A DNA stretch of 64,000 bases from Mycolicibacterium sp. (lineage in GTDB: Bacteria; Actinomycetota; Actinomycetes; Mycobacteriales; Mycobacteriaceae). Of this stretch, positions 1 to 64,000 are shown in pieces. The notes beneath the pieces were generated by a model. That model was given only the letters and a program-made list of their open reading frames with translations, was not told where the DNA came from and ran no database searches. The number at the start of each line of letters is the position of its first letter. The stretch's first letter is position 1. Location: the NCBI RefSeq assembly GCF_016462945.1, contig NZ_JAEMSG010000004.1, positions 1-64,000 on the forward strand, read 5' to 3'. A program made the translations under genes and the position numbers.

Positions 1-1
1 G

Positions 2-544
2 CTCGGGAAACTTGAGGTCCGCGGCTGGGACCGCACGTCGGACTTCAAGCGCTATCAGTTCGGGAAAGCCGGGAGCGACGATGTCAACGTCGAGTTCGGG
101 CACAACGGCTGCAACACCCGCGACGACATCCTGCGCCGCGACCTGAAGAACCTCGTGGTGCGGCCGGGCACCTGCTATGCGCAGAGTGGCACACTCATCG
201 ACCCGTACAGCGGCGTCACCATCGACTTCGTTCGCAGCCCTGACACCTCCAACGCCGTCGAGATCGATCACGTCGTCGCGCTGGCGGACGCCTGGTACAA
301 GGGTGCGCGTGCCTGGGATCCGCAGCGCCGGCTGGACTTCGCCAACGATCCGCGAAACCTCCTCGCGGTGAGCCCACAAGCCAACTTCGACAAGGCATTC
401 CGCGATGCCGCGTCCTGGCTGCCCCCGATCGAGGCATTCCGTTGTGATTTCGTCGCCCGCCAGATCGAGGTCAAAACCGCCTACGGACTGTGGCTGGCGG
501 CCAAAGAGAAAAACGCTATGGAAGCGGTGCTGGCGCGCTGCTAG
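2..544 (+). CDS. Secreted-type HNH endonuclease (DUF1524/GmrSD C-terminal family), 5' end cut off by the window
   Basis: The reading frame is open back to the window edge, so the GTG at 155 in the ORF track is internal and the gene is 5'-partial. The visible 180 residues carry the family hallmark 'EIDHVVALADAW' (His-Val-Val version of the HNH core), followed by 'NDPRNLLAVS' and 'ANFDKAF', the Asn-Leu and Asn/Lys elements of the beta-beta-alpha metal fold. Cysteines in 'NGCNTR', 'GTCYA' and the C-terminal 'FRCDF' and 'ARC' suggest disulfides and therefore an exported protein; actinobacterial members usually have a signal peptide, which would lie outside the window. The family predicts a metal-dependent nuclease, but the substrate is unknown. 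It ends 27 bp before the SDR gene. Confidence 0.8.
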   Translation, partial: LGKLEVRGWDRTSDFKRYQFGKAGSDDVNVEFGHNGCNTRDDILRRDLKNLVVRPGTCYAQSGTLIDPYSGVTIDFVRSPDTSNAVEIDHVVALADAWYKGARAWDPQRRLDFANDPRNLLAVSPQANFDKAFRDAASWLPPIEAFRCDFVARQIEVKTAYGLWLAAKEKNAMEAVLARC

Positions 545-571
545 GGCCGGCGGACACGATAGCGTCGTTCT

Positions 572-1402
572 ATGCAGACACCACCTATCGCCGTCGTCAC
601 GGGTGCCAGTCGCGGGGCCGGACGCGGTATCGCTCATGCGCTGGGCACCGCAGGTTGGCGGGTGTACCTGACCGGTCGCACCGACGGAGTCGACGCGGCC
701 GCACGCCAGGTCACCGACGCCGGGGGCGAGGGCATCGCGGTGCGGACCGATCACGCCGACGATGCGTCGGTGGCTGCGTTATTCGCCCGGGTGTCCAACG
801 ACAATGGATACCTCGATCTGCTGGTGAATAACGCCGCCGCCATCAGCGACGTACTGACCAACCCCGCTCCGTTCTGGGAGAAACCGCGGAGCCTTGCCGA
901 TGTGCTCGACGTCGGACTGCGGTCGGCCTATGTCGCATCCTGGTATGCGGCACCGCTGCTGCTTCGTGCCGAACATGGACTGATCGCGTTCACCTCATCG
1001 CCGGGGTCGGTCTGTTATATGCACGGCCCGGCCTACGGTGCGCAGAAGGCAGGCGTCGACAAGATGGCAGCCGACATGGCCGTCGACTTCGCCGGCACCG
1101 AGGTGTCGACGGTATCGATCTGGATGGGCATCCTGCTCACCGAACACCTGCGGCAAGCCTTCGGCGACAATGCGGAAGCGCTGATCGGTTTCGCCGAGCA
1201 TGCCGAAACCCCGGAATTCACCGGACGGCTCATCGACGCGCTGTACCGCGACCCCGAGTTGGCAACGCTGAACGGCCACACCGTGATCGCCGCCGAACTT
1301 GCCGCGCGCTATGGCCTCACCGACGAGGGCGGACGTCGCCCACCCTCGCACCGGGAAGCCCTCGGGTCACCACGGGAGCCGAGCACCGTCATCGTGCGCT
1401 AG
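572..1402 (+). CDS. Short-chain dehydrogenase/reductase (SDR family)
   Basis: 276-residue classical SDR. The Rossmann dinucleotide motif is near the N-terminus ('TGASRGAGRGIAHAL'), 'NNAA' follows at about residue 86, and the catalytic Tyr/Lys pair appears as 'YGAQKAGVDKMAAD'. Ser residues just before the Tyr ('FTSSPGS') provide the third catalytic residue. The central 'TGRTDG' Arg suggests an NADP(H) preference, which is inferred. The substrate cannot be read from the sequence. The C-terminal 30 residues are Pro/Arg-rich and lie beyond the usual fold. The ATG at 572 is well placed against the first beta strand. It may be co-transcribed with the HNH gene upstream (27 bp gap). Confidence 0.85.
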   Translation: MQTPPIAVVTGASRGAGRGIAHALGTAGWRVYLTGRTDGVDAAARQVTDAGGEGIAVRTDHADDASVAALFARVSNDNGYLDLLVNNAAAISDVLTNPAPFWEKPRSLADVLDVGLRSAYVASWYAAPLLLRAEHGLIAFTSSPGSVCYMHGPAYGAQKAGVDKMAADMAVDFAGTEVSTVSIWMGILLTEHLRQAFGDNAEALIGFAEHAETPEFTGRLIDALYRDPELATLNGHTVIAAELAARYGLTDEGGRRPPSHREALGSPREPSTVIVR

Positions 1403-1459
1403 CCAACGCGGTGTTGAGGGGATTTGGTCATTGATCTCACCACCGGTAAGTTGCCCCGC

Positions 1460-1837
1460 ATGAGCGCACTGAATAAGGGTCTTGGTCGGCATCTGGGCAC
1501 GGCGGCGGGCCTCGCCTGTCTCGCCATCGCGGTAGCAGGACCGGCGTCTGCTGACAATCTCAACACCACGACATGTTCGGAACAACAGGTCATGTCGTCG
1601 CTGCAGAAGAACGTCCCGATGATCTGGGGCAAGATCAGTGGCGATCCACAAACGGAGCAAAAGTTGCGGGTGGCGCTTGACGCGCTCCTGGCAGCTCCTC
1701 CGGGCCAGCGTGAGCAGTTAGCGAATACGCTGGAGCAGGCCCTCGGCAAAGATCAGTTGACGGATATCAGCGATGACGTCCTTAACGCCTCTGGCGGTCC
1801 GATCGGCAGAGCAGTCAACGATTGCCACAACTTCTAG
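1460..1837 (+). CDS. Hemophore-related (Rv0203-like) small secreted protein
   Basis: 125 residues from the ATG at 1460. The ORF track starts at a TTG at 1424, which would put 12 polar residues before the signal peptide. A Sec signal peptide is clear ('[15 protein letters not shown]' then 'DNLN'). The mature part has the pattern of the mycobacterial hemophore-like family: Cys near the start ('TTCSEQQV'), a central Trp ('PMIWGKI'), the 'APPGQREQL' stretch and a final Cys ('VNDCHNF') that would close a disulfide. Rv0203 itself binds haem. Whether this paralogue does is unknown, because no haem ligand can be assigned by eye. Its stop codon overlaps the convergent icl2 stop by 4 bp. Confidence 0.7.
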
Positions 1838-4125
1838 TCCTCTTTGTGGATCAATTTCTGCAGGGCTACGCGGTCGGGCGCCAGTAACTCGACGATCCGG
1901 GCCTGGTTCACATCGGCGACGATGATCTCGCCGACATCCTTGTTGACGCTGCTGAAGATGCCGTGCGCTTTCATCTTCTCGGTCTGATAGACGTTGTCCT
2001 CGGTCGGCGACACGTAGTACACGGCGTCGGCCTTGAAACGGTTGACCAGCCACAGGTGAACCACCGTCATCAGACGCTTCTGGCGCATCTTGGCGGCATA
2101 GGTGTTCTGATCGCGCACCGTCAGGATGCTGCGGCCGTGACGGTCCTTGATCGGATCGAACACCACATCGGCCAGTTTCTCGCCGTTGGAGTCGCCGAAG
2201 ATCGCCAACTCCAGCACGTCCGCGCCGGCCCGGCGCGGACGCAACTGCACCCGCAGTCGCTCGCCGAGCTTGTAGTGCTCGCTCCACAGAGCCAGCCAGT
2301 CCTCAAGCAGTTTCTTGGGCACCTCGGTCTGCACCAGGTGCTGAACCTGGGTGGAACCCTTGCCCATGGACTTGGTGGTCGCGGTGCGGCCGGACGACGC
2401 GGCCAGTGCCGCATCGCTGCGCGGACCGCCGACGAGCGTCTGCGGTGTGCGATAGGGCGACTCGAGCAGACGCATCTTGCGCTGCAGGCGGGCCAGCGCC
2501 AGCATCCCGTCCTGACGCAGGGCGGTGGCGAACTCCTCGGCCGCCACACCGTCGATCTGATGACCGCCATAGGTCATGAAGTTGAAGACGAAGCCCATCT
2601 TGCCGAGCTCCTCGGGGAAGGCCCGCATCTCGTCATCGGTCATCCCGGTGGTATCCCAGTTGAACGACGGCGACAGGTTGTAGGCCATCATCGCCTCCGG
2701 GAATACCGCGTGGATCGCCTCGGCGAACTCCCGAGCCTCAGCCAGATCGGCGGTTTTGGTCTCCATCCACAGGATGTCTGCGAACGGCGCCGCGGCAAGG
2801 GATTTCGCGATCGCATACGGAATACCGCCGCGCACCTGGTAGTAGCCCTCCGGGGTGCGGGCCCGCTCGCAGTCCCACGGCGCGTCTACCCCGAGTTCGT
2901 CGGCCTTGAGCTGAGCGGCATACAGCGACGCGGTCTTGGCGAATTCGGCCCACTCGGACGGCTTCATCGCGAGTGCCTCGCCCTCGCTCTCCTTGAACCG
3001 CAACAGCTCACCCACGGCATTGCCGTAGGTTTCCAGACCCGCGTCTTCCTGCCAGGCATCCACGAACTGCGACTCGACCCGGTCGAACAGTGCGTCCACC
3101 GAACCGGTGCGGTTCTTGGTCCACGTCGCGGCCGCCTCGTCCACCAATTGGGCGACACCGCGACTCGCCAGCCACGTGTCCGCCGCGGCGTACTCACCCT
3201 CGGGCAGGGCGTAGAGCAGATGCCCGTTGAGTTCGGTGACGCCCTGGGTGTGGAAGCGGCGCAACATGGCCAGGAAACATGACTTGTACGGCGGGATGTC
3301 GAGGTTGGTCACACCGAGCAGGAACGGCTGATCGCGCTCGTCGGAGCGCCCATCGATCAGGTTGGCCGCCTCGGCGTCGGTGCGGGCCACGATGATTCCG
3401 GGCACGCCCATGATGTCGAGCTGGAACCGCGCGGTGTTGAGCCGCTTGATCTGCTCATCCGAGGGCACCAGCACCTTGCCGCCCTGATGACCGCATTTCT
3501 TGGTGCCGGGCCGCTGATCCTCGATGTGGTAACCGGTCACGCCGGCTTCGACGAAGCGCCGAATCAGGTTGCGCACGTGCGGATCTCCACCGTGACCGGT
3601 ATCGGCATCGGCGATGATGAACGGTCGGTAGTCCACCGCGGGGGTGGCGGCGCGCTGCTCGTCGGTCATCTGCAGCCGCAGGTACTGCTGGTTGCGGTCT
3701 GCGGTGAGCAGGGCGCGCACCAGGCCGGCGGCCTCGTCGGGCACCTGGCTCAGCGGGTAGCTCGCGAGGTCCGGACCCGGATCCTCGGTGACGGAACCCT
3801 TCGCCGACGTCGCCCAGCCGCCCAGGTAGATGCCCTCGATGCCGCAGCGCTTCATGGCCACTGCCTGGCCGGGGGTATAGGGGCCGAACGTGGTGATTGA
3901 CCGGTGCTGTCCGAACAGCTCACGGAGACGGAGGTGGAAAGCCGCGGAGGTCTCGCGGGCCACGGTGTAGTCCACACCGATCGTGCCACGCTGCTCGACG
4001 ACCTGCCGCGCGGTGTACAGCCGGGTGATGCCCTTGAATCGCGGGCTGTCGAAGTACCGCTGGGTGGCGGCGACTTCGCCCTCGAAATCGGTTCCGCTGA
4101 CTGGGTCCGGTGCGATCTTGGACAT
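1834..4125 (-). CDS. aceA: Isocitrate lyase 2 (long, AceA/ICL2 type)
   Basis: 763-residue isocitrate lyase that cleaves isocitrate to glyoxylate and succinate in the glyoxylate cycle. The catalytic cysteine loop 'KKCGH' is intact, and '[10 protein letters not shown]', 'ADADTGHGG' and '[10 protein letters not shown]' mark the TIM-barrel Mg/substrate site. The length matches ICL2 (about 760 residues, with the extra central and C-terminal domains), not ICL1 (about 430). In M. tuberculosis H37Rv this gene is interrupted (Rv1915/Rv1916); here it is one uninterrupted frame. The start is supported by 'TAGGAG' about 5 bases before the ATG. Malate synthase G, the partner enzyme, is in the same window at 33-35 kb. 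The 3' end overlaps the convergent hemophore-like gene by 4 bp. Confidence 0.96.
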
Positions 4126-4282
4126 GACTGCTCCTATCGAGCCGGTGTGCGCTGGTGTCGTGCTGAGGTCCTCATCTAACCCCCGCGACGACTGATTATT
4201 CCGGATAGGGTCCGGGAGCTCTCAGCGGGTACGTCCGACGCGACCGCCAGTGCAGGCAAACGTACCGATTCCGGCACGTGGC

Positions 4283-4855
4283 TTAAGGGGCCGCTAGCTG
4301 GCTGACCACCGGCGTTGGAACGACGACCGCAGCAGCCCCGTAGGGCGCGAGTGGGTCCTGGTCGTCGTTCGGCCCGGCGATGGTGGCCTCGGTGACCGTG
4401 AGTGTGCCGTCCGTGACGGTATCCGGCGTCGCAGCCGGATCGGTCGGCTCCGTCAGTGTTGCCGTGGTGTGCATCTCCTCGGCCTGCACCGGCAGATACA
4501 TGTGGTGGCTGAACTGCGACTGATACGCACCACCGCCGCCGACGCGCACGCCCGTGCCGCTTTCGCCACTGGACACCGGAGTGCCATCAGGCAGCGTCAC
4601 CGCGGCGTGGCCGCCATTCCAGCCGATCACGACCGAGTTGGGGGCAGAACCGTAGTGGAACCCTCGCGAGAGAAGCGAGGACTCGATATTGCCGGTGTTG
4701 AACCTGCTACCGAATGCCGGCCTGCCGGAAGCCACATTGGCAACCCACGAAGCCAGACCCGAGCAGTCCGTACCCGCCGGCGTATCACCGCCGAGAATGT
4801 ATGGCGTACCGGACACCTGTGCGATAAGCGACAACAATGCCGCGAGACCAAACAT
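4283..4855 (-). CDS. NlpC/P60-like cell-wall hydrolase fold protein
   Basis: About 190 residues from the ATG at 4855. The ORF track extends to a TTG at 4975, but that 40-residue extension is AT-rich and lacks the codon bias of the rest. 'GGDTPAGTDCSGLASW' provides the NlpC/P60 catalytic Cys in its usual DCSG context, and 'WNGGHAAVTLPDG' the catalytic His strand. The protein is short and begins with a hydrophobic segment ('MFGLAALLSLIAQVSG') that could act as an anchor. The last 60 residues are Thr/Pro/Asp-rich low complexity. Relatives are common in mycobacteria, but peptidoglycan cleavage is inferred from the fold only. The start codon is the least certain part: no good ribosome binding site precedes 4855, and an ATG at 4924 is the alternative. 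Confidence 0.65.
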   Translation of the reverse strand: MFGLAALLSLIAQVSGTPYILGGDTPAGTDCSGLASWVANVASGRPAFGSRFNTGNIESSLLSRGFHYGSAPNSVVIGWNGGHAAVTLPDGTPVSSGESGTGVRVGGGGAYQSQFSHHMYLPVQAEEMHTTATLTEPTDPAATPDTVTDGTLTVTEATIAGPNDDQDPLAPYGAAAVVVPTPVVSQLAAP

Positions 4856-5218
4856 TTGGTGAACGCTAACAGGATGAATTGGACACACCCAAAATCGAGA
4901 GTTATCGAAGGCTGTGGTGTCCATCACTCTTTGTATAATGGTGTGTGCAAGAACACTAAAAATGTTGGGGTCCAAAAGAATTGAAGTATTCGGAGTTTTC
5001 CCTGTTCATTGCTGGTAACAGAATATCTCAAAGTCGGTTGAGCGGTTGCGGCTTATCGGTGAAACTAATCTTGGGAATTGTTATCTAATTTCCGCACTCA
5101 CAACCGTGTCGCAGGCGGTCGGCTTTGCACATCGGTGAAGTTATTCGCGACTGAATTCGCTACCCGCGGCGGGTTCTAATTAACCGCGGTGCCGGATTCC
5201 CTGGCATTATCGGCGGAT
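4856..5218. other. AT-rich intergenic stretch with a consensus -10 hexamer
   Basis: This divergent intergenic region is clearly richer in A+T than its surroundings. It contains 'TGTATAAT' at 4932-4939 on the plus strand, a perfect extended -10 that is rare in GC-rich mycobacterial DNA, without an obvious -35. Downstream there is only a very short open frame (starting near 4962, about 18 codons) and a small CCGCGG inverted repeat just before dtd. No RNA gene is recognised. It may hold divergent promoters for the NlpC/P60-like gene and dtd, or a small RNA. Confidence 0.4.
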
Positions 5219-5650
5219 ATGCGGATCCTGGTGCAGCGCGTCACGTCGGCCTCGGTGTCGGTCGCCGGTGAAGTGGTCGGCGCTATCCGGCCGGCCGGTC
5301 AGGGATTGCTCGCACTGGTCGGGGTGACGCACTCCGACGATGTCGATATCGCGGCGCGGATGGCCGAGAAACTCTGGACGCTGCGGATCCTGGACGGCCA
5401 ACGATCAGCCTCAGATACCGGAGCCCCCGTGCTCGTGGTGAGTCAGTTCACGCTATACGCCAACACCACCAGGGGGCGCCGGCCGACGTGGAACGCCGCG
5501 GCCACCGGGTCACATGCCGAGCCTCTGGTCGAAGTCTTCACCGACACGCTGCGGGCCCTGGGCGCCGAGGTGCAGTCCGGTGTGTTCGGCGCCGATATGC
5601 AGGTGGAGTCGGTGAATGACGGGCCGGTCACCGTGCTGCTGGAGCTGTGA
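5219..5650 (+). CDS. dtd: D-aminoacyl-tRNA deacylase (DTD)
   Basis: 143 residues from the ATG at 5219 ('[15 protein letters not shown]', the standard DTD N-terminus); the track's 5189 start adds ten non-family residues. DTD removes D-amino acids and glycine from mischarged tRNAs in the cytoplasm. The two signature motifs of the dimeric active site are present: '[17 protein letters not shown]' (SQxT loop) and '[11 protein letters not shown]' (the GP-containing loop, Gly-Pro intact) at the C-terminus. Length is normal for the family. The next gene on the same strand starts 43 bp downstream. Confidence 0.95.
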
Positions 5651-5693
5651 GCCTCCCGAGTTTCGCCGGTGTGACGTGAGACTGTAGATCCCT

Positions 5694-6257
5694 ATGCACA
5701 CGCACAATTACGTCACCTACGAGGAGTTCGGTCGACGGTTCTTCGAGTTGGCCGTGACCGAGGAGCGTGTTGCCGCGGCGTTCGCCGAGATCGCAGGCGA
5801 GGAGTTCGAGATGGGTCCGATGGCACAGGGCCCGGGCGGTTTGGCGCGGGTAACCGCGAAAGTCAAGATCCAGCAGCCGCATGTGCGGCGCACGCTCGGG
5901 GAAACCATCACCTTCGCGATCCGCATCCCGCTCATTATCGAGCTGGTTGTGGATCTCTGGCTGGACAAACAGCGCTTCGTCGTCGATGGCGATATCGCGC
6001 TTCGGGCCACCGCGCGGGCGGCTGAACCGCTGATGATCGTGATCGACGTCGCCAAACCACGGCCGTCGGATATCGCTGTGCACGTGACCTCGAAATCATT
6101 ACGGGGCGAGATTCTGCGTATCCTGGCCGGTGTCGATGGCGAGATCAAACGGTTCGTGGCGGCCTATGTCGCCGAGGAGGTCGACAGTCCCGCATCCCAG
6201 CAGGCCAAGATCATCGACGTGGCGGAAGTGACGCAGTCCGCCTGGGACACTGACTGA
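5694..6257 (+). CDS. Conserved mycobacterial protein of unknown function
   Basis: 187 residues, no recognised domain. It starts with a His/Tyr-rich 'MHTHNYVTYEEFGRRFF' and contains alternating beta-type stretches ('ARVTAKVKIQQPHV', 'FAIRIPLIIELVVDLWL', 'PLMIVIDVAKPRPSDIAVHV') that suggest a lipid- or ligand-binding beta fold such as a START- or SMP-like domain; this is inference from secondary-structure pattern only. There is no signal peptide and no clear transmembrane helix. The C-terminus is acidic and polar. It follows dtd on the same strand and converges with the flavoreductase gene, ending 3 bp before that stop. Confidence 0.7.
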   Translation: MHTHNYVTYEEFGRRFFELAVTEERVAAAFAEIAGEEFEMGPMAQGPGGLARVTAKVKIQQPHVRRTLGETITFAIRIPLIIELVVDLWLDKQRFVVDGDIALRATARAAEPLMIVIDVAKPRPSDIAVHVTSKSLRGEILRILAGVDGEIKRFVAAYVAEEVDSPASQQAKIIDVAEVTQSAWDTD

Positions 6258-6260
6258 GGC

Positions 6261-7340
6261 CTAGAGGTCAAGGTTGAGGTGCGTGCCCGCCGGCGCCCGC
6301 GATACGCATGTGAGCATCATGCCGCCGTCGCGCTCAGGTTCGGTGAGCAAGGTATCCCTGTGTTGCACAGCACCATTGAGCACTCTGATTCGGCAGGTAC
6401 CGCAGAACCCCTGCTGACAGGAATACGGCGGGTTCACCCCGGCTCGCTGGAGCGCCGTCAGCAGTGTCTCGTCGGCGGCCACCGCGATCTCTGCCTTCGA
6501 GGACGCCACCGCCACGCTGAACTGTTCGCCGTCGATCACCGGAGGGGCCGCGAAGCGTTCGAAATGCAATTCAACATCGTCTCGGCCGGCCAGTCGCTCC
6601 CGGATTGTGGTCAGCATCGGGGCCGGGCCACAGGCGTAGACAGTTGTACCGGAGGGACATTCAGCGAGTAGCTCATCGGCGGTCGGCAGGCCGGCGACAT
6701 CATCGGTTCGGATCTGCACACGATCACCGAATCTGCGCACCTCGTCGACGAACGGAATACTGTCCGCGCTGCGTCCCACATAGATCATCGACCAGTCCAC
6801 ATTGAGCCGCTCGGCCAGGTTCAGCATGGGCAGGATGGGCGTGATCCCGATCCCGCCCGCGATGAACCGCAACCGCTGGGTGGGAGATCCGTAGCCGGGC
6901 ACGGTGAGCGGAAATGCATTTCGGGGCCCACTGGTCGTGATGGTCGATCCCACCGCCAGCGCATCATGCACTTCGATCGAGCCGCCGCCGCCCCCGGGTA
7001 TGCGCCGCACGGCGATCCGATAGGAATTGCGCCGTTGGGGTTCACCGCACAGGGAGTACTGGCGGACCCGGCCGCTGGGCAGGTGAATGTCCAGGTGCGC
7101 TCCGGGGTGCCAGGGCGGTAACGCCGACCCATCCGCTGCAGCCAGTGTCAACGCCACCACGTTCTCGTCGCGTGCCATCACCTGTCGATCGACGACGGTC
7201 AGGGTCAGTGTCGGATCGCACGGCGCCGGGAGTCGCGGGCGCCGCAGGGTGCCACTGACGGCCCACATAGTGGTGACCGTGACGTCGGCCAGTTTCAGCA
7301 TCGCGCTGCTGTGGAGCGCCCTTAGGCGCTGCACCACCAT
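6261..7340 (-). CDS. PDR/VanB-type flavin reductase with C-terminal 2Fe-2S ferredoxin domain
   Basis: 359 residues in three parts: a ferredoxin-reductase-type flavin domain ('RQYSLCGEP' is the flavin-binding RxYS motif), an NAD-binding domain ('IAGGIGITPILPML', 'YVGRS', 'YACGPAPML'), and a plant-type ferredoxin domain with the cluster ligands in 'YSCQQGFCGTCRIRVLNG' and a final Cys in 'LTCVSRAP'. It would transfer electrons from NAD(P)H through flavin to the iron-sulfur cluster and on to an oxygenase. Its ATG directly follows the TAA of the upstream diiron-type gene with no gap, so translation is probably coupled and that protein is the likely electron acceptor. Confidence 0.9.
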   Translation of the reverse strand: MVVQRLRALHSSAMLKLADVTVTTMWAVSGTLRRPRLPAPCDPTLTLTVVDRQVMARDENVVALTLAAADGSALPPWHPGAHLDIHLPSGRVRQYSLCGEPQRRNSYRIAVRRIPGGGGGSIEVHDALAVGSTITTSGPRNAFPLTVPGYGSPTQRLRFIAGGIGITPILPMLNLAERLNVDWSMIYVGRSADSIPFVDEVRRFGDRVQIRTDDVAGLPTADELLAECPSGTTVYACGPAPMLTTIRERLAGRDDVELHFERFAAPPVIDGEQFSVAVASSKAEIAVAADETLLTALQRAGVNPPYSCQQGFCGTCRIRVLNGAVQHRDTLLTEPERDGGMMLTCVSRAPAGTHLNLDL

Positions 7341-8240
7341 TTACAGATGCGCGGCGCGGGCGGCCGGTGAGGTCGCCAGGTACGCGACAGCCTGTGCGGT
7401 GGAGCCGAAGTCCTCCGGCGAGTAGTCCGGGCGGAAGTAGGCGGCCGTGGTGGAGCCGAACAGCATGCGGTAGGTGGGTAGCAGTCGCAGCCTGGAGTCG
7501 TGGGCGCGCATCCGTTGCATACGCAGCCAACTGATGTCAAGGTCGGGATCGGTGCGGCACAGATACCAGACGCCGCGATTGAAGAAGGTGAACAGCATCG
7601 TCACCGCGAGTGTCATGGAACGGACCCGAGAGAAGTAGCCCCTGTGGAAGTAGGACGCGACATCGTGCGCGACGCAACGGTGTTCGACTTCTTCGCTGCC
7701 ATGCCACCGGAACAGGTCAACCATGGTCGGGTCGGCTCCGAAGTCATCCCAGTCGGAGTTGAGCGCGAAATCGCCCAGCACCGCGGTGTAGTGCTCGATG
7801 GCCGCGATCAGCCACAGTCGGTCGCAGAGGTGGTTGAGCCGTCGTTTGGGGTTCGTCGACCTGCCGGGCGCCAGGACCTTTTCGAATATGTAATCGATCT
7901 GCTTGAGGATCGGTTCCGGATCGGCTCCGCGAGCCTCCATGAACTCGTGCAGCATCCGTTCGTGGGTCTCGGCGTGCACGGCTTCCTGCCCGATGAAGCC
8001 TCGCATATCCTCGGCGAGTCGCGGATCCTTGACCAACGGCAACGCCTCGTTGTACGTCGCCACAAACCAGCGTTCGGCGGCCGGCAGCACGACGTTGAGA
8101 AGGCTGATCATGTGAGAGGCGACGGGATGGCCGGGAATCCAGTGCAGCGGCGAGCGGGAAACATCGAAGACAACCTTGCGGGCCTGGATCTGTACCGGGC
8201 CGGGATCAATCTCCTGAGCGAAACGGTGTGGCCGCAGCAT
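7341..8240 (-). CDS. Ferritin-like 'metal-dependent hydrolase' family protein (PF10118 type), probable diiron protein
   Basis: 299 residues. The family is usually annotated as a predicted metal-dependent hydrolase, recognised here from 'HWIPGHPVASHMISLLN' and the following helices. The sequence has two ExxH motifs ('QEAVHAETH' near residue 88 and 'SEEVEHR' near 185) plus helix-borne Glu/His in 'PAAERWF' and 'AAIEHYTAVLGDF'. That is the ligand arrangement of four-helix carboxylate-bridged diiron proteins. A hydrophobic stretch near residue 210 could be membrane-associated. The abutting downstream reductase gene supports a redox role rather than hydrolysis, which is inference. The start has 'GGAGGGG' 7 bases upstream. 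Confidence 0.8.
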   Translation of the reverse strand: MLRPHRFAQEIDPGPVQIQARKVVFDVSRSPLHWIPGHPVASHMISLLNVVLPAAERWFVATYNEALPLVKDPRLAEDMRGFIGQEAVHAETHERMLHEFMEARGADPEPILKQIDYIFEKVLAPGRSTNPKRRLNHLCDRLWLIAAIEHYTAVLGDFALNSDWDDFGADPTMVDLFRWHGSEEVEHRCVAHDVASYFHRGYFSRVRSMTLAVTMLFTFFNRGVWYLCRTDPDLDISWLRMQRMRAHDSRLRLLPTYRMLFGSTTAAYFRPDYSPEDFGSTAQAVAYLATSPAARAAHL

Positions 8241-8255
8241 GGTGTTCCCCTCCGC

Positions 8256-8666
8256 TCAGCCGACGGGGGTCGCGACGACTGTCACCACGCCGGGTGCGCC
8301 GGCCGTGGGCCGACCTCCGGCGTCGGTGCTTCCGGCACCCGGGGCGCTGGCCGCCGAGGTCGCCGCCGGCTGTTCGGGCTGGGCGGCCTCGGTGCAGTTG
8401 AGCATCAGTTGCATCGTGCCGCCGCCGGTCACCTTCTGACTGCTCACCACGCACTGCGATTGGGGAACGTCACTGCCGACTGAGCCGCCGAACGACGTTT
8501 TGACTCCCTGGGCGCGCAGGATCGCCACCGCCCTGGCATAGGGCTCGCCGACGACGTTGTAGGTGCTGTTGGAGGCGGGGTCGGCACTGCCGGCTCCCAT
8601 GCTCAGGGCAGCGGCAGCCGAACCGGCCACCACCGCGGCAATGAGCGCGAGCACGAGCTTTCTCAC
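8256..8666 (-). CDS. Secreted protein with a single PASTA-like domain
   Basis: 136 residues from the GTG at 8666, preceded by 'AGGGAGG' at good spacing; the ORF track's ATG at 8726 adds 20 residues with no RBS. A Sec signal peptide ('VLALIAAVVAGSAAAAL') is followed by a PASTA-like unit ('YNVVGEPYARAVAILRAQG' and 'QSQCVVSSQKVTGGG', then a beta strand 'MQLMLNC'). The two Cys residues probably form a disulfide. The last 50 residues are Ala/Pro/Gly-rich. PASTA modules bind peptidoglycan fragments in PknB-type kinases; a lone secreted unit may sit in the periplasm or wall, but no function is established. It is followed 15 bp downstream by the diiron-type gene on the opposite side of its stop, so the three genes may form one minus-strand unit in a different order of expression. 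Confidence 0.65.
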   Translation of the reverse strand: MRKLVLALIAAVVAGSAAAALSMGAGSADPASNSTYNVVGEPYARAVAILRAQGVKTSFGGSVGSDVPQSQCVVSSQKVTGGGTMQLMLNCTEAAQPEQPAATSAASAPGAGSTDAGGRPTAGAPGVVTVVATPVG

Positions 8667-8756
8667 GGCACGGACCTCCCTGTCTTCATCGAAGATAGCG
8701 CAGGAGCGGCCGACAAGCCGCGTCACAAGTTTATCGCCGCAGCTAGGGGAGATGTT

Positions 8757-10241
8757 TCAGAAGCGTTCCCGGTGGCGTTCCTGCTCGAGTACCGCCTCGA
8801 CGTCGCCGAGCCGCTTTAACGACGACACCGCCCGGGAAGTGCGCATATTCGCGGCCAGCAAGTCCTGATGCCGGTCGACGAAGGCCCAGTACCCGGCGGT
8901 GAACGGACAGGCATCGTCGCCGAGTCGTTTCTTCGGGTCGAAACGGCAACTGCGGCAGTGGTCGCTCATCTTATTGATATAGGCGCCCCCGGAGGTATAG
9001 GGCTTGGTGGCCAACAGACCGCCGTCGGCGTGCTGGCTCATACCGATCACGTTCGTCGGCATCACCCAGGCGAAACCGTCGACGAACGAGCTCGCGAACC
9101 AGTCGGACAACTCCCGCGGCCGATAACCGCGCTGCAGCCCGTGGCTGCCCAGCACCATCAGCCGTTGGATGTGATGAGCCCAGCCCCGGTCGCGCACGCC
9201 GGCCAGGGCCTGACGAAGGCACTCGGCATCCACCGAATCGGCGTCGAGGTCTGCCCACCAGTCGGGCAGCGGGGTGTGCGCGTCGAGGGTGTTGCTATCC
9301 AGGTAGTCCGGTCCGAAATGCCAGTACAGCTGCCACATGTACTCGCGCCAGCCCAGGATCTGGCGGATGAACCCTTCGACAGCCGCCAGCGGAGCCGATC
9401 CGTCGCGATATGCCGCCTCGGCCGCGTGCACGGCGTCGAGGGGGTGCAGCACGCCGAGATTGAGCGGCACGGACAGCAGCGAGTGCGCCATGGCCCAGTC
9501 CGCGCCCATCATGGCGTCCTCATAACGGCCGAACAGTGGCAGCCGCTCGGCGATAAACCGTCGCAGGGCTTCGTCGGCCTCAGTGGGTGTCACCGGGAAC
9601 AGTCGGGGTCCGTCGATACCGACGGTGTCGAGGTCCATCCGGTCGATATCGCGGCGAACCTGAGCGTCGATCTCATCCTCGACGGGGTGATACGGCGGCG
9701 GGGCGCCCAGCGTCGTCGCGCCTTTGGGCGGTGACTCCCGGTTGTCGGTGTCGAAGTTCCACCGTCCGTCCACGGGTTGGTCGCCGTCCATCAGGATCCC
9801 GAAGCGGCGACGCTGCTGACGGTAGAAGTCCTCCAGCCGGAACCTCTTGCGGTCACCGGCCCATTGGCTGAACTCGGCGCGCGACAACGCGAAGGTGGGC
9901 GTGGGCAGGACCTCAGCCACCAGACCCTCGCCGACCAACCGCCGCACAAACCGGTCCGCATCATGAGAGGTGGGCTCATGCACCAGCACCGGGCGGCCGT
10001 AATCTCGCAGCGCCTCGGTATAGCTGTGGGCGCGGATCAGGGTGGCCCGCTCGCCGAGGTCAGCGTGGGCGTGCCGCAGGGCCGACAGTACGAGGTGAAC
10101 TTTCTGCCGGTGGTAGCGGCGACGCCGGAATGCCGACGTGGCCTCGATCAGCAGGACCGGGCGGTGCGCATGCTCGCCGCCGTAGACGGCAGGCCCGAGT
10201 TGGTCGGCGAACAGCCACAGCGGCGTTTCGTCGGTCGTCAC
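8757..10241 (-). CDS. Iron-sulfur cryptochrome/photolyase (DPRP, PhrB-like)
   Basis: 494 residues, GTG start ('VTTDETPLWLFADQLG'). The N-terminal alpha/beta antenna domain and C-terminal FAD domain match the deoxyribodipyrimidine photolyase-related family. The C-terminus has 'HCRSCRFDPKKRLGDDACPF', which supplies three Cys ligands of the 4Fe-4S cluster typical of the FeS-BCP group, whose studied members repair (6-4) photoproducts; a further Cys earlier ('DAECLRQAL') may be the fourth. FAD-site features such as 'GWREYMWQLYW' and 'WAHHIQRLMVLG' are present. It lies 10 bp downstream of malQ's stop on the same strand, so the two are likely co-transcribed although functionally unrelated. Confidence 0.9.
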   Translation of the reverse strand: MTTDETPLWLFADQLGPAVYGGEHAHRPVLLIEATSAFRRRRYHRQKVHLVLSALRHAHADLGERATLIRAHSYTEALRDYGRPVLVHEPTSHDADRFVRRLVGEGLVAEVLPTPTFALSRAEFSQWAGDRKRFRLEDFYRQQRRRFGILMDGDQPVDGRWNFDTDNRESPPKGATTLGAPPPYHPVEDEIDAQVRRDIDRMDLDTVGIDGPRLFPVTPTEADEALRRFIAERLPLFGRYEDAMMGADWAMAHSLLSVPLNLGVLHPLDAVHAAEAAYRDGSAPLAAVEGFIRQILGWREYMWQLYWHFGPDYLDSNTLDAHTPLPDWWADLDADSVDAECLRQALAGVRDRGWAHHIQRLMVLGSHGLQRGYRPRELSDWFASSFVDGFAWVMPTNVIGMSQHADGGLLATKPYTSGGAYINKMSDHCRSCRFDPKKRLGDDACPFTAGYWAFVDRHQDLLAANMRTSRAVSSLKRLGDVEAVLEQERHRERF

Positions 10242-10251
10242 CGCGCCGATC

Positions 10252-12420
10252 CTACTGACCTGGTGTGCGCTGGCTCGGGTTGTCGGATCCGGGGTTGGTT
10301 GCGACTCGCAGCGCCTCGGCTAAAGCGGCAGCCCGACGATCGGTAAAGACGTCCTCCAGATATAGCCGGTTGCCGTCCGGCCCGGCCAGCGGCACCCGCC
10401 AGTTCGGGTATTCGTCCGTGGTTCCCGGCTGATTCTGGGTACGCCGCTCACCGACCGCATCCGTCAGCGACAGCGCCAGCAGCCGTGACGGTGTGCGCCC
10501 CAGATACCGGTAGAGCGCCAGAATCACGTCCTCTTCGGCGGGCTCGCCGCCGCTGTCCGAGGGCAGCAACCCGACCCGGCGCAACTCCGCCTTCCAGGCG
10601 GCCTGCTCGGACTGATGGTCAGCGAGTTCCTCGGCCTTGGTGTGGGTGAGCAACCCCAGCGCGTGCCGCAGCTTCACATGCTCACCCGCCAGATAGCCCG
10701 GCGTGGGCGGCAGGTCGTGGGTGGTCACCGAGGACAGGCACAGTTCGCGCCAGTGCTCGGCCCGCAGCGGTCCACGGTTGAAGGCGTCGGTTTCAAACCA
10801 CAGGATCGAGGTGCCCAGCAGGCCGCGGTCGCGCAGATAGTCCCGCACCCACGGCTCGACGGTGCCGAGATCCTCACCCACCACCACCGCGCCGGCCCGA
10901 TGTGCCTCCAGCGCGACGATGCCGATCATCGCGTCGTGGTTGTACCGGATGTAGGTGCCGTCCGTGGGCGGGGCGCCCTGCGGGATCCACCACAGCCGGA
11001 ACAGACCGATGATGTGGTCGATCCGCACCCCGCCGGCATGGCGCAGGATAGCGGCGATGAGCGCCCGAAACGGTTGGTAGCCAAGCTCTTCCAGCCGATC
11101 CGGCCGCCACGGCGGCTGTGACCAGTCCTGGCCGAGTTGATTGAATTCATCGGGTGGTGCACCTGCATTCACTCCGAGCGCCAGCACGTCCTGCAGTGAC
11201 CAGGCGTCGGCTCCGGAGGGATGCACACCGACCGCGAGATCATGCATGATGCCCAGTGGCATCCCCGTCCGCAGCGCCTGTGATTGGGCAGAAGCCAGTT
11301 GATCGTCGAGTTGCCACTGCAGCCACCGGTGGAAATCGACCGCGCGGTGGTGCCGTGCGGCGAACTCGGTGACCTCCGGGTTGGCCGGGTGCCGCAGGCC
11401 GGTCGGCCAGGTGCGCCAGTCGGTGCCGTGTTTCTCGGCCAGCGTGCACCAGGTGGCGAAGTCGTCGATTGCGGTGCCTTCCCGAGCCTTGAAGGCCTTG
11501 AAGGCGAGATCGCGGCCGGCCGACCGTGGCACCTGATACACCAGCTTGAGCGCTGTCCGCTTCGCGGCCCAGGCGGCGTCGCGGTCGATGGTGTCGGCCT
11601 TGCGGGCCTGCTCCGCGCACGCTTGCTGGAGTTTGTGCACCCGGCGCCGCTTGGGCAGGGCGGCAAACTCCGGGATCGCCTCGACCCGCAGATACAGCGG
11701 GCTGACGAAGCGCCGAGAGGTGGGCAGATACGGGGAGGGCTCCATGTGTTTGGTCGGTGCAGCCGCGTGCATTGGGTTGACAAGCACATAGCCGGCCTGG
11801 TGCACCGCACCCGCCCATGCGGCGATGTCAGCCAGATCAGTCAGGTCTCCGATACCCCAGGAGCCAGCCGAGGTGACGCTGTAGAGCTGGGCGGCCAGAC
11901 CCCAGGCGCGCCGGGCGCCCATCCTCGCCGGCAATCCCAGCCAGGCCGGGGTGACGATGAGCGTGGTGTCGCACTCGGCATCCCCGGAGCGCAGATGCAC
12001 CCGGTGATAGCCCAGCGGAAGATCGCCCGGCAGGACGAAGGATGCCTCACCGACGCGCCGCTCACCGAGGGTGAACGGCGGGGTGAAATTATCTGTCTGC
12101 CGGATGTCGGCGCGGACGGTGCCGTCTTCCAGTCGGAGGAACACCTCCGCGGGGTCGCCGTGGGTGACGTGAACCCAGAACGTGGTTTCGGCACCGGAGC
12201 GCGTCACGATCGTCGGCGGTAAGCCCCGCGCCCAGTATTGCCGATCCTGTTCGGAAAGTACTGCGGCACAGTCTTTTTCGCTGTCGGTTTTCACGCCGAG
12301 CGCGGCCAGCACAGCGACCACCGTCTCTCGATCGACAGCCTTGAGGTTGCCGACCCAGTCGTAGTACTCGGTCGCCACGCCCAATCGGTGAGCGATTTCG
12401 GCCAATGCCGGTTCAATCAT
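10252..12420 (-). CDS. malQ: 4-alpha-glucanotransferase (amylomaltase)
   Basis: 722 residues from the ATG at 12420 ('MIEPALAEIAHRLGVATEYYDW', like other mycobacterial MalQ N-termini). The first 86 residues of the ORF-track frame are a shadow of the SMR gene, and an ATG at 12429 is a minor alternative. This GH77 enzyme transfers maltodextrin segments between glucans in glycogen/maltodextrin turnover. Family regions include 'SWGIGDLTDLADIAAW', the nucleophile region 'VRIDHIIGLFRLWWIP', the acid/base region 'VVGEDLGTVEPWV' and 'SVTTHDLPPTPGYLAG'. The N-terminal 150 residues form the extra beta domain of the long actinobacterial form. It precedes the photolyase gene. Confidence 0.93.
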   Translation of the reverse strand: MIEPALAEIAHRLGVATEYYDWVGNLKAVDRETVVAVLAALGVKTDSEKDCAAVLSEQDRQYWARGLPPTIVTRSGAETTFWVHVTHGDPAEVFLRLEDGTVRADIRQTDNFTPPFTLGERRVGEASFVLPGDLPLGYHRVHLRSGDAECDTTLIVTPAWLGLPARMGARRAWGLAAQLYSVTSAGSWGIGDLTDLADIAAWAGAVHQAGYVLVNPMHAAAPTKHMEPSPYLPTSRRFVSPLYLRVEAIPEFAALPKRRRVHKLQQACAEQARKADTIDRDAAWAAKRTALKLVYQVPRSAGRDLAFKAFKAREGTAIDDFATWCTLAEKHGTDWRTWPTGLRHPANPEVTEFAARHHRAVDFHRWLQWQLDDQLASAQSQALRTGMPLGIMHDLAVGVHPSGADAWSLQDVLALGVNAGAPPDEFNQLGQDWSQPPWRPDRLEELGYQPFRALIAAILRHAGGVRIDHIIGLFRLWWIPQGAPPTDGTYIRYNHDAMIGIVALEAHRAGAVVVGEDLGTVEPWVRDYLRDRGLLGTSILWFETDAFNRGPLRAEHWRELCLSSVTTHDLPPTPGYLAGEHVKLRHALGLLTHTKAEELADHQSEQAAWKAELRRVGLLPSDSGGEPAEEDVILALYRYLGRTPSRLLALSLTDAVGERRTQNQPGTTDEYPNWRVPLAGPDGNRLYLEDVFTDRRAAALAEALRVATNPGSDNPSQRTPGQ

Positions 12421-12449
12421 GGCTGCCATCTTGCTTGGTGAAACGGCGA

Positions 12450-12776
12450 TCAGCGCCACGAACCCGACAATTCGATGGTCAGCACCCCGCAGATGATCAG
12501 CGCGATGCCCGCCACCATCAGCGGGGTCAGCCGTTCGGAGAACAAGACCCGGCCGGCCACCGCGACAAGTGCCACGCCGCATGCCGTCCACACGCCGTAG
12601 GCGATCCCGACCGGCATGCCCAGTCGCAGGGTCAGCCATAGCAGTGCGAACGAGATGAGGTAGCCGATTACCACCGGGGCGATCCACGCCCGCCTGCGGA
12701 ATCCATCAGAGGCGCGCATCGACAGCGTCGCGCAGACCTCGACCAGGATCGCGCCCACCAGTGCCAACCACATCAT
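12450..12776 (-). CDS. Small multidrug resistance (SMR) transporter, second subunit of a pair
   Basis: 108 residues, four predicted transmembrane helices. The membrane-embedded Glu of TM1 is present ('VGAILVEVCATLSMRAS'), as is the 'GMPVGIAYGVWTACGV' TM3 motif. Proton-coupled efflux of cationic compounds (or guanidinium) is the family role. The start is the ATG at 12776, which overlaps the TGA of the preceding SMR gene in an ATGA; the ORF track's longer frame to 13151 is an out-of-frame shadow of that gene. The inner loop 'GFRRRAW' is much more basic than the matching loop of its partner, which fits opposite membrane orientation of two paired subunits. Confidence 0.88.
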   Translation of the reverse strand: MMWLALVGAILVEVCATLSMRASDGFRRRAWIAPVVIGYLISFALLWLTLRLGMPVGIAYGVWTACGVALVAVAGRVLFSERLTPLMVAGIALIICGVLTIELSGSWR

Positions 12777-13111
12777 GGCGCGGCCTCCGCCTTCGGGTGC
12801 GACCCGAACTCCACCATCAGCACCCCGGCAATGATCATCGCGATTCCGACGACGATCGGCGTGGTGAACGGGTCGTCGAAGATCACCGCGGCGATCGCGG
12901 CGATCAGCGCCGTCCCGATCGCGCCCCAGATACCGTAGGCCACCCCAACCGGCACCCCGGCCCGCAGCACCCTGCTGAGCATCAAGAACGCGGTGAAATA
13001 ACCCACCGCAACCATGATCAGCCACGCCGGGTGGTCCTGGGAGGCCCGCATGGCTAAGGTGCCGGTGACCTCCGCGGCGATCGCGCCGCACAGGAAGCCC
13101 CACTTGCGCAT
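12773..13111 (-). CDS. Small multidrug resistance (SMR) transporter, first subunit of a pair
   Basis: 112 residues from the ATG at 13111. An upstream ATG at 13141 with 'GAAAGG' before it would add ten residues and cannot be excluded. There are four hydrophobic helices, Glu14 in TM1 ('CGAIAAEVTGTLAMRAS') and the TM3 signature 'GVPVGVAYGIWGAIG'. The C-terminus is short and polar. Its stop overlaps the next SMR start by four bases, as in two-gene SMR systems (EbrAB, YkkCD type) whose products work together. Substrates are unknown. Confidence 0.88.
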   Translation of the reverse strand: MRKWGFLCGAIAAEVTGTLAMRASQDHPAWLIMVAVGYFTAFLMLSRVLRAGVPVGVAYGIWGAIGTALIAAIAAVIFDDPFTTPIVVGIAMIIAGVLMVEFGSHPKAEAAP

Positions 13112-13333
13112 GGCCGTCCCCCGGATGGCCCATTCGCCCATCGTCTGGCACCTTTCGCGTCGCTTCAGCAGGATAGCGTCCGGTGCCCGGCGCACTAGAC
13201 TGCTGACCCTGGAGACCTGGGAGTACGTGGCGATCGCCCGCGACGTCGCCTCAGCGACCACCTGGCGCGACAGGCTGGGCTATGTTTTCGGACCACCCGG
13301 GTGGGAGCCCGCCGGCCGTGGCACCATTTCAGC

Positions 13334-14740
13334 GTGCGCATCGTTTTCGACCGTGACGTCGACTCGCGACTGATCGAACGCGCCCTGGCACCTGCCGTGT
13401 TCGGGTCGATGTGGCTGGATATCCCTCGACCCGACTATCCGGGCCTGCCCGGCGCGACGGCATGCGACCTGGTCGTGGTCGGCGGCGGATACACCGGACT
13501 GTGGACGGCACTGCATGCCGCCGAGCGCGATCCCGGCGCCACGATCGTGGTGATCGAGGCCGACCGGATCGGTTGGGCGGCATCCGGCCGCAACGGCGGC
13601 TTCGTCGATGCCAGCCTCACCCACGGTGCCGAAAACGGAAAGTCGCGCTGGCCCGACGAATTCGACCAACTCGAGCGCCTCGGCCTGGCCAACCTCGTCG
13701 GAATGGCCGCCGATATCGACAAATACGACATGGCGGTCGACTGGCAGCGAAACGGCATGCTGGCCGTCGCCACCGAGGCGCATCAGGTGCCCTGGCTGCA
13801 GGACGCGGCGGCCGAGGGTCAGGGTCGGTTCCTCGACCAGGCGGCGGTTCGGGCCGAGGTGAACTCACCGACCTATCTGGCCGGACTGTTCTCCCCTGAC
13901 ACCTGTGCGATCGTCGACCCGGCCCGGCTGGTCTTCGAACTCGCGCGCGCCTGCACCGACAATGGTGTGCGGATTCACGAACACACCGAAGCCCGGGGGA
14001 TCAAGACCGAGGCGGATGGAGTTGCCGTCACCACTGCAGCCGGAACCATCACCGCCAACCGGGTGGTGCTGGCCACGAATGTGTTTCCCAGCCTGCTGCG
14101 GCGCAACCGCCTGCGTACCGTTCCGGTGTATGACCACGTGCTCGGCACTGAGCCGCTGACGGCAGAACAACTGGGCCGAATCGGCTGGCGGTCCCGCCAG
14201 GGCGTCAGCGACTGCGGCAACCAGTTCCACTACTACCGGCTTTCGGCCGATAACAGGATCCTGTGGGGCGGATACGACGCCATGTACCACTGGGGCCGCC
14301 GCGTCGATCCCCGTCACGAGGACCGGCCGGAGTCGTTCCGCAAGATCGCCGCGCACTTCTTCCTTACCTTCCCGCAACTCGAGGATGTTCGGTTCAGCCA
14401 CCGCTGGGCCGGGCCGATCGACACCAGCACCCGGTTCTGCGCCCACTGGGGACTGGCCGGCCGCGGGCGGATCGCCTACGTCAACGGATTCACCGGGCTG
14501 GGTGTGGGAGCGTCCCGGTTCGCCGCCGATGTCTGCCTGGACCTGCTCGACGAGCGCCCCACCGAGCGCACCGAATTGGAGATGGTCCGCACGCGGCCGC
14601 TGCCGTTCCCGCCCGAACCGCTCGCCAGTGTCGGTATCGGACTCACCCGGCGGTCTTTGGATCGGGCCGATCACAACGGCGGCCGCCGCAACGTTCTGCT
14701 GCGCACCCTGGACCGGCTGGGGCTGGGGTTCGATTCTTAA
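13334..14740 (+). CDS. FAD-dependent oxidoreductase of the DAO (amine/gamma-glutamylputrescine oxidase-like) family
   Basis: 468 residues from the GTG at 13334; the track's start at 13301 adds 11 residues, and neither has a strong RBS. The FAD-binding fingerprint 'CDLVVVGGGYTGLWTALHA' is followed by the Glu that binds ribose ('VVIEADRIGWAASGRNGGF'), where 'GRNGG' is typical of PuuB-like members. The C-terminal 'RWAGPIDTS' and 'VNGFTGLGVGASRFAADV' complete the flavin site. It would oxidise a primary or secondary amine with oxygen. The substrate is not evident, and no aminotransferase or polyamine gene lies next to it. Confidence 0.85.
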   Translation: MRIVFDRDVDSRLIERALAPAVFGSMWLDIPRPDYPGLPGATACDLVVVGGGYTGLWTALHAAERDPGATIVVIEADRIGWAASGRNGGFVDASLTHGAENGKSRWPDEFDQLERLGLANLVGMAADIDKYDMAVDWQRNGMLAVATEAHQVPWLQDAAAEGQGRFLDQAAVRAEVNSPTYLAGLFSPDTCAIVDPARLVFELARACTDNGVRIHEHTEARGIKTEADGVAVTTAAGTITANRVVLATNVFPSLLRRNRLRTVPVYDHVLGTEPLTAEQLGRIGWRSRQGVSDCGNQFHYYRLSADNRILWGGYDAMYHWGRRVDPRHEDRPESFRKIAAHFFLTFPQLEDVRFSHRWAGPIDTSTRFCAHWGLAGRGRIAYVNGFTGLGVGASRFAADVCLDLLDERPTERTELEMVRTRPLPFPPEPLASVGIGLTRRSLDRADHNGGRRNVLLRTLDRLGLGFDS

Positions 14741-14842
14741 GCCGGATGTTTGCCACTGTCCACCGGCAGTGTGCATTTCTCCAGTAGGCTCGGCCCCGGT
14801 CCGCCCGGGTAAGAGGGCGGTTTAGAGGAGGAATAGACACTC

Positions 14843-15388
14843 GTGGGAGACACACTCACAGCAGGACAAAAGCTGGTTAAGGGCGATTCGCTGACATCCG
14901 GCAATGGCGCGTACACCTTGACGCTGCAGGACGACGGCAACCTCGTCCTGGCGGCGCGCGGCGAGGCGGTGTGGGCCACCGGTACCAACGGCGAGAGCGC
15001 CGACCGGGCCGAGGTTCAAAGCGATGGCAACTTCGTGATCTATGCGGGGGAGAGGCCGGTCTGGAACACCGACACCAAGGGTAAAAAGGACGTCAAGCTG
15101 GTATTGCAGGACGACCGCAACCTGGTTTTGTACGCCGCCGATGGTGCGGCGTGGAATTCGCGCACCGAGACCGACGCCCCGCCGCCGCCGGAGCCGGTCG
15201 CCGAGGTAATCGAGATCGCCCCGGTGGCCAACGAGGTGCGCACGCACACCGTTGTCGCTGGTGACACATTGTTCAACATTGCCAAGCAGTATCTCGGCGA
15301 TGGCAATCGTTACCAGGAGTTGGCCACTGCCAACGGTATCGCCAACCCCGACCACATCGAGGTCGGACAGCTGATCAGCATCCCCTGA
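14843..15388 (+). CDS. Bulb-type (mannose-binding) lectin fused to a LysM domain
   Basis: 181 residues, start supported by 'GAGGAGG' 10 bases before the GTG. Residues 1-115 form a B-lectin beta-prism with three QxDxN-type sugar sites, read as 'LQDDGNLVLAARG', 'VQSDGNFVIYAG' and 'LQDDRNLVLYAAD'. The first lacks the closing Tyr (LVLA instead of LVLY), so that site may be weak. After a Pro-rich linker, a C-terminal LysM follows ('HTVVAGDTLFNIAKQYLG', 'IEVGQLISIP') that should bind cell-wall glycans. No signal peptide is present. M. smegmatis is known to have a mannose-binding lectin of this B-lectin class; equivalence is inferred. Confidence 0.85.
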   Translation: MGDTLTAGQKLVKGDSLTSGNGAYTLTLQDDGNLVLAARGEAVWATGTNGESADRAEVQSDGNFVIYAGERPVWNTDTKGKKDVKLVLQDDRNLVLYAADGAAWNSRTETDAPPPPEPVAEVIEIAPVANEVRTHTVVAGDTLFNIAKQYLGDGNRYQELATANGIANPDHIEVGQLISIP

Positions 15389-15529
15389 CCTGCACTTTAG
15401 ATCGGTTTACGCCGGACGGCGCGGACCCGCGACACATCGTCGGTAACGACCGGGGCGAAACCCCGATACACAGTCGACACATTGTTGCGACCGCGCCGTT
15501 CGCGCGTCCGAGACCGATCGAGGTGTATC

Positions 15530-16252
15530 TTGACGCGCTTCCTGCGATTTCTCATCCTCGCAGCCGCCGCCGGAGCAGCATTCGCCGCCGCGGTCAGCCC
15601 GGCCGCCGCCGCCGAGAACGGCGTCACGGTGTTCCCGGGCATGGAAATTCGCCAGGAATCCACGATGTGCACGCTGGGCTACGTCGATCCGGTCGCACGC
15701 ATCGCCTTCTCCGCGGGTCACTGCCGCGGCAACGGACCGGTCACCGACCGCAACGGCCGCCTCATCGGCGTGGTCACCACCTCCCGGGATAACACCCCGG
15801 ACGGTTCGGTCGTGCGGGTCGACCAGGTGATCTCCGACTACGAGACGATCACCCTGGCCGCCGACGTGTCAGTCAGCAATATCCTCCCGGACGGCCGGGC
15901 GCTGGTGGCCGACGCCATCGCGCCGCCGGCAATCGGGCAGCCGGTCTGCCACTTCGGCATCGTCACCGGTGAGAGCTGCGGCACCGTCGAACGGGTCAAC
16001 AACGGCTGGTTCACCATGACCAACGGCATCGTCAGCCAGAAGGGCGACTCCGGCGGCCCGGTCTACGCCATGACCGACAACGGCAAGGCCGTCATCATCG
16101 GACTCTTCAACAGCACCTGGGGGCGTCTGCCGGCCGCGGTTTCCTGGCAGGCGACCGGTCAGCAGTTGCGCGAGGACACCGTTGCGGTGAACGCTGCAGT
16201 CAACAGCGCGCTCAACAACCCGGTCGTCAACGCCGCCGCCACCCACCACTGA
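15530..16252 (+). CDS. Secreted S1-family (trypsin-like) serine protease homologue, Rv1815-like
   Basis: 240 residues from the TTG at 15530, which has 'GAGG' about 11 bases upstream and begins a clean signal peptide ('TRFLRFLILAAAAGAAFAAAVSPAAAA'). The longer track start adds Arg-rich residues before it. The catalytic His is in 'FSAGHCRG' and the Ser in 'QKGDSGGPVYAM'. The Asp is probably the one in 'TLAADVSV'. Cysteine pairs are consistent with an exported enzyme. Position, followed by the flavoprotein and the BacA-like ABC genes, matches Rv1815 in M. tuberculosis. The physiological substrate is unknown. Confidence 0.85.
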   Translation: MTRFLRFLILAAAAGAAFAAAVSPAAAAENGVTVFPGMEIRQESTMCTLGYVDPVARIAFSAGHCRGNGPVTDRNGRLIGVVTTSRDNTPDGSVVRVDQVISDYETITLAADVSVSNILPDGRALVADAIAPPAIGQPVCHFGIVTGESCGTVERVNNGWFTMTNGIVSQKGDSGGPVYAMTDNGKAVIIGLFNSTWGRLPAAVSWQATGQQLREDTVAVNAAVNSALNNPVVNAAATHH

Positions 16253-16263
16253 TGCGGTAGAAC

Positions 16264-16277
16264 TAGAACACGTTCTA
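16264..16277. promoter_or_regulatory. KstR-type palindromic operator
   Basis: The sequence TAGAACACGTTCTA is an exact match to the published mycobacterial KstR consensus TnnAACnnGTTnnA, and it extends to an imperfect 16-bp palindrome bounded by CTAG on each side. It lies 35 bp before the start of the ketosteroid-dehydrogenase-like flavoprotein, a typical operator position. KstR represses cholesterol-catabolism genes. Other TetR regulators recognise similar palindromes, so the identity of the regulator is inferred. Confidence 0.7.
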
Positions 16278-16311
16278 GCCAGGTGGTCACCCTGGCGATA
16301 TCCTCAGCGGA

Positions 16312-17826
16312 ATGAGCGGACTTGATATCCCGGAGACCGTCGGCGCCGCGACCGTGACCGGTTGGTCTGATGACGTCGACGTCGTGGTGATCGGCTTCGG
16401 TATCGGCGGTGGATGCGCTGCGGTGACCGCAGCCGCCACCGGCGCCCGCGTTCTGGTTCTGGAACGGGCCGCCGTGGCCGGCGGGACCACCGCCTTGGCC
16501 GGCGGGCACTTCTACCTCGGCGGCGGCACCGCGGTCCAGCAGGCGACCGGTCACCCCGACAGCGCCGAGGAGATGTACAAGTACTTGGTCGCGATGTCGC
16601 GCGAACCCGAACACGACAAGATTCGCGCCTACTGCGAGGGCAGCGTCGAGCATTTCAACTGGCTCGAGGATCTCGGCATCGCCTTCGAGCGCAGTTACTA
16701 CCCCGAAAAAGCGGTGATCCAACCCGGTACCCAGGGCCTGATGTACACCGGCAACGAGAAGGTGTGGCCGTACAGGGACATGGCCGCCCCGGCGCCGCGC
16801 GGACACAAGGTGCCGGTGCCCGGCGACACCCAGGGTGCGGCCATGGTGATCGACCTGTTGGTGAAGCGGGCCGCTGACCTCGACATCGAGATCCGCTACG
16901 AGACCGGCGCGACGAACCTGGTGACCCAGGACGGCCACGTCGTCGGGGTGTCGTGGAAGCGATTCGGCGAGACCGGAACCATCCGGGCCAGGGCGGTGGT
17001 GATCGCCGCGGGCGGGTTCGTGATGAATCCGGAGATGGTGGCGAAGTTCACCCCGGAACTCGCCGAGAAGCCGTTCGTTCTCGGTAACACCTACGACGAC
17101 GGTCTGGGCATCCGACTTGGCGTCTCCGCGGGCGGTGCCACCAAACACATGGAGCAGTCCTTCATCACCGCTCCGGTCTATCCACCGGCGATCCTGCTGA
17201 CCGGGCTGATCGTCAACAAACTGGGTCGGCGGTTCGTGGCCGAGGAGTCCTACCATTCCCGCACCGCGGGTTTCGTGATGGAGCAGCCGGATCACGCCGC
17301 GTTCCTGATCGTCGACGAGGATCATCTGCAGCGTCCGGAGTTCCCGCTGATCAAGTTCATCGACGGTTACGAGACCGTCGCGGAGATGGAGACCGCGCTG
17401 GGAATTCCCGCCGGGAATCTCGTCGCGACCCTGGAAAACTATAACAAGCATGCGGCCGTGGGTGCGGATCCCGAATTTCACAAACAGCCGGAATACCTTG
17501 CGCCACAGGACAAAGCGCCGTGGGCAGTGTTCGACCTGTCGCTGGGCAAGGCGATGTACTCCGGCTTCACCGTCGGCGGGCTGGCCACCAATGTTGACGG
17601 CCAGGTCTTGCGTGCGGACGACCAGGTGATCGACGGACTGTACGCCGCCGGAACCTGTGCGTCGAATATCGCCCAGGACGGCAAGGGCTACTCCAGTGGC
17701 ACCCAACTCGGCGAGGGCTCATTCTTTGGAAGGCGGGCAGGCGCGCACGCGGCGGCGGGCGCAGACGATACAGCGCACGCGGCGGCGGGCGCAGACGATA
17801 CAGCGCACGCGGCGCGTCACACCTGA
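16312..17826 (+). CDS. Flavocytochrome c / 3-ketosteroid-delta1-dehydrogenase-like FAD protein (Rv1817-like)
   Basis: 504 residues of the FAD-binding family PF00890. The FAD motif is 'DVDVVVIGFGIGGGCAAV', the ribose Glu is in 'VLVLERAAVAGGTTALAGG', and the C-terminal FAD strand is 'DGLYAAGTCASNIAQDGKGY'. Members reduce or dehydrogenate enoyl or ketosteroid substrates. The closest named relatives by eye are KstD-like dehydrogenases and M. tuberculosis Rv1817. A KstR-type operator just upstream fits a steroid-related role. The C-terminus is unusual: after 'EGSFFGRRAG' it carries a perfect 10-residue repeat (AHAAAGADDT) from a 30-bp tandem duplication. The stop overlaps the convergent ABC gene by 10 bp. 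Confidence 0.85.
   Translation: MSGLDIPETVGAATVTGWSDDVDVVVIGFGIGGGCAAVTAAATGARVLVLERAAVAGGTTALAGGHFYLGGGTAVQQATGHPDSAEEMYKYLVAMSREPEHDKIRAYCEGSVEHFNWLEDLGIAFERSYYPEKAVIQPGTQGLMYTGNEKVWPYRDMAAPAPRGHKVPVPGDTQGAAMVIDLLVKRAADLDIEIRYETGATNLVTQDGHVVGVSWKRFGETGTIRARAVVIAAGGFVMNPEMVAKFTPELAEKPFVLGNTYDDGLGIRLGVSAGGATKHMEQSFITAPVYPPAILLTGLIVNKLGRRFVAEESYHSRTAGFVMEQPDHAAFLIVDEDHLQRPEFPLIKFIDGYETVAEMETALGIPAGNLVATLENYNKHAAVGADPEFHKQPEYLAPQDKAPWAVFDLSLGKAMYSGFTVGGLATNVDGQVLRADDQVIDGLYAAGTCASNIAQDGKGYSSGTQLGEGSFFGRRAGAHAAAGADDTAHAAAGADDTAHAARHT
17743..17814 (+). repeat. 30-bp tandem repeat, 2.4 copies, at the 3' end of the flavoprotein gene
   Basis: Two identical 30-bp copies (17743-17772 and 17773-17802) starting 'gcgcacgcggcggcgggc' are followed by a 12-bp partial third copy. 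The period is a multiple of three, so the array is translated in frame as AHAAAGADDT repeats at the extreme C-terminus. It stops 3 bp before the convergent ABC transporter stop codon. Confidence 0.95.
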
Positions 17827-19721
17827 GCGGGTTCGCGGTCCACTTCCCACCCGCCGTCACCGAGCAGTCGCAGGTGACGGTTGTGATGTTTCTTGACGGT
17901 GTTGCGGTGGGTGACCGACACCATGATGGTCTTCGGTAACCGGGTGCGCAGCAGTCGGTACAGGGTGAACTCCTGACCCTCGTCGAGAGCTGAGGTGGAC
18001 TCGTCGAGGAAGATCACCGCCGGTTCCTGCAGCAGCACCCGGGCGAATGCGACGCGCTGCTGCTCGCCGGGTGAGAGTGTCTTGGACCAGTCGATATCCT
18101 CGTTGAGCCGAGTGCCGAGGTGACCCAGTGACACCTCGTCGAGTGCGGCGATCAGTTTCTCGTCGCCGATGTCCGCCGCATCATCGGGGTAACACAGCAC
18201 CGACCGCAGATCGCCGAGCGGCAGATACGGCACCTGGGACAGGAACATCGCGTCGCGGGCGCCGCCGGGTTGACGTACGGTGCCGCTGGCATACGGCCAC
18301 AACCGCGCGATACTGCGCAGCAAGGTGGTCTTGCCGGCGCCGGAGGGCCCGGTGATCATCAACGAGTCGCCCGGCTCCAGGCGCAGATCGAGTGGTTCGA
18401 GTAATTGTCGGCCGGCCGGGTTGCGGACCTCTAGATCGTCGAATTCCAGTGCGCCGTCTGGACTTTCGGCCGCCATCAGCCGAGGCATCTGCCTGGCCTG
18501 GTCGTTGGCTTCGACCAGACCGTCGAGCCGGATGATGGTGGCCCGGTAGGAGGCGAATGAGTCATAGACGGACCGGAAGAACGACAGTGAGTCGTGCACG
18601 TTGCTGAAGGCGGCGGCTGACTGCGTGACGTCGCCGAAGGTGATCTGGCCGCGGAATAAGCGCTGCGCCTGCACGATCAGCGGAAGCGGGTTGATGATCT
18701 GGGAGATCGCCTGATTCCACCCGAGCAGTGTCAGGCTCCGTGCCACGAAACCGCGGTAGTTGGCGATCACGGCACGGAAACGTGTTCGCAGCACGGCCTT
18801 TTCGGCCCGCTCGCCCCGGTAGAAACTGATCGCCTCGGCCGCGTCGCGCATCCTCACCAGCGCATACCGGAATGCCGCATTGGTCATCTCGTTGCGGAAG
18901 CTGAACCGGATCAGCGGTCGGCCGATCCAGAACGCGATCACCGTAGTGGCGAACACGTAGGCCAGGGCGATCCAGAACAGCGCATGTCCGAGGGTGAATC
19001 CGAACAGCGTCAGCGGCCCGGACAGACCCCACAGGATCGGGGTGAACGCCACCACCGATACCAGCGAGTTGATCGCGCCGAACAGCAATGTCGCCGAGGT
19101 TCCCACCGTCGGGGTGTTGGTGCCCTGCCCGGTGCACCCGGTGAACGAGTCGATGTCGAGTTGGATGCGCTGATCCGGATTGTCGACCGGGTGGTCCAGG
19201 AACCGGCCGCGATAGAACGCGTCACCGGAGACCCAGTCGGAGGTCAGGCGCTCGGTCAGCCAGACCCGCCACCGGATGATGAATCGCTGCATCAGATAGA
19301 TGTCGAGCAGATACCGGCTGATGTAGACGGCCGCGATCAGACCGAAGGTGATGATCGCAGCCCAGAAACCGGAGACGCCGGATTCGCGCACGGCGCCATT
19401 GCCGGCCGCGTTTCCCTCGAAAGCCACCTGTAGCGCGGAATAGAGGTCGTTGGCCTGGTAGCTCAGCAGCACGTCGAGTCGCACCGAGATGAGCGTCGAG
19501 AACAGCAGCACGCCCAGCCACGCCCACACCACCACGGCGTCGCGACCGCGGAAGTAGTCGCCGGTAACGCGCCAGAACTGCCGTCCCCAGGTGGTGTACC
19601 GGGCCAGCAGGACCAGCACCGCCACCGCCACCGCCGCGGTGATCACCCAGGCCTTGGCTGCCCACAGCAGGGAGTCCGGGATCGCGTTGGCCCAGTCCAG
19701 CGAGGGCTTGAACAATTCCAT
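17817..19721 (-). CDS. BacA/SbmA-like ABC transporter (Rv1819c family), copy B
   Basis: 634 residues: an SbmA/BacA-type transmembrane domain fused to an ATPase. The N-terminal half has about six hydrophobic helices, with the family segments 'WRVWLTERL', 'NPDQRIQLDID' and 'GWNQAISQIINPLPL'. The ATPase follows from residue ~400: Walker A 'GPSGAGKTTLL', signature '[14 protein letters not shown]', Walker B 'AVIFLDESTSALDE'. M. tuberculosis Rv1819c imports hydrophilic compounds such as vitamin B12 and bleomycin. The start is preceded by 'AGGAGAA', 18 bp after the stop of the upstream paralogue, so the two are one operon. 'GCTGQGTNTP' is a Cys-containing loop absent from its partner. Confidence 0.92.
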   Translation of the reverse strand: MELFKPSLDWANAIPDSLLWAAKAWVITAAVAVAVLVLLARYTTWGRQFWRVTGDYFRGRDAVVVWAWLGVLLFSTLISVRLDVLLSYQANDLYSALQVAFEGNAAGNGAVRESGVSGFWAAIITFGLIAAVYISRYLLDIYLMQRFIIRWRVWLTERLTSDWVSGDAFYRGRFLDHPVDNPDQRIQLDIDSFTGCTGQGTNTPTVGTSATLLFGAINSLVSVVAFTPILWGLSGPLTLFGFTLGHALFWIALAYVFATTVIAFWIGRPLIRFSFRNEMTNAAFRYALVRMRDAAEAISFYRGERAEKAVLRTRFRAVIANYRGFVARSLTLLGWNQAISQIINPLPLIVQAQRLFRGQITFGDVTQSAAAFSNVHDSLSFFRSVYDSFASYRATIIRLDGLVEANDQARQMPRLMAAESPDGALEFDDLEVRNPAGRQLLEPLDLRLEPGDSLMITGPSGAGKTTLLRSIARLWPYASGTVRQPGGARDAMFLSQVPYLPLGDLRSVLCYPDDAADIGDEKLIAALDEVSLGHLGTRLNEDIDWSKTLSPGEQQRVAFARVLLQEPAVIFLDESTSALDEGQEFTLYRLLRTRLPKTIMVSVTHRNTVKKHHNRHLRLLGDGGWEVDREPAQV

Positions 19722-19739
19722 ACGGCTTCTCCTGCGGCG

Positions 19740-21656
19740 CTAGACCGTCACCGGTGCGGCGGGTTCCACTCCGCCCAGTCGCCACGCACCCTCGCCCAGC
19801 AACTCGAGGTGACGTCGGTGATGTCGCTCCACACTCGGCCGGTGGCTGACGCTCACCAGAATCGTGTTCGGCAACTCGGTCCGCACCAGGTCGTACACCG
19901 CATATTCCAGACCCTCGTCGAGTGCGGAGGTGGCCTCGTCGAGGAAGACCGCCCTGGGCTTGTTGAGCAGCACCCTGGCGAACGCCACCCGTTGCTGTTC
20001 ACCCGGCGAGAGCACCTTCGCCCAGTCCTGCACCTCATTGAGCCGGCCGGTCAGCTGCGACAGCGCGACCCTGGTCAAGGTCCGCTGCAGGTCCTCGTCG
20101 GAGATCTCACCGGCACTGGCCGGATAGGACACCACGGTGCGGAGGTCACCCAGCGGCACATAGGGCAGCTGTGACAGGAACATGGTCTGGTGTCCGTCCA
20201 GCGGGCGGATCACGGTGCCGGAGGTGTACGGCCACATCTGGGCGAGGCTACGCAGCAGTGTCGTTTTACCCACGCCCGAAACCCCGGTGATCACCAGTCC
20301 CTCACCGGGTTCCAGCCGCAGATCGAGCGGATCCACCAGTTGGCTGCCACTGGGTGTGCGGACTTCGACCCTGTGTAGCTCCACCGACCCGTCGGTACTG
20401 GGATGAGTTTCCAGGCGGGGCAACTCGCGGGTGATCTGGTTGGTCTCGACCATTCCGTGCAGCCGGATGATGGATGCGCGGTACGCCGCGAACGAGTCGT
20501 AGGCGTTGCGGAAGAACGACAGTGAATCGCTGATGGTGGAGAACGCGCTCGACGATTGCGTCACGTCGCCGAAGGTGACCTCGCCGGCGAACAGTCGCGG
20601 CGCCTGAACCAACAGCGGCAGCGGGCTGATGATCTGGCTCATCGTGAGGTTCCAGCCGGTCAGACCGATGGTGCGGCGGACGAAGGCACGGTAATTGTCA
20701 ATGATCGCGTCGTACCGACGCCGCAACAGGCCACGTTCGACGTTCTCACCGCGGTAGAAGCCGATTGCCTCGGCCGCGTCGCGAAGGCGCACCAATGCAT
20801 AGCGGAATGCAGCGTTGGTGGCCTCGTTGAGAAAACTCAGCCGGACCAGCGGCCGGCCGATGTAGAACGCGACGAATGTCGCGAAGAACACGTAGATGAA
20901 CGCAACCCAGAACAGGGCCCGGTCCAGGGTGATCCCGAACAGCGTCACCGGGCCGGACAGCGCCCACAGGATTGGTATGAAAGACACCACGTTGGACACC
21001 GAACTGATGGCACCGAACACCAACATGCTTGCGGAGCCCACCATCGGCGAGTTGGGGCTTGCGCCGACCCCGGTGGTGAATACATCGACGTCCTGCTGGA
21101 TGCGCTGGTCGGGGTTGTCGGTGTCGGTGTCGGTGAACCGGGTTCGGTAGTACGCGCGGTCCGACAGCCAATCTCCGGTGAGTCGGTCGGTGAGCCAGGT
21201 ACGCCACCTGATGATGAAGCGCTGGGTCAGGTAGATGTCGAGCATCACCCGACTGACGTAGATGGTCGCCAGGACCGCGAAGACCACCAGGGATATCCAG
21301 AATCCGTGGATGGCCGAGTCGCGGGCCATCGGGTCGCTGGCGCCGCGGGCGGTGAACGCCATCTGCAGCGCCTCGAAAAGGTCATTGCCCTGGTAGCTGA
21401 GCAACACGTTGAGGCGCACCGCGATCATGGTCGAGAGCAGCAGTACGGCCAGCCAGACCCAGATCATCAGGCTCTGACGGCCGGTGAAGTAACCCCCGGT
21501 GACCCGCCAGTACTGCCGGCCCCACGGGGTGAACCGGCCCAGCAGGACCAGGACCATCATCGTCAGCGCCGCGGCGATTGCCCAGGCTTCCAGAATCCAC
21601 ACCAGTGATGGGACCAGTTCATGCGCCCAGTCCCGCGACGGCGTATAGGTGTCCAC
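19740..21656 (-). CDS. BacA/SbmA-like ABC transporter (Rv1819c family), copy A
   Basis: 638 residues from the GTG at 21656, which has an excellent RBS ('AGGGAGGAAA'). The ORF track's first 127 residues are antisense to secA2 and are rejected. The architecture matches copy B: multi-helix SbmA-like domain with '[15 protein letters not shown]' and '[13 protein letters not shown]', then an ATPase with Walker A '[11 protein letters not shown]', signature '[16 protein letters not shown]' and Walker B '[13 protein letters not shown]'. It is first in the operon and lies 90 bp from divergent secA2. The two copies are clearly diverged paralogues rather than a recent duplication, which may indicate a heterodimer or different substrates. 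Confidence 0.92.
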
Positions 21657-21733
21657 AGCGATTTCCTCCCTGCAGGCGCGGGCTACGTCCTTCGGGCAAG
21701 CTACCGCAGCAGCGTGTCCCGGGCTGTCGCCGG

Positions 21734-21739
21734 TACCGT
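21734..21739 (+). promoter_or_regulatory. Candidate secA2 -10 element for a leaderless transcript
   Basis: TACCGT fits the mycobacterial -10 pattern TAnnnT and ends 7 bases before the GTG start at 21747, so transcription would begin at or next to the start codon. No RBS precedes this GTG, which fits leaderless translation. No clear -35 is visible. Confidence 0.4.
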
Positions 21740-21746
21740 TGAGCCC

Positions 21747-24110
21747 GTGGCGAAGACTTCCAGGACCGGCGTATCCGGCCAGAGCCGCTTGAGCCGGGGA
21801 TTCTGGCGGCTGCTCGGCGCGACCGATGAGAAGGTCAAGGCGCACTCGATGGCGGAGGTATCGGCGGCGGCCGAGTTCACCGACAAGGCCGAAGGGCTCG
21901 AACCCGAGCAACTGGCCAAGGCGGCCCGGCTGCTGAACCTCGAAGACCTGGCCGATTCCGCGGATGCCCCGCAGTTCCTGGCCATCGCTCGGGTGGCCGC
22001 CGAACGGGCCACCGGCCTGCGACCCTTCGACGTCCAACTGCTCGGCGCCCTGCGCATGATGGCCGGGGATGTCATCGAGATGGGCACCGGCGAGGGCAAG
22101 ACGCTATCCGGTGCGATCGCCGCCGCCGGGTACGCACTTGCGGGCCGCAATGTCCACGTCGTGACCATCAACGACTACCTGGCCCGCCGAGATGCCGAGT
22201 GGATGGGCCCGCTCATCGAGGCCATGGGTCTGACGGTCGGGTGGATCACCGCCGACTCGACTCGTGCGGAACGTCGCGCCGCCTACCGGTGCGATGTCAC
22301 CTATGCCTCGGTCAATGAGATCGGCTTCGATGTGCTGCGCGACCAGTTGGTCATCGATGTCACCGATCTGGTGTCGCCCAACCCCGATGTCGCGATCATC
22401 GACGAGGCCGACTCGGTTCTGGTGGATGAGGCACTCGTACCGCTGGTGCTGGCCGGCACCACGCACCGGGAGACACCCAAACTGGAGATCGTGCGTCTGG
22501 TGGGCGAACTCGTCGCCGACCGGGATGCCGACGACTACTTCGCCACCGACGATGACAGCCGCAACGTGCACCTCACCGATGCCGGCGCCCGGAGGCTCGA
22601 GAAGGCGCTCGGCGGTATCGACCTTTATGCCGAGGAGAATGTCGCCACCACGCTGACCGAGATCAATGTCGCCCTGCACGCACACGTGCTATTGCAGCGC
22701 GATGTGCACTACATCGTCCGCGACGGTGCGGTCCAGCTGATCAACGCCTCCCGCGGCCGGATCGCCGCGCAGCAACGCTGGCCGGACGGCCTGCAAGCGG
22801 CCGTCGAGGCCAAGGAGGGGATCGAGACCACCGAAACCGGCGAGGTGCTCGACACCATCACTGTGCAGGCGCTGATTAATCGCTATCCGACGGTCTGCGG
22901 GATGACGGGTACCGCGCTGGCCGCCGGTGAGCAGCTGCGGCAGTTCTACAAGCTGGCGGTCTCATCGATCCCGCCCAACACACCCAACGTCCGAGTCGAT
23001 GAGTCGGATCGGGTCTACATCACCGCCGCGGCCAAGAATGAGGCCAGCATCGATCACATCATCGAGCGCCACGCCACCGGCCAGCCGATCCTGGTCGGCA
23101 CCCAGGACGTCGCCGAGTCGGAGGATCTGCACTCCCGGCTGCTGCGTCGCGGGGTTCCGGCGGGGGTGCTCAATGCCAAGAACGACGAGGAGGAGGCCCG
23201 GGTCATCGCCGAGGCTGGCAAGCTCGGCGCGGTGACGGTCTCGACCCAGATGGCCGGCCGGGGCACCGATATCCGACTGGGCGGATCCGATGAGGCCGAC
23301 CACGATGACGTGGCGGAACTGGGCGGGCTCCATCTAATCGGCACCGGACGTCACCGCACTGAGCGGTTGGACAATCAGCTGCGCGGCCGGGCCGGCCGCC
23401 AGGGCGACCCGGGCTCGTCGGTGTTCTTCGCCAGCTGGGAGGACGATGTCGTGGCCGCCCATCTCGAGCCGGGGAAGCTGCCCAACGATTGCGATGAGAC
23501 CGGGCGCTCCGCAAGCGCGAAGGCCACGGGCCTGTTGGATCATGCCCAGCGGGTGGCCGAGGGTCGGCTGCTCGACGTGCACGCCAACACCTGGCGGTAC
23601 AACCAGTTGATCGCCCAGCAGCGGGCGATCATCGTCGAACGCCGCAACGCCCTATTGAGCACACCTACCGCTCGCGAGGAGTTGCGGGAGCTCGCGGCGG
23701 AACGCTACGACGAACTCGTCGAGGAGCTGGCGGGCTCGGACATCGGTGCCGAGGATGAACTGGAGCGGATCTGCCGGCAGATCATGCTCTTCCACCTTGA
23801 CCGCGGCTGGGCGGATCACCTCGCCTATCTCTCCGATATCCGCGAGAGCATCCATTTGCGCGCGCTTGGACGGCAGAACCCGCTCGATGAGTTTCACCGG
23901 CTGGCCGTCGACGCGTTCGCGAACCTTGCCGCCGACGCCATCGAGGCCTCCCAGCAGACTTTCGAGACCGCCAACATCCTCGTCGACGAACCCGGGCTGG
24001 ATCTGTCCAAGCTCGCCCGGCCGACCTCGACATGGACCTATATGGTTCACGACAATCCGCTCCGGGACGACACGCTGTCGGCACTGAGCCTGCCCGGGGT
24101 GTTCCGCTAG
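21747..24110 (+). CDS. secA2: Accessory Sec translocase ATPase SecA2
   Basis: 787 residues from the GTG at 21747 ('[20 protein letters not shown]'), the usual start region of mycobacterial SecA2; the track start at 21621 runs through the divergent ABC promoter. Motor motifs: Walker A '[11 protein letters not shown]', DEAD-like '[13 protein letters not shown]', and helicase motif VI region '[15 protein letters not shown]'. Compared with SecA1 it is short and lacks the C-terminal zinc-binding tail, as expected for SecA2. SecA2 exports a specific set of proteins together with SecYEG. pgsA2 starts immediately after its stop. Confidence 0.96.
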
Positions 24111-24701
24111 ATGCAGCACCGGGTGCTGACGTTCCCGAACGTGCTCAGCGTGATCCGGTTGCTGCTTTTGCCGGTGTTCGGTTATCTGCTCCTGGCCCGG
24201 GGCGCCTACGGCCCGTCGGTGGCGATCCTGATGTTCAGTGGCGTTTCGGACTGGGCCGACGGCAAGATCGCCCGCCTGGTTCCCAATCAGTCCTCGCGGC
24301 TGGGGGAGTTGCTCGACCCGTTGGTCGACCGGATCTACATGGCGGCGGTGCCGGTGATTCTGGCCCTGGCCGGTGTAGTGGGTTGGTGGGTGGTGGGAAT
24401 TCTGATCGGCCGTGACGCGGTACTCGCCGCAACGCTACCCATGGTGCGCAGCCGGGGTATCGCAGCGCTTCCGGTGACCTATGCCGGCAAGGCCGCCACG
24501 TTCTCGTTGATGTCCGGCTTCCCGCTGATTCTGTTGGGGCAGTGGGACTCCGGCTGGAGCCGGGTGGTCGGCGCGTGCGGTTGGGCGTTCCTGATCTGGG
24601 GCACCTACATGTACCTGTGGTCGGCGGTGCTGTATCTGCTCCAAGTTCGTCTGGTGCTGGGCCGATTGCCGAAAGTTCACGGTGACGTCGCCCCGCGCTG
24701 A
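24111..24701 (+). CDS. pgsA2: CDP-alcohol phosphatidyltransferase PgsA2
   Basis: 196 residues, several transmembrane helices. The complete CDP-alcohol phosphotransferase motif is visible: 'SDWADGKIARLV' followed by 'RLGELLDPLVDR', giving D-x2-DG-x2-AR-x-G-x3-D-x3-D. The enzyme makes a phospholipid headgroup bond from CDP-diacylglycerol at the membrane; the exact alcohol acceptor for PgsA2 is less certain than for PgsA3. Its ATG follows the secA2 stop codon with no gap, so translation is coupled. In M. tuberculosis the DUF881/sbp genes Rv1823-Rv1825 follow; here gcvH follows directly. Confidence 0.92.
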   Translation: MQHRVLTFPNVLSVIRLLLLPVFGYLLLARGAYGPSVAILMFSGVSDWADGKIARLVPNQSSRLGELLDPLVDRIYMAAVPVILALAGVVGWWVVGILIGRDAVLAATLPMVRSRGIAALPVTYAGKAATFSLMSGFPLILLGQWDSGWSRVVGACGWAFLIWGTYMYLWSAVLYLLQVRLVLGRLPKVHGDVAPR

Positions 24702-24797
24702 GACTTGCGGCAACCGAAACCCCGCCAATACGCTTTGCCCGGCTAATAAGACCTAATGAGACCCAGTCACATCAGAACCACGTCAACAAGGAGTCCC

Positions 24798-25190
24798 GTG
24801 AGCGACATCCCCGCCGAACTGCGCTACACCGCCGAGCACGAGTGGGTTCACCGCACGGGCGCGGACATCGTGCGGGTCGGCATCACCGACTTCGCGCAGT
24901 CATCCCTCGGTGACGTCGTCTACGTGCAGTTGCCCGAGGTCGGTACCGAGATCATCGCCGGTGAGTCGTTCGGGGAGGTCGAGTCCACCAAGTCGGTGTC
25001 CGACCTCTACGCGCCGGTATCGGCGACGGTGTCAGCGGTCAACACCGAACTGGAGGGCGACCCCCAGTTGGTCAACTCCGATCCCTACGGCCGGGGGTGG
25101 CTCTTGGAGCTGCGGGCGGGCGGCGATACCCTCGATCAAGGGCTGGCGGCGCTGCTCGACGCTGATGCCTATCGAGGCACACTCACATAA
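24798..25190 (+). CDS. gcvH: Glycine cleavage system H protein
   Basis: 130 residues from the GTG at 24798, preceded by 'AAGGAG'; the track's 24756 start precedes this RBS. GcvH carries the lipoyl-bound aminomethyl group between the P, T and L proteins. The lipoylated Lys is in '[17 protein letters not shown]', and the 'AEHEWV' and '[14 protein letters not shown]' motifs are standard. It precedes garA by 70 bp. gcvB, encoding the P protein, lies 3 kb downstream with its own riboswitch. Confidence 0.97.
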
Positions 25191-25260
25191 AACTGTGGTT
25201 GTGGGGGTGCGGCGATCCATGGGCGGTACGGTCAGTCTCAACGATGGCGAGGAGTAGCGG

Positions 25261-25746
25261 GTGACGGAAATGGACCGGCAATCGGGGGTCGGCGACGCCG
25301 CCGACGAGGTCACCGTGGAGACGACGTCCGTCTTCCGCGCGGACTTTCTCAGCGATCTCGACGCCCCGGCCAGTCCCGCCGGTGAAGCCTCGGTGTCTGG
25401 CGTCGAGGGCCTGCCCGTGGGTGCGGCACTGCTGGTGGTCAAGCGTGGCCCCAACGCGGGATCCCGCTTCCTGCTCGACCAGCCGACGACCTCGGCGGGG
25501 CGCCATCCGGATTCCGATATCTTCCTCGACGATGTCACCGTCAGCCGTCGGCACGCTGAGTTCCGGTTGGACTCCAGCGAGTTTCAGGTGGTCGATGTCG
25601 GCAGCCTCAACGGCACCTACGTGAATCGCGAACCCGTCGATTCGGCCGGTCTGGCAAACGGCGACGAGGTGCAGATCGGCAAGTTCCGGCTGGTATTCCT
25701 GACCGGCCCGAGACTGGCCGGCGATGACGGTGTTGCGGGGAGCTAG
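25261..25746 (+). CDS. garA: FHA-domain regulator GarA
   Basis: 161 residues, GTG start. The N-terminus carries the phospho-acceptor motif '[14 protein letters not shown]' (targets of PknB and PknG in M. tuberculosis), and an FHA domain follows ('[20 protein letters not shown]', '[12 protein letters not shown]'), with the phosphothreonine-binding Arg, Ser and Asn intact. Unphosphorylated GarA inhibits 2-oxoglutarate dehydrogenase and NAD-glutamate dehydrogenase and stimulates glutamate synthase. Its TAG overlaps the ftsR GTG by one base, so the two are coupled. Confidence 0.97.
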
Positions 25747-26525
25747 TGAGCGCCCCGGATAGTCTCGGGCCGGCCGGGATGTCGATCGGAGCGGTGCTCG
25801 ATCTGCTGCGGCCGGGCTTCCCCGACGTGACGATCTCCAAGATCCGGTTTCTCGAGGCCGAGGGTCTGGTCACGCCGGAGCGCAGCCCGTCGGGCTATCG
25901 GAGGTTCACCGCCTATGACGCCGCCCGGCTGCGATTCATCCTGACCGCCCAGCGCGACCAGTACCTGCCGCTCAAGGTCATCAAGGCCCAACTCGACGCC
26001 CAACTCGACGCCCAACTCGACGCCCAACTCGACGTCCAACCCGACGGTGAACTGCCGCGCCAGGACCCGCCGCCTCGGGCCCCGTGGCTGGTGGCGGTGG
26101 GCGAGGGCGACGAGCGGGAACGGGTCCGGGACAACATCCCCGCCGGACCCGCGCCGGTGCGACTGAGCCGAGAGGACCTGCTGGAACGCTCCGGTGTCGC
26201 GGAGCAGCTCATCACCGCGTTGCGCAAGGCCGGGATCATCACCACGGGTCCGGGCGGATTCTTCGATGAGCACGCGATCGTGATCGCGCAGTGTGCAGCA
26301 GCGCTGGCGGAGTACGGCATGGAACCCCGGCACCTGCGGGTGTTCCGTTCGGCGGCCGACCGGCAGTCCGACCTGATCGCACAGATCGCCGGGCCGGTAG
26401 GCAAGGCCGGTACGACCGGTGCCCGCGATCGCGCAGATGACCTGGCCCGGGAGGTGGCGGCGCTGGCGATCACCCTGCACACCGCACTGATCAAATCCGC
26501 TGTCCGCGACGTACTGGACCGGTGA
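25746..26525 (+). CDS. ftsR: MerR-family regulator FtsR (Rv1828-like) with expanded QLDA repeat
   Basis: 259 residues. The N-terminal MerR winged helix is '[20 protein letters not shown]' followed by '[20 protein letters not shown]'. A second conserved domain toward the C-terminus contains '[16 protein letters not shown]' and '[10 protein letters not shown]'. The Corynebacterium homologue FtsR activates ftsZ; Rv1828 is the M. tuberculosis orthologue. It starts on the last base of the garA stop. Unusual feature: the linker at residues ~82-97 is '[18 protein letters not shown]', where the M. tuberculosis protein, as recalled, has a single QLDAQPDG unit. The DNA beneath is a perfect 12-bp tandem array. 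Confidence 0.93.
25989..26048 (+). repeat. 12-bp in-frame tandem repeat in ftsR (three perfect, one near-perfect and one degenerate copy)
   Basis: The unit 'caactcgacgcc' occurs three times perfectly (25989-26024), then once with one change (26025-26036), then as the diverged 'caacccgacggt' (26037-26048). It encodes Q-L-D-A units joining the MerR DNA-binding domain to the rest of FtsR. Confidence 0.95.
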
Positions 26526-26597
26526 GGACTAGACTCGGCCAGACTGTTTGGGAACACTGATCGGTTACCGGTACTTGCGGGCGGAGGTTGGACACAG

Positions 26598-27092
26598 ATG
26601 GCGGAGGTTCTCCTAGTCGGCGTCCAATTCCAGCAGCCCACCAATCAGCCGGTTCTGATGCTGCGGGAGACAGTCGGCGATCGCATCCTGCCGATCTGGA
26701 TCGGCAATGTTGAGGCACAGGCGATCATCCTGGAGCAACAGGGAGTCGAGCCGCCCCGCCCGATGACCCACGATCTTTTCCGCGATGTCATTGGCGCCCT
26801 TGGACATTCGCTGAAAGAGATCCGGATCGTGGATCTGCGCGAGGGCACCTTCTACGCCGACCTGGTATTCGAGAACGATGTGCGGGTGTCGGCACGGCCG
26901 TCGGACTCGATTGCACTGGCGGTACGGATGGGGGTGCCGATCCACGTCGAGGATGCGGTTCTCGATGAGGCCGGTCTGCTGATGCCGGAAGACTCCGATG
27001 AGGAATCGTCCGGTGTGCTCCGCGAAGACGAGGTCGAGAAATTCAAGGAATTCCTCGACAGTGTCTCGCCGGATGATTTCAAGGCCACCTGA
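26598..27092 (+). CDS. Bifunctional nuclease (DUF151) family protein, Rv1829-like
   Basis: 164 residues of the DUF151/BFN family: 'LPIWIGNVEAQAIILEQQG', 'RPMTHDLFRDVIGALG' and 'VSARPSDSIALAVRMGVPI' are the family blocks. Plant and archaeal relatives have nuclease activity; the mycobacterial function is not established. The C-terminal 40 residues are acidic and may be flexible. The order ftsR-DUF151-resR is strongly conserved in actinobacteria. The start ATG at 26598 is in a good context ('GCGGAGG' upstream). Confidence 0.93.
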   Translation: MAEVLLVGVQFQQPTNQPVLMLRETVGDRILPIWIGNVEAQAIILEQQGVEPPRPMTHDLFRDVIGALGHSLKEIRIVDLREGTFYADLVFENDVRVSARPSDSIALAVRMGVPIHVEDAVLDEAGLLMPEDSDEESSGVLREDEVEKFKEFLDSVSPDDFKAT

Positions 27093-27111
27093 ACGGCCAG
27101 TACAGATCACG

Positions 27112-27124
27112 GATGAGTCTCATC
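27112..27124. promoter_or_regulatory. 13-bp palindrome upstream of the MerR gene resR
   Basis: GATGAGTCTCATC (6-bp arms, single central base) lies 20 bp after the DUF151 stop and about 185 bp before resR, set inside a wider CAGAT/ATCTG pair. It could be an operator or a small hairpin. No regulator is assigned. Confidence 0.3.
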
Positions 27125-27308
27125 TGAGGCGTCGGCTCCCCGACACGCCAACCGGATGCCGCAAAGCCGACCCGCCGACGGCCATACTTTCCTTGGCCGT
27201 CTCCCACGATCATGCCTCGGCAAGGCGTATGCTCAGAGCACTCTGGGCAGCACCGCGGTCGGTGGGACGGTCAGCGGGCCATTGGTCGGAACGGCGAGAG
27301 GAAGCATC

Positions 27309-27917
27309 GTGGGCGACGAGCCGCGTCAGGAAGAACTTGACCTTGCTGTCCCCGCCGGAGTCCTCGAAGTCAGTGAGCCCGTCCAGGCCGGTCTGTTCCC
27401 CGATGATTCGGTACCCGACGAGCTGATCGGCTACCGGGGGCCCAGCGCCTGCCAGATCGCCGGGATCAGCTACCGCCAACTGGACTACTGGGCCCGCACC
27501 TCGCTGGTCGTCCCGTCGATCCGCAGCGCGGCCGGCTCGGGCAGCCAGCGGCTCTACTCATTCAAAGACATCCTCGTCCTCAAGATCGTGAAGCGACTGC
27601 TCGACACCGGGATCTCGCTGCACAACATTCGAGTCGCGGTCGACCATCTGCGCAAGCGTGGCGTGCAGGATCTGGCCAATATCACCCTGTTCTCCGACGG
27701 AACCACCGTCTACGAGTGCACCTCGGCTGAGGAAGTCGTCGATCTACTTCAGGGCGGACAGGGCGTGTTCGGCATCGCGGTCAGCGGAGCGATGCGCGAG
27801 CTCACCGGCGCGATCGCCGAGTTCCCGGGCGAGCGGGCCGACGGCGGCGAGTCGATCGCCGCACCTGAGGACGAGCTGGCCTCGCGACGCAAGAGTCGCG
27901 ACCGCAAGATCGGCTGA
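27309..27917 (+). CDS. resR: MerR-family regulator ResR/McdR (Rv1830-like)
   Basis: 202 residues from the GTG at 27309, with 'GAGAGGAAG' upstream; the first 51 track residues are intergenic. The helix-turn-helix region is '[20 protein letters not shown]' and '[20 protein letters not shown]', followed by a long coiled region and a basic end '[12 protein letters not shown]'. In M. tuberculosis Rv1830 (ResR) influences growth, division and antibiotic resilience. Conservation with the M. tuberculosis sequence appears very high across the DNA-binding domain. The stop is followed at once by a duplicated 13-bp sequence and a long inverted repeat. Confidence 0.93.
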
Positions 27918-27921
27918 CCTC

Positions 27922-27947
27922 CCACCCCTTCTCGCCACCCCTTCTCG
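27922..27947 (+). repeat. 13-bp tandem duplication just after the resR stop
   Basis: 'ccaccccttctcg' occurs twice in perfect tandem (27922-27934, 27935-27947), 4 bp after the TGA, and runs into the left arm of the inverted repeat. Confidence 0.9.
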
Positions 27948-28008
27948 CGAGCAGACAGAAACTCGCACGTTTGCGGCCCCGCCGGTGCGACTTTGCGTCT
28001 GCTCGCGA
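27945..28008. repeat. Long interrupted inverted repeat between resR and the gcvB promoter
   Basis: Outer arms TCGCGAGCAGAC (27945-27956) and GTCTGCTCGCGA (27997-28008) are perfect 12-bp reverse complements. Inside them, AAA/TTT and TCGCAC/GTGCGA (27963-27968 with 27985-27990) pair again after short mismatches, giving a stem of about 20 pairs over 64 bp. There is no U-tract. The right arm ends one base before the -10 of the gcvB promoter. Possible roles are a resR terminator, an operator, or a dispersed palindromic repeat. Confidence 0.8.
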
Positions 28009-28009
28009 C

Positions 28010-28015
28010 TAGACT
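28010..28015 (+). promoter_or_regulatory. Candidate -10 element for the gcvB riboswitch transcript
   Basis: TAGACT matches TAnnnT and would start transcription about 28022, just before the first glycine aptamer. No strong -35 hexamer is seen, which is common in mycobacteria. Confidence 0.5.
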
Positions 28016-28029
28016 CAGGGTTGCATCGA

Positions 28030-28236
28030 CCTCGAGCGGGAGAGTTCCGTGGCAGCCAGCCCCGGACGCCGAAGGAGCAGCACCTCTCCGTCAATCTCTC
28101 AGGCACCCGGACCGCGTTGAGACCCGATGCCTCTGGAAAGCGGTGGCCGCGCGCGGTCACCCGCCGACGGGGAAAGGCCCGCGGTCCGATCTGGAACGCG
28201 GGCTGAATCTCTCAGGCACCAACGACAGAGGGAGGG
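28030..28236 (+). ncRNA. Tandem glycine riboswitch (two aptamers) upstream of gcvB
   Basis: Two glycine-aptamer cores occur in series. Aptamer 1 (about 28030-28115) contains 'gcgggagag', 'gacgccgaaggagca' and 'atctctcaggca'. Aptamer 2 (about 28125-28236) contains 'ctctggaaagcg', 'cgccgacggggaaag', 'atctctcaggcacc' and the closing 'acagaggga'. These are the conserved bulges and the CTCTCAGG strand of the class. It lies between the -10 at 28010 and the gcvB GTG at 28281. Glycine riboswitches normally turn on glycine cleavage genes when glycine is abundant; the same arrangement is known upstream of Rv1832. Confidence 0.93.
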
Positions 28237-28280
28237 GACGCCACACTGACGGCTGCGTCCGCCTGAGTCAGGGAGTGCCC

Positions 28281-31127
28281 GTGTCTGATAGCCACACCGA
28301 TTCCGCCTTTGCCGCACGCCATATCGGCGTGGACTCGCCAGCCCTGGTCACCATGCTGGGCGTCATCGGAGTCGGATCGCTCGAGGAGTTGGCGGCGAAA
28401 GCGCTGCCGGCCGGCATCTTCGACGCACCGGGCAGTGAGGGTGTGGCACCGGGCCTGGAGACCCTGCCGGCGCCGATCAGCGAATACCAGATGCTGGCCG
28501 AACTGCGGGCGCTGGCCGACTCCAACACCGTCGCCGTTTCGATGATCGGGCAGGGCTATTACGACACGCTGACGCCGCCGGTGCTGCTGCGCAACATCCT
28601 GGAGAACCCAGCGTGGTACACGGCCTACACGCCGTATCAGCCGGAGATCAGCCAGGGCCGGCTGGAGGCGATACTGAATTTCCAGACCATGGTCGCTGAC
28701 CTCACCGGTCTCGATCTGGCCAATGCCTCGATGCTCGACGAAGGTACCGCGGCGGCCGAGGCGATGACCCTGATGCATCGGGCGGTCCGCGGATCGGCGA
28801 ATCGGCTGGCCGTCGATGAAGACCTGTTCACCCAGACCGCCGCCGTGCTGGCCACCCGGGCCGAACCGCTCGGCATCGAGATCGTCACCGCCGATCTTCG
28901 CAACGGTCTGCCCGACGGCGAGTTTTTCGGGGTGATCGCACAGGTGCCCGGCGCCAGCGGCCGAGTCACCGATTGGTCGAAACTCGTCGGGCAGGCCCAC
29001 GAGCGTGGTGCTCTGGTGGCCCTCGGTGCCGACCTGCTGGCGCTCACGGTGATCACCCCGCCCGGTGAGATTGGAGCCGATATCGCATTCGGCACCGCCC
29101 AACGCTTCGGTGTGCCGATGGGATTCGGCGGTCCCCACGCCGGCTACCTCGCGGTGCACACCAATCACGCCCGCCAGTTGCCGGGCCGGTTGGTCGGGGT
29201 GTCGCTGGACGCTGACGGCGCATCGGCCTACCGGCTGTCGTTGCAGACTCGCGAACAACACATCCGCCGGGATAAGGCCACCTCCAACATCTGTACCGCC
29301 CAGGTGCTGCTGGCTGTGATGGCCGCCATGTACGCCAGCTATCACGGCGCCGACGGGCTGACCGATATCGCCCGCCGGGTGCACGGTCACGCCCGGACCG
29401 TGGCGGCCGGACTGGATGCGGCCGGTATCGACGTGGTGCACGAGAGTTTCTTCGATACCGTGCTGGCGCACGTGCCCGGACAGGCCACGGCGATCCAGGC
29501 CGCAGCCAAGGAGCACGGTTTCAACATTTGGCGTGCCGATGACGATCACGTCTCGGTGTCCTGCGATGAAATAACTACCGATGAGCACGTCGCCGTTGTC
29601 TTGCGAGCCTTTGGCGCTAAGGTTGCCGGTGACTATGCCGGGCCCGAGATCGACACTCGCACAACGGTTTTCCTGACCCATCCGGCATTTACCCGCTACC
29701 GCACCGAAACCTCCATGATGCGCTATCTGCGCGCACTGTCCGACAAGGATATCGCGCTGGATCGAAGTATGATCCCGCTGGGCTCGTGCACCATGAAGCT
29801 CAACGCAGCCGCCGAAATGGAGTCGATCACCTGGCCGGAGTTCGGCCGCCTGCACCCGTTCGCCCCGGCCGGTGACGCGACCGGTCTGAGACGACTGATC
29901 GCCGATCTGCGGGGCTGGCTGACGGGGATAACCGGTTATGACGATATTTCGTTGCAGCCCAACGCCGGATCCCAGGGGGAGTATGCGGGTCTGTTGGCCA
30001 TTCGCGGCTACTATGCGGCGCGCGGAGAGACCCAACGCGACGTGTGTCTGATCCCGTCGAGTGCGCACGGCACCAATGCCGCCTCGGCGGCGCTGGCCGG
30101 CATGCGGGTGGTGGTGATCGGCTGCCGCGATAACGGTGACGTCGACCTCGATGATCTGCGGGCCAAGGTGGCCGAGAACGCCAGCGCGCTGGCGGCGTTG
30201 ATGATCACCTACCCGTCCACCCATGGCGTATTCGAGCAGGACCTTGCCGAGATCTGCGCGGCGGTGCATGACGCGGGTGGTCAGGTCTATGTCGACGGGG
30301 CCAACCTCAACGCTCTGGTGGGTCTGGCCCGGCCGGGTAGGTTCGGCGGCGATGTGAGCCATCTGAACCTGCACAAGACGTTTTGCATCCCGCACGGCGG
30401 GGGTGGACCTGGAGTCGGGCCGGTGGCCGTGCGCTCACACCTTGCGCCCCACCTGCCCGGCCATCCGCTGGCCCCGGAGCTGCCGCACGGACACCCGGTG
30501 TCGTCGGCACCCTACGGTTCGGCGTCGATCCTGCCGATCACCTGGGCCTACATTCGGATGATGGGAGCGGTCGGGCTGCGCGCGGCCAGCCTGACCGCGA
30601 TCGCCTCGGCCAACTACGTCGCCCGCCGTCTCGACGAGTACTACCCGGTGCTCTACACCGGCGAGAACGGCATGGTGGCCCACGAGTGCATCCTGGATCT
30701 GCGGCCCATCACCAAAGCCACCGGCGTCACGGTCGACGATGTGGCAAAACGTTTGGCGGACTACGGTTTCCACGCACCGACCATGAGCTTCCCGGTGGCC
30801 GGCACCCTCATGGTCGAGCCAACCGAGAGCGAGAGTCTGGCCGAGGTGGACGCGTTCTGCGAGGCGATGATCGCCATCCGCGCCGAAATCGATCAGGTGG
30901 GCTCGGGTCACTGGCCCGCCGAGGACAACCCGCTGCACAATGCTCCGCACACCGCCGAGTGCCTGCTGGTCGAGCGGTGGGACCACCCGTACACGCGTGC
31001 GCAGGCGGCCTACCCGTTGGGCACGGCCTTCCGGCCCAAGGTGTGGCCGTCGGTGCGGCGCATCGACGGGGCCTACGGCGACCGCAACCTGGTGTGCTCG
31101 TGTCTGCCGGTGGCAGCCTTCGCCTGA
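28281..31127 (+). CDS. gcvB: Glycine dehydrogenase (decarboxylating), P protein
   Basis: 948 residues from the GTG at 28281 with 'GGGAG' upstream. The first 96 residues of the ORF-track frame translate the riboswitch and are rejected. The P protein decarboxylates glycine on PLP and passes the aminomethyl group to GcvH. Both halves of the fused homodimer-like fold are present: '[18 protein letters not shown]' near the N-terminus and the PLP Lys in '[18 protein letters not shown]' with 'AHGTNAAS' in the C-terminal half. Length is normal for bacterial GcvP. The stop is 4 bp from the convergent Rv1836c-like gene. Confidence 0.97.
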
Positions 31128-31131
31128 TTTA

Positions 31132-32964
31132 TCAGGACAGCAGTCGGGCGATCACGCCGACCAGATCAGGGGAGTCGGAGGTGGCGATCTCCTGATAGCT
31201 GCCACCGGAAAGCTGGGTCACTGCCTCCCAGACGGGACGGTCTGGGTCACCGCCGAAGTCAATGACGTTGATCGTGACCGGACGGTTCGGGTCGGCAGCG
31301 GACTGGAGATAGTTCTGCAGGCCCGCTCCATCCAGGGTCTTGTCAGTGTGCGGCCCCTGGGTGATGACCAGAATCGAATTCGGTTGTCCCGGGCGGTAGT
31401 TCGCGAGCGCATCGGTGTAGGCGCGGGGCAGCGTCGTAAACGACACCGCGCCGCCACCGGTCGGTGTCAGCCCGTCGAGTAATCCGGTCAACGCTGCCGA
31501 ACGGGGCTGCCCGCCCACATCATCTGATAGCGGGCCGGTGGGCACCACGGGGCGACTGTCGGCGCCGTCGAACGTCCATAGTCCGACGACGGCGCCGGGC
31601 GGCAGAGCGCGGATGCGGTTGCTCAGGGCGGCAGCCACATTGGCCAGCCGAGGTCGGCCGCCTTCGTCACCGGTAAGGCCCTGGCCGAGGACCACGGTGG
31701 TCGTGGATGCTGCCGCCGGCGTGACCGCAGCCGCAATCGCGGCCCGCGTGGCATCGTCGGCCACCGGCAGGGTCGCGGCGAGGGCCGGGAATCCCACGAC
31801 GTCGTTGCCGGGCGGGGTTGTGCCCTGGGCCCGAAATCCGGCCTTCGCCAGTACGTCGAGTTGTTCGGGCTTGGCCATGAACCGGGCGAACTCGCTGGCG
31901 GCGCTCTGCTGCTCTTCGGACAGCCAGTCCCCGGCCAGTAGGACGGTGGGGAAGTCGGCGACGGCGACCGGGCCGGCGGGGATCCACTCCGCGACGGTGT
32001 TCTTGGCGTCCGGCAGCTCCGACGCCCGGCTGAACAGTTGTTGTTCGGTCAGCGCCACGGCATGAACCGCGGCCGCGGCCGGGTCTCCGGGCGCGATCAG
32101 TGCGTTGAAGGCCCCGGCGGCAGTGTTATCGGCAAGCCGAGGTTGTCCGCCCAGCAGCGCACTCACCGGTCCCAGTCCGGCGGTGGGGGGCGCATCGGGC
32201 GGTGCCGAAGACGTCGCGACGGCTTCGGCTGCCAGATAGGTGGCGTCGCTGGCGCCGTCGATCGGCAGGGCCAGCCGCAGGGAGCCCCATCCGGGCAGAT
32301 TCATGACGTCCAACGCGGCCGGGTTGGTCTGCAGCGGGGGCAGTGCCGCCCACGTCTGCTGACCCAGCGCCTCGGCGAGGGGCGGCCGAACTGCCAGCAC
32401 CACGGGCGAGGTGACCAGAGACCGGGCGTCGCTGACGATCTGCTTTCCGGCCAGTGCCTGCAGTCGCGCCGACGGAATTGAACTCGCGGGGATCCACAGT
32501 GCCGGACGCTCACCGAGTTCGGTCGGCCAGGTGCCGGCCAAGCCCTCGATGACGGCACGTGAATCAGACGGTGTGACAACAATATTGATGCACTTATCGC
32601 CAACCGGCGTTGCCTCGCCATTGTAGGTGTCCGCGAACGCCCTGACGTGGTCGGCGATTGCCGAGTCGGCGATAACCGCGACGGTCGCGGTGCCCTGCAT
32701 GCATTTCTGGGCTGCTTCCTGAGAGCGGCGCGACATCGCGTCGCCGAAGAAACGCCACAGGATCACCCCGCCGATCAGCACCACCACCGCAATCAGGGCC
32801 GCGATCACCCCGTTGCTCACCCCGCGACGGGTGGCGTCGCTCCGGCGGCGCCGGCCCTGCCAACCGCCACCTGAGCGCGGGATCCGGCCGCTGGAGTCGT
32901 CACCGGGGGATTCGGTGGGTTCGCCAAAGGATTCCCCGGGAGCGGGCATGCTGTGTCTGCCCAT
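31132..32964 (-). CDS. Membrane-anchored protein with solute-binding-like and VWA-like domains (Rv1836c-like)
   Basis: 610 residues. The cytoplasmic N-terminus is Gly/Arg/Ser-rich ('GRRRRSDATRRG'), then a single transmembrane helix ('VIAALIAVVVLIGGVILW'), then a periplasmic solute-binding-like domain (from 'CMQGTATVAVIADSAIADHV') and a C-terminal VWA-like domain ending in 'DSILVITQGP'-type and 'INVIDFGGD' strands. The expected MIDAS motif DxSxS is replaced by 'VLGQGLTGD', so metal-dependent adhesion is unlikely. It directly follows glcB: the glcB TAG abuts this ATG. Function is unknown; Rv1836c is a conserved mycobacterial membrane protein. Confidence 0.85.
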   Translation of the reverse strand: MGRHSMPAPGESFGEPTESPGDDSSGRIPRSGGGWQGRRRRSDATRRGVSNGVIAALIAVVVLIGGVILWRFFGDAMSRRSQEAAQKCMQGTATVAVIADSAIADHVRAFADTYNGEATPVGDKCINIVVTPSDSRAVIEGLAGTWPTELGERPALWIPASSIPSARLQALAGKQIVSDARSLVTSPVVLAVRPPLAEALGQQTWAALPPLQTNPAALDVMNLPGWGSLRLALPIDGASDATYLAAEAVATSSAPPDAPPTAGLGPVSALLGGQPRLADNTAAGAFNALIAPGDPAAAAVHAVALTEQQLFSRASELPDAKNTVAEWIPAGPVAVADFPTVLLAGDWLSEEQQSAASEFARFMAKPEQLDVLAKAGFRAQGTTPPGNDVVGFPALAATLPVADDATRAAIAAAVTPAAASTTTVVLGQGLTGDEGGRPRLANVAAALSNRIRALPPGAVVGLWTFDGADSRPVVPTGPLSDDVGGQPRSAALTGLLDGLTPTGGGAVSFTTLPRAYTDALANYRPGQPNSILVITQGPHTDKTLDGAGLQNYLQSAADPNRPVTINVIDFGGDPDRPVWEAVTQLSGGSYQEIATSDSPDLVGVIARLLS

Positions 32965-35166
32965 CTAGTGATCCCGGCTCTGGCCGTTGGCAGCCTTGTA
33001 CTCGCGGCGGCGCCGGTGCAGGATCGGCTCGGTATAGCCGTTGGGCTGCGTCGCCCCGGTGAGGACGAGTTCCTGGGCGGTCTGGAAGGCGATACTGCCC
33101 TCCGGGTCGAGCGCCATCGGACGGTAGTCCGGATCGTCGCTGTTCTGCTGGTCGACCACCGCTGCCATCCGCCGCAGACTCGACGTGACGTCGTCGGCGG
33201 TGATGACACCGTGTCGCAGCCAGTTGGCGAGCAGTTGACTGGAGATACGCAATGTGGCGCGATCTTCCATCAACGCGACATGTTGAATGTCGGGTACCTT
33301 CGAGCAGCCCACACCGGCGTCGATCCAGCGCACCACATAGCCGAGGATCGACTGGCAGTTGTTGTCGACCTCCTCGTGCAGCTCATCCGGTGACCAGCCC
33401 AACCCGCTCTGTGCAAGCGGGATGGTGAGCAATTGGTCGATGCTGGTGCGCTTCTTACCGGCCAGTTCCTTCTGCACCTGATAGACGTCCACGTAGTGGT
33501 AGTGCATGGCGTGCAGGGTGGCGGCTGTCGGCGAGGGCACCCAGGCCGTGGTGGCACCGGCCCGGGGCTGGCTGATCTTTTGTTCCACCATGTCGGCCAT
33601 CAGGTCGGTCATCGCCCACATACCCTTGCCGATCTGTGCGCGGCCGGAGAAACCGGCGGCCAGACCGACGTCGACGTTGCGGTCCTCGTAGGCCAGGATC
33701 CAGGGCTGGGTCTTCATTGCGCCCTTGCGGATCATCGGGCCGGCTTCCATCGAGGTGTGGATCTCATCCCCGGTGCGGTCAAGGAATCCGGTGTTGATGA
33801 ACGCGATCCGATCGGCGGCGGCTTTCACACACGCCTTGAGGTTGGCCGAGGTGCGGCGCTCCTCATCCATGACTCCGACCTTGATGGTGTTGGCCGGCAG
33901 ACCCAGCACATCCTCGACGCGGCTGAACAACTCGCCGGTGAATGCGACTTCCTCCGGCCCGTGCATCTTGGGCTTGACGATGTAGATCGAGCCGGTGCGG
34001 CTGTTCTGATGCGGCCCGTTGCCACCACCGCTGTGGAGTCCGTGCATGGCGATCAGGCTGGTGAACAATGCGTCCTGAATACCCTCGGGGACCTCCCTGC
34101 CCTCGGCGTCCACGATGGCGTCATTGGTCATCAGATGCCCGACATTGCGCACGAACAACAGGCTGCGGCCGTGAAGAGTGAATTCGGTTCCTTCCGGTCC
34201 GACGTAGACACGGTCGCCGGTCAGCACCCGGGTGAAGGTCTTGCCGCCCTTGCTCACTGACTCGGCAAGGTCGCCCCTGTTGAGCCCCAACCAGTTTCGG
34301 TACCCCAGCACCTTGTCATCGGCGTCGACAGCGGTAACCGAGTCCTCGAAGTCCATGATCGTCGTGATCGCGGACTCCAGGACCACATCCTTGACACCGG
34401 CCGGATCGGTCGACCCGATCACCAGGTCACGGTCGATCTGGATCTCGATGTGCAGACCGTGGTTGACCAGAAGTACAGAGGTGGGCGTGGCCGGGTCGCC
34501 GAGGTACCCGGCAAACTGCGCGGGGTCTGCCAGCCCGGTGACGTCTCCGCCGGTGAGAGCTACCTCGATCTCACCATCTGAGATCAGGAACCGGGTGACG
34601 TCGCAGTAGCTGCCCGAACTCAGTGGGACCACGTCGTCGAGGAACCGCTTGGCGTAGGCGATGACCTTATCGCCACGAATGGCGTTGTAGCTGGAACCTG
34701 GCTCCGCTCCGCCGTCGGCGCTGATGACATCGGTGCCGTAGAGGGCGTCGTACAGCGATCCCCAGCGCGCATTGGCGGCGTTGAGCGCAAAGCGCGCATT
34801 GAGAATGGGCACCACTAGCTGGGGGCCCGCGGTGGAGGTGATCTCAGCGTCGACGCCCGAGGTCGAGATGGTGAAGTCGGCGGGCTCAGGGAGCAGGTAT
34901 CCGATATCGGTCAGAAACTGTCGGTACTCGACCTCATCGATACCGCCGATGACGCGCTGTCGGTGCCACTTGTCAATCTCCAACTGTAGTTCCTCGCGGC
35001 GGGCCAGTAAGTATTCGTTGCGGGGTGTGAGGTCGGTGACCACCTTGTCGACGCCTGACCAGAAGCTATCCGGGTCGATACCGGTGCCGGGCAAGGCTTC
35101 GTCGGTGATGAAGTCGTACAGCGTCCGTGCCACGCGCACATTGCCTACTGCAACCCGATCAGTCAT
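32965..35166 (-). CDS. glcB: Malate synthase G
   Basis: 733 residues from the ATG at 35166, which follows 'AGGGAGGAAAC'; the track's eight extra residues precede that RBS. It condenses glyoxylate with acetyl-CoA to malate, the second glyoxylate-cycle step after ICL2. Family blocks are clear: '[17 protein letters not shown]' (Mg-binding Glu/Asp), '[11 protein letters not shown]'-type catalytic Arg region (here '[16 protein letters not shown]'), '[17 protein letters not shown]' and the catalytic Asp in '[15 protein letters not shown]'. Length matches the G isoform. Its stop codon directly abuts the downstream membrane-protein start. Confidence 0.97.
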
Positions 35167-35196
35167 GTTTCCTCCCTGAGGGACAGTCACCTGAGC

Positions 35197-36246
35197 CTAT
35201 CCGTGCATCCCATCGCGCACCGTTCCCACCACATCTTCGACGAGGTCTTGCAGCGCGAGCAATCCGGACACCGTGTCGTCGGCACCGGTCAGCAGCGCCA
35301 GGTGGCTATTGCTCTGCCGCAGCCGCGAGAGCGCATCGGGCAGCGGCATGGCGGCCGGCAACCGCGGCAGATAACGCACCACCGAGGCGCTGACCACCGC
35401 ACCCGGCAGGTCGATGAGGTCGAGGATGTCCTTGATATGCACGAAGCCGATGAACTCACCCGCCCCGTCGACCACCGGGAAGCGCGAATACCCGGTTTCC
35501 GCCAGTGCCTGTTCGATCGCCGCCACGCTGGGCCCGGTGCCGGCGGCCGCGACCGGAACGGTGCGGATTCCGGTCAGTGGAACCCCGACATCACCGGCGA
35601 CCCGATTGCGGATCTGTAGCGCGCGAGACAGCCGCATATGTTCCTCGGGATCCAGCAGTCCCTCGGATCGCGATTCGGCGATCATCTCGGCCAACTCCAC
35701 CATCGATACGGTGTTCTCCAGCTCGGTCTTGGGTTCCACGCCCAGCGCCCGCACGATCAGCTTCGCGGACCAGTCGTAGACAGCGATGACCGGCCGGGTT
35801 GCCTTGACCCACAACAGGTATGGCGGTACTAGCAACATCGCGGCTTTTTCGGGTCCGGCCAGCGCGATATTCTTGGGCACCATTTCGCCCAGCAGGACAT
35901 GCAGAATGACCACAATCGTGATCGCCACGATGAACGAGACCGTGTGCAACAGTGCCTCGGAGACGCCGAACAGGTCGAACACCGGCGCGAGTAGATGCGC
36001 CACCGCGGGTTCACCGACCCGGCCGAGAACGATCGACCCGACGGTGATGCCCAATTGTGCGCCGGCCAGCATCACCGAGAGATTCTCGCCCGCGCGGATG
36101 ACCGCCACGGCGCTGCGTTTGCCTTGCTCTGCCAACGCCTCCAGTCGGTCGCGGCGGGCGGAGATCAGGGCGAATTCGGCGGCGACGAAGAACGCGTTGG
36201 CTGCGATCAGCAGCACCGTGAGCAGGATCGCGAAGAGATCACCCAT
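35197..36246 (-). CDS. CNNM/CorC-type membrane protein with CBS pair (Rv1841c-like)
   Basis: 349 residues: a DUF21/CNNM transmembrane domain with three to four helices ('LFAILLTVLLIAANAFFVAAEFAL' is the N-terminal signature) and a CBS-pair at the C-terminus ('VPLTGIRTVPV', 'RFPVVDGAGEFIGFVHIKD', 'AMPLPDALSRL'). Relatives are linked to Mg2+ or Co2+ efflux. Unlike its neighbour it lacks the extra C-terminal CorC_HlyC domain. Its ATG overlaps the upstream gene's TGA by one base (TGATG), so the two are translationally coupled and may form a hetero-oligomer. Confidence 0.9.
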   Translation of the reverse strand: MGDLFAILLTVLLIAANAFFVAAEFALISARRDRLEALAEQGKRSAVAVIRAGENLSVMLAGAQLGITVGSIVLGRVGEPAVAHLLAPVFDLFGVSEALLHTVSFIVAITIVVILHVLLGEMVPKNIALAGPEKAAMLLVPPYLLWVKATRPVIAVYDWSAKLIVRALGVEPKTELENTVSMVELAEMIAESRSEGLLDPEEHMRLSRALQIRNRVAGDVGVPLTGIRTVPVAAAGTGPSVAAIEQALAETGYSRFPVVDGAGEFIGFVHIKDILDLIDLPGAVVSASVVRYLPRLPAAMPLPDALSRLRQSNSHLALLTGADDTVSGLLALQDLVEDVVGTVRDGMHG

Positions 36247-37622
36247 CAGGGCAGCCCCCGGGTTTCGTCAGGCCCCGCATCGTCGTGCCGGACGATCTTG
36301 ACGAGGTCGATCAGATCGATGCGCCGACCGTCCATCCGGGCTACCGATGCTCGCCACCGAGGCGGACGATCCGCCGGCGCGTCGGGATCGAAGGCGGTGA
36401 GTTCCACCGATTCACCCTCGGTGGGGATATGTCCGAGAACAGCCATAACCAGCCCGCCTATTGTCTCGTAATCCCCCTCAGGTGCGCGGAACTCGGTCTG
36501 CTCTGCGATTTCGTCAATGCGCAACAGGCCCGACACCCGATGTCCGCCAAGGATTGTCACGACATCGGGACTCGACTGATCATGCTCGTCGCGGATATCG
36601 CCAACGATTTCCTCGATCAGATCCTCGACCGTCACCATCCCGGCGATGCCGCCGTATTCATCGGCCACCAGAGCCGTCTGCAGTTCGCTGGCCCGGATCT
36701 GCTCCATGAGGGAATCGCCGTCCAGTGTCGAGGGAACGACCGGCACAGGCTGAACCAGCCTGTCGAGTCTGGTGCTGATCCGCTTCGCGTGGGGTATCTC
36801 GAAGACCTGCTTGAGATGAACGACCCCGATGGTCTCGTCGAGATCGCCCTTGGTGACCGGGAATCGGGAGTGGCCGGTCTGGCGGACCATGGCCAACAGG
36901 TCGGCCACGGTGTCGTCGGCCTCCAGCGCCTGAATCTTGGATCGGGGTGTCATAAACTCCTCGGCGATACGTGCGCCGAACTGCAGCGAGCGGTCCACCA
37001 GGTTTGCGGTCGCCTGATCCAGCGAACCCTGCTTGGCCGAGGTCCGCACCAGCGACACCAGTTCCTGCGGTGAACGCGCGGAACTCAATACGTCAGCCGG
37101 CTCGATACCGAGGCGTCTGAGTACCCGGTTCGCGGTGCTGTTGGTCAACCGGATCAGAGGTGTGATGGCGGCCGAGAACAGCACCTGCGGGCCGGAGACT
37201 AGCCGTGCGATCGGTAGCGGCACTGCCACGGCGAGATACTGCGCGACCAGCTCGCCGAAGATCATCGATACCGATGTCGCGATGAACAGCGACAGGATCA
37301 ACGCGACACCGCCAACCCAGTGGGCTGGCACCTCGGCGGCGGCCAGCGCCGGTGCCAGCAGCCGCGCGATCACCGGCTCAGCCAGATAGCCGGTAGCCAG
37401 CGTGGTGATCGATATGCCGATCTGGGCACCGGACAGCTGGAACGACAATGTGCGGTGCGCGCGCTGAACCATCTTGTCCCGCCTGCCGCCGGTGCGGGCG
37501 TTGGCATCGACGGTGCTGCGCTCGAGCGCGGTCAGGGAGAACTCAGCCGCCACGAACACCGCGGTACCGAGTGTCAGCAGCGCAAAGGCGAGCAAGCTCA
37601 GACCTACCGAGACGACGCTCAC
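36246..37622 (-). CDS. CNNM/CorC-type membrane protein with CBS pair and CorC_HlyC domain (Rv1842c-like)
   Basis: 458 residues. The N-terminal DUF21 domain starts '[20 protein letters not shown]', the CBS pair spans about 215-345 ('[20 protein letters not shown]', '[19 protein letters not shown]', '[20 protein letters not shown]') and a CorC_HlyC domain follows ('[20 protein letters not shown]'). '[20 protein letters not shown]' is the standard signature of the HlyC/CorC family. Ion specificity cannot be read from sequence. It is first of the coupled pair. Confidence 0.92.
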
Positions 37623-37833
37623 CGCAGCCGCCGCAGATGATCGCCGGGCCCCGAGCCCGGCTGACTAGTGGAGGGCTCGGCGTCGGAGGCTTCGGTGCCC
37701 GCCGGCTGCTCGGAACACTCCGGCTTTTCGGAATATGCAGGACCGGAAGCCACGAGTGGGTCCTGCGGCACTGAGGTTCCTTTCGGATCGGCGAACACGA
37801 TTGATATTAGCTGCTAAACGGTGCCGGGCAGGT

Positions 37834-40726
<2,893 letters not shown>

Positions 40727-40737
40727 CAGGGGGCCTT

Positions 40738-41694
40738 TCAGATCAGGAAGAGCCGACGGAGCTCAGTGAGCCACGGGATAGCGACGGCGAGAGTCGGTAC
40801 CACCAGCACCGCCGCAGCGGCAAGGTAGGCAGCCAGCGATAGCGCCAGGCTGTTCGGTGGGCCGGACAGCCTGCGTACCCGGAGCACTGTTGTCGCACCA
40901 CCTGCGGCCATCGCGCCTGCCGGGGTTCGGGCGGTGGCGCAGGCAACCAGCGCACGCGCCAACGGCGTTGGACCGGCAGCGCGCACCGCGGCGTCGTCGG
41001 CCAGGAGTTCGACCAGTAGCCGGACGGCATCCAGAGCGCTGCCGCTGCGCACGAAACGTGGGAACGCGGTATGCACCGCGATGAACGCCTCCAGCACCAG
41101 ATCATGTCGTGCGCGCAGGTGCGCCCGCTCGTGGCGCAGTATCGCGGCCAACTCGGGTTTGGTCAGCGCCGCTAACGTGCCCTCGCTGAGCACGACCCGG
41201 CTGCGTATTCCGGGCAGGCAGTAGGCCAGGTGCTCGCGGACCTGAAGCACCCGCGCACCGCCCAATTCCTGGTGTCGCTCGCCGAGCAGGTCGACCATCA
41301 TCCGGTGATGTGCTCGGCGGCGTCGGGTTTCGATCGCCACCTTCGACACGGCGACGATCAGTCGGGCACCGATCAGCAACGTCAGCGCGAAGACGCCGAC
41401 CGAGCACAGCCACGCCGGCCAGCCCAGGGCGTCGATCTCGTCGGCGATACTGGAGGTGGGCCGACCGTCGGGACCGGGGACGAAGATCCGGCTGGCGAGT
41501 GCTAAACCGGCGCTGAATGCCGACAGCACCGCCGCAGCCGCGACCGCCTGCCACAGGACGATTGCCGCGCGCGGAGCCCGCATCGGCCACGACGCCCGCG
41601 CCAGCAGCGCAGGGACGGGCCCGGTGAGAGCAAACGCGAGAATTGTGAAGGCCAGCGCGGACACGACAACAGTGTTCCCCAGGGCGTAGGACAA
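40738..41694 (-). CDS. blaR: M56-family membrane metallopeptidase, BlaR-like (Rv1845c-like)
   Basis: 318 residues with about four to five transmembrane segments. The zinc motif is 'ILRHERAHLRARHD' (HExxH as HERAH), in the middle of the protein. It lacks the penicillin-binding sensor domain of staphylococcal BlaR1, as do mycobacterial homologues. In M. tuberculosis Rv1845c works with BlaI (Rv1846c) in the beta-lactam response that controls blaC; here blaI is immediately upstream (12 bp), and no beta-lactamase gene lies in the window. The ligand sensed remains unclear. Confidence 0.88.
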   Translation of the reverse strand: MSYALGNTVVVSALAFTILAFALTGPVPALLARASWPMRAPRAAIVLWQAVAAAAVLSAFSAGLALASRIFVPGPDGRPTSSIADEIDALGWPAWLCSVGVFALTLLIGARLIVAVSKVAIETRRRRAHHRMMVDLLGERHQELGGARVLQVREHLAYCLPGIRSRVVLSEGTLAALTKPELAAILRHERAHLRARHDLVLEAFIAVHTAFPRFVRSGSALDAVRLLVELLADDAAVRAAGPTPLARALVACATARTPAGAMAAGGATTVLRVRRLSGPPNSLALSLAAYLAAAAVLVVPTLAVAIPWLTELRRLFLI

Positions 41695-41706
41695 CCGCCA
41701 GCGGGT

Positions 41707-42108
41707 CTAGACCTGGACGTGCCCGCAGTGGTGTTTGGCCTCCAGATCGGCCAGCGCACGGCGCAACGCATCGGCTTCCTCGGCCCCGACGCGCTCGACG
41801 AAGTTCATCAGAGCGGCCCGTCGGTCTGATGAATCCGCGGCCTGGTCCAGAGCATCCACCATCAGACCCGCCACCAGTTCGTCGCGGCCGTGCCTGGCGG
41901 CGTACTGGTGGGCGCGGTCGTCGCGTATCTGGATAACCAGGCCTTTACGGGCAAGGCGCTGCAAAACCGTCATCACGGTGGTGTAGGCCAGATCACGGTG
42001 GAGGGAAATCCCATTGTGCACCTGGCGCACGGTTTGTGGCTCAGCTGAGGCCCACAGGTGATCCATCACGGCGCGTTCCAGAGTGCCGAGACCCGTCAGT
42101 TTCGCCAT
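41707..42108 (-). CDS. blaI: BlaI/MecI-family repressor
   Basis: 133 residues. The winged-helix domain is 'LGTLERAVMDHLWASAEPQ' to 'YTTVMTVLQRLARKGLV', and the dimerisation domain follows. The C-terminus 'KHHCGHVQV' is shared with Rv1846c. It represses its own operon and beta-lactamase genes until cleaved or released. It is transcribed with blaR and sits divergently from a thioesterase gene, with a candidate operator between them. 'TTGACA' at 42151-42146 (minus strand) could be its -35. Confidence 0.93.
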   Translation of the reverse strand: MAKLTGLGTLERAVMDHLWASAEPQTVRQVHNGISLHRDLAYTTVMTVLQRLARKGLVIQIRDDRAHQYAARHGRDELVAGLMVDALDQAADSSDRRAALMNFVERVGAEEADALRRALADLEAKHHCGHVQV

Positions 42109-42165
42109 CGAAGTTCACCCCACAAACATTTACCGTTCACCTGGATGTCAACAGCGTACCCGGTG

Positions 42166-42184
42166 TTACTACCGGACGTCGTAA
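42166..42184. promoter_or_regulatory. Candidate BlaI operator between blaI and the divergent thioesterase gene
   Basis: TTACTACCGGACGTCGTAA contains the inverted arms TTACnAC and GTnGTAA separated by five bases. TAC/GTA-rich dyads are characteristic of BlaI/MecI operators. The site is upstream of both divergent genes, which supports a regulatory role. The match to the mycobacterial BlaI motif is from memory, so this is tentative. Confidence 0.4.
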
Positions 42185-42236
42185 TGGCCGCACCCCGGGA
42201 GGGCTGACGGCGTGGTCGGCGTGTAGACACACATCC

Positions 42237-42653
42237 GTGGAATCTGAAGCCGATCGAGTTCCGGACGAATTCTCCGCACCGTACGACGCGACCCTCGGAT
42301 TGGTCTACACCGCCGTCACCCCAGACGGGCTCAAAGCTCAGCTGGAGGTCACGCCCCACCTGCTGCAGCCGATGGGGATCGTGCATGGCGGCGTCTGGTG
42401 CTCGATGGTCGAGTCCATGGCCAGCGTCTCGGCGTATGTGTGGCTCAAGGACAACGGCGGCGGCAATGTGGTGGGCGTCAACAACAACACCGACTTCCTG
42501 CGCGCCATCACCGAGGGCACCGCGTACGGGGTGTCCGAGCCCGTACACCGCGGCCGGCGACAGCAGTTGTGGCTGGTGACCATTCGCGATGACGAACAGC
42601 GGCTGATCGCCCGCGGTCAGGTGCGGCTACAGAACCTGGAAGAGCAGCGGTAA
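42237..42653 (+). CDS. PaaI-type hotdog-fold thioesterase (Rv1847-like)
   Basis: 138 residues from the GTG at 42237; the 67 residues before it in the track overlap blaI. The hotdog signature is 'LQPMGIVHGGVWCSMVESMA' followed by 'GVNNNTDFLRAITEGTAYG', a PaaI-type arrangement with His-Gly-Gly. Probable acyl-CoA (possibly aryl-CoA) thioesterase. The position next to blaI matches Rv1847. The C-terminus 'RGQVRLQNLEEQ' is the usual last strand. It converges on the histidine kinase, 5 bp apart. Confidence 0.88.
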   Translation: MESEADRVPDEFSAPYDATLGLVYTAVTPDGLKAQLEVTPHLLQPMGIVHGGVWCSMVESMASVSAYVWLKDNGGGNVVGVNNNTDFLRAITEGTAYGVSEPVHRGRRQQLWLVTIRDDEQRLIARGQVRLQNLEEQR

Positions 42654-42658
42654 TGCCG

Positions 42659-44023
42659 TTATCGGTAGCGACCTGCCAGCTGCAAAACCAGTTGGGCGCC
42701 GCCAAGGGAGCTCGCGGCCAAATGCGCTGTGCCGCCGTGTAATTCGGCCTGCTGTGCCACGAGCGCCAGTCCCAGTCCGGAACCGGAGCGTGATGCCGTC
42801 GATCCGCGGGAGAACCTCTCGAAGACGGCGGCACGTTCCTCTTCTGGCACACCGCTTCCGTTATCGTCGACGGTGACCATCACGCCGGCCGCCGAACTCG
42901 CGACAGCGAGCCGGACTTCGGTGGCGCTGCCGTGTTTGACAGCGTTGGCGATGGCGTTGTCGATGACCAACCGTAATCCGACGGGCAATCCCACCATGAG
43001 AACCGCGGGCGAGGGCACGAGGGAAATCCGGAGACTCGGATATGTGCGCTCGGCGTCATGGGCGGCACGATCAAGCAGTTCGGTGATGTCGAAGGGAACG
43101 AAATCGTCGGCTGTGGTCAGCTCACCCTGGGCCAGGCGCTCCAACGCGGTCAGAGTGGCCTCGATCCTGCTCTGGGTGCGGATCACATCACCGATGACCT
43201 CCTGACGTTGCTCGTCGCCCAGTTCGAGGGTGGAGAGCACTTCGAGGTTGGTGCGCATCGCGGTCAGCGGCGTGCGCAGTTCGTGAGAGGCGACTGCGGC
43301 GAAGTCACGCGCCGATTCCAGAGCGGCCCTGGTTCGTCCCTGCTCGTCGCCGATACGGGCGAGCATGCCCTCCACCGCGTCGCCGATCTCCACCGCCTCT
43401 CGAACCCCGCGGACTTGCACCTCCTCGGGTTTGGACTGTGCATTGATGGCACGAGCCTGCTGCGCCAGAAGCCGGAACGGGTCGATCATGATCAGCGAGA
43501 AGAACCACCCGACCACCACGGTTCCGGCGATCACGCCCGCGCAGATGAGCAGCACCCGCAGGTGCAATTCGCTTATCCTGCGCTGGGTTTCGGCCAGTGG
43601 CGCGCCCAACGCGATCGATGCACCGCCCACGGTGAAAGTACGGACCCGATACTCGACCCCGGCGATTTCGGTGTTGGCGTAGCCGTCGGCCAGTTTCGGC
43701 AGCACGACACTGTTGGGCACTGACATCGCCATCGAGCCCACGCGTACGGTGCGAACGAGGTTGCCGTCCGGGCTGGGCGTGCCGGGGGCGGGCGGGCCGG
43801 ACAGCAGGGTGCTGAAGTCGCCGAGGCTGCTCACCGAGTCCAAGCGACGGTCCAGTTGGCTGTACTGGTCATTGGTGACGCCCACCCACACCCAGACGCC
43901 AAGGGTGAGCACGAGGGCCACCACGGCCAGCGCGGCAACGATCACAATGGACCGCAGCGACAGCAGCCTGTTCGGCAGGCGCTGCAGCAGCCGGTAGACC
44001 AGTTCGTCGGGTTTCACCACCAC
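42659..44023 (-). CDS. PrrB-like sensor histidine kinase without adjacent response regulator
   Basis: 454 residues from one of three consecutive GTG codons (44023, 44020, 44017); the track's first 127 residues are a shadow of ndh. Domains: TM1 'SIVIVAALAVVALVLTLGVW', extracellular sensor, TM2 'LLICAGVIAGTVVVGWFFSL', HAMP, H-box 'ASHELRTPLTAMRTNLEVL', N-box 'LVIDNAIANAVKHGSA', G1 'VDDNGSGVPEEERA' and G2 'SGSGLGLALVAQQAELHGG'. The catalytic half resembles recalled M. tuberculosis PrrB (Rv0902c) very closely. No PrrA-like gene is in the window. It follows ndh by 22 bp, so it is probably co-transcribed with respiration. Confidence 0.9.
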   Translation of the reverse strand: MVVKPDELVYRLLQRLPNRLLSLRSIVIVAALAVVALVLTLGVWVWVGVTNDQYSQLDRRLDSVSSLGDFSTLLSGPPAPGTPSPDGNLVRTVRVGSMAMSVPNSVVLPKLADGYANTEIAGVEYRVRTFTVGGASIALGAPLAETQRRISELHLRVLLICAGVIAGTVVVGWFFSLIMIDPFRLLAQQARAINAQSKPEEVQVRGVREAVEIGDAVEGMLARIGDEQGRTRAALESARDFAAVASHELRTPLTAMRTNLEVLSTLELGDEQRQEVIGDVIRTQSRIEATLTALERLAQGELTTADDFVPFDITELLDRAAHDAERTYPSLRISLVPSPAVLMVGLPVGLRLVIDNAIANAVKHGSATEVRLAVASSAAGVMVTVDDNGSGVPEEERAAVFERFSRGSTASRSGSGLGLALVAQQAELHGGTAHLAASSLGGAQLVLQLAGRYR

Positions 44024-44045
44024 GGTTGGCCGCCCCCTGTTCCGG

Positions 44046-45419
44046 TCAGGAGGCGGCTTTTTCGGTGTCCTCGACGGTGGCCGCGATCTCCTCGAGTTGC
44101 TCGATCCGGGTGCGGGCGTAGGCCTGCTGCTCGGTGATGGTGAGTTGGCCGCGCTGGCTGCCGAGGAACGTGCCAACCCACGATATCGCCGTCGCCAGCC
44201 GGGCCCGGAATCCCACCAGGTAGACCAGGTGCAGGAAGAGCCACGCAAGCCAGGCGATGAAGCCACCGAATTCCAGCGGGCCGACCTTGGCCACCGCCGA
44301 GTACCGCGACACGGTGGCCATCGACCCCTTGTCGAAGTACTTGAATGGTTCCCGGGCGCTCGGGTCGGCGCCTCTGAGTTCGGCTTTGAGCAGCCTGGCC
44401 GCATACCGCGCGCCCTGGATCGCGCCTTGGGCCTGGCCGGGTACCCCTTCGACGAGTGTCATATCACCCACGGCGAACACATTCGGGTGACCCGGGACGG
44501 TCAGATCGGGCATTACCCTAATCCGTCCGGCCCGGTCGATATCGGCTCCGGACTGGTCGGCGAGGACCTTGCCCAGCGGGCTGGCCGCGACTCCGGCCGA
44601 CCACACCTTCGTCGCACATTCGATGCGGTCGATGCTTCCGTTATTACGTTTCACCGTGATGCCGTTGCGGTCGACATCGGTGACCATGGACCCGAGTTGG
44701 ATCTCCACACCGAGCTTCTCCAGGCGGGCTGCGGCCTTGAGTCCGAGTTTTTCGCCCATCGGTGGCAGCACGGCTGCCGCGGCGTCGAGCAGGATCACCC
44801 GCGCCCTGGTGGAGTCGATGTGACGGAATGCGCCCTTGAGGGTGTCGTCGGCCAACTCGGCTATCTGACCGGCCATCTCCACACCCGTCGGGCCGGCGCC
44901 GACGACGACGAAGGTGAGCAGTTTCGCGCGGCGTTCCGGGTCACTGGAGCGCTCGGCCTGCTCGAAGGCTCCGAGGATGCGGCCCCGCAGTTCCAGGGCA
45001 TCGTCAATGGTCTTCATCCCGGGTGCCCACTCGGCGAAGTCGTCGTTGCCGAAGTAGGACTGGCCGGCGCCTGCGGCGACGATCAGTGTGTCGTATGGAG
45101 TGCTGTAGGTGTGGCCCAACAGCAGCGAATCGACGGTGCGCTTCTTCAGATTGATGCTGGTGACCTCGCCGAGCAGCACCTGGCAGTTCTTCTGGTTGCG
45201 CAGGATGACCCGGGTGGGGGGCGCGATCTCGCCCTCGGAGATGATCCCGGTGGCCACCTGGTAGAGCAGCGGCTGGAACAGGTGATGGGTGGTCTTGGCG
45301 ATGAGCTTGATGTCGACGTCGGCCCGCTTGAGCTTCTGGGCGGCGTTGAGGCCGCCGAAACCGGAGCCGATGATGACGACCCTGTGCTTATCCGATGGAG
45401 TGGCGCCGGGATGGCTCAT
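44046..45419 (-). CDS. ndh: Type II NADH dehydrogenase
   Basis: 457 residues. The FAD motif 'RVVIIGSGFGGLNAAQKL' is at the N-terminus, the NADH-binding motif is 'FVVVGAGPTGVEMAGQIAEL', and a late FAD strand is 'VPGHPNVFAVGDMTLV'. A C-terminal amphipathic/hydrophobic region 'GGFIAWLAWLFLHLVYLVGF' anchors it to the membrane. It transfers electrons from NADH to menaquinone without pumping protons. The position matches Rv1854c (ndh). A PrrB-like kinase gene follows 22 bp downstream. Confidence 0.96.
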   Translation of the reverse strand: MSHPGATPSDKHRVVIIGSGFGGLNAAQKLKRADVDIKLIAKTTHHLFQPLLYQVATGIISEGEIAPPTRVILRNQKNCQVLLGEVTSINLKKRTVDSLLLGHTYSTPYDTLIVAAGAGQSYFGNDDFAEWAPGMKTIDDALELRGRILGAFEQAERSSDPERRAKLLTFVVVGAGPTGVEMAGQIAELADDTLKGAFRHIDSTRARVILLDAAAAVLPPMGEKLGLKAAARLEKLGVEIQLGSMVTDVDRNGITVKRNNGSIDRIECATKVWSAGVAASPLGKVLADQSGADIDRAGRIRVMPDLTVPGHPNVFAVGDMTLVEGVPGQAQGAIQGARYAARLLKAELRGADPSAREPFKYFDKGSMATVSRYSAVAKVGPLEFGGFIAWLAWLFLHLVYLVGFRARLATAISWVGTFLGSQRGQLTITEQQAYARTRIEQLEEIAATVEDTEKAAS

Positions 45420-45500
45420 TTTCGCTCCTTGAGTGACTGCGCCAGGACTGCAGAGAACGAGTTATACCGTAGTCGGGCGACTGTCGGGTGTCGCGCCGGG

Positions 45501-46418
45501 TCATACCCCGAGGACGGGCCGCAGAGCCTCGCCGACGGCGGTGATCGACCCCGGCACGTACGCGGGAATATTGACGATCACACCGTCGATCCCGGCATCC
45601 ACCACGTTGGTCTGTACCGCTTCGGCGATCTTCTCGGGGCTGCCGACCGCCATCCGGCCCCGCATCTCCCCGGGCAGCATGTCATCGGTCATCGTGGCGT
45701 CCGGCACCGCGGTGAGCAGCATGCTGGTCTCCAGGGTGGCGGGGTCGCGGCCCACCTCCTCGCAGCGCCGGGTCAGAGCGGCCACCTTGCCCGGGAGTTC
45801 AGCGAACGAGGCGATGATGTTGAGGTGGTCGAAGTACCGTGCGGCCAAGCCGAATGTCTTCTTCTCGCCGCTGCCACCGATCATCAGCGGGATGTGATCG
45901 CGGTAGCGCGGTTCGGCGAACGCCTCAACGGTCCGGTAATACTCGCCGGAGAAGGTCACCCGCTCGCCTTTGATCATCGGCAGGATGATCCCCAGCGCCT
46001 CATCAAGTTTGGCGAACCGCTCGGTGAACGTGCCGAATTCAAAACCGAGTTGGTCATGTTCGAGTTCGAACCAGCCGGTGCCGATACCCAGTACGGCACG
46101 GCCCTGGCTGACCACGTCGAGGGTGGTGATGATCTTGGCCAGCAGGGACGGGTTGCGGTAGGTGTTTCCGGTGACCAGTGTGCCGAGCAACACGCCCTCG
46201 GTCATGGCCGCCAGCGCGCCGAGAGCGGTGTAGGCCTCCAGCATCGGCTGGTCCGGAGAACCGAGCATGGGCAGCTGGTAGAAGTGGTCCATCACGAAGA
46301 CGGAATCGAATCCGGCCGCCTGCGCCTCCTGGGCCTGCGCGATCACCGTGGGGAACAGTTCCGCGACTGAGGTGCCATAGGAGAAGTTCGGGATCTGGAA
46401 ACCGAGTCGAATCGTCAC
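45501..46418 (-). CDS. LLM-class F420-dependent oxidoreductase (Rv1855c-like)
   Basis: 305-residue luciferase-like monooxygenase fold: 'GFQIPNFSYGTSVAELFPTV' at the first strand, 'GFDSVFVMDHFYQLPML', 'LLGTLVTGNTYRNPSLLAKI', 'GRAVLGIGTGWFELEHDQLG' and 'IPLMIGGSGEKKTFGLAARY'. The 'GTGW' and 'GGSG' phosphate-binding loops point to F420 or FMN; most mycobacterial members of this subgroup use F420. The substrate is unknown. It is 81 bp from ndh and 45 bp downstream of the SDR gene on the same strand. Confidence 0.9.
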   Translation of the reverse strand: MTIRLGFQIPNFSYGTSVAELFPTVIAQAQEAQAAGFDSVFVMDHFYQLPMLGSPDQPMLEAYTALGALAAMTEGVLLGTLVTGNTYRNPSLLAKIITTLDVVSQGRAVLGIGTGWFELEHDQLGFEFGTFTERFAKLDEALGIILPMIKGERVTFSGEYYRTVEAFAEPRYRDHIPLMIGGSGEKKTFGLAARYFDHLNIIASFAELPGKVAALTRRCEEVGRDPATLETSMLLTAVPDATMTDDMLPGEMRGRMAVGSPEKIAEAVQTNVVDAGIDGVIVNIPAYVPGSITAVGEALRPVLGV

Positions 46419-46463
46419 CCGCCGACAATAACGCTCCTGCGGTGTTCGCCGAACCCGAACCGA

Positions 46464-47159
46464 TCAGCCGTAGGTGGCCGCGGCGCCGCCACCGACGTGC
46501 AGGGTTTGACCGGTGATGTGCCGCGCCGCGGGGGTGGACAAGAACAGCGCGAGCCGAGCGATCTCGGTCGCCACCGACGGCTGCGACGTGGCGAGTCCTG
46601 GATAGCCCGACTGAGCGGTTCGCCCGCATGCCACCGTGTTGATGGTGATACCGCGGGTCCCGAGATGGCGGGCCTGACCGGCCGTCCAATCCGATAGCGC
46701 CGCCTTGGCGGCAGCCATCGGGGCAGACGGCGGGGCAGACCCAGGCCCCAACTCGTCGGCGTTGTCCGCGACGACGGTCACGATTGACCCGCCCGACCGT
46801 AGGTTGTCGGCAACGGTCTCCACGGTCAGAATCGCGGATACCACAGTCCTGTCGAAGGCCGACCGCCACGCCGCCGCGGTGTCAGCCGTGGTGACCGTCC
46901 GGGGATCGCTCCCGACCCAGCCCGGTCCAGGCACGGTGACGATGGTGTCGAGGTTCTGGGGGAATTGTGACCGGGCCTGCGCGAGGCTCGTCGCGTCGGC
47001 AGGGTCACACACGATGGCGTCGACGTCGAGTTCCTTGGCAAGCAGTTCAAGCTCGTCGCGTCGCACGCCGCTGATCACCACCTGATGACCGGCGGCCCGG
47101 AAGGTTTCCGCGACCGTGCGCCCCAGTTCACTGTCAGCACCGGTAATCAGTACGTCCAT
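46464..47159 (-). CDS. SDR-fold protein with altered active site (Rv1856c-like)
   Basis: 231 residues from the ATG at 47159, preceded by 'GAGGAGG'; the track start at 47234 is upstream of this RBS and overlaps the modB start. The Rossmann motif is a variant, 'ITGADSELGRTVAETF', and the region that should hold YxxxK reads 'SAPMAAAKAALSDW', with Met in place of the catalytic Tyr while Lys is kept. It ends with the normal 'STPAARHITGQTLHVGGGAA'. It may bind a dinucleotide but lack classical dehydrogenase activity. It is divergent from modB. Confidence 0.82.
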   Translation of the reverse strand: MDVLITGADSELGRTVAETFRAAGHQVVISGVRRDELELLAKELDVDAIVCDPADATSLAQARSQFPQNLDTIVTVPGPGWVGSDPRTVTTADTAAAWRSAFDRTVVSAILTVETVADNLRSGGSIVTVVADNADELGPGSAPPSAPMAAAKAALSDWTAGQARHLGTRGITINTVACGRTAQSGYPGLATSQPSVATEIARLALFLSTPAARHITGQTLHVGGGAAATYG

Positions 47160-47218
47160 CGTGTGCCTCCTCGCCTGCAGCACGAAGGTTACTTGACGGT
47201 AGTGTTCGCGCCCGGGCC

Positions 47219-47224
47219 TAGGGT
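47219..47224 (+). promoter_or_regulatory. Candidate modB -10 element, leaderless start
   Basis: TAGGGT fits TAnnnT and ends 8 bases before the modB ATG at 47233, with no RBS between them. A TTGACG lies 20 bp further upstream (47193-47198), longer than ideal spacing. This suggests a leaderless modB transcript. Confidence 0.4.
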
Positions 47225-47232
47225 GAGACGCC

Positions 47233-48042
47233 ATGAGGCCGATCGGAGCGCCCGGGGTATCGCTGCCGCGCTGGGTCTATCTGCCGGCCGCCGCGGGGGC
47301 GATCTTCGTCGTGCTGCCGCTGCTGGCTATCGCGGTCAAAGTCGACTGGGCGCGGTTCGGCCCGTTGATCACCAGTCCGGCGTCGCGGGCGGCGCTTCTG
47401 CTGAGCCTGCGCACCGCCACCGCGAGCACTCTGCTCTGCCTGGTGCTCGGCGTCCCGCTCGCGCTGGTACTGGCCCGTCATCGCGGAACGATGGCCCGAG
47501 TATTCCGTCCGCTGATCCTGTTGCCGCTGGTGCTGCCACCGGTCGTGGGGGGTATCGCGTTGCTGTACGTCTTCGGCAGGCTGGGACTGCTGGGGCACTA
47601 TCTCGAGGCGGCCGGTATCCGGATCGCGTTCACGACGACGGCCGTGGTGCTGGCCCAGACTTTCGTGTCACTGCCCTTCCTGGTGATCGCGCTCGAAGGT
47701 GCCGCACGCACGGCGGGGTCGGAGTACGACATGGTGGCGGCGACGCTGGGCGCATCGCCGGCCACGGTGTGGTGGCGGGTGACCCTGCCCCTGCTGGCGC
47801 CGGGTCTGCTTTCCGGCTCGGTGCTCGCTTTCGCCCGGGCACTGGGGGAGTTCGGTGCCACCCTGACTTTCGCGGGATCGCGTCAGAGCGTGACCCGCAC
47901 CCTTCCGTTGGAGATCTACCTGCAGCGTGAAGGAGATCCCGAGGCCGCGGTGGCGTTATCGGTTCTGCTCATCGTCATCGCCATGGTCGTCGTCATCGGG
48001 CTGGGTGGTCGCCGGATCGCAGGGTGGAATGCCGGTGGCTGA
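47233..48042 (+). CDS. modB: Molybdate ABC transporter permease ModB
   Basis: 269 residues, about six transmembrane helices. The cytoplasmic EAA-like loop is '[20 protein letters not shown]' with '[20 protein letters not shown]', and '[15 protein letters not shown]' is a ModB hallmark. It forms the membrane channel for molybdate import together with ModC. Its 3' end overlaps modC by 14 bp. The substrate-binding gene modA, which precedes modB in M. tuberculosis (Rv1857), is missing: only 73 bp separate this gene from the divergent SDR gene. Confidence 0.93.
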
Positions 48043-49120
48043 ACTACAGGTGTCCGCCAGAGTGGCCAGTCGCGAACTGGACGTGGCGTTCACTATCACG
48101 GCCGGCGAGGTGCTGGGCGTCCTCGGCCCCAACGGCGCGGGCAAGTCCACGACCGCGGCGGTGATCGCCGGGCTAGTGCATGCCGACGATGCCGTGGTGC
48201 GGGTCGGCAACCGGACGTTGACCGACACCGCCCGCGGCGTCTGCGTGCCGACCCATGACCGGCGGGTCGGCGTGCTGTTGCAGGAGCCGCTGCTGTTCCC
48301 GCATATGAGCGTGATCGCCAATGTCATGTTCGGGGCACGCCGGCACGCGGACCGGCCGACGGCCCGCGACCGCGCGCAGCGTTGGCTGGCAGAGGTCGGC
48401 GCCGAGGCTCTCGCCGACCGCAAGCCCGGTGAACTGTCCGGCGGTCAGGCCCAGCGGGTGGCGCTCGCTCGGGCCTTGGCTGCTGAGCCGGAGGTGCTAC
48501 TTCTCGACGAACCACTGGCCGGGCTGGATATTGCGGGTGCGACATCGGTGCGCGCGGTGTTGCGCACGGTGCTCGCCACGGGCGGAAGGGCAGCGCTGCT
48601 GATCAGCCATGATCTGATCGACGTCCTCACCCTGGCCGACCGGGTCCTGATTCTCGAAGCGGGGAAGGTGGTCGAGTCCGGCCCCGTGGCGGAGATCCTG
48701 GCTGCACCGCGCAGTACTTTCGGCGCGCGCATTGCCGGAGTCAATCTCGTACGTGGGGTGCTGGCCGAGCCGGGTGCGTTGCGAGATGCAGCCGATCTGG
48801 TGTGGCACGGAATCCCGGCCGAGGATCTCCCCGTCGGACGCGATGTCGTCGCGGTGTTCTCGCCGGCCGGAGTTGCGGTGTACCGCGACCGGCCCCACGG
48901 CAGTCCCCGCAACAGTGTTCGCGTCCGGATCGCCGGCCTCGAGGTCAATGGCGCGGTGGTGCGGGTTCGCGCCGAGGACCAGGACGACGGTATTGCCGGT
49001 CTGGCCGCCGACATCACCCCCGACGCCGTCGTCGATCTCGGGCTGCAGGTGGGCGAGGCGGTGTTCTTCACCGTGAAGACCCAGGCGGTCGCTTTGTACC
49101 CGGCCGCCGGACACACCTGA
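48029..49120 (+). CDS. modC: Molybdate ABC transporter ATPase ModC
   Basis: 363 residues from the ATG at 48029 inside the 3' end of modB; the track start at 47927 is out of frame with modB and not credible. Walker A '[17 protein letters not shown]', Q-loop '[11 protein letters not shown]', signature '[16 protein letters not shown]', Walker B '[13 protein letters not shown]' and H-loop '[11 protein letters not shown]' are all intact. A C-terminal TOBE/Mop-type domain (from about residue 290, '[19 protein letters not shown]') can bind oxyanion and regulate transport. It powers molybdate uptake with ModB. Confidence 0.94.
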
Positions 49121-49129
49121 GACACGAAC

Positions 49130-49157
49130 TTGCGTCAGGGCCGCGACACGGTAGGTT
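49130..49157 (+). promoter_or_regulatory. Promoter of apa, leaderless configuration
   Basis: TTGCGT (49130-49135), a 16-bp spacer and TAGGTT (49152-49157) form a good mycobacterial promoter. The apa ATG at 49165 falls about 8 bases after the -10, so the transcript is probably leaderless. It gives apa its own promoter separate from modBC. Confidence 0.6.
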
Positions 49158-49164
49158 TTTTGCC

Positions 49165-50079
49165 ATGACGCAGCCGGAACCCACCTCGCGACGCCCGGGC
49201 CTGTGGACGGCGTTCGCCGTGACCGCGGTGGCCGGTGCCAGCGCAATCACGATCGCCCTGCCACCGAATTCCGCGTTAGCCGATCCGGTACCGCCGGCCA
49301 CGACCACCGCCGCGCCTGCGGCCCCGGCAGCGACGACAGCTGCGTCCGCGGCCCCGGTGGACCCGAACGCACCGCCGCCGGCCCCGGTGGACCCGAATGC
49401 ACCGCCACCGCCGCCCGAGCTGGAGCCGGGCCGGGTCACCAACTCCGCCGGCGGCTTCAGCTACCTGCTGCCGGCCGGGTGGGAGGTGGCCGACGCATCG
49501 CGTCTGAGCTACGGCCAGGCATTGTTGCTCAAGCAGACCGCGCCGGCGATCAATGGGCAGCCGGCCCCGACTGCCAGTGACACCAGCATTCTGCTGGGCA
49601 GGCTGGACCTGAAACTGTTCGCCGGTGCCGAGCAGGACAACGGCAAGGCCGCAATCCGACTGGCATCCGATATGGGCGAGTTCTTCATGCCCTTCCCCGG
49701 CACCCGGATCAACCAGCAGACCGGCCCACTGCAGGCCGGGACCATGCCCGGCGCAGCGGCGTCCTACGACGTCAAGTTCTCCGACGCCAGCAAGCCCAAC
49801 GGCCAGATCTGGGCCGGCGTGGTCGGTACGGCGGCACCGGCGGCCTCGCGGAACCAGAACAGCGAGCGCTGGTTCGTGGTGTACCTGGGTACCGCGAAGG
49901 ATCCTGTCGACGTGGCCGCAGCCAAGGCGCTGGCCCAGTCCATCAAGCCGTACACGCCGCCGCCACCGCCGCCGCCGGATCCCAACGCGCTGCCCGCTCC
50001 GGCACCTGTGCCGGGCAACCGGGTCGGTGTTCCGATCCCGGTTGAAACACCTGTTCCCGAGATGATGCCCGGAGGCTGA
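49165..50079 (+). CDS. apa: Alanine/proline-rich secreted glycoprotein Apa (ModD, FAP family)
   Basis: 304 residues from the ATG at 49165; earlier track residues are a modC shadow. A Sec signal peptide ('FAVTAVAGASAITIALPPNSALA') is followed by an Ala/Pro/Thr-rich segment with two copies of APVDPNAPPP (30-bp repeat), the main region of O-mannosylation in M. tuberculosis Apa. The central domain ('GGFSYLLPAGWEVADASRLS' onward) is the fibronectin-attachment domain, with 'NQNSERWFVVYLGTA', and the C-terminus is again Pro-rich. It is cell-surface or secreted and adhesin-like. The name modD refers only to its position after modC. Confidence 0.94.
   Translation: MTQPEPTSRRPGLWTAFAVTAVAGASAITIALPPNSALADPVPPATTTAAPAAPAATTAASAAPVDPNAPPPAPVDPNAPPPPPELEPGRVTNSAGGFSYLLPAGWEVADASRLSYGQALLLKQTAPAINGQPAPTASDTSILLGRLDLKLFAGAEQDNGKAAIRLASDMGEFFMPFPGTRINQQTGPLQAGTMPGAAASYDVKFSDASKPNGQIWAGVVGTAAPAASRNQNSERWFVVYLGTAKDPVDVAAAKALAQSIKPYTPPPPPPPDPNALPAPAPVPGNRVGVPIPVETPVPEMMPGG
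49351..49410 (+). repeat. 30-bp tandem repeat, two copies, in apa
   Basis: 'gccccggtggacccgaacgc' plus ten more bases is repeated in tandem (49351-49380 and 49381-49410) with two substitutions, encoding the twin APVDPNAPPP units of the Pro-rich region. Confidence 0.9.
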
Positions 50080-50226
50080 GTTTCCCGCTCGCCGTGTGAT
50101 CGTGGCCGTTTCTGCATGCTAATCGTTACCGTGCGTCGCTATACCTAAAGGACGTGGCCGACAGACCTGCTGGCCGTGACACGATATTCGACTAGTGAAT
50201 GTTCGACGAGCCAATGGGAGTACGAC

Positions 50227-50505
50227 ATGATCATGAACATCATCTGGATGGTCCTCCTGGGCCTCTTCGTGGGCTGGATCGCGAAAATGATCGTCCCGGG
50301 CAGTGCACATCTGGGCTGGATTCAAACGAGCCTGCTGGGAATTGCCGGTGGTTGGGTGGGCGGCACACTGGGCAGCCTTGTTTTCTCCCCTCACCAATTC
50401 GACATCACGCCGCCGATCAGACACTCATTCCTGGGCGCCCTGGTGGGTGCGGTTATTCTGTTGCTGATTTTCCGGTCAGTGTCCGGGCGCAACACACGGG
50501 TTTAA
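50227..50505 (+). CDS. GlsB/YeaQ/YmgE-family small membrane protein (Rv1861-like)
   Basis: 92 residues from the ATG at 50227, six bases after 'GGGAG'. It is a transglycosylase-associated family protein with three hydrophobic helices and the usual Gly-rich packing: 'IWMVLLGLFVGWIAKMIVPG', 'IQTSLLGIAGGWVGGTLGSL', 'FLGALVGAVILLLIFR'. These proteins are often stress-induced; the molecular function is unknown. The position after apa matches Rv1861. Its stop lies in a short tandem duplication that also holds the convergent nitroreductase stop. Confidence 0.9.
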   Translation: MIMNIIWMVLLGLFVGWIAKMIVPGSAHLGWIQTSLLGIAGGWVGGTLGSLVFSPHQFDITPPIRHSFLGALVGAVILLLIFRSVSGRNTRV

Positions 50506-50522
50506 CAGCGCACGGGTTTAAC
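50495..50522. repeat. 16-bp tandem duplication at convergent stop codons
   Basis: 'cacgggtttaacagcg' (50495-50510) is followed directly by 'cacgggtttaac' (50511-50522). One copy provides the TAA of the GlsB-like gene, the other the TAA of the nitroreductase on the opposite strand. Confidence 0.9.
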
Positions 50523-51096
50523 CGACCCCGACAACAGCGTCGGTAAGGGGGCGCCGTGGCGTAGCCGGCAGTGAATCGGCGTTGACCGCCGCCCATCCGA
50601 CTCTGAGCAGCATGTGTGGAAAGTCCTCTCCACCAAGCAGTTTCGTCCGCACCTCGTCATGAGTTGCGGCGATCTCCAGCGGCTCGGTAAGCGGACAGCT
50701 GGCCAGGCCCATTGCGGTGGCGCTTAACAGCACCGCGCCGGTGGCCTCGCCCGCCCGCGCGATATCGGCTGCACTGGTCGGACTGCCGATGATATCGACA
50801 CTGGCCACGTGGTTGGAGTCTCGCGGGTTGGGAAAACGGTGCACCTCCGTGGCCCAGCCCAGTGCGGGCAGCGCGACAGTGAAATGCTGCAACGCAACCC
50901 CACAGCTGAGCACCATTCCCCGCCCGGCCGGGTCGACATGTGAGAGTCGCCGGGCCGGATCAATAAAGAGGTTGATATTCGCCGCGCCGACCCGCCACCG
51001 CCAGGGCTGGGAATTATGTATCGAGGGCGCTCGAACCGCGAGCGCCAGCGCCGCCTTAGTGGTCGCGGTATCGGGCGGCTTTGAGTTCATCGGCAC
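50518..51096 (-). CDS. Acg-family nitroreductase-like protein, internally shortened
   Basis: 192 residues. The N-terminus matches DosR-regulated Acg-type putative nitroreductases ('AVRAPSIHNSQPWRWRV', 'LFIDPARRLSHVDPAGR'), and the C-terminus has the flavin-fold end ('LLSATAMGLASCPLTEPLEI', 'HMLLRVGWA'). Acg proteins (for example Rv2032) are about 330 residues. Here the region between roughly residues 100 and 115 jumps from the first to the last third, so about 130 central residues are missing while the frame is intact. It could be a functional short form or a decayed gene. It converges with the GlsB-like gene. Confidence 0.72.
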   Translation of the reverse strand: MPMNSKPPDTATTKAALALAVRAPSIHNSQPWRWRVGAANINLFIDPARRLSHVDPAGRGMVLSCGVALQHFTVALPALGWATEVHRFPNPRDSNHVASVDIIGSPTSAADIARAGEATGAVLLSATAMGLASCPLTEPLEIAATHDEVRTKLLGGEDFPHMLLRVGWAAVNADSLPATPRRPLTDAVVGVG

Positions 51097-51114
51097 ACCG
51101 TCCCCACCGCAGCA

Positions 51115-51162
51115 CCCGGGGTGCAGTCCCGAAAGACCCCGATCCGCTGGCTTTGGTCCCTA
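51115..51162 (-). promoter_or_regulatory. Weak candidate DosR boxes upstream of the nitroreductase
   Basis: On the minus strand, TTTCGGGACTGCACCCCGGG (51134 to 51115) matches the left half of the DosR consensus TTsGGGACTwwAGTCCCsAA completely but the right half poorly; GTAGGGACCAAAGCCAGC (from 51163) is a second partial match. Acg genes are usually DosR targets, which is the reason for listing them. The evidence is weak. Confidence 0.25.
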
Positions 51163-51199
51163 CCTCAGGGGCCCCTACCTCAGGGGTCCCTACCTCAGG
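51157..51199. repeat. 15-bp tandem repeat, about three copies, at the 3' end of the CPBP protease gene
   Basis: Units 'tccctacctcagggg', 'cccctacctcagggg' and 'tccctacctcagg' occur back to back (51157-51171, 51172-51186, 51187-51199). The third contains the stop codon of the CPBP protease; the first two repeat that stop further downstream. Confidence 0.9.
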
Positions 51200-51974
51200 T
51201 CGACACGTGCCAGACCATGGCGGCGGCCAGGGCGCCCATGCCGTTGAGCGACCAGTGCAGTGCGATGGGTGCGATCAGGCTGCCGCTGCGCCGGCGCAGC
51301 CAGGTGAAGACGAATCCCGCTGCCGCGGTGGCCAGGACCGCGAGCGCGATCCCGGCCAGCATGCCGAAAGCGCCACCGCCGAAGATTCGGGTGAAGCCGA
51401 CGTTGCCGTTCGTCAGTCCTAGGGAACTGGTGATATGCCACAGACCGAACAGCAGTGAACCGGCGGCTGCCACACCGCGAAAGCCCCAGGCCCGGTCCAG
51501 CGCGCCGTGCAGCACACCGCGAAACGCCAGTTCCTCCGGGATGACCGTCTGCAGCGGAATGATGATCATCGACGCCACCAGCGCGCCCGACAGGGTGGCG
51601 TAGTGGTTGTTGAGGAACATCGGACGCGTCCACGGCAACAGCGCGCCCACCACGATGACGGCGAGAACCAGTCCGATCGCGGCCAGTGCGTAGCGCGCGC
51701 CGGAGCGCCAGTGTTCGCGACCCAACCCCAGTTCAGCCCAGCCCAGACCGCGGGCCCGCACCAGCAGCAGCAGACCGATCGCCACCGCCGGCACGGTGGC
51801 GATGCCGGCCCACGGCGTGGTGAAGTGCGCGATCAGGTTTGCCAGTGCCAGTACGACGACAACCACACCGATATCGACATAGACCCGCAACTGATGCAGG
51901 GCCGCCAGCTGCGCCAGCGCCGGATGGGGCTGGGCAGCGTGAGCAGGGTCGATCACGGCGGCTGAGTCAGACAT
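51195..51974 (-). CDS. CPBP-family (CAAX-type) intramembrane protease
   Basis: 259 residues, about seven to eight hydrophobic helices. Family motif 1 is 'VIPEELAFRGVLHGALDRAW' (EExxxR), motif 2 'GLWHITSSLGL' (FxxxH region) and a further helix ends 'PIALHWSLNGMGAL' (HxxxN/B). These are the catalytic Glu and His residues of CPBP glutamic-type endopeptidases. The substrate is unknown. On the minus strand 'TAGAAT' lies 9 bases before the ATG, suggesting a very short leader. It is divergent from the CoA-transferase gene. Confidence 0.88.
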   Translation of the reverse strand: MSDSAAVIDPAHAAQPHPALAQLAALHQLRVYVDIGVVVVVLALANLIAHFTTPWAGIATVPAVAIGLLLLVRARGLGWAELGLGREHWRSGARYALAAIGLVLAVIVVGALLPWTRPMFLNNHYATLSGALVASMIIIPLQTVIPEELAFRGVLHGALDRAWGFRGVAAAGSLLFGLWHITSSLGLTNGNVGFTRIFGGGAFGMLAGIALAVLATAAAGFVFTWLRRRSGSLIAPIALHWSLNGMGALAAAMVWHVST

Positions 51975-52047
51975 GTGGCTCCGATTCTACTCGCGGGCCC
52001 GGGTGGCTAAGCTCGTCGCCGGAGCAGGCCGGAACAGGAAGGCCCGG

Positions 52048-54441
52048 GTGAACATGGTTGTGAGCGGCAACGCGGCTGGAAGCGAGCCTGGAAACGAGCC
52101 CCTGCTGGCCCGCTTGAGGGTGCTCGACCTCTGCGACGGTGACGGCGACGGCGTCACTCGACTGCTGGCCGATCTGGGCGCTGATGTGCTGAAAATCGAG
52201 CCGCCGACGGGTAGCCGGGCCCGCTCGGCGTTGCCGACCCTGGATGGCGTGAGCATCCCGTTCGCCCTACGCAATGCCAATAAGCGCGCTGCCGTGCTGG
52301 ATCCGCACAGCGAAGCCGATCGGCGCCGCCTGATGGAATTGGCGGCGGAAGCTGACATCGTGATCGACAGTGGCTTGCCGGGACTGGCGGTCGACTTCGG
52401 CACGTCCTGCGAGGAGCTGGCTGACCGGTTTGACCATCTGGTCACCATGCGGGTCACCGATTTCGGATCAGCGGGTCCGCTGGCCGCCTGGCAGGCCACC
52501 GACCCGGTGCTCTACGCGATGTCGTGCGCGCTGTCGCGGTCCGGACCCACGTCCGGGAAGCCGGTACTGCCACCGGACGGAATAGCCTCGGCCACCGCGG
52601 CAGTGCAGGCGGCGTGGGCGGTGCTGGTGGCATATTTCAACCGGTTGCGGTGCGGCATCGGTGACTACATCGACTTCTCCCGGTACGACGCCGTGGTGTT
52701 GACGCTGGACCCTCCGTTCGGCACCCAGGGGCAGGCCGCCACCGCGCGCAACCGGGCCGATCGTTGGCGAGGCAGGCCGAAGAACCAGGACTCGTACCCG
52801 ATCTTCGCCTGCAGCGACGGCTATGTCCGACTCTGCGTGATGTCTCCGCGACAGTGGCGCGGCCTGCGGGCCTGGTTGGGGGAGCCGGAGCAGTTCCAGG
52901 ACCCGAGGTTCGACACCATTGCCGCGCGCGTGCGTTCCTTCACCGAACTCGGGCCCCTGATCGGCGCGCTGTTCGCCGATCAGACGATGGAAAAACTGGT
53001 TACTGACGGTCAGTCCTTCGGTGTTCCGATCGCAGCTGTACTGACCCCGGCTGATGTTCTGCAATCCGATCACCTCAATGGAGTGGGTGCCCTGGTCGAT
53101 GCTGAACTTGCACCGGGGGTCATGGCGCGGATCCCGAGCGGCTACTGGGTTGTCGATGGTGAACGCGCCGGCTATCGCACGCCGGCCCCGGAATTGGCGG
53201 CGTCGGCCGGTGATGAACCGCACTGGCAGGCGCCGCAGTTCACACCGGCGCCCACCGGGACGGTAGGGGACCGGCCGTTCGAAGGGATTCGCGTCGCCGA
53301 TTTGGGCATCATTGTCGCCGGCGGGGAACTGAGCCGGCTCTTCGGCGACCTGGGTGCACAGATCATCAAGATTGAGAGCGCGGCCTACCCGGACGGACTG
53401 CGGCAGAAGCACCCGGATCAGTTGATCGGCGATTCCTTCGCCCGCGCGCACCGCAACAATCTTGGCCTGGGGATGGACCTGCGGACCGAGGCCGGCGCCC
53501 GGCTATTCGAACGCCTGGTCACCGTATCGGATGCGGTATTCGCCAATTTCAAGCCAGGAACACTTGCTGCACTTGGCTTTTCGTACGAACATCTGCGGTC
53601 TCTGAATCCCGGTGTGGTGCTGGCTGAGAGCAGCGCATTCGGTGATACCGGCCCGTGGAGCACGCGGATGGGATACGGACCACTGGTCCGATCGGCCACC
53701 GGACTCACCCGGCTGTGGTCTTCGGAGGAGGTGGCATCCTCAGACCGTCGGCATCCATTCTTCGATGCAACGACGGTGTTCCCGGATCACGTCGTCGGCC
53801 GGATCACCGCGATCGGCGCACTGGCCGCGCTGATCCGACGCGCTCGCTGCGGTGTGGGCGCGCAGGTGCACGTCTCGCAAGCCGAAGCCGTCATCAACCA
53901 GTTGGACACCAGCTACGTGATCCTGGGCGCGGATGCCGATACGCTGCATCCCGACTCCACCGACCACGGGGTCTACCCGTGCGCCGGCGAGGACGAGTGG
54001 TGCGTGGTTGCGTTAGCCTCGGAGACCGACCGGCAGGCGGTCGCCGAGGTGGCCGGGTGTCCGTCAGCCGAACTGGCGACGTGGACGCGGATGCACTCGC
54101 CCAACGAGGTGGCTGAAGCATTACAGGCCCGCGGGGTAGCGGCCGGTCCGATGAACCGGCCCGACGAGGTCTACGAGGATGCGCAACTGGCGTTGCGAAA
54201 GGTTCTGTGCGATATGACCCATCCGCTGCTGGAGCATCCGCTACCCAGCGAGGCAGGTCCGGCGTCGTACCGGAACATCCCACCGGCTGCCCAGATCCCG
54301 GCGCCACTGCCCGGCGCGGACACCCGGATGATCTGTCGCGACATTCTGGATATGGCCGATGACCAGATCAACCGGCTGATCGCCGACGGCGTGCTCTTTG
54401 AAAGCAACGACGTCACCGCAAGCAGAGGAGTTCTGTCATGA
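52048..54441 (+). CDS. Double-domain CoA-transferase family III (CaiB/BaiF) protein (Rv1866-like)
   Basis: 797 residues from the GTG at 52048, preceded by 'AGGAAGG'; the track's 25 extra residues lie upstream of that RBS. Two CaiB/BaiF domains are fused: residues ~20-370 ('LRVLDLCDGDGDGVTRLLAD', 'ADVLKIEPPTGSRAR') and ~410-780 ('IRVADLGIIVAGGELSRLFG', 'AQIIKIESAAYPDG'). The family moves CoA between carboxylic acids through an Asp thioester. A candidate Asp is present in domain 1 ('WQATDPVLYAMS'), but the matching place in domain 2 reads 'MGYGPLVRSATGL' with no Asp. It overlaps the aldehyde dehydrogenase by 4 bp (ATGA). Confidence 0.9.
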   Translation: MNMVVSGNAAGSEPGNEPLLARLRVLDLCDGDGDGVTRLLADLGADVLKIEPPTGSRARSALPTLDGVSIPFALRNANKRAAVLDPHSEADRRRLMELAAEADIVIDSGLPGLAVDFGTSCEELADRFDHLVTMRVTDFGSAGPLAAWQATDPVLYAMSCALSRSGPTSGKPVLPPDGIASATAAVQAAWAVLVAYFNRLRCGIGDYIDFSRYDAVVLTLDPPFGTQGQAATARNRADRWRGRPKNQDSYPIFACSDGYVRLCVMSPRQWRGLRAWLGEPEQFQDPRFDTIAARVRSFTELGPLIGALFADQTMEKLVTDGQSFGVPIAAVLTPADVLQSDHLNGVGALVDAELAPGVMARIPSGYWVVDGERAGYRTPAPELAASAGDEPHWQAPQFTPAPTGTVGDRPFEGIRVADLGIIVAGGELSRLFGDLGAQIIKIESAAYPDGLRQKHPDQLIGDSFARAHRNNLGLGMDLRTEAGARLFERLVTVSDAVFANFKPGTLAALGFSYEHLRSLNPGVVLAESSAFGDTGPWSTRMGYGPLVRSATGLTRLWSSEEVASSDRRHPFFDATTVFPDHVVGRITAIGALAALIRRARCGVGAQVHVSQAEAVINQLDTSYVILGADADTLHPDSTDHGVYPCAGEDEWCVVALASETDRQAVAEVAGCPSAELATWTRMHSPNEVAEALQARGVAAGPMNRPDEVYEDAQLALRKVLCDMTHPLLEHPLPSEAGPASYRNIPPAAQIPAPLPGADTRMICRDILDMADDQINRLIADGVLFESNDVTASRGVLS

Positions 54442-55880
54442 CAGCGACGACGAGCGCGAAGGTCTTCATCGGTGGTGAGTTCCATCTTGCCGACAAATGC
54501 GAACCGGTGCTGGAGGCCGCAACCGGTGAGCTCATCGGTGACGGTGCCAGCGGCACCGAAGCAGATATCGACGCGGCCGTCGCCGCCGCGCGGGCGGCAT
54601 TGCGGCAGTGGAGTTCGTCATCACCGGACCACAGGGCGGAGGTCCTCAAGGGATTCGCCGCGGCATTGCACCGGCGGGCCGAGACCACCGACAAGTTGGT
54701 AACTCGCGAAAACGGGATGCCGATGTCATTGTCCCGGGGCGCCAACGGTCTGTTTCCGGCTGCCCTGCTCGGTTACTACGCCAAACTCATCACCGAGACC
54801 CCGATCGAGGAGATCCGGCCGAGCATGATCGGCCACACGATCGTTCGCCGCGAGCCGGTGGGGGTTGTCGCCGCGATCGTCCCGTGGAACTATCCGCAAG
54901 CCCTGGCCGCATTCAAACTCGCACCTGCGCTGGCCGCCGGTTGCACCGTGGTGCTCAAGGCGGCACCCGAAACAGCATTGGACGCCATGGTTTTCGCCGA
55001 GGCAGCCCAGGAGTGCGGGATGCCGCCCGGTGTGCTCAATATCGTGCCCGGCGGAGTCGCGACCGGCAAATACCTGGTATCCCATCCCGGTGTGGACAAG
55101 GTCAGCTTCACCGGGTCGACAGTCGCGGGTCGGATCATCGGCGAGGTCTGTGGTCGGCTGTTGCGGCCCGTCACCCTCGAGCTCGGCGGCAAGTCCGCGG
55201 CGATCATCCTCGACGACGCCGACCTGGACGCCACGATGCGTGGTTTGCGTTCGGTATCGTTCGTCAACAACGGCCAGACCTGCTATCTAGGCTCTCGCAT
55301 CCTCGCGCCACGGTCCCGGTACGCCGAGGTGGTCGATGCCCTCGCAGATCTGGTGAATGGGTTTAACGTCGGCGACCCGCTCGATAACGCGACCGATATC
55401 GGGCCGGTGGTCAGCGCGCGCCAGCGCGAACGGGTGCTCGGCTATATCGAAGCGGGTAAGGGCAGTGGCGCCAAACTCGTTGTCGGGGGCGGGGTTCCGA
55501 AGGATCAGCCGCGCGGCTGGTTCGTCTCACCCACGGTATTCGCCGACGTCGACAACTCCGACCGCATCGCCCAGGAGGAGATTTTCGGTCCGGTGCTGGC
55601 GGTCATTCCCTACGACGGTGACGCCGAGGCCATCGCGTTGGCCAATGACACTGAATTCGGCCTGGCCGGCACGGTGTGGTCCACCGATACCGAACGCGCC
55701 ACCGAGGTGGCCCGCGAGATCCACACCGGCACCATCGGAATCAACGACTACCAACTGGACATAGGCGCGCCGTTCGGCGGGGTCAAGGCCAGCGGCATCG
55801 GCCGCGAACTCGGTCCCGAGGGTCTCGACGCGTTCTTTGCGCTGAAGTCGATCTACCGAGTCGGTCCGCCTCAGGGCTGA
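54438..55880 (+). CDS. NAD(P)-dependent aldehyde dehydrogenase
   Basis: 480 residues. Motifs: 'VVAAIVPWNYPQALAAFKLA', 'FTGSTVAGRIIGEVCG', catalytic Glu in 'VTLELGGKSAAIIL', catalytic Cys in 'VNNGQTCYLGSRIL' and 'EEIFGPVLAVIPYD'. It oxidises an aldehyde to the acid. The ATG overlaps the CoA-transferase stop (ATGA), which suggests the product acid is the substrate for CoA activation by that neighbour; this is inferred. The Tyr following the catalytic Cys is less usual than Val/Ile/Thr. The stop is inside a 27-bp repeat array. Confidence 0.93.
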   Translation: MTATTSAKVFIGGEFHLADKCEPVLEAATGELIGDGASGTEADIDAAVAAARAALRQWSSSSPDHRAEVLKGFAAALHRRAETTDKLVTRENGMPMSLSRGANGLFPAALLGYYAKLITETPIEEIRPSMIGHTIVRREPVGVVAAIVPWNYPQALAAFKLAPALAAGCTVVLKAAPETALDAMVFAEAAQECGMPPGVLNIVPGGVATGKYLVSHPGVDKVSFTGSTVAGRIIGEVCGRLLRPVTLELGGKSAAIILDDADLDATMRGLRSVSFVNNGQTCYLGSRILAPRSRYAEVVDALADLVNGFNVGDPLDNATDIGPVVSARQRERVLGYIEAGKGSGAKLVVGGGVPKDQPRGWFVSPTVFADVDNSDRIAQEEIFGPVLAVIPYDGDAEAIALANDTEFGLAGTVWSTDTERATEVAREIHTGTIGINDYQLDIGAPFGGVKASGIGRELGPEGLDAFFALKSIYRVGPPQG

Positions 55881-55957
55881 GCTTTAATCGCGGGCAAATG
55901 CCGCTGAGTCCTAATCGCGGGCGAATGCCGCTGAGCTTTAATCGCGGGCAAATGCCG
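55877..55957. repeat. 27-bp tandem repeat, three copies, across the ALDH and sulfatase stop codons
   Basis: Three consecutive 27-bp units (55877-55903, 55904-55930, 55931-55957) based on 'ctgagctttaatcgcgggca' plus 'aatgccg'. The outer two are identical and the middle one differs at a few positions. Read on the minus strand, each unit encodes AFARD followed by a stop, i.e. the exact C-terminus of the sulfatase. The first copy also carries the ALDH TGA. Confidence 0.95.
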
Positions 55958-58262
55958 CGGCGGCCTCACGTTCGAGATCGAGGTACACGTCGTCGCCGAC
56001 GTCGATACCGACACCGAGGATCTCACCGCCGGTATACGCGTACCCGCCGGGCGGGTAGGACCGGCTCACCGGATCAGCGCTGTCGAATCCGACGCACAGT
56101 CCGTCGCCGGACAGCGTGAACTTACCGACCTGGGCCCGCATCGGCCCCTCGGCAACAACCTGATCACCGACGTAGAGCTTGGTGGTGCCGAGTGACTCGC
56201 CGTGCTCGCCGGCTTTTTCCCGGATGAACTCCACACCGAGGGTGAGCTTGCCCGGTGTGAGTTCGGGCGAGACGAAGGTCTGCTCCGGTTTGATACCGAG
56301 GAAGTTGTAGACGTAGTGCAGCTTGTGGTCCTTGATGAACAACGTGTGGCCACCGAACCGCGACCCATGGGCGAATATCACGCCCTCGGAGTCCTTGGTC
56401 ACCTCGACGTCGGCGAGGATCTTGTAGGAGCGGCCGCGCACGTTCACCGCAGCGCCCTCGGGAACCGGGGCGGTGTCGGGGTAGTAGATATAGCGCGACC
56501 GCGGCGGCTCGGCCTGCGGACGATCAAGTCCAAGCTGCTCGACCGCGGTGCGATCATCAAGGGGCAGAACGAAGTTGGCATCAGCCTCGGCGAACCACAC
56601 CTTGATGAGCTCCTGAAGCTTCTCCGGATGCTCCTCGGCGAGGTTGCGTGACTCGGCACGATCGGAATCGACGTGGTAGAGCTCCCAGCGGTCTTCATCG
56701 AAGTGGCCCTTACCGCTGATCGGCGCGTGCACTGCGGATGCCTTCCAGCCGTCCTCCCAGATGCCGCGGGTACCCAGCATCGCGTAGTACTGGCGTTCCT
56801 TTTTGGTGGGCGCCTGCGCGGCGTCGAAGCTGTAGCGCATCGAGACACCGTTGACCGGATACTGATCCACTCCGCGGTAGACCTCGGGCATCTGAAGGCC
56901 CACGACCTCCAAAATGGTGGGCACCACATCGGTGGAGTGGTGGTATTGGTGACGTATTTCACCCTTGGCTTTGATGCCCCTGGGCCAGTGGATCACCATC
57001 GGGTCGCAGGTGCCACCGGAGTACTGCGCGTAGCGCTTGAACATCTGGAACGGGGTGGAGAACGCCGCGGCCCAGCCGGTCGGGTAGTGGTTGTAGGTTT
57101 CCGGACCTCCGAGCTGGTCGTAATACTGAAGGTTCTCCTCAAGGCTGTCGGGATAGCCATTGAAGAATTTGTTCTCATTGACCGATCCGTTGGGCGTGCC
57201 CTCCCCGGAGGCGCCGTTATCGGCGCAGTAGAAGATCAGCGTGTTCTCGAGCTGACCGGTCTGCTCCAGATAGTCGATGATCCGGCCGACCTGAACATCG
57301 GTGTATTCCGAGAATCCGGCGAACACCTCGGCCATACGCGCGAACAGCTTGCGCTCGTCATCATTGAGCTCCGCCCACGGGCGCACATAGTCGGCATCGT
57401 TGGACATATCCTCAGGCATCGGGTTGAGCGGGGTGAGTTCGGTGCCCTGCGGCATGACGCCGCGCTCGATCATCCGGGCCAGGACCCACTCCCGGTACGC
57501 CTCGTAGCCATCATCGAACTTGCCCCTGTACTTGGCGATGTACTCCTGCGGCGCATGGTGCGGGGCGTGGTTGGCGCCGGGGCAGAACCACAGGTACCAC
57601 GGCTTGGACGGGGTGGCCGAGTGCTGATCGCGCAGCATCCGCAGGGCCTGATCGGCCAGATCCTTGGACAGGTGGTAGCCCTCTGCGGGCGTGGACGGCG
57701 GTTCGATGAAACGGTTGTCCTCGACCAGATCGGGATACCAGTTGTTGGTCTCGCCGCCGAGGAAACCGTAGAACCGGTCGAAGCCCTTGGACAGCGGCCA
57801 CTCCGAGCGGCTGCCGCCGGCGGAGATGTCCTCCTCGGGAACGTTGTGGTTCTTACCGATCCAGAACGTGCTGAACCCGTTGTCCTGCAATATCTGGCCG
57901 ATGGTCGCGCACTCGGCCGGCAGCCGCCCGGATGCGCCGGGGAAGCCGTTGGCGCCTTCGGTGATCGCCGCGTTGCGGTTGACGTGATGGTTGCGCCCGG
58001 TCAGAAACGTCGATCGGGTGGGTGAACACAGCGCCGTGGTGTGCCACTGGGTGTAGGCAAGCCCGTTATCGGCTAACCGGTCCAGCGTGGGCATGTTGAT
58101 CCGGCCGCCGTAGGGCGACCACGCCGCCAGGCCGGTGTCGTCATAGAGCACGACCAGGACGTTGGGGGCGCCCTCGGGAGCCCTCGTCAGTTCATACGGT
58201 CCCCAGTCCGGCACCGAGTCCCGGACGTCGAGTGAGATCACACCCTTGAACGGCTTCGGCAT
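55938..58262 (-). CDS. Type I arylsulfatase
   Basis: 774 residues. The N-terminal metal motif is 'VLVVLYDDTGLAAWSPYGG', and the formylglycine site is 'CSPTRSTFLTGRNHH' (CxPxR type), which must be oxidised by a formylglycine-generating enzyme. Other sites include 'FWIGKNHNVPEED' and 'ADNGASGEGTPNGS'. It is long, with an extra C-terminal beta domain, similar to mycobacterial AtsA/AtsD-type proteins. No signal peptide is visible. No FGE-like gene is in the window, so maturation must rely on one elsewhere. The C-terminus (AFARD) is inside the 27-bp repeat array. Confidence 0.93.
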   Translation of the reverse strand: MPKPFKGVISLDVRDSVPDWGPYELTRAPEGAPNVLVVLYDDTGLAAWSPYGGRINMPTLDRLADNGLAYTQWHTTALCSPTRSTFLTGRNHHVNRNAAITEGANGFPGASGRLPAECATIGQILQDNGFSTFWIGKNHNVPEEDISAGGSRSEWPLSKGFDRFYGFLGGETNNWYPDLVEDNRFIEPPSTPAEGYHLSKDLADQALRMLRDQHSATPSKPWYLWFCPGANHAPHHAPQEYIAKYRGKFDDGYEAYREWVLARMIERGVMPQGTELTPLNPMPEDMSNDADYVRPWAELNDDERKLFARMAEVFAGFSEYTDVQVGRIIDYLEQTGQLENTLIFYCADNGASGEGTPNGSVNENKFFNGYPDSLEENLQYYDQLGGPETYNHYPTGWAAAFSTPFQMFKRYAQYSGGTCDPMVIHWPRGIKAKGEIRHQYHHSTDVVPTILEVVGLQMPEVYRGVDQYPVNGVSMRYSFDAAQAPTKKERQYYAMLGTRGIWEDGWKASAVHAPISGKGHFDEDRWELYHVDSDRAESRNLAEEHPEKLQELIKVWFAEADANFVLPLDDRTAVEQLGLDRPQAEPPRSRYIYYPDTAPVPEGAAVNVRGRSYKILADVEVTKDSEGVIFAHGSRFGGHTLFIKDHKLHYVYNFLGIKPEQTFVSPELTPGKLTLGVEFIREKAGEHGESLGTTKLYVGDQVVAEGPMRAQVGKFTLSGDGLCVGFDSADPVSRSYPPGGYAYTGGEILGVGIDVGDDVYLDLEREAAAAFARD

Positions 58263-58460
58263 CGCTGGCCCCTTGCTCTCGATTGGCGACGAGCCACATG
58301 ATTACACGAGCGGTGCCGTCACGGAGCATTTTCGGTTGCTCAAGAGGGTGTCCCAGTGCGCTTTGTGGAGTTCAAAATCACGCAGTTGCCGGTGCCGGTT
58401 ATTTGCGAAGATCGGATGCTCGCAGAGCAATCAGTCGCGTGCCTCGTTCCGGTGTTAGGT

Positions 58461-58476
58461 TTTGACGGGCGTCAAA
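58461..58476. promoter_or_regulatory. Perfect palindromic operator upstream of the thiolase-like gene
   Basis: TTTGACGGGCGTCAAA has 7-bp perfect arms around two central bases and lies 36 bp before the thiolase-like ATG. The pattern is typical of TetR-family operators controlling lipid catabolism. The regulator is unknown. Confidence 0.5.
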
Positions 58477-58512
58477 GTCAGCGTCCCGCCCGCCGACAGA
58501 AGGACGCCGGAG

Positions 58513-59994
58513 ATGAGCCTCGACCCGCGCACACCGGTGCTCGTCGGTGTCGGTCAGGTCAACCAGCGGGACGAAGCACCTGATGTGGAGCCGGTCGACC
58601 TGATGGCCGTCGCGGCCGCCGAAGCGGCCGACCCCCGCGTTCTGCAGGCATTGGACTCCATCCGCGTGGTGAATCTGCTGTCCTGGCGGTATCGGGACCC
58701 CGGTCTGCTGCTGGCTCAACGAATCGGGGCGCGTGATGCACGCACCCGGTACGGCGGCATCGGCGGCAATACCCCGCAGTCGTTGCTTAACCAGGCCTGC
58801 CGCGATATCCAGCACGGCAGCGCTGACGCTGTCCTCCTCGCCGGTGCGGAGACCTGGCGAACCCGGATGCGTCTGCGGGCGAGGGGAATTCGTCCTTCCT
58901 GGACCGTGCAGGACGATAGCATTCCGATCCCGCCAGGGGCCGAGGACGTACCCATGACCGGCCCGGGGCAGGACCGCATCGGGCTGATACCGCCCTCGTT
59001 CGTCTATCCGCTGTTCGAGCAGGCACTGCGGATCGCCGACGGAGAGTCGATGGACGACCATCGGTGCCGGATCGGCGAACTGTGGTCCCAATTCAGCCGG
59101 GTGGCGCACGCCAACCCACACGCCTGGAGCCGCGGGGCACTGTCGGGCGAACAGATCCGGCAGCCCGGACCCGACAACCGGATGATCAGCTGGCCCTACC
59201 CGAAGCTGATGAACTCCAACAATATGGTCGACCAGGGTGCCGCGGTGATTCTGTGCTCGGCGGAGAAAGCCGAGTATCTGCAGATTCCGAAAGACACCTG
59301 GATCTTCCCGCACGCGGCCACCGACTCGCACGACACCTACGGCCTAGCCGAGCGCTACGAATTGCACCGCTCGCCGGCGATCCGGATAGGCGGGCAACGG
59401 GTGTTGACACTCGCCGGCGTCGGTACCGATGATCTCGACTACATCGACGTCTACTCCTGTTTTCCGTCGGCGGTGCAGGTGGCCGCACGCGAGATCGGCC
59501 TGCCCCTGGGCGATTCTGCGCGGCCACTCACCGTGACGGGTGGTCTGACGTTTGCGGGTGGGCCGTGGAACAACTACGTCATGCACTCCATTGCAACGAT
59601 GGCCGAACTGCTGCGCGCGAAACCGGGGTCTCGCGGCCTGATCACCGCCAACGGCGGATATCTCACCAAGCACAGCTTCTGCGTGTACAGCGCGACTCCA
59701 CCGGCGGAACCGTTCCGCTGGGAGGATGTCCAGGCTGCCGTGGACCGCGAACCAACCCGCACCGCGCTGATCGAGTGGGAGGGAATCGGAACGGTGGAGT
59801 CATGGACAACGCCGTTCAACCGGGACGGCGCGCCGGAGAAGGCATTCCTGGCGGTGCGCACACCGGAAGGGTCGCGCACCTGGGCGCTCATCTCCGACCC
59901 TGACGAGGCTGCCGCCACTGTTGCCGATGATATTGCCGGCGCCGCGGTGACAGTTCACCCGGACGGCTCCGCAACGCTCGGCCGGTCGGGTTAG
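58513..59994 (+). CDS. Thiolase-fold acetyl-CoA acetyltransferase-like protein (Rv1867-like)
   Basis: 493 residues from the ATG at 58513 ('MSLDPRTPVLVGVGQVNQRD'), with 'AAGGA' upstream; 17 earlier track residues are upstream of that RBS and cover the operator. The fold is thiolase-like ('DAVLLAGAETWRTRMR', 'IDVYSCFPSAVQVAAREIGL', 'TVTGGLTFAGGPWNNYVMHS'). Where active thiolases carry the nucleophilic Cys ('xCGSG'), the sequence reads 'GGNTPQSLLNQACRD', with no equivalent Cys. It is therefore probably not a normal thiolase, perhaps binding acyl-CoA or working with a partner. It converges with the antigen 85C-like gene across a strong terminator. Confidence 0.85.
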   Translation: MSLDPRTPVLVGVGQVNQRDEAPDVEPVDLMAVAAAEAADPRVLQALDSIRVVNLLSWRYRDPGLLLAQRIGARDARTRYGGIGGNTPQSLLNQACRDIQHGSADAVLLAGAETWRTRMRLRARGIRPSWTVQDDSIPIPPGAEDVPMTGPGQDRIGLIPPSFVYPLFEQALRIADGESMDDHRCRIGELWSQFSRVAHANPHAWSRGALSGEQIRQPGPDNRMISWPYPKLMNSNNMVDQGAAVILCSAEKAEYLQIPKDTWIFPHAATDSHDTYGLAERYELHRSPAIRIGGQRVLTLAGVGTDDLDYIDVYSCFPSAVQVAAREIGLPLGDSARPLTVTGGLTFAGGPWNNYVMHSIATMAELLRAKPGSRGLITANGGYLTKHSFCVYSATPPAEPFRWEDVQAAVDREPTRTALIEWEGIGTVESWTTPFNRDGAPEKAFLAVRTPEGSRTWALISDPDEAAATVADDIAGAAVTVHPDGSATLGRSG

Positions 59995-60029
59995 GCCCTA
60001 CTCGAACCGGTCGCCCTTCAGCGTAATGG

Positions 60030-60071
60030 CAGCAGGCCTGCCGCTCCGGGGGGAGAACGGCAGGCCTGCTG
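60030..60071. terminator. Strong bidirectional hairpin between convergent genes
   Basis: CAGCAGGCCTGCCG and CGGCAGGCCTGCTG are perfect 14-bp complementary arms around a 14-nt loop. It lies between the thiolase-like stop (59994) and the antigen 85C-like stop (60084). There is no long U-tract, but the symmetry and position suggest termination in both directions. Confidence 0.75.
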
Positions 60072-60083
60072 TTGGACGGATAC

Positions 60084-61115
<1,032 letters not shown>

Positions 61116-61253
61116 TCAGCAGTACCTGCCGTGTGCCAGTAGTCAAACACCGGCAGCGGGCGTTAACGGGTACGCGGCGCGGAGCGTCAAGTCGCGGTTG
61201 GCTAACGATCAGGAGACGCGACGGACTCGCCCGTCGGACGGCGTCCGGTGGAT

Positions 61254-62669
61254 TTAGGGAGAAGTCCCATCCGAGAGCGCGGCGAGGGCCACCGCTCTGC
61301 GCTCGTCGATAGCCCGGCTGACGTCTTGCAGTAACGCCGGTCGGTCGAGCAGCAACCCTTCCATCGCGATGCGTTTGATCGCGAGTACGGTGAGTTCACC
61401 CTCGGCGTAGGCATCCCCGGTGACGGGCTCGCGGGTGAGCGCGGTCTGGCCGAGGAAATCACCCTGCTGCAGGGTGCGGATCGGCACGCTCGGTCCGCCC
61501 CCGGCATCGACGCACAGCCTGATCCGGCCCTTGATCACGAACGTCATCGCCGACGGGATCTCCCCGTGGCCGAGGATGAGTTCGCCGTCGCCGTACCGGG
61601 CGAGGGTGGTGTTCGGCAATAGCGCTTCCATGTCGCAGTGGCCGAGTCGCAGAATCGGCGCGACCTTCCGTAGTGCCGCGACCCGGTGCGGTAGTGCGGA
61701 GAAGTCGTCGTCGGCACCGTCGGAGTGCAGACCGACACGCCGGGACGCGTACCACAACCACCGCTGGAACGTAGTCCTGGCGGCGGCGTCGTCGCCGGGA
61801 GAGGCCAGCGGGATCGTGGTCGTGTATCCGGTGCTGCTGGTCGCGGCCACCACCGGTGTGGCGCCGTCGCGAAGCTGCGGAAGTTTCGAGGCGACCCTGG
61901 CCAGTAGCGCGCAGACCTCGTCGGGGGCATCGGCGGCGGTGAAGGTTGACTCCACCACCAAGTTATAGCTGCCGGCGGGTCTGCTCAGATTCGCGAACGA
62001 TGCTGCCGCCAGAACGGAGTTGGGAATGATCTGCATGCCACTGCCGGTGTCGATATGTGTTGCGCGCCAATTCACCTCGGTCACTCGTCCGCGAATCACG
62101 CGGATACTCGGAATGTTGGTTTCCACCCAGTCGCCCAACTTGAACGGTTGCTCGAAGAGCAGCAGCAGTCCCGAGATGATCTGGCCAACGGAGTTCTGCA
62201 GGGTCAGGCCGAGCACGATCGAGCCGATACCCAATACGGTGAACAGCTTGCCGACATTGGCGCCCCAGACCTGGGAGAAGATCAGCGCGACGCCGAGGGC
62301 GATGATCACGAATCGGGCCACGTCGAGGAAGATCGACGGCAGCCGGCGCCGCCAACTGCCCTCGGGCGCGCCTTGGAACAGTGTGGCGTTGAGACCGGCG
62401 AGCAGCATCAGCAGTACCAGGAAGCCCAACACCGTGGTGACGATTCGCACCCCGGTCGTCTGCGCCGAGATATCGCTGGTTTGCACGATGAGAAGCAAGA
62501 CGGCACCCAGTGGCAGGACGTAGTTGCGCAGCAGGCCGACCGGCTTTGCCAACGCACTGCCTCGGCGGTTGAGGCTGTTGTGCAGTTCGGTCAGCAGCAC
62601 CAGTGCCGTCGGCAGTCCAATGGCGAGGATCAGCGCCCAGTAGAACCACGGGGCCGTCACGATGCTCAC
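61254..62669 (-). CDS. MscS-type mechanosensitive channel with C-terminal cNMP-binding-fold domain (Rv2434c-like)
   Basis: 471 residues. The N-terminal part has about five transmembrane helices ('WALILAIGLPTALVLLTEL', 'VLPLGAVLLLIVQTSDI' and others). The MscS core is 'TVLGIGSIVLGLTLQNSVGQ' and 'FEQPFKLGDWVETNIPSIRV', followed by a C-terminal cyclic-nucleotide-fold domain (about 340-455). In that domain the phosphate-binding cassette reads 'LGQTALTREPVTGDAYA', with Gln instead of the conserved Glu and no Arg where the cassette has Pro-Arg-Ala. Cyclic nucleotide binding is therefore doubtful. It starts 10 bp after the adenylate-cyclase-like gene stop. Confidence 0.9.
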   Translation of the reverse strand: MSIVTAPWFYWALILAIGLPTALVLLTELHNSLNRRGSALAKPVGLLRNYVLPLGAVLLLIVQTSDISAQTTGVRIVTTVLGFLVLLMLLAGLNATLFQGAPEGSWRRRLPSIFLDVARFVIIALGVALIFSQVWGANVGKLFTVLGIGSIVLGLTLQNSVGQIISGLLLLFEQPFKLGDWVETNIPSIRVIRGRVTEVNWRATHIDTGSGMQIIPNSVLAAASFANLSRPAGSYNLVVESTFTAADAPDEVCALLARVASKLPQLRDGATPVVAATSSTGYTTTIPLASPGDDAAARTTFQRWLWYASRRVGLHSDGADDDFSALPHRVAALRKVAPILRLGHCDMEALLPNTTLARYGDGELILGHGEIPSAMTFVIKGRIRLCVDAGGGPSVPIRTLQQGDFLGQTALTREPVTGDAYAEGELTVLAIKRIAMEGLLLDRPALLQDVSRAIDERRAVALAALSDGTSP

Positions 62670-62679
62670 GAATCACCAC

Positions 62680-64000
62680 TCATGTGTTGTCTTCGGCAAG
62701 CAGCCAGACCGGTTCCTCCCGGCCGCCGGTGGTGACCGAGCCGGCCGGGAGATAGCGCCGGGTATCCGCGGTGGCCTCGCGCACGCCGGTGGCGACGTAC
62801 ACACCGGGTTTAGCGGTGCTGCGGCGGATCGAGGCCGCCAGGTTCACCGCCGAGCCCCACATGTCGTACACCAGGCCGGCTCGTCCGACAAGTCCGCTTA
62901 TCACCGCGCCGGTGTTGATGACGACACGCAATGCGATGTGTTGATCGTTCTCGGCGTTATATCGCTCGACGATCCGCTGCATTTCGACGGCGAAGTCCAC
63001 CGTGCGCGCCACGTTGTCCAGCCGCGGAATGGTGAGCCCGCAACTGGCCAGGTAGCCGCCGTAGGTGTTGCGCACCCGTTCGACGCCCAGATCTTCGGCG
63101 GCTCGATCGAATTCGCTGGCCAGGTTGTTGATGATCGCCAACGTCTTCTCGGCATCGAGTTCGCCGGACAGGTCGTCGAGTCCGACCACGTCGGCGAAGA
63201 GAACACTGACGTTCTGATGCTCCTCGGCGATGGTCTCCTCGCCGTCACGGTACCGCTGCACCACGGTGTCAGGCATCAGGGAGCGCAGTAGGCGCTCGTT
63301 TTCGGCACGCTGCTCGGTAAGGAGTTGATCCTTGACGGCAAGATTGCGGCTCATATCGTTGAAGGCGCCTGCGAGTTGGCCGAATTCGTCGCGGGATTCG
63401 ACGGGCATGGCGATGTCGTAGTTGCCGGCGCTGATCCGTCGCGCCCCGTCTTCGAGGCGCCGGATCGGGCGGATGAAAACCCGTGACCACAGCGCAGACA
63501 CCAGGCAGGCGATAAAGATGATTCCCGCCGTGGTCCGGACAAGACGTTGAGCGAATCTGCTTTCCGGTGCGAATGCCTCCGCGCTGTCGGCGGTGGCGAC
63601 CATGACCCACTGCAGCCCTGCGAGTTTCACCGGCGCATAGGCCACCAATGCTCGGCGGCCGAGGTAGTCGGTGATGATGTCGGTCCCGGCATTGCCCCCC
63701 TGCGCGGCTTTCGACGCGGAGGTGCCGACCGGCTGAATAAGGACGGTGGTGCCGATCCGGACCGCCTGATCCGCGACAACGGCGGGTGTGCCGGCGGCGG
63801 TCACGGCTTTGCGGTAGGCGTCTGGATCTTCCAGGAACAGCCGGGAATCTGAGCGCATCCGGTCATCGGGTCCGATCAGGAATGTCTCGCCGGTCTGTCC
63901 CATCCCGACCTCGGTCCAGTTCCTGTCGAATGTCATGACCCGGTTGAGCATCGACAACGGAAACTGCATTGCCAGCACTCCGACCGGCCTGCCCACCTGT
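62680..64000 (-). CDS. Receptor-type class III cyclase-like protein, start outside the window (Rv2435c-like)
   Basis: The frame stays open to the window edge; the 63996 start in the track is internal to the sensor domain, so the gene is 5'-partial (at least 439 residues). An extracellular Cache-type domain is followed by one helix ('TTAGIIFIACLVSALWSRVF'), HAMP ('IRPIRRLEDGARRISAGNYD') and a class III cyclase domain ('VLFADVVGLDDLSGEL'). Against canonical cyclases, the first metal Asp is present, the substrate Lys reads Arg and the second metal Asp reads Gly ('VRNTYGGYLASCG'), and the transition-state Arg reads Ser ('YDMWGSAVNLAAS'). It looks catalytically impaired. It is followed by the MscS gene. 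Confidence 0.88.
   Translation of the reverse strand, partial: QVGRPVGVLAMQFPLSMLNRVMTFDRNWTEVGMGQTGETFLIGPDDRMRSDSRLFLEDPDAYRKAVTAAGTPAVVADQAVRIGTTVLIQPVGTSASKAAQGGNAGTDIITDYLGRRALVAYAPVKLAGLQWVMVATADSAEAFAPESRFAQRLVRTTAGIIFIACLVSALWSRVFIRPIRRLEDGARRISAGNYDIAMPVESRDEFGQLAGAFNDMSRNLAVKDQLLTEQRAENERLLRSLMPDTVVQRYRDGEETIAEEHQNVSVLFADVVGLDDLSGELDAEKTLAIINNLASEFDRAAEDLGVERVRNTYGGYLASCGLTIPRLDNVARTVDFAVEMQRIVERYNAENDQHIALRVVINTGAVISGLVGRAGLVYDMWGSAVNLAASIRRSTAKPGVYVATGVREATADTRRYLPAGSVTTGGREEPVWLLAEDNT

Follow-up and report, generated by a model that had tools for sequence, protein, structure and literature searches.

The window analysed here comprises bases 1-64000 of a contig of 66096 bases, from a genome of 3.17 Mb, and its far end carries two adjacent genes on the reverse strand. 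The upstream gene encodes a dCache-HAMP-class III cyclase, hereafter the pseudo-cyclase, and extends in the list of open reading frames from 62680 to 64836 or 64968, such that its 5' part lies outside the window on the same contig. The portion inside the window (62680..64000), delimited from the reading frames and Pfam matches, encodes the C-terminal 439 residues. Counted from the first GTG, at window position 64968, the frame is 762 amino acids long, although the likelier start is residue 45, at window position 64836, because it gives a one-base overlap with the stop of the upstream GH13 alpha-amylase gene. The downstream gene (61254..62669) encodes a 471-residue MscS channel, in which five predicted long helices are followed by a beta domain, and a cNMP-fold domain forms the C-terminus. 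Between the cyclase stop and the channel GTG lies a spacer of 10 nt (62670..62679), agreeing with the first-pass annotation, which had placed an MscS-cNMP gene 10 bp after a cyclase gene; the interval it gave for the pair, 61254-64000, holds the channel gene whole, but only the C-terminal part of the cyclase. This spacing is the exception, with a 4-bp overlap of start and stop found in most relatives. The GH13 gene upstream of the pair, and an antigen-85-like esterase gene downstream, were seen again by eye around two other copies (L036 and L041; window position 64836 is L005:9837).

All three Pfam domains of the pseudo-cyclase scored over their cut-offs: dCache_1 (55.3 bits, residues 238-458), HAMP (PF00672, 57.6 bits, residues 496-543, 63340..63483) and Guanylate_cyc (PF00211, 91.3 bits, residues 581-722, 62803..63228). 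The dCache domain lies between two transmembrane helices, as judged from the sequence, and is followed by HAMP, which is the arrangement of a dCache-HAMP receptor. The AlphaFold model of this protein was poor (mean pLDDT 58.9), with a pocket that could not be read and a low-confidence cyclase fold that matched CyaB, Rv1900c and Rv1625c. Active-site residues were placed with adenylyl cyclase 9 and two canonical cyclases from the same genome as alignment references. The first metal aspartate is kept as D593 (63190..63192) and the asparagine as N709. The substrate lysine is replaced by R633 (63070..63072), the second metal aspartate by G637 (63058..63060), where most relatives have asparagine, the purine aspartate by S706, and the transition-state arginine by S713 (62830..62832). 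Of the attributes of an active class III cyclase, the protein therefore has the fold, and lacks the full complement of two metal aspartates, the substrate lysine and aspartate, and the asparagine-arginine pair. The changes of the second aspartate, lysine and arginine had been listed in the first-pass annotation, and the alignments bear out every entry, while adding the lost purine aspartate and the kept asparagine that it omitted. Catalytic or cassette residues at shifted positions, which it had named as a refutation, were looked for against PDB cyclases and CNB domains and not found, so that no displaced residues rescue the site. Hence the window cyclase very probably cannot form a full class III site of the canonical kind, and canonical catalysis has in all likelihood been lost, which may be compatible with remaining nucleotide binding.

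The channel has the pore helix and beta domain of the MscS superfamily. Both of its Pfam matches exceeded their cut-offs: MS_channel_2nd for the beta domain (PF00924, 65.4 bits, residues 159-230, 61980..62195), and cNMP_binding for the C-terminal fold (PF00027, 44.1 bits, residues 358-440, 61350..61598). Its AlphaFold model was fair (mean pLDDT 72.9, with the cNMP part mostly at 70-90), matching MscS/YnaI, and the CNB-B domain of PKA RI-alpha at a TM-score of 0.73 by target length. Alignment to CRP and PKG places Q408 at the cassette glutamate and V416 at the cassette arginine, consistent with the earlier reading of both positions as altered. The fold of the bCNG channels is therefore present, with the cassette glutamate and arginine both missing. 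The same holds across the relatives: the arginine is absent from all 105 MscS homologues of two-gene loci, and the glutamate from 103 of them. Another arginine, R413 (window 61431-61433), is kept in 103 of the 105; within T-A-L-T-R-[EQ]-P, the altered cassette, it precedes the canonical position by three residues.

The significance of these cassette changes is tempered by stand-alone channels. Eight proteobacterial MscS-cNMP proteins, picked by similarity to the window protein, served as controls (L238-L245, plasmid loci); none has a cyclase nearby, yet all eight lack the cassette arginine, and half the glutamate. Hence the altered cassette alone shows neither a joint loss of the ligand nor an inability to bind nucleotide. 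Divergent cassettes appear to be common in MscS-linked cNMP domains, and the channel half of the pair is weak evidence for joint loss. These controls lack the canonical arginine, yet their architecture is the one described as cyclic-nucleotide gated: the bCNG channels, which share with the window protein a channel part and a C-terminal cNMP domain, are so reported (Caldwell 2010, cited in PMC4560390). Unlike the eight proteobacterial relatives, the actinobacterial channels come with an attached cyclase-fold receptor gene.

That attachment is strict. Among 149 genomes sampled from the genus, some match to the cyclase was found in 145, and a full-length homologue in about 119, the latter figure being a hand count. 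The MscS-cNMP gene directly follows the cyclase in all loci read, with a single exception at a contig end; wherever the contig continues, it adjoins the cyclase homologue on the same strand. Across 94 loci, the channel start and the cyclase stop share 4 bp in 76 cases and a single base in 11. The altered active site is equally general, as none of the 110 cyclases from two-gene loci keeps the lysine, two keep the second aspartate, and one keeps both metal aspartates. Moreover, the altered site is itself conserved, with R-T-x-H-N-G-Y-L-A-S-C-G or a close variant present in most of these homologues; the window motif deviates from this family consensus. No pair with an intact catalytic set turned up when about 1,700 genomes from the phylum were searched. 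The suggestion that the two partners had lost cAMP chemistry together in this pair is not supported in that form, since the same changes recur in almost every homologue, both inside the genus and outside it, and a loss event specific to the window pair was rejected on the same grounds. The one homologue with both metal aspartates (L048, genome G027) also has the transition-state arginine; its lysine is changed to arginine, its purine aspartate to alanine and its asparagine to aspartate, making it a candidate for residual activity. In two genus genomes of 3.3 Mb, the sole copy of the cyclase is a stop-riddled remnant (G076:C1:2057967-2059880 and G116:C1:1754170-1754928), which recalls the situation in the leprosy bacilli.

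The two genes also share their history. Over 112 pairs, pairwise distances in the cyclase tree track those in the MscS tree with a correlation of r = 0.98, or 0.96 within the genus. Tandem copies of the whole pair occur in five genomes of slow-growing mycobacteria (L056, L057, L058, L059 and L060), and, within a copy, the closest relatives of the receptor and of the channel correspond fully or nearly so. In a single comparison, between the window and a sister about 90% identical, dN/dS was 0.20 for the cyclase gene and 0.13 for its cyclase domain; for the channel gene it was 0.18, with 0.09 in the channel part and 0.345 in the cNMP domain, the least constrained section. The low value of the cyclase domain indicates that the cyclase fold is maintained without its catalytic set. 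Purifying selection on both genes, congruent trees and strict pairing together support the earlier treatment of the two genes as a unit. On these comparisons, the pair is a conserved putative pseudo-cyclase/MscS two-gene membrane unit of mycobacteria and some other actinobacteria, and a functional partnership of the receptor with the channel is likely.

Elsewhere in the family the pair is rare, being found in three genomes from two other genera; it also occurs in another family of the class (f39, eight genomes) and, beyond that class, in two further ones of the phylum. Within a sample of 297 genomes from the class, full-length cyclase homologues were found only in genomes also carrying the channel. 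In f39, the first aspartate is often glutamate, the second is glycine, glutamate or glutamine, and the transition-state arginine is kept in eight of nine relatives. Nine loci from the other classes show the order cyclase A, MscS, cyclase B (L208, L209, L230-L235 and L237); of the remaining loci, one is truncated where its contig stops, and one has two genes. Cyclase A of these nine loci keeps the lysine in all cases and the second aspartate in seven, with the first aspartate gone and the arginine nearly always gone, and cyclase B has lost nearly all catalytic residues. A single MscS-cNMP gene is thus flanked by two different dCache pseudo-cyclases, and this organisation suggests that a heterodimeric receptor may act on one channel. 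Since different lineages lack different aspartates, both were probably present in the common ancestor, with catalysis probably abolished on more than one occasion, an argument from parsimony that falls short of proof.

The first-pass annotation proposed that such a unit might signal by contact, and the best explanation of the whole, to which we would give an even chance, is a ligand-sensing receptor whose non-catalytic cyclase fold contacts the channel and biases its gating. The double Cache domain would sense an extracytoplasmic ligand, and HAMP would relay the resulting conformational change to a class III cyclase fold that is dimeric and has ceased to produce cAMP. This fold would serve as a protein-interaction output, touching the cNMP-fold domain predicted to sit in the cytoplasm at the C-terminus of the MscS-type channel. 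Such contact could bias the gating, or the tension threshold, of a channel that is itself predicted to open by tension. This scheme is supported by what the sequences show: the domains present, the loss of catalytic residues, the strict pairing, the shared inheritance and the purifying selection. For its central step, direct receptor-channel contact, the case is about evenly balanced. Genes of one operon are inherited together regardless of any contact between their products, and a two-fold receptor is an awkward match for a seven-fold channel. Furthermore, the altered cassette also occurs outside the pairing, and by the dN/dS estimate above the cNMP fold is under weaker constraint than the rest of the channel. 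More tentative is the broader proposal of a messenger-free receptor-channel system, in which a non-catalytic cyclase fold would directly grip the cNMP fold of an MscS channel. Such a system would span several classes of Actinomycetota, at least two lineages having given up catalysis independently while keeping the contact. There is a likeness to the KCNH channels (EAG/hERG), in which the cNMP-homology domain no longer binds cyclic nucleotides, and gating is adjusted via protein contacts. These too are channels with a cNMP fold, although the channel type is unrelated, and the domain contacts a partner within its own polypeptide rather than a separate receptor.

Alternatively, a nucleotide might still be used: the pseudo-cyclase could bind ATP or another nucleotide without turnover, or the cNMP fold could bind cAMP, or some other ligand, from a different source in the cell, through non-canonical contacts such as Arg413, with the receptor tuning the response. 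The retention of Arg413 in 103 of 105 homologues fits this idea, as do the absence of the cassette arginine from stand-alone MscS-cNMP channels, the reported gating of bCNG channels of the same architecture, and the canonical cyclases in the window's genome. It remains the doubtful option, however, as the cassette glutamate and arginine are gone in nearly all members, and in the window lineage no part of the channel is less constrained than the cNMP domain. A further alternative is that the pseudo-cyclase heterodimerises with another cyclase, completing or regulating a shared site as the mammalian C1 and C2 halves do, with the channel as a downstream target of cAMP. This seems improbable, since neither half-site is complete: one side has a single aspartate, and the other is without the lysine, purine aspartate and arginine. 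The residues that could contribute to such a site are D593 and N709 in the window protein, and the transition-state arginine kept in eight of nine f39 relatives, and cyclases A and B are paired in other classes; the strict linkage, however, is to MscS, not to a second cyclase. Very improbable is simple decay, in which both genes descend from an active ancestor and are now drifting. The stop-riddled remnants in the two 3.3-Mb genomes, and the departure of the window motif from the family consensus, would be expected under drift, but the purifying selection on both genes, the frames still open in some 119 of the 149 genomes of the genus (by hand count) and the conservation of the altered motif all oppose it.

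Should receptor-channel contact be true, a protein counted as a mycobacterial adenylate cyclase, and another counted as a cyclic-nucleotide-binding protein, would form a receptor-controlled channel outside usual cAMP signalling. It would also be a bacterial case of an enzyme fold and a ligand-pocket fold that may once have relied on a diffusible messenger and now work by contact. The data suggest a sensor that may control a channel with no synthesis of cAMP, the customary messenger, and the pairs, tandem duplicates and three-gene versions offer many natural variants for testing the contact idea. A cyclase fold without its catalytic set has a precedent in the Rv1359 type, reported in PMC3961136 (citing Shenoy 2004) to lack a metal aspartate and an essential arginine. 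There, according to that source, it is the first aspartate that is lost, whereas the window protein has lost the second, is a Cache-HAMP receptor, and lies in an operon with MscS.

In Mycobacterium tuberculosis, Rv2435c and Rv2434c are probably members of the pseudo-cyclase/MscS unit, by annotation and synteny. Published annotation makes Rv2435c a dCache adenylate cyclase (PMC4822843), and Rv2434c a membrane protein that possibly binds cyclic nucleotides (PMC11205783). A literature search found no paper treating the pair as a functional unit; a 2004 survey of actinobacterial cyclases (PMC2447327), which is indexed under both proteins, may already report the missing residues. The published Rv2435c promoter primers matched no locus among those collected. 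MSMEG_4279 was considered for the M. smegmatis member and dropped, as its own published primers likewise matched none of the loci and its number points to another cyclase. The window pair differs from Rv2435c/Rv2434c in belonging to a different paralogous clade, and in its GH13 and antigen-85-like esterase flanks. The slow-grower loci instead have a pfkB-type kinase gene and an NAD synthase gene upstream of the pair, flanks that fit the gene order of H37Rv, in which rbsK and nadE lie by Rv2435c/Rv2434c.
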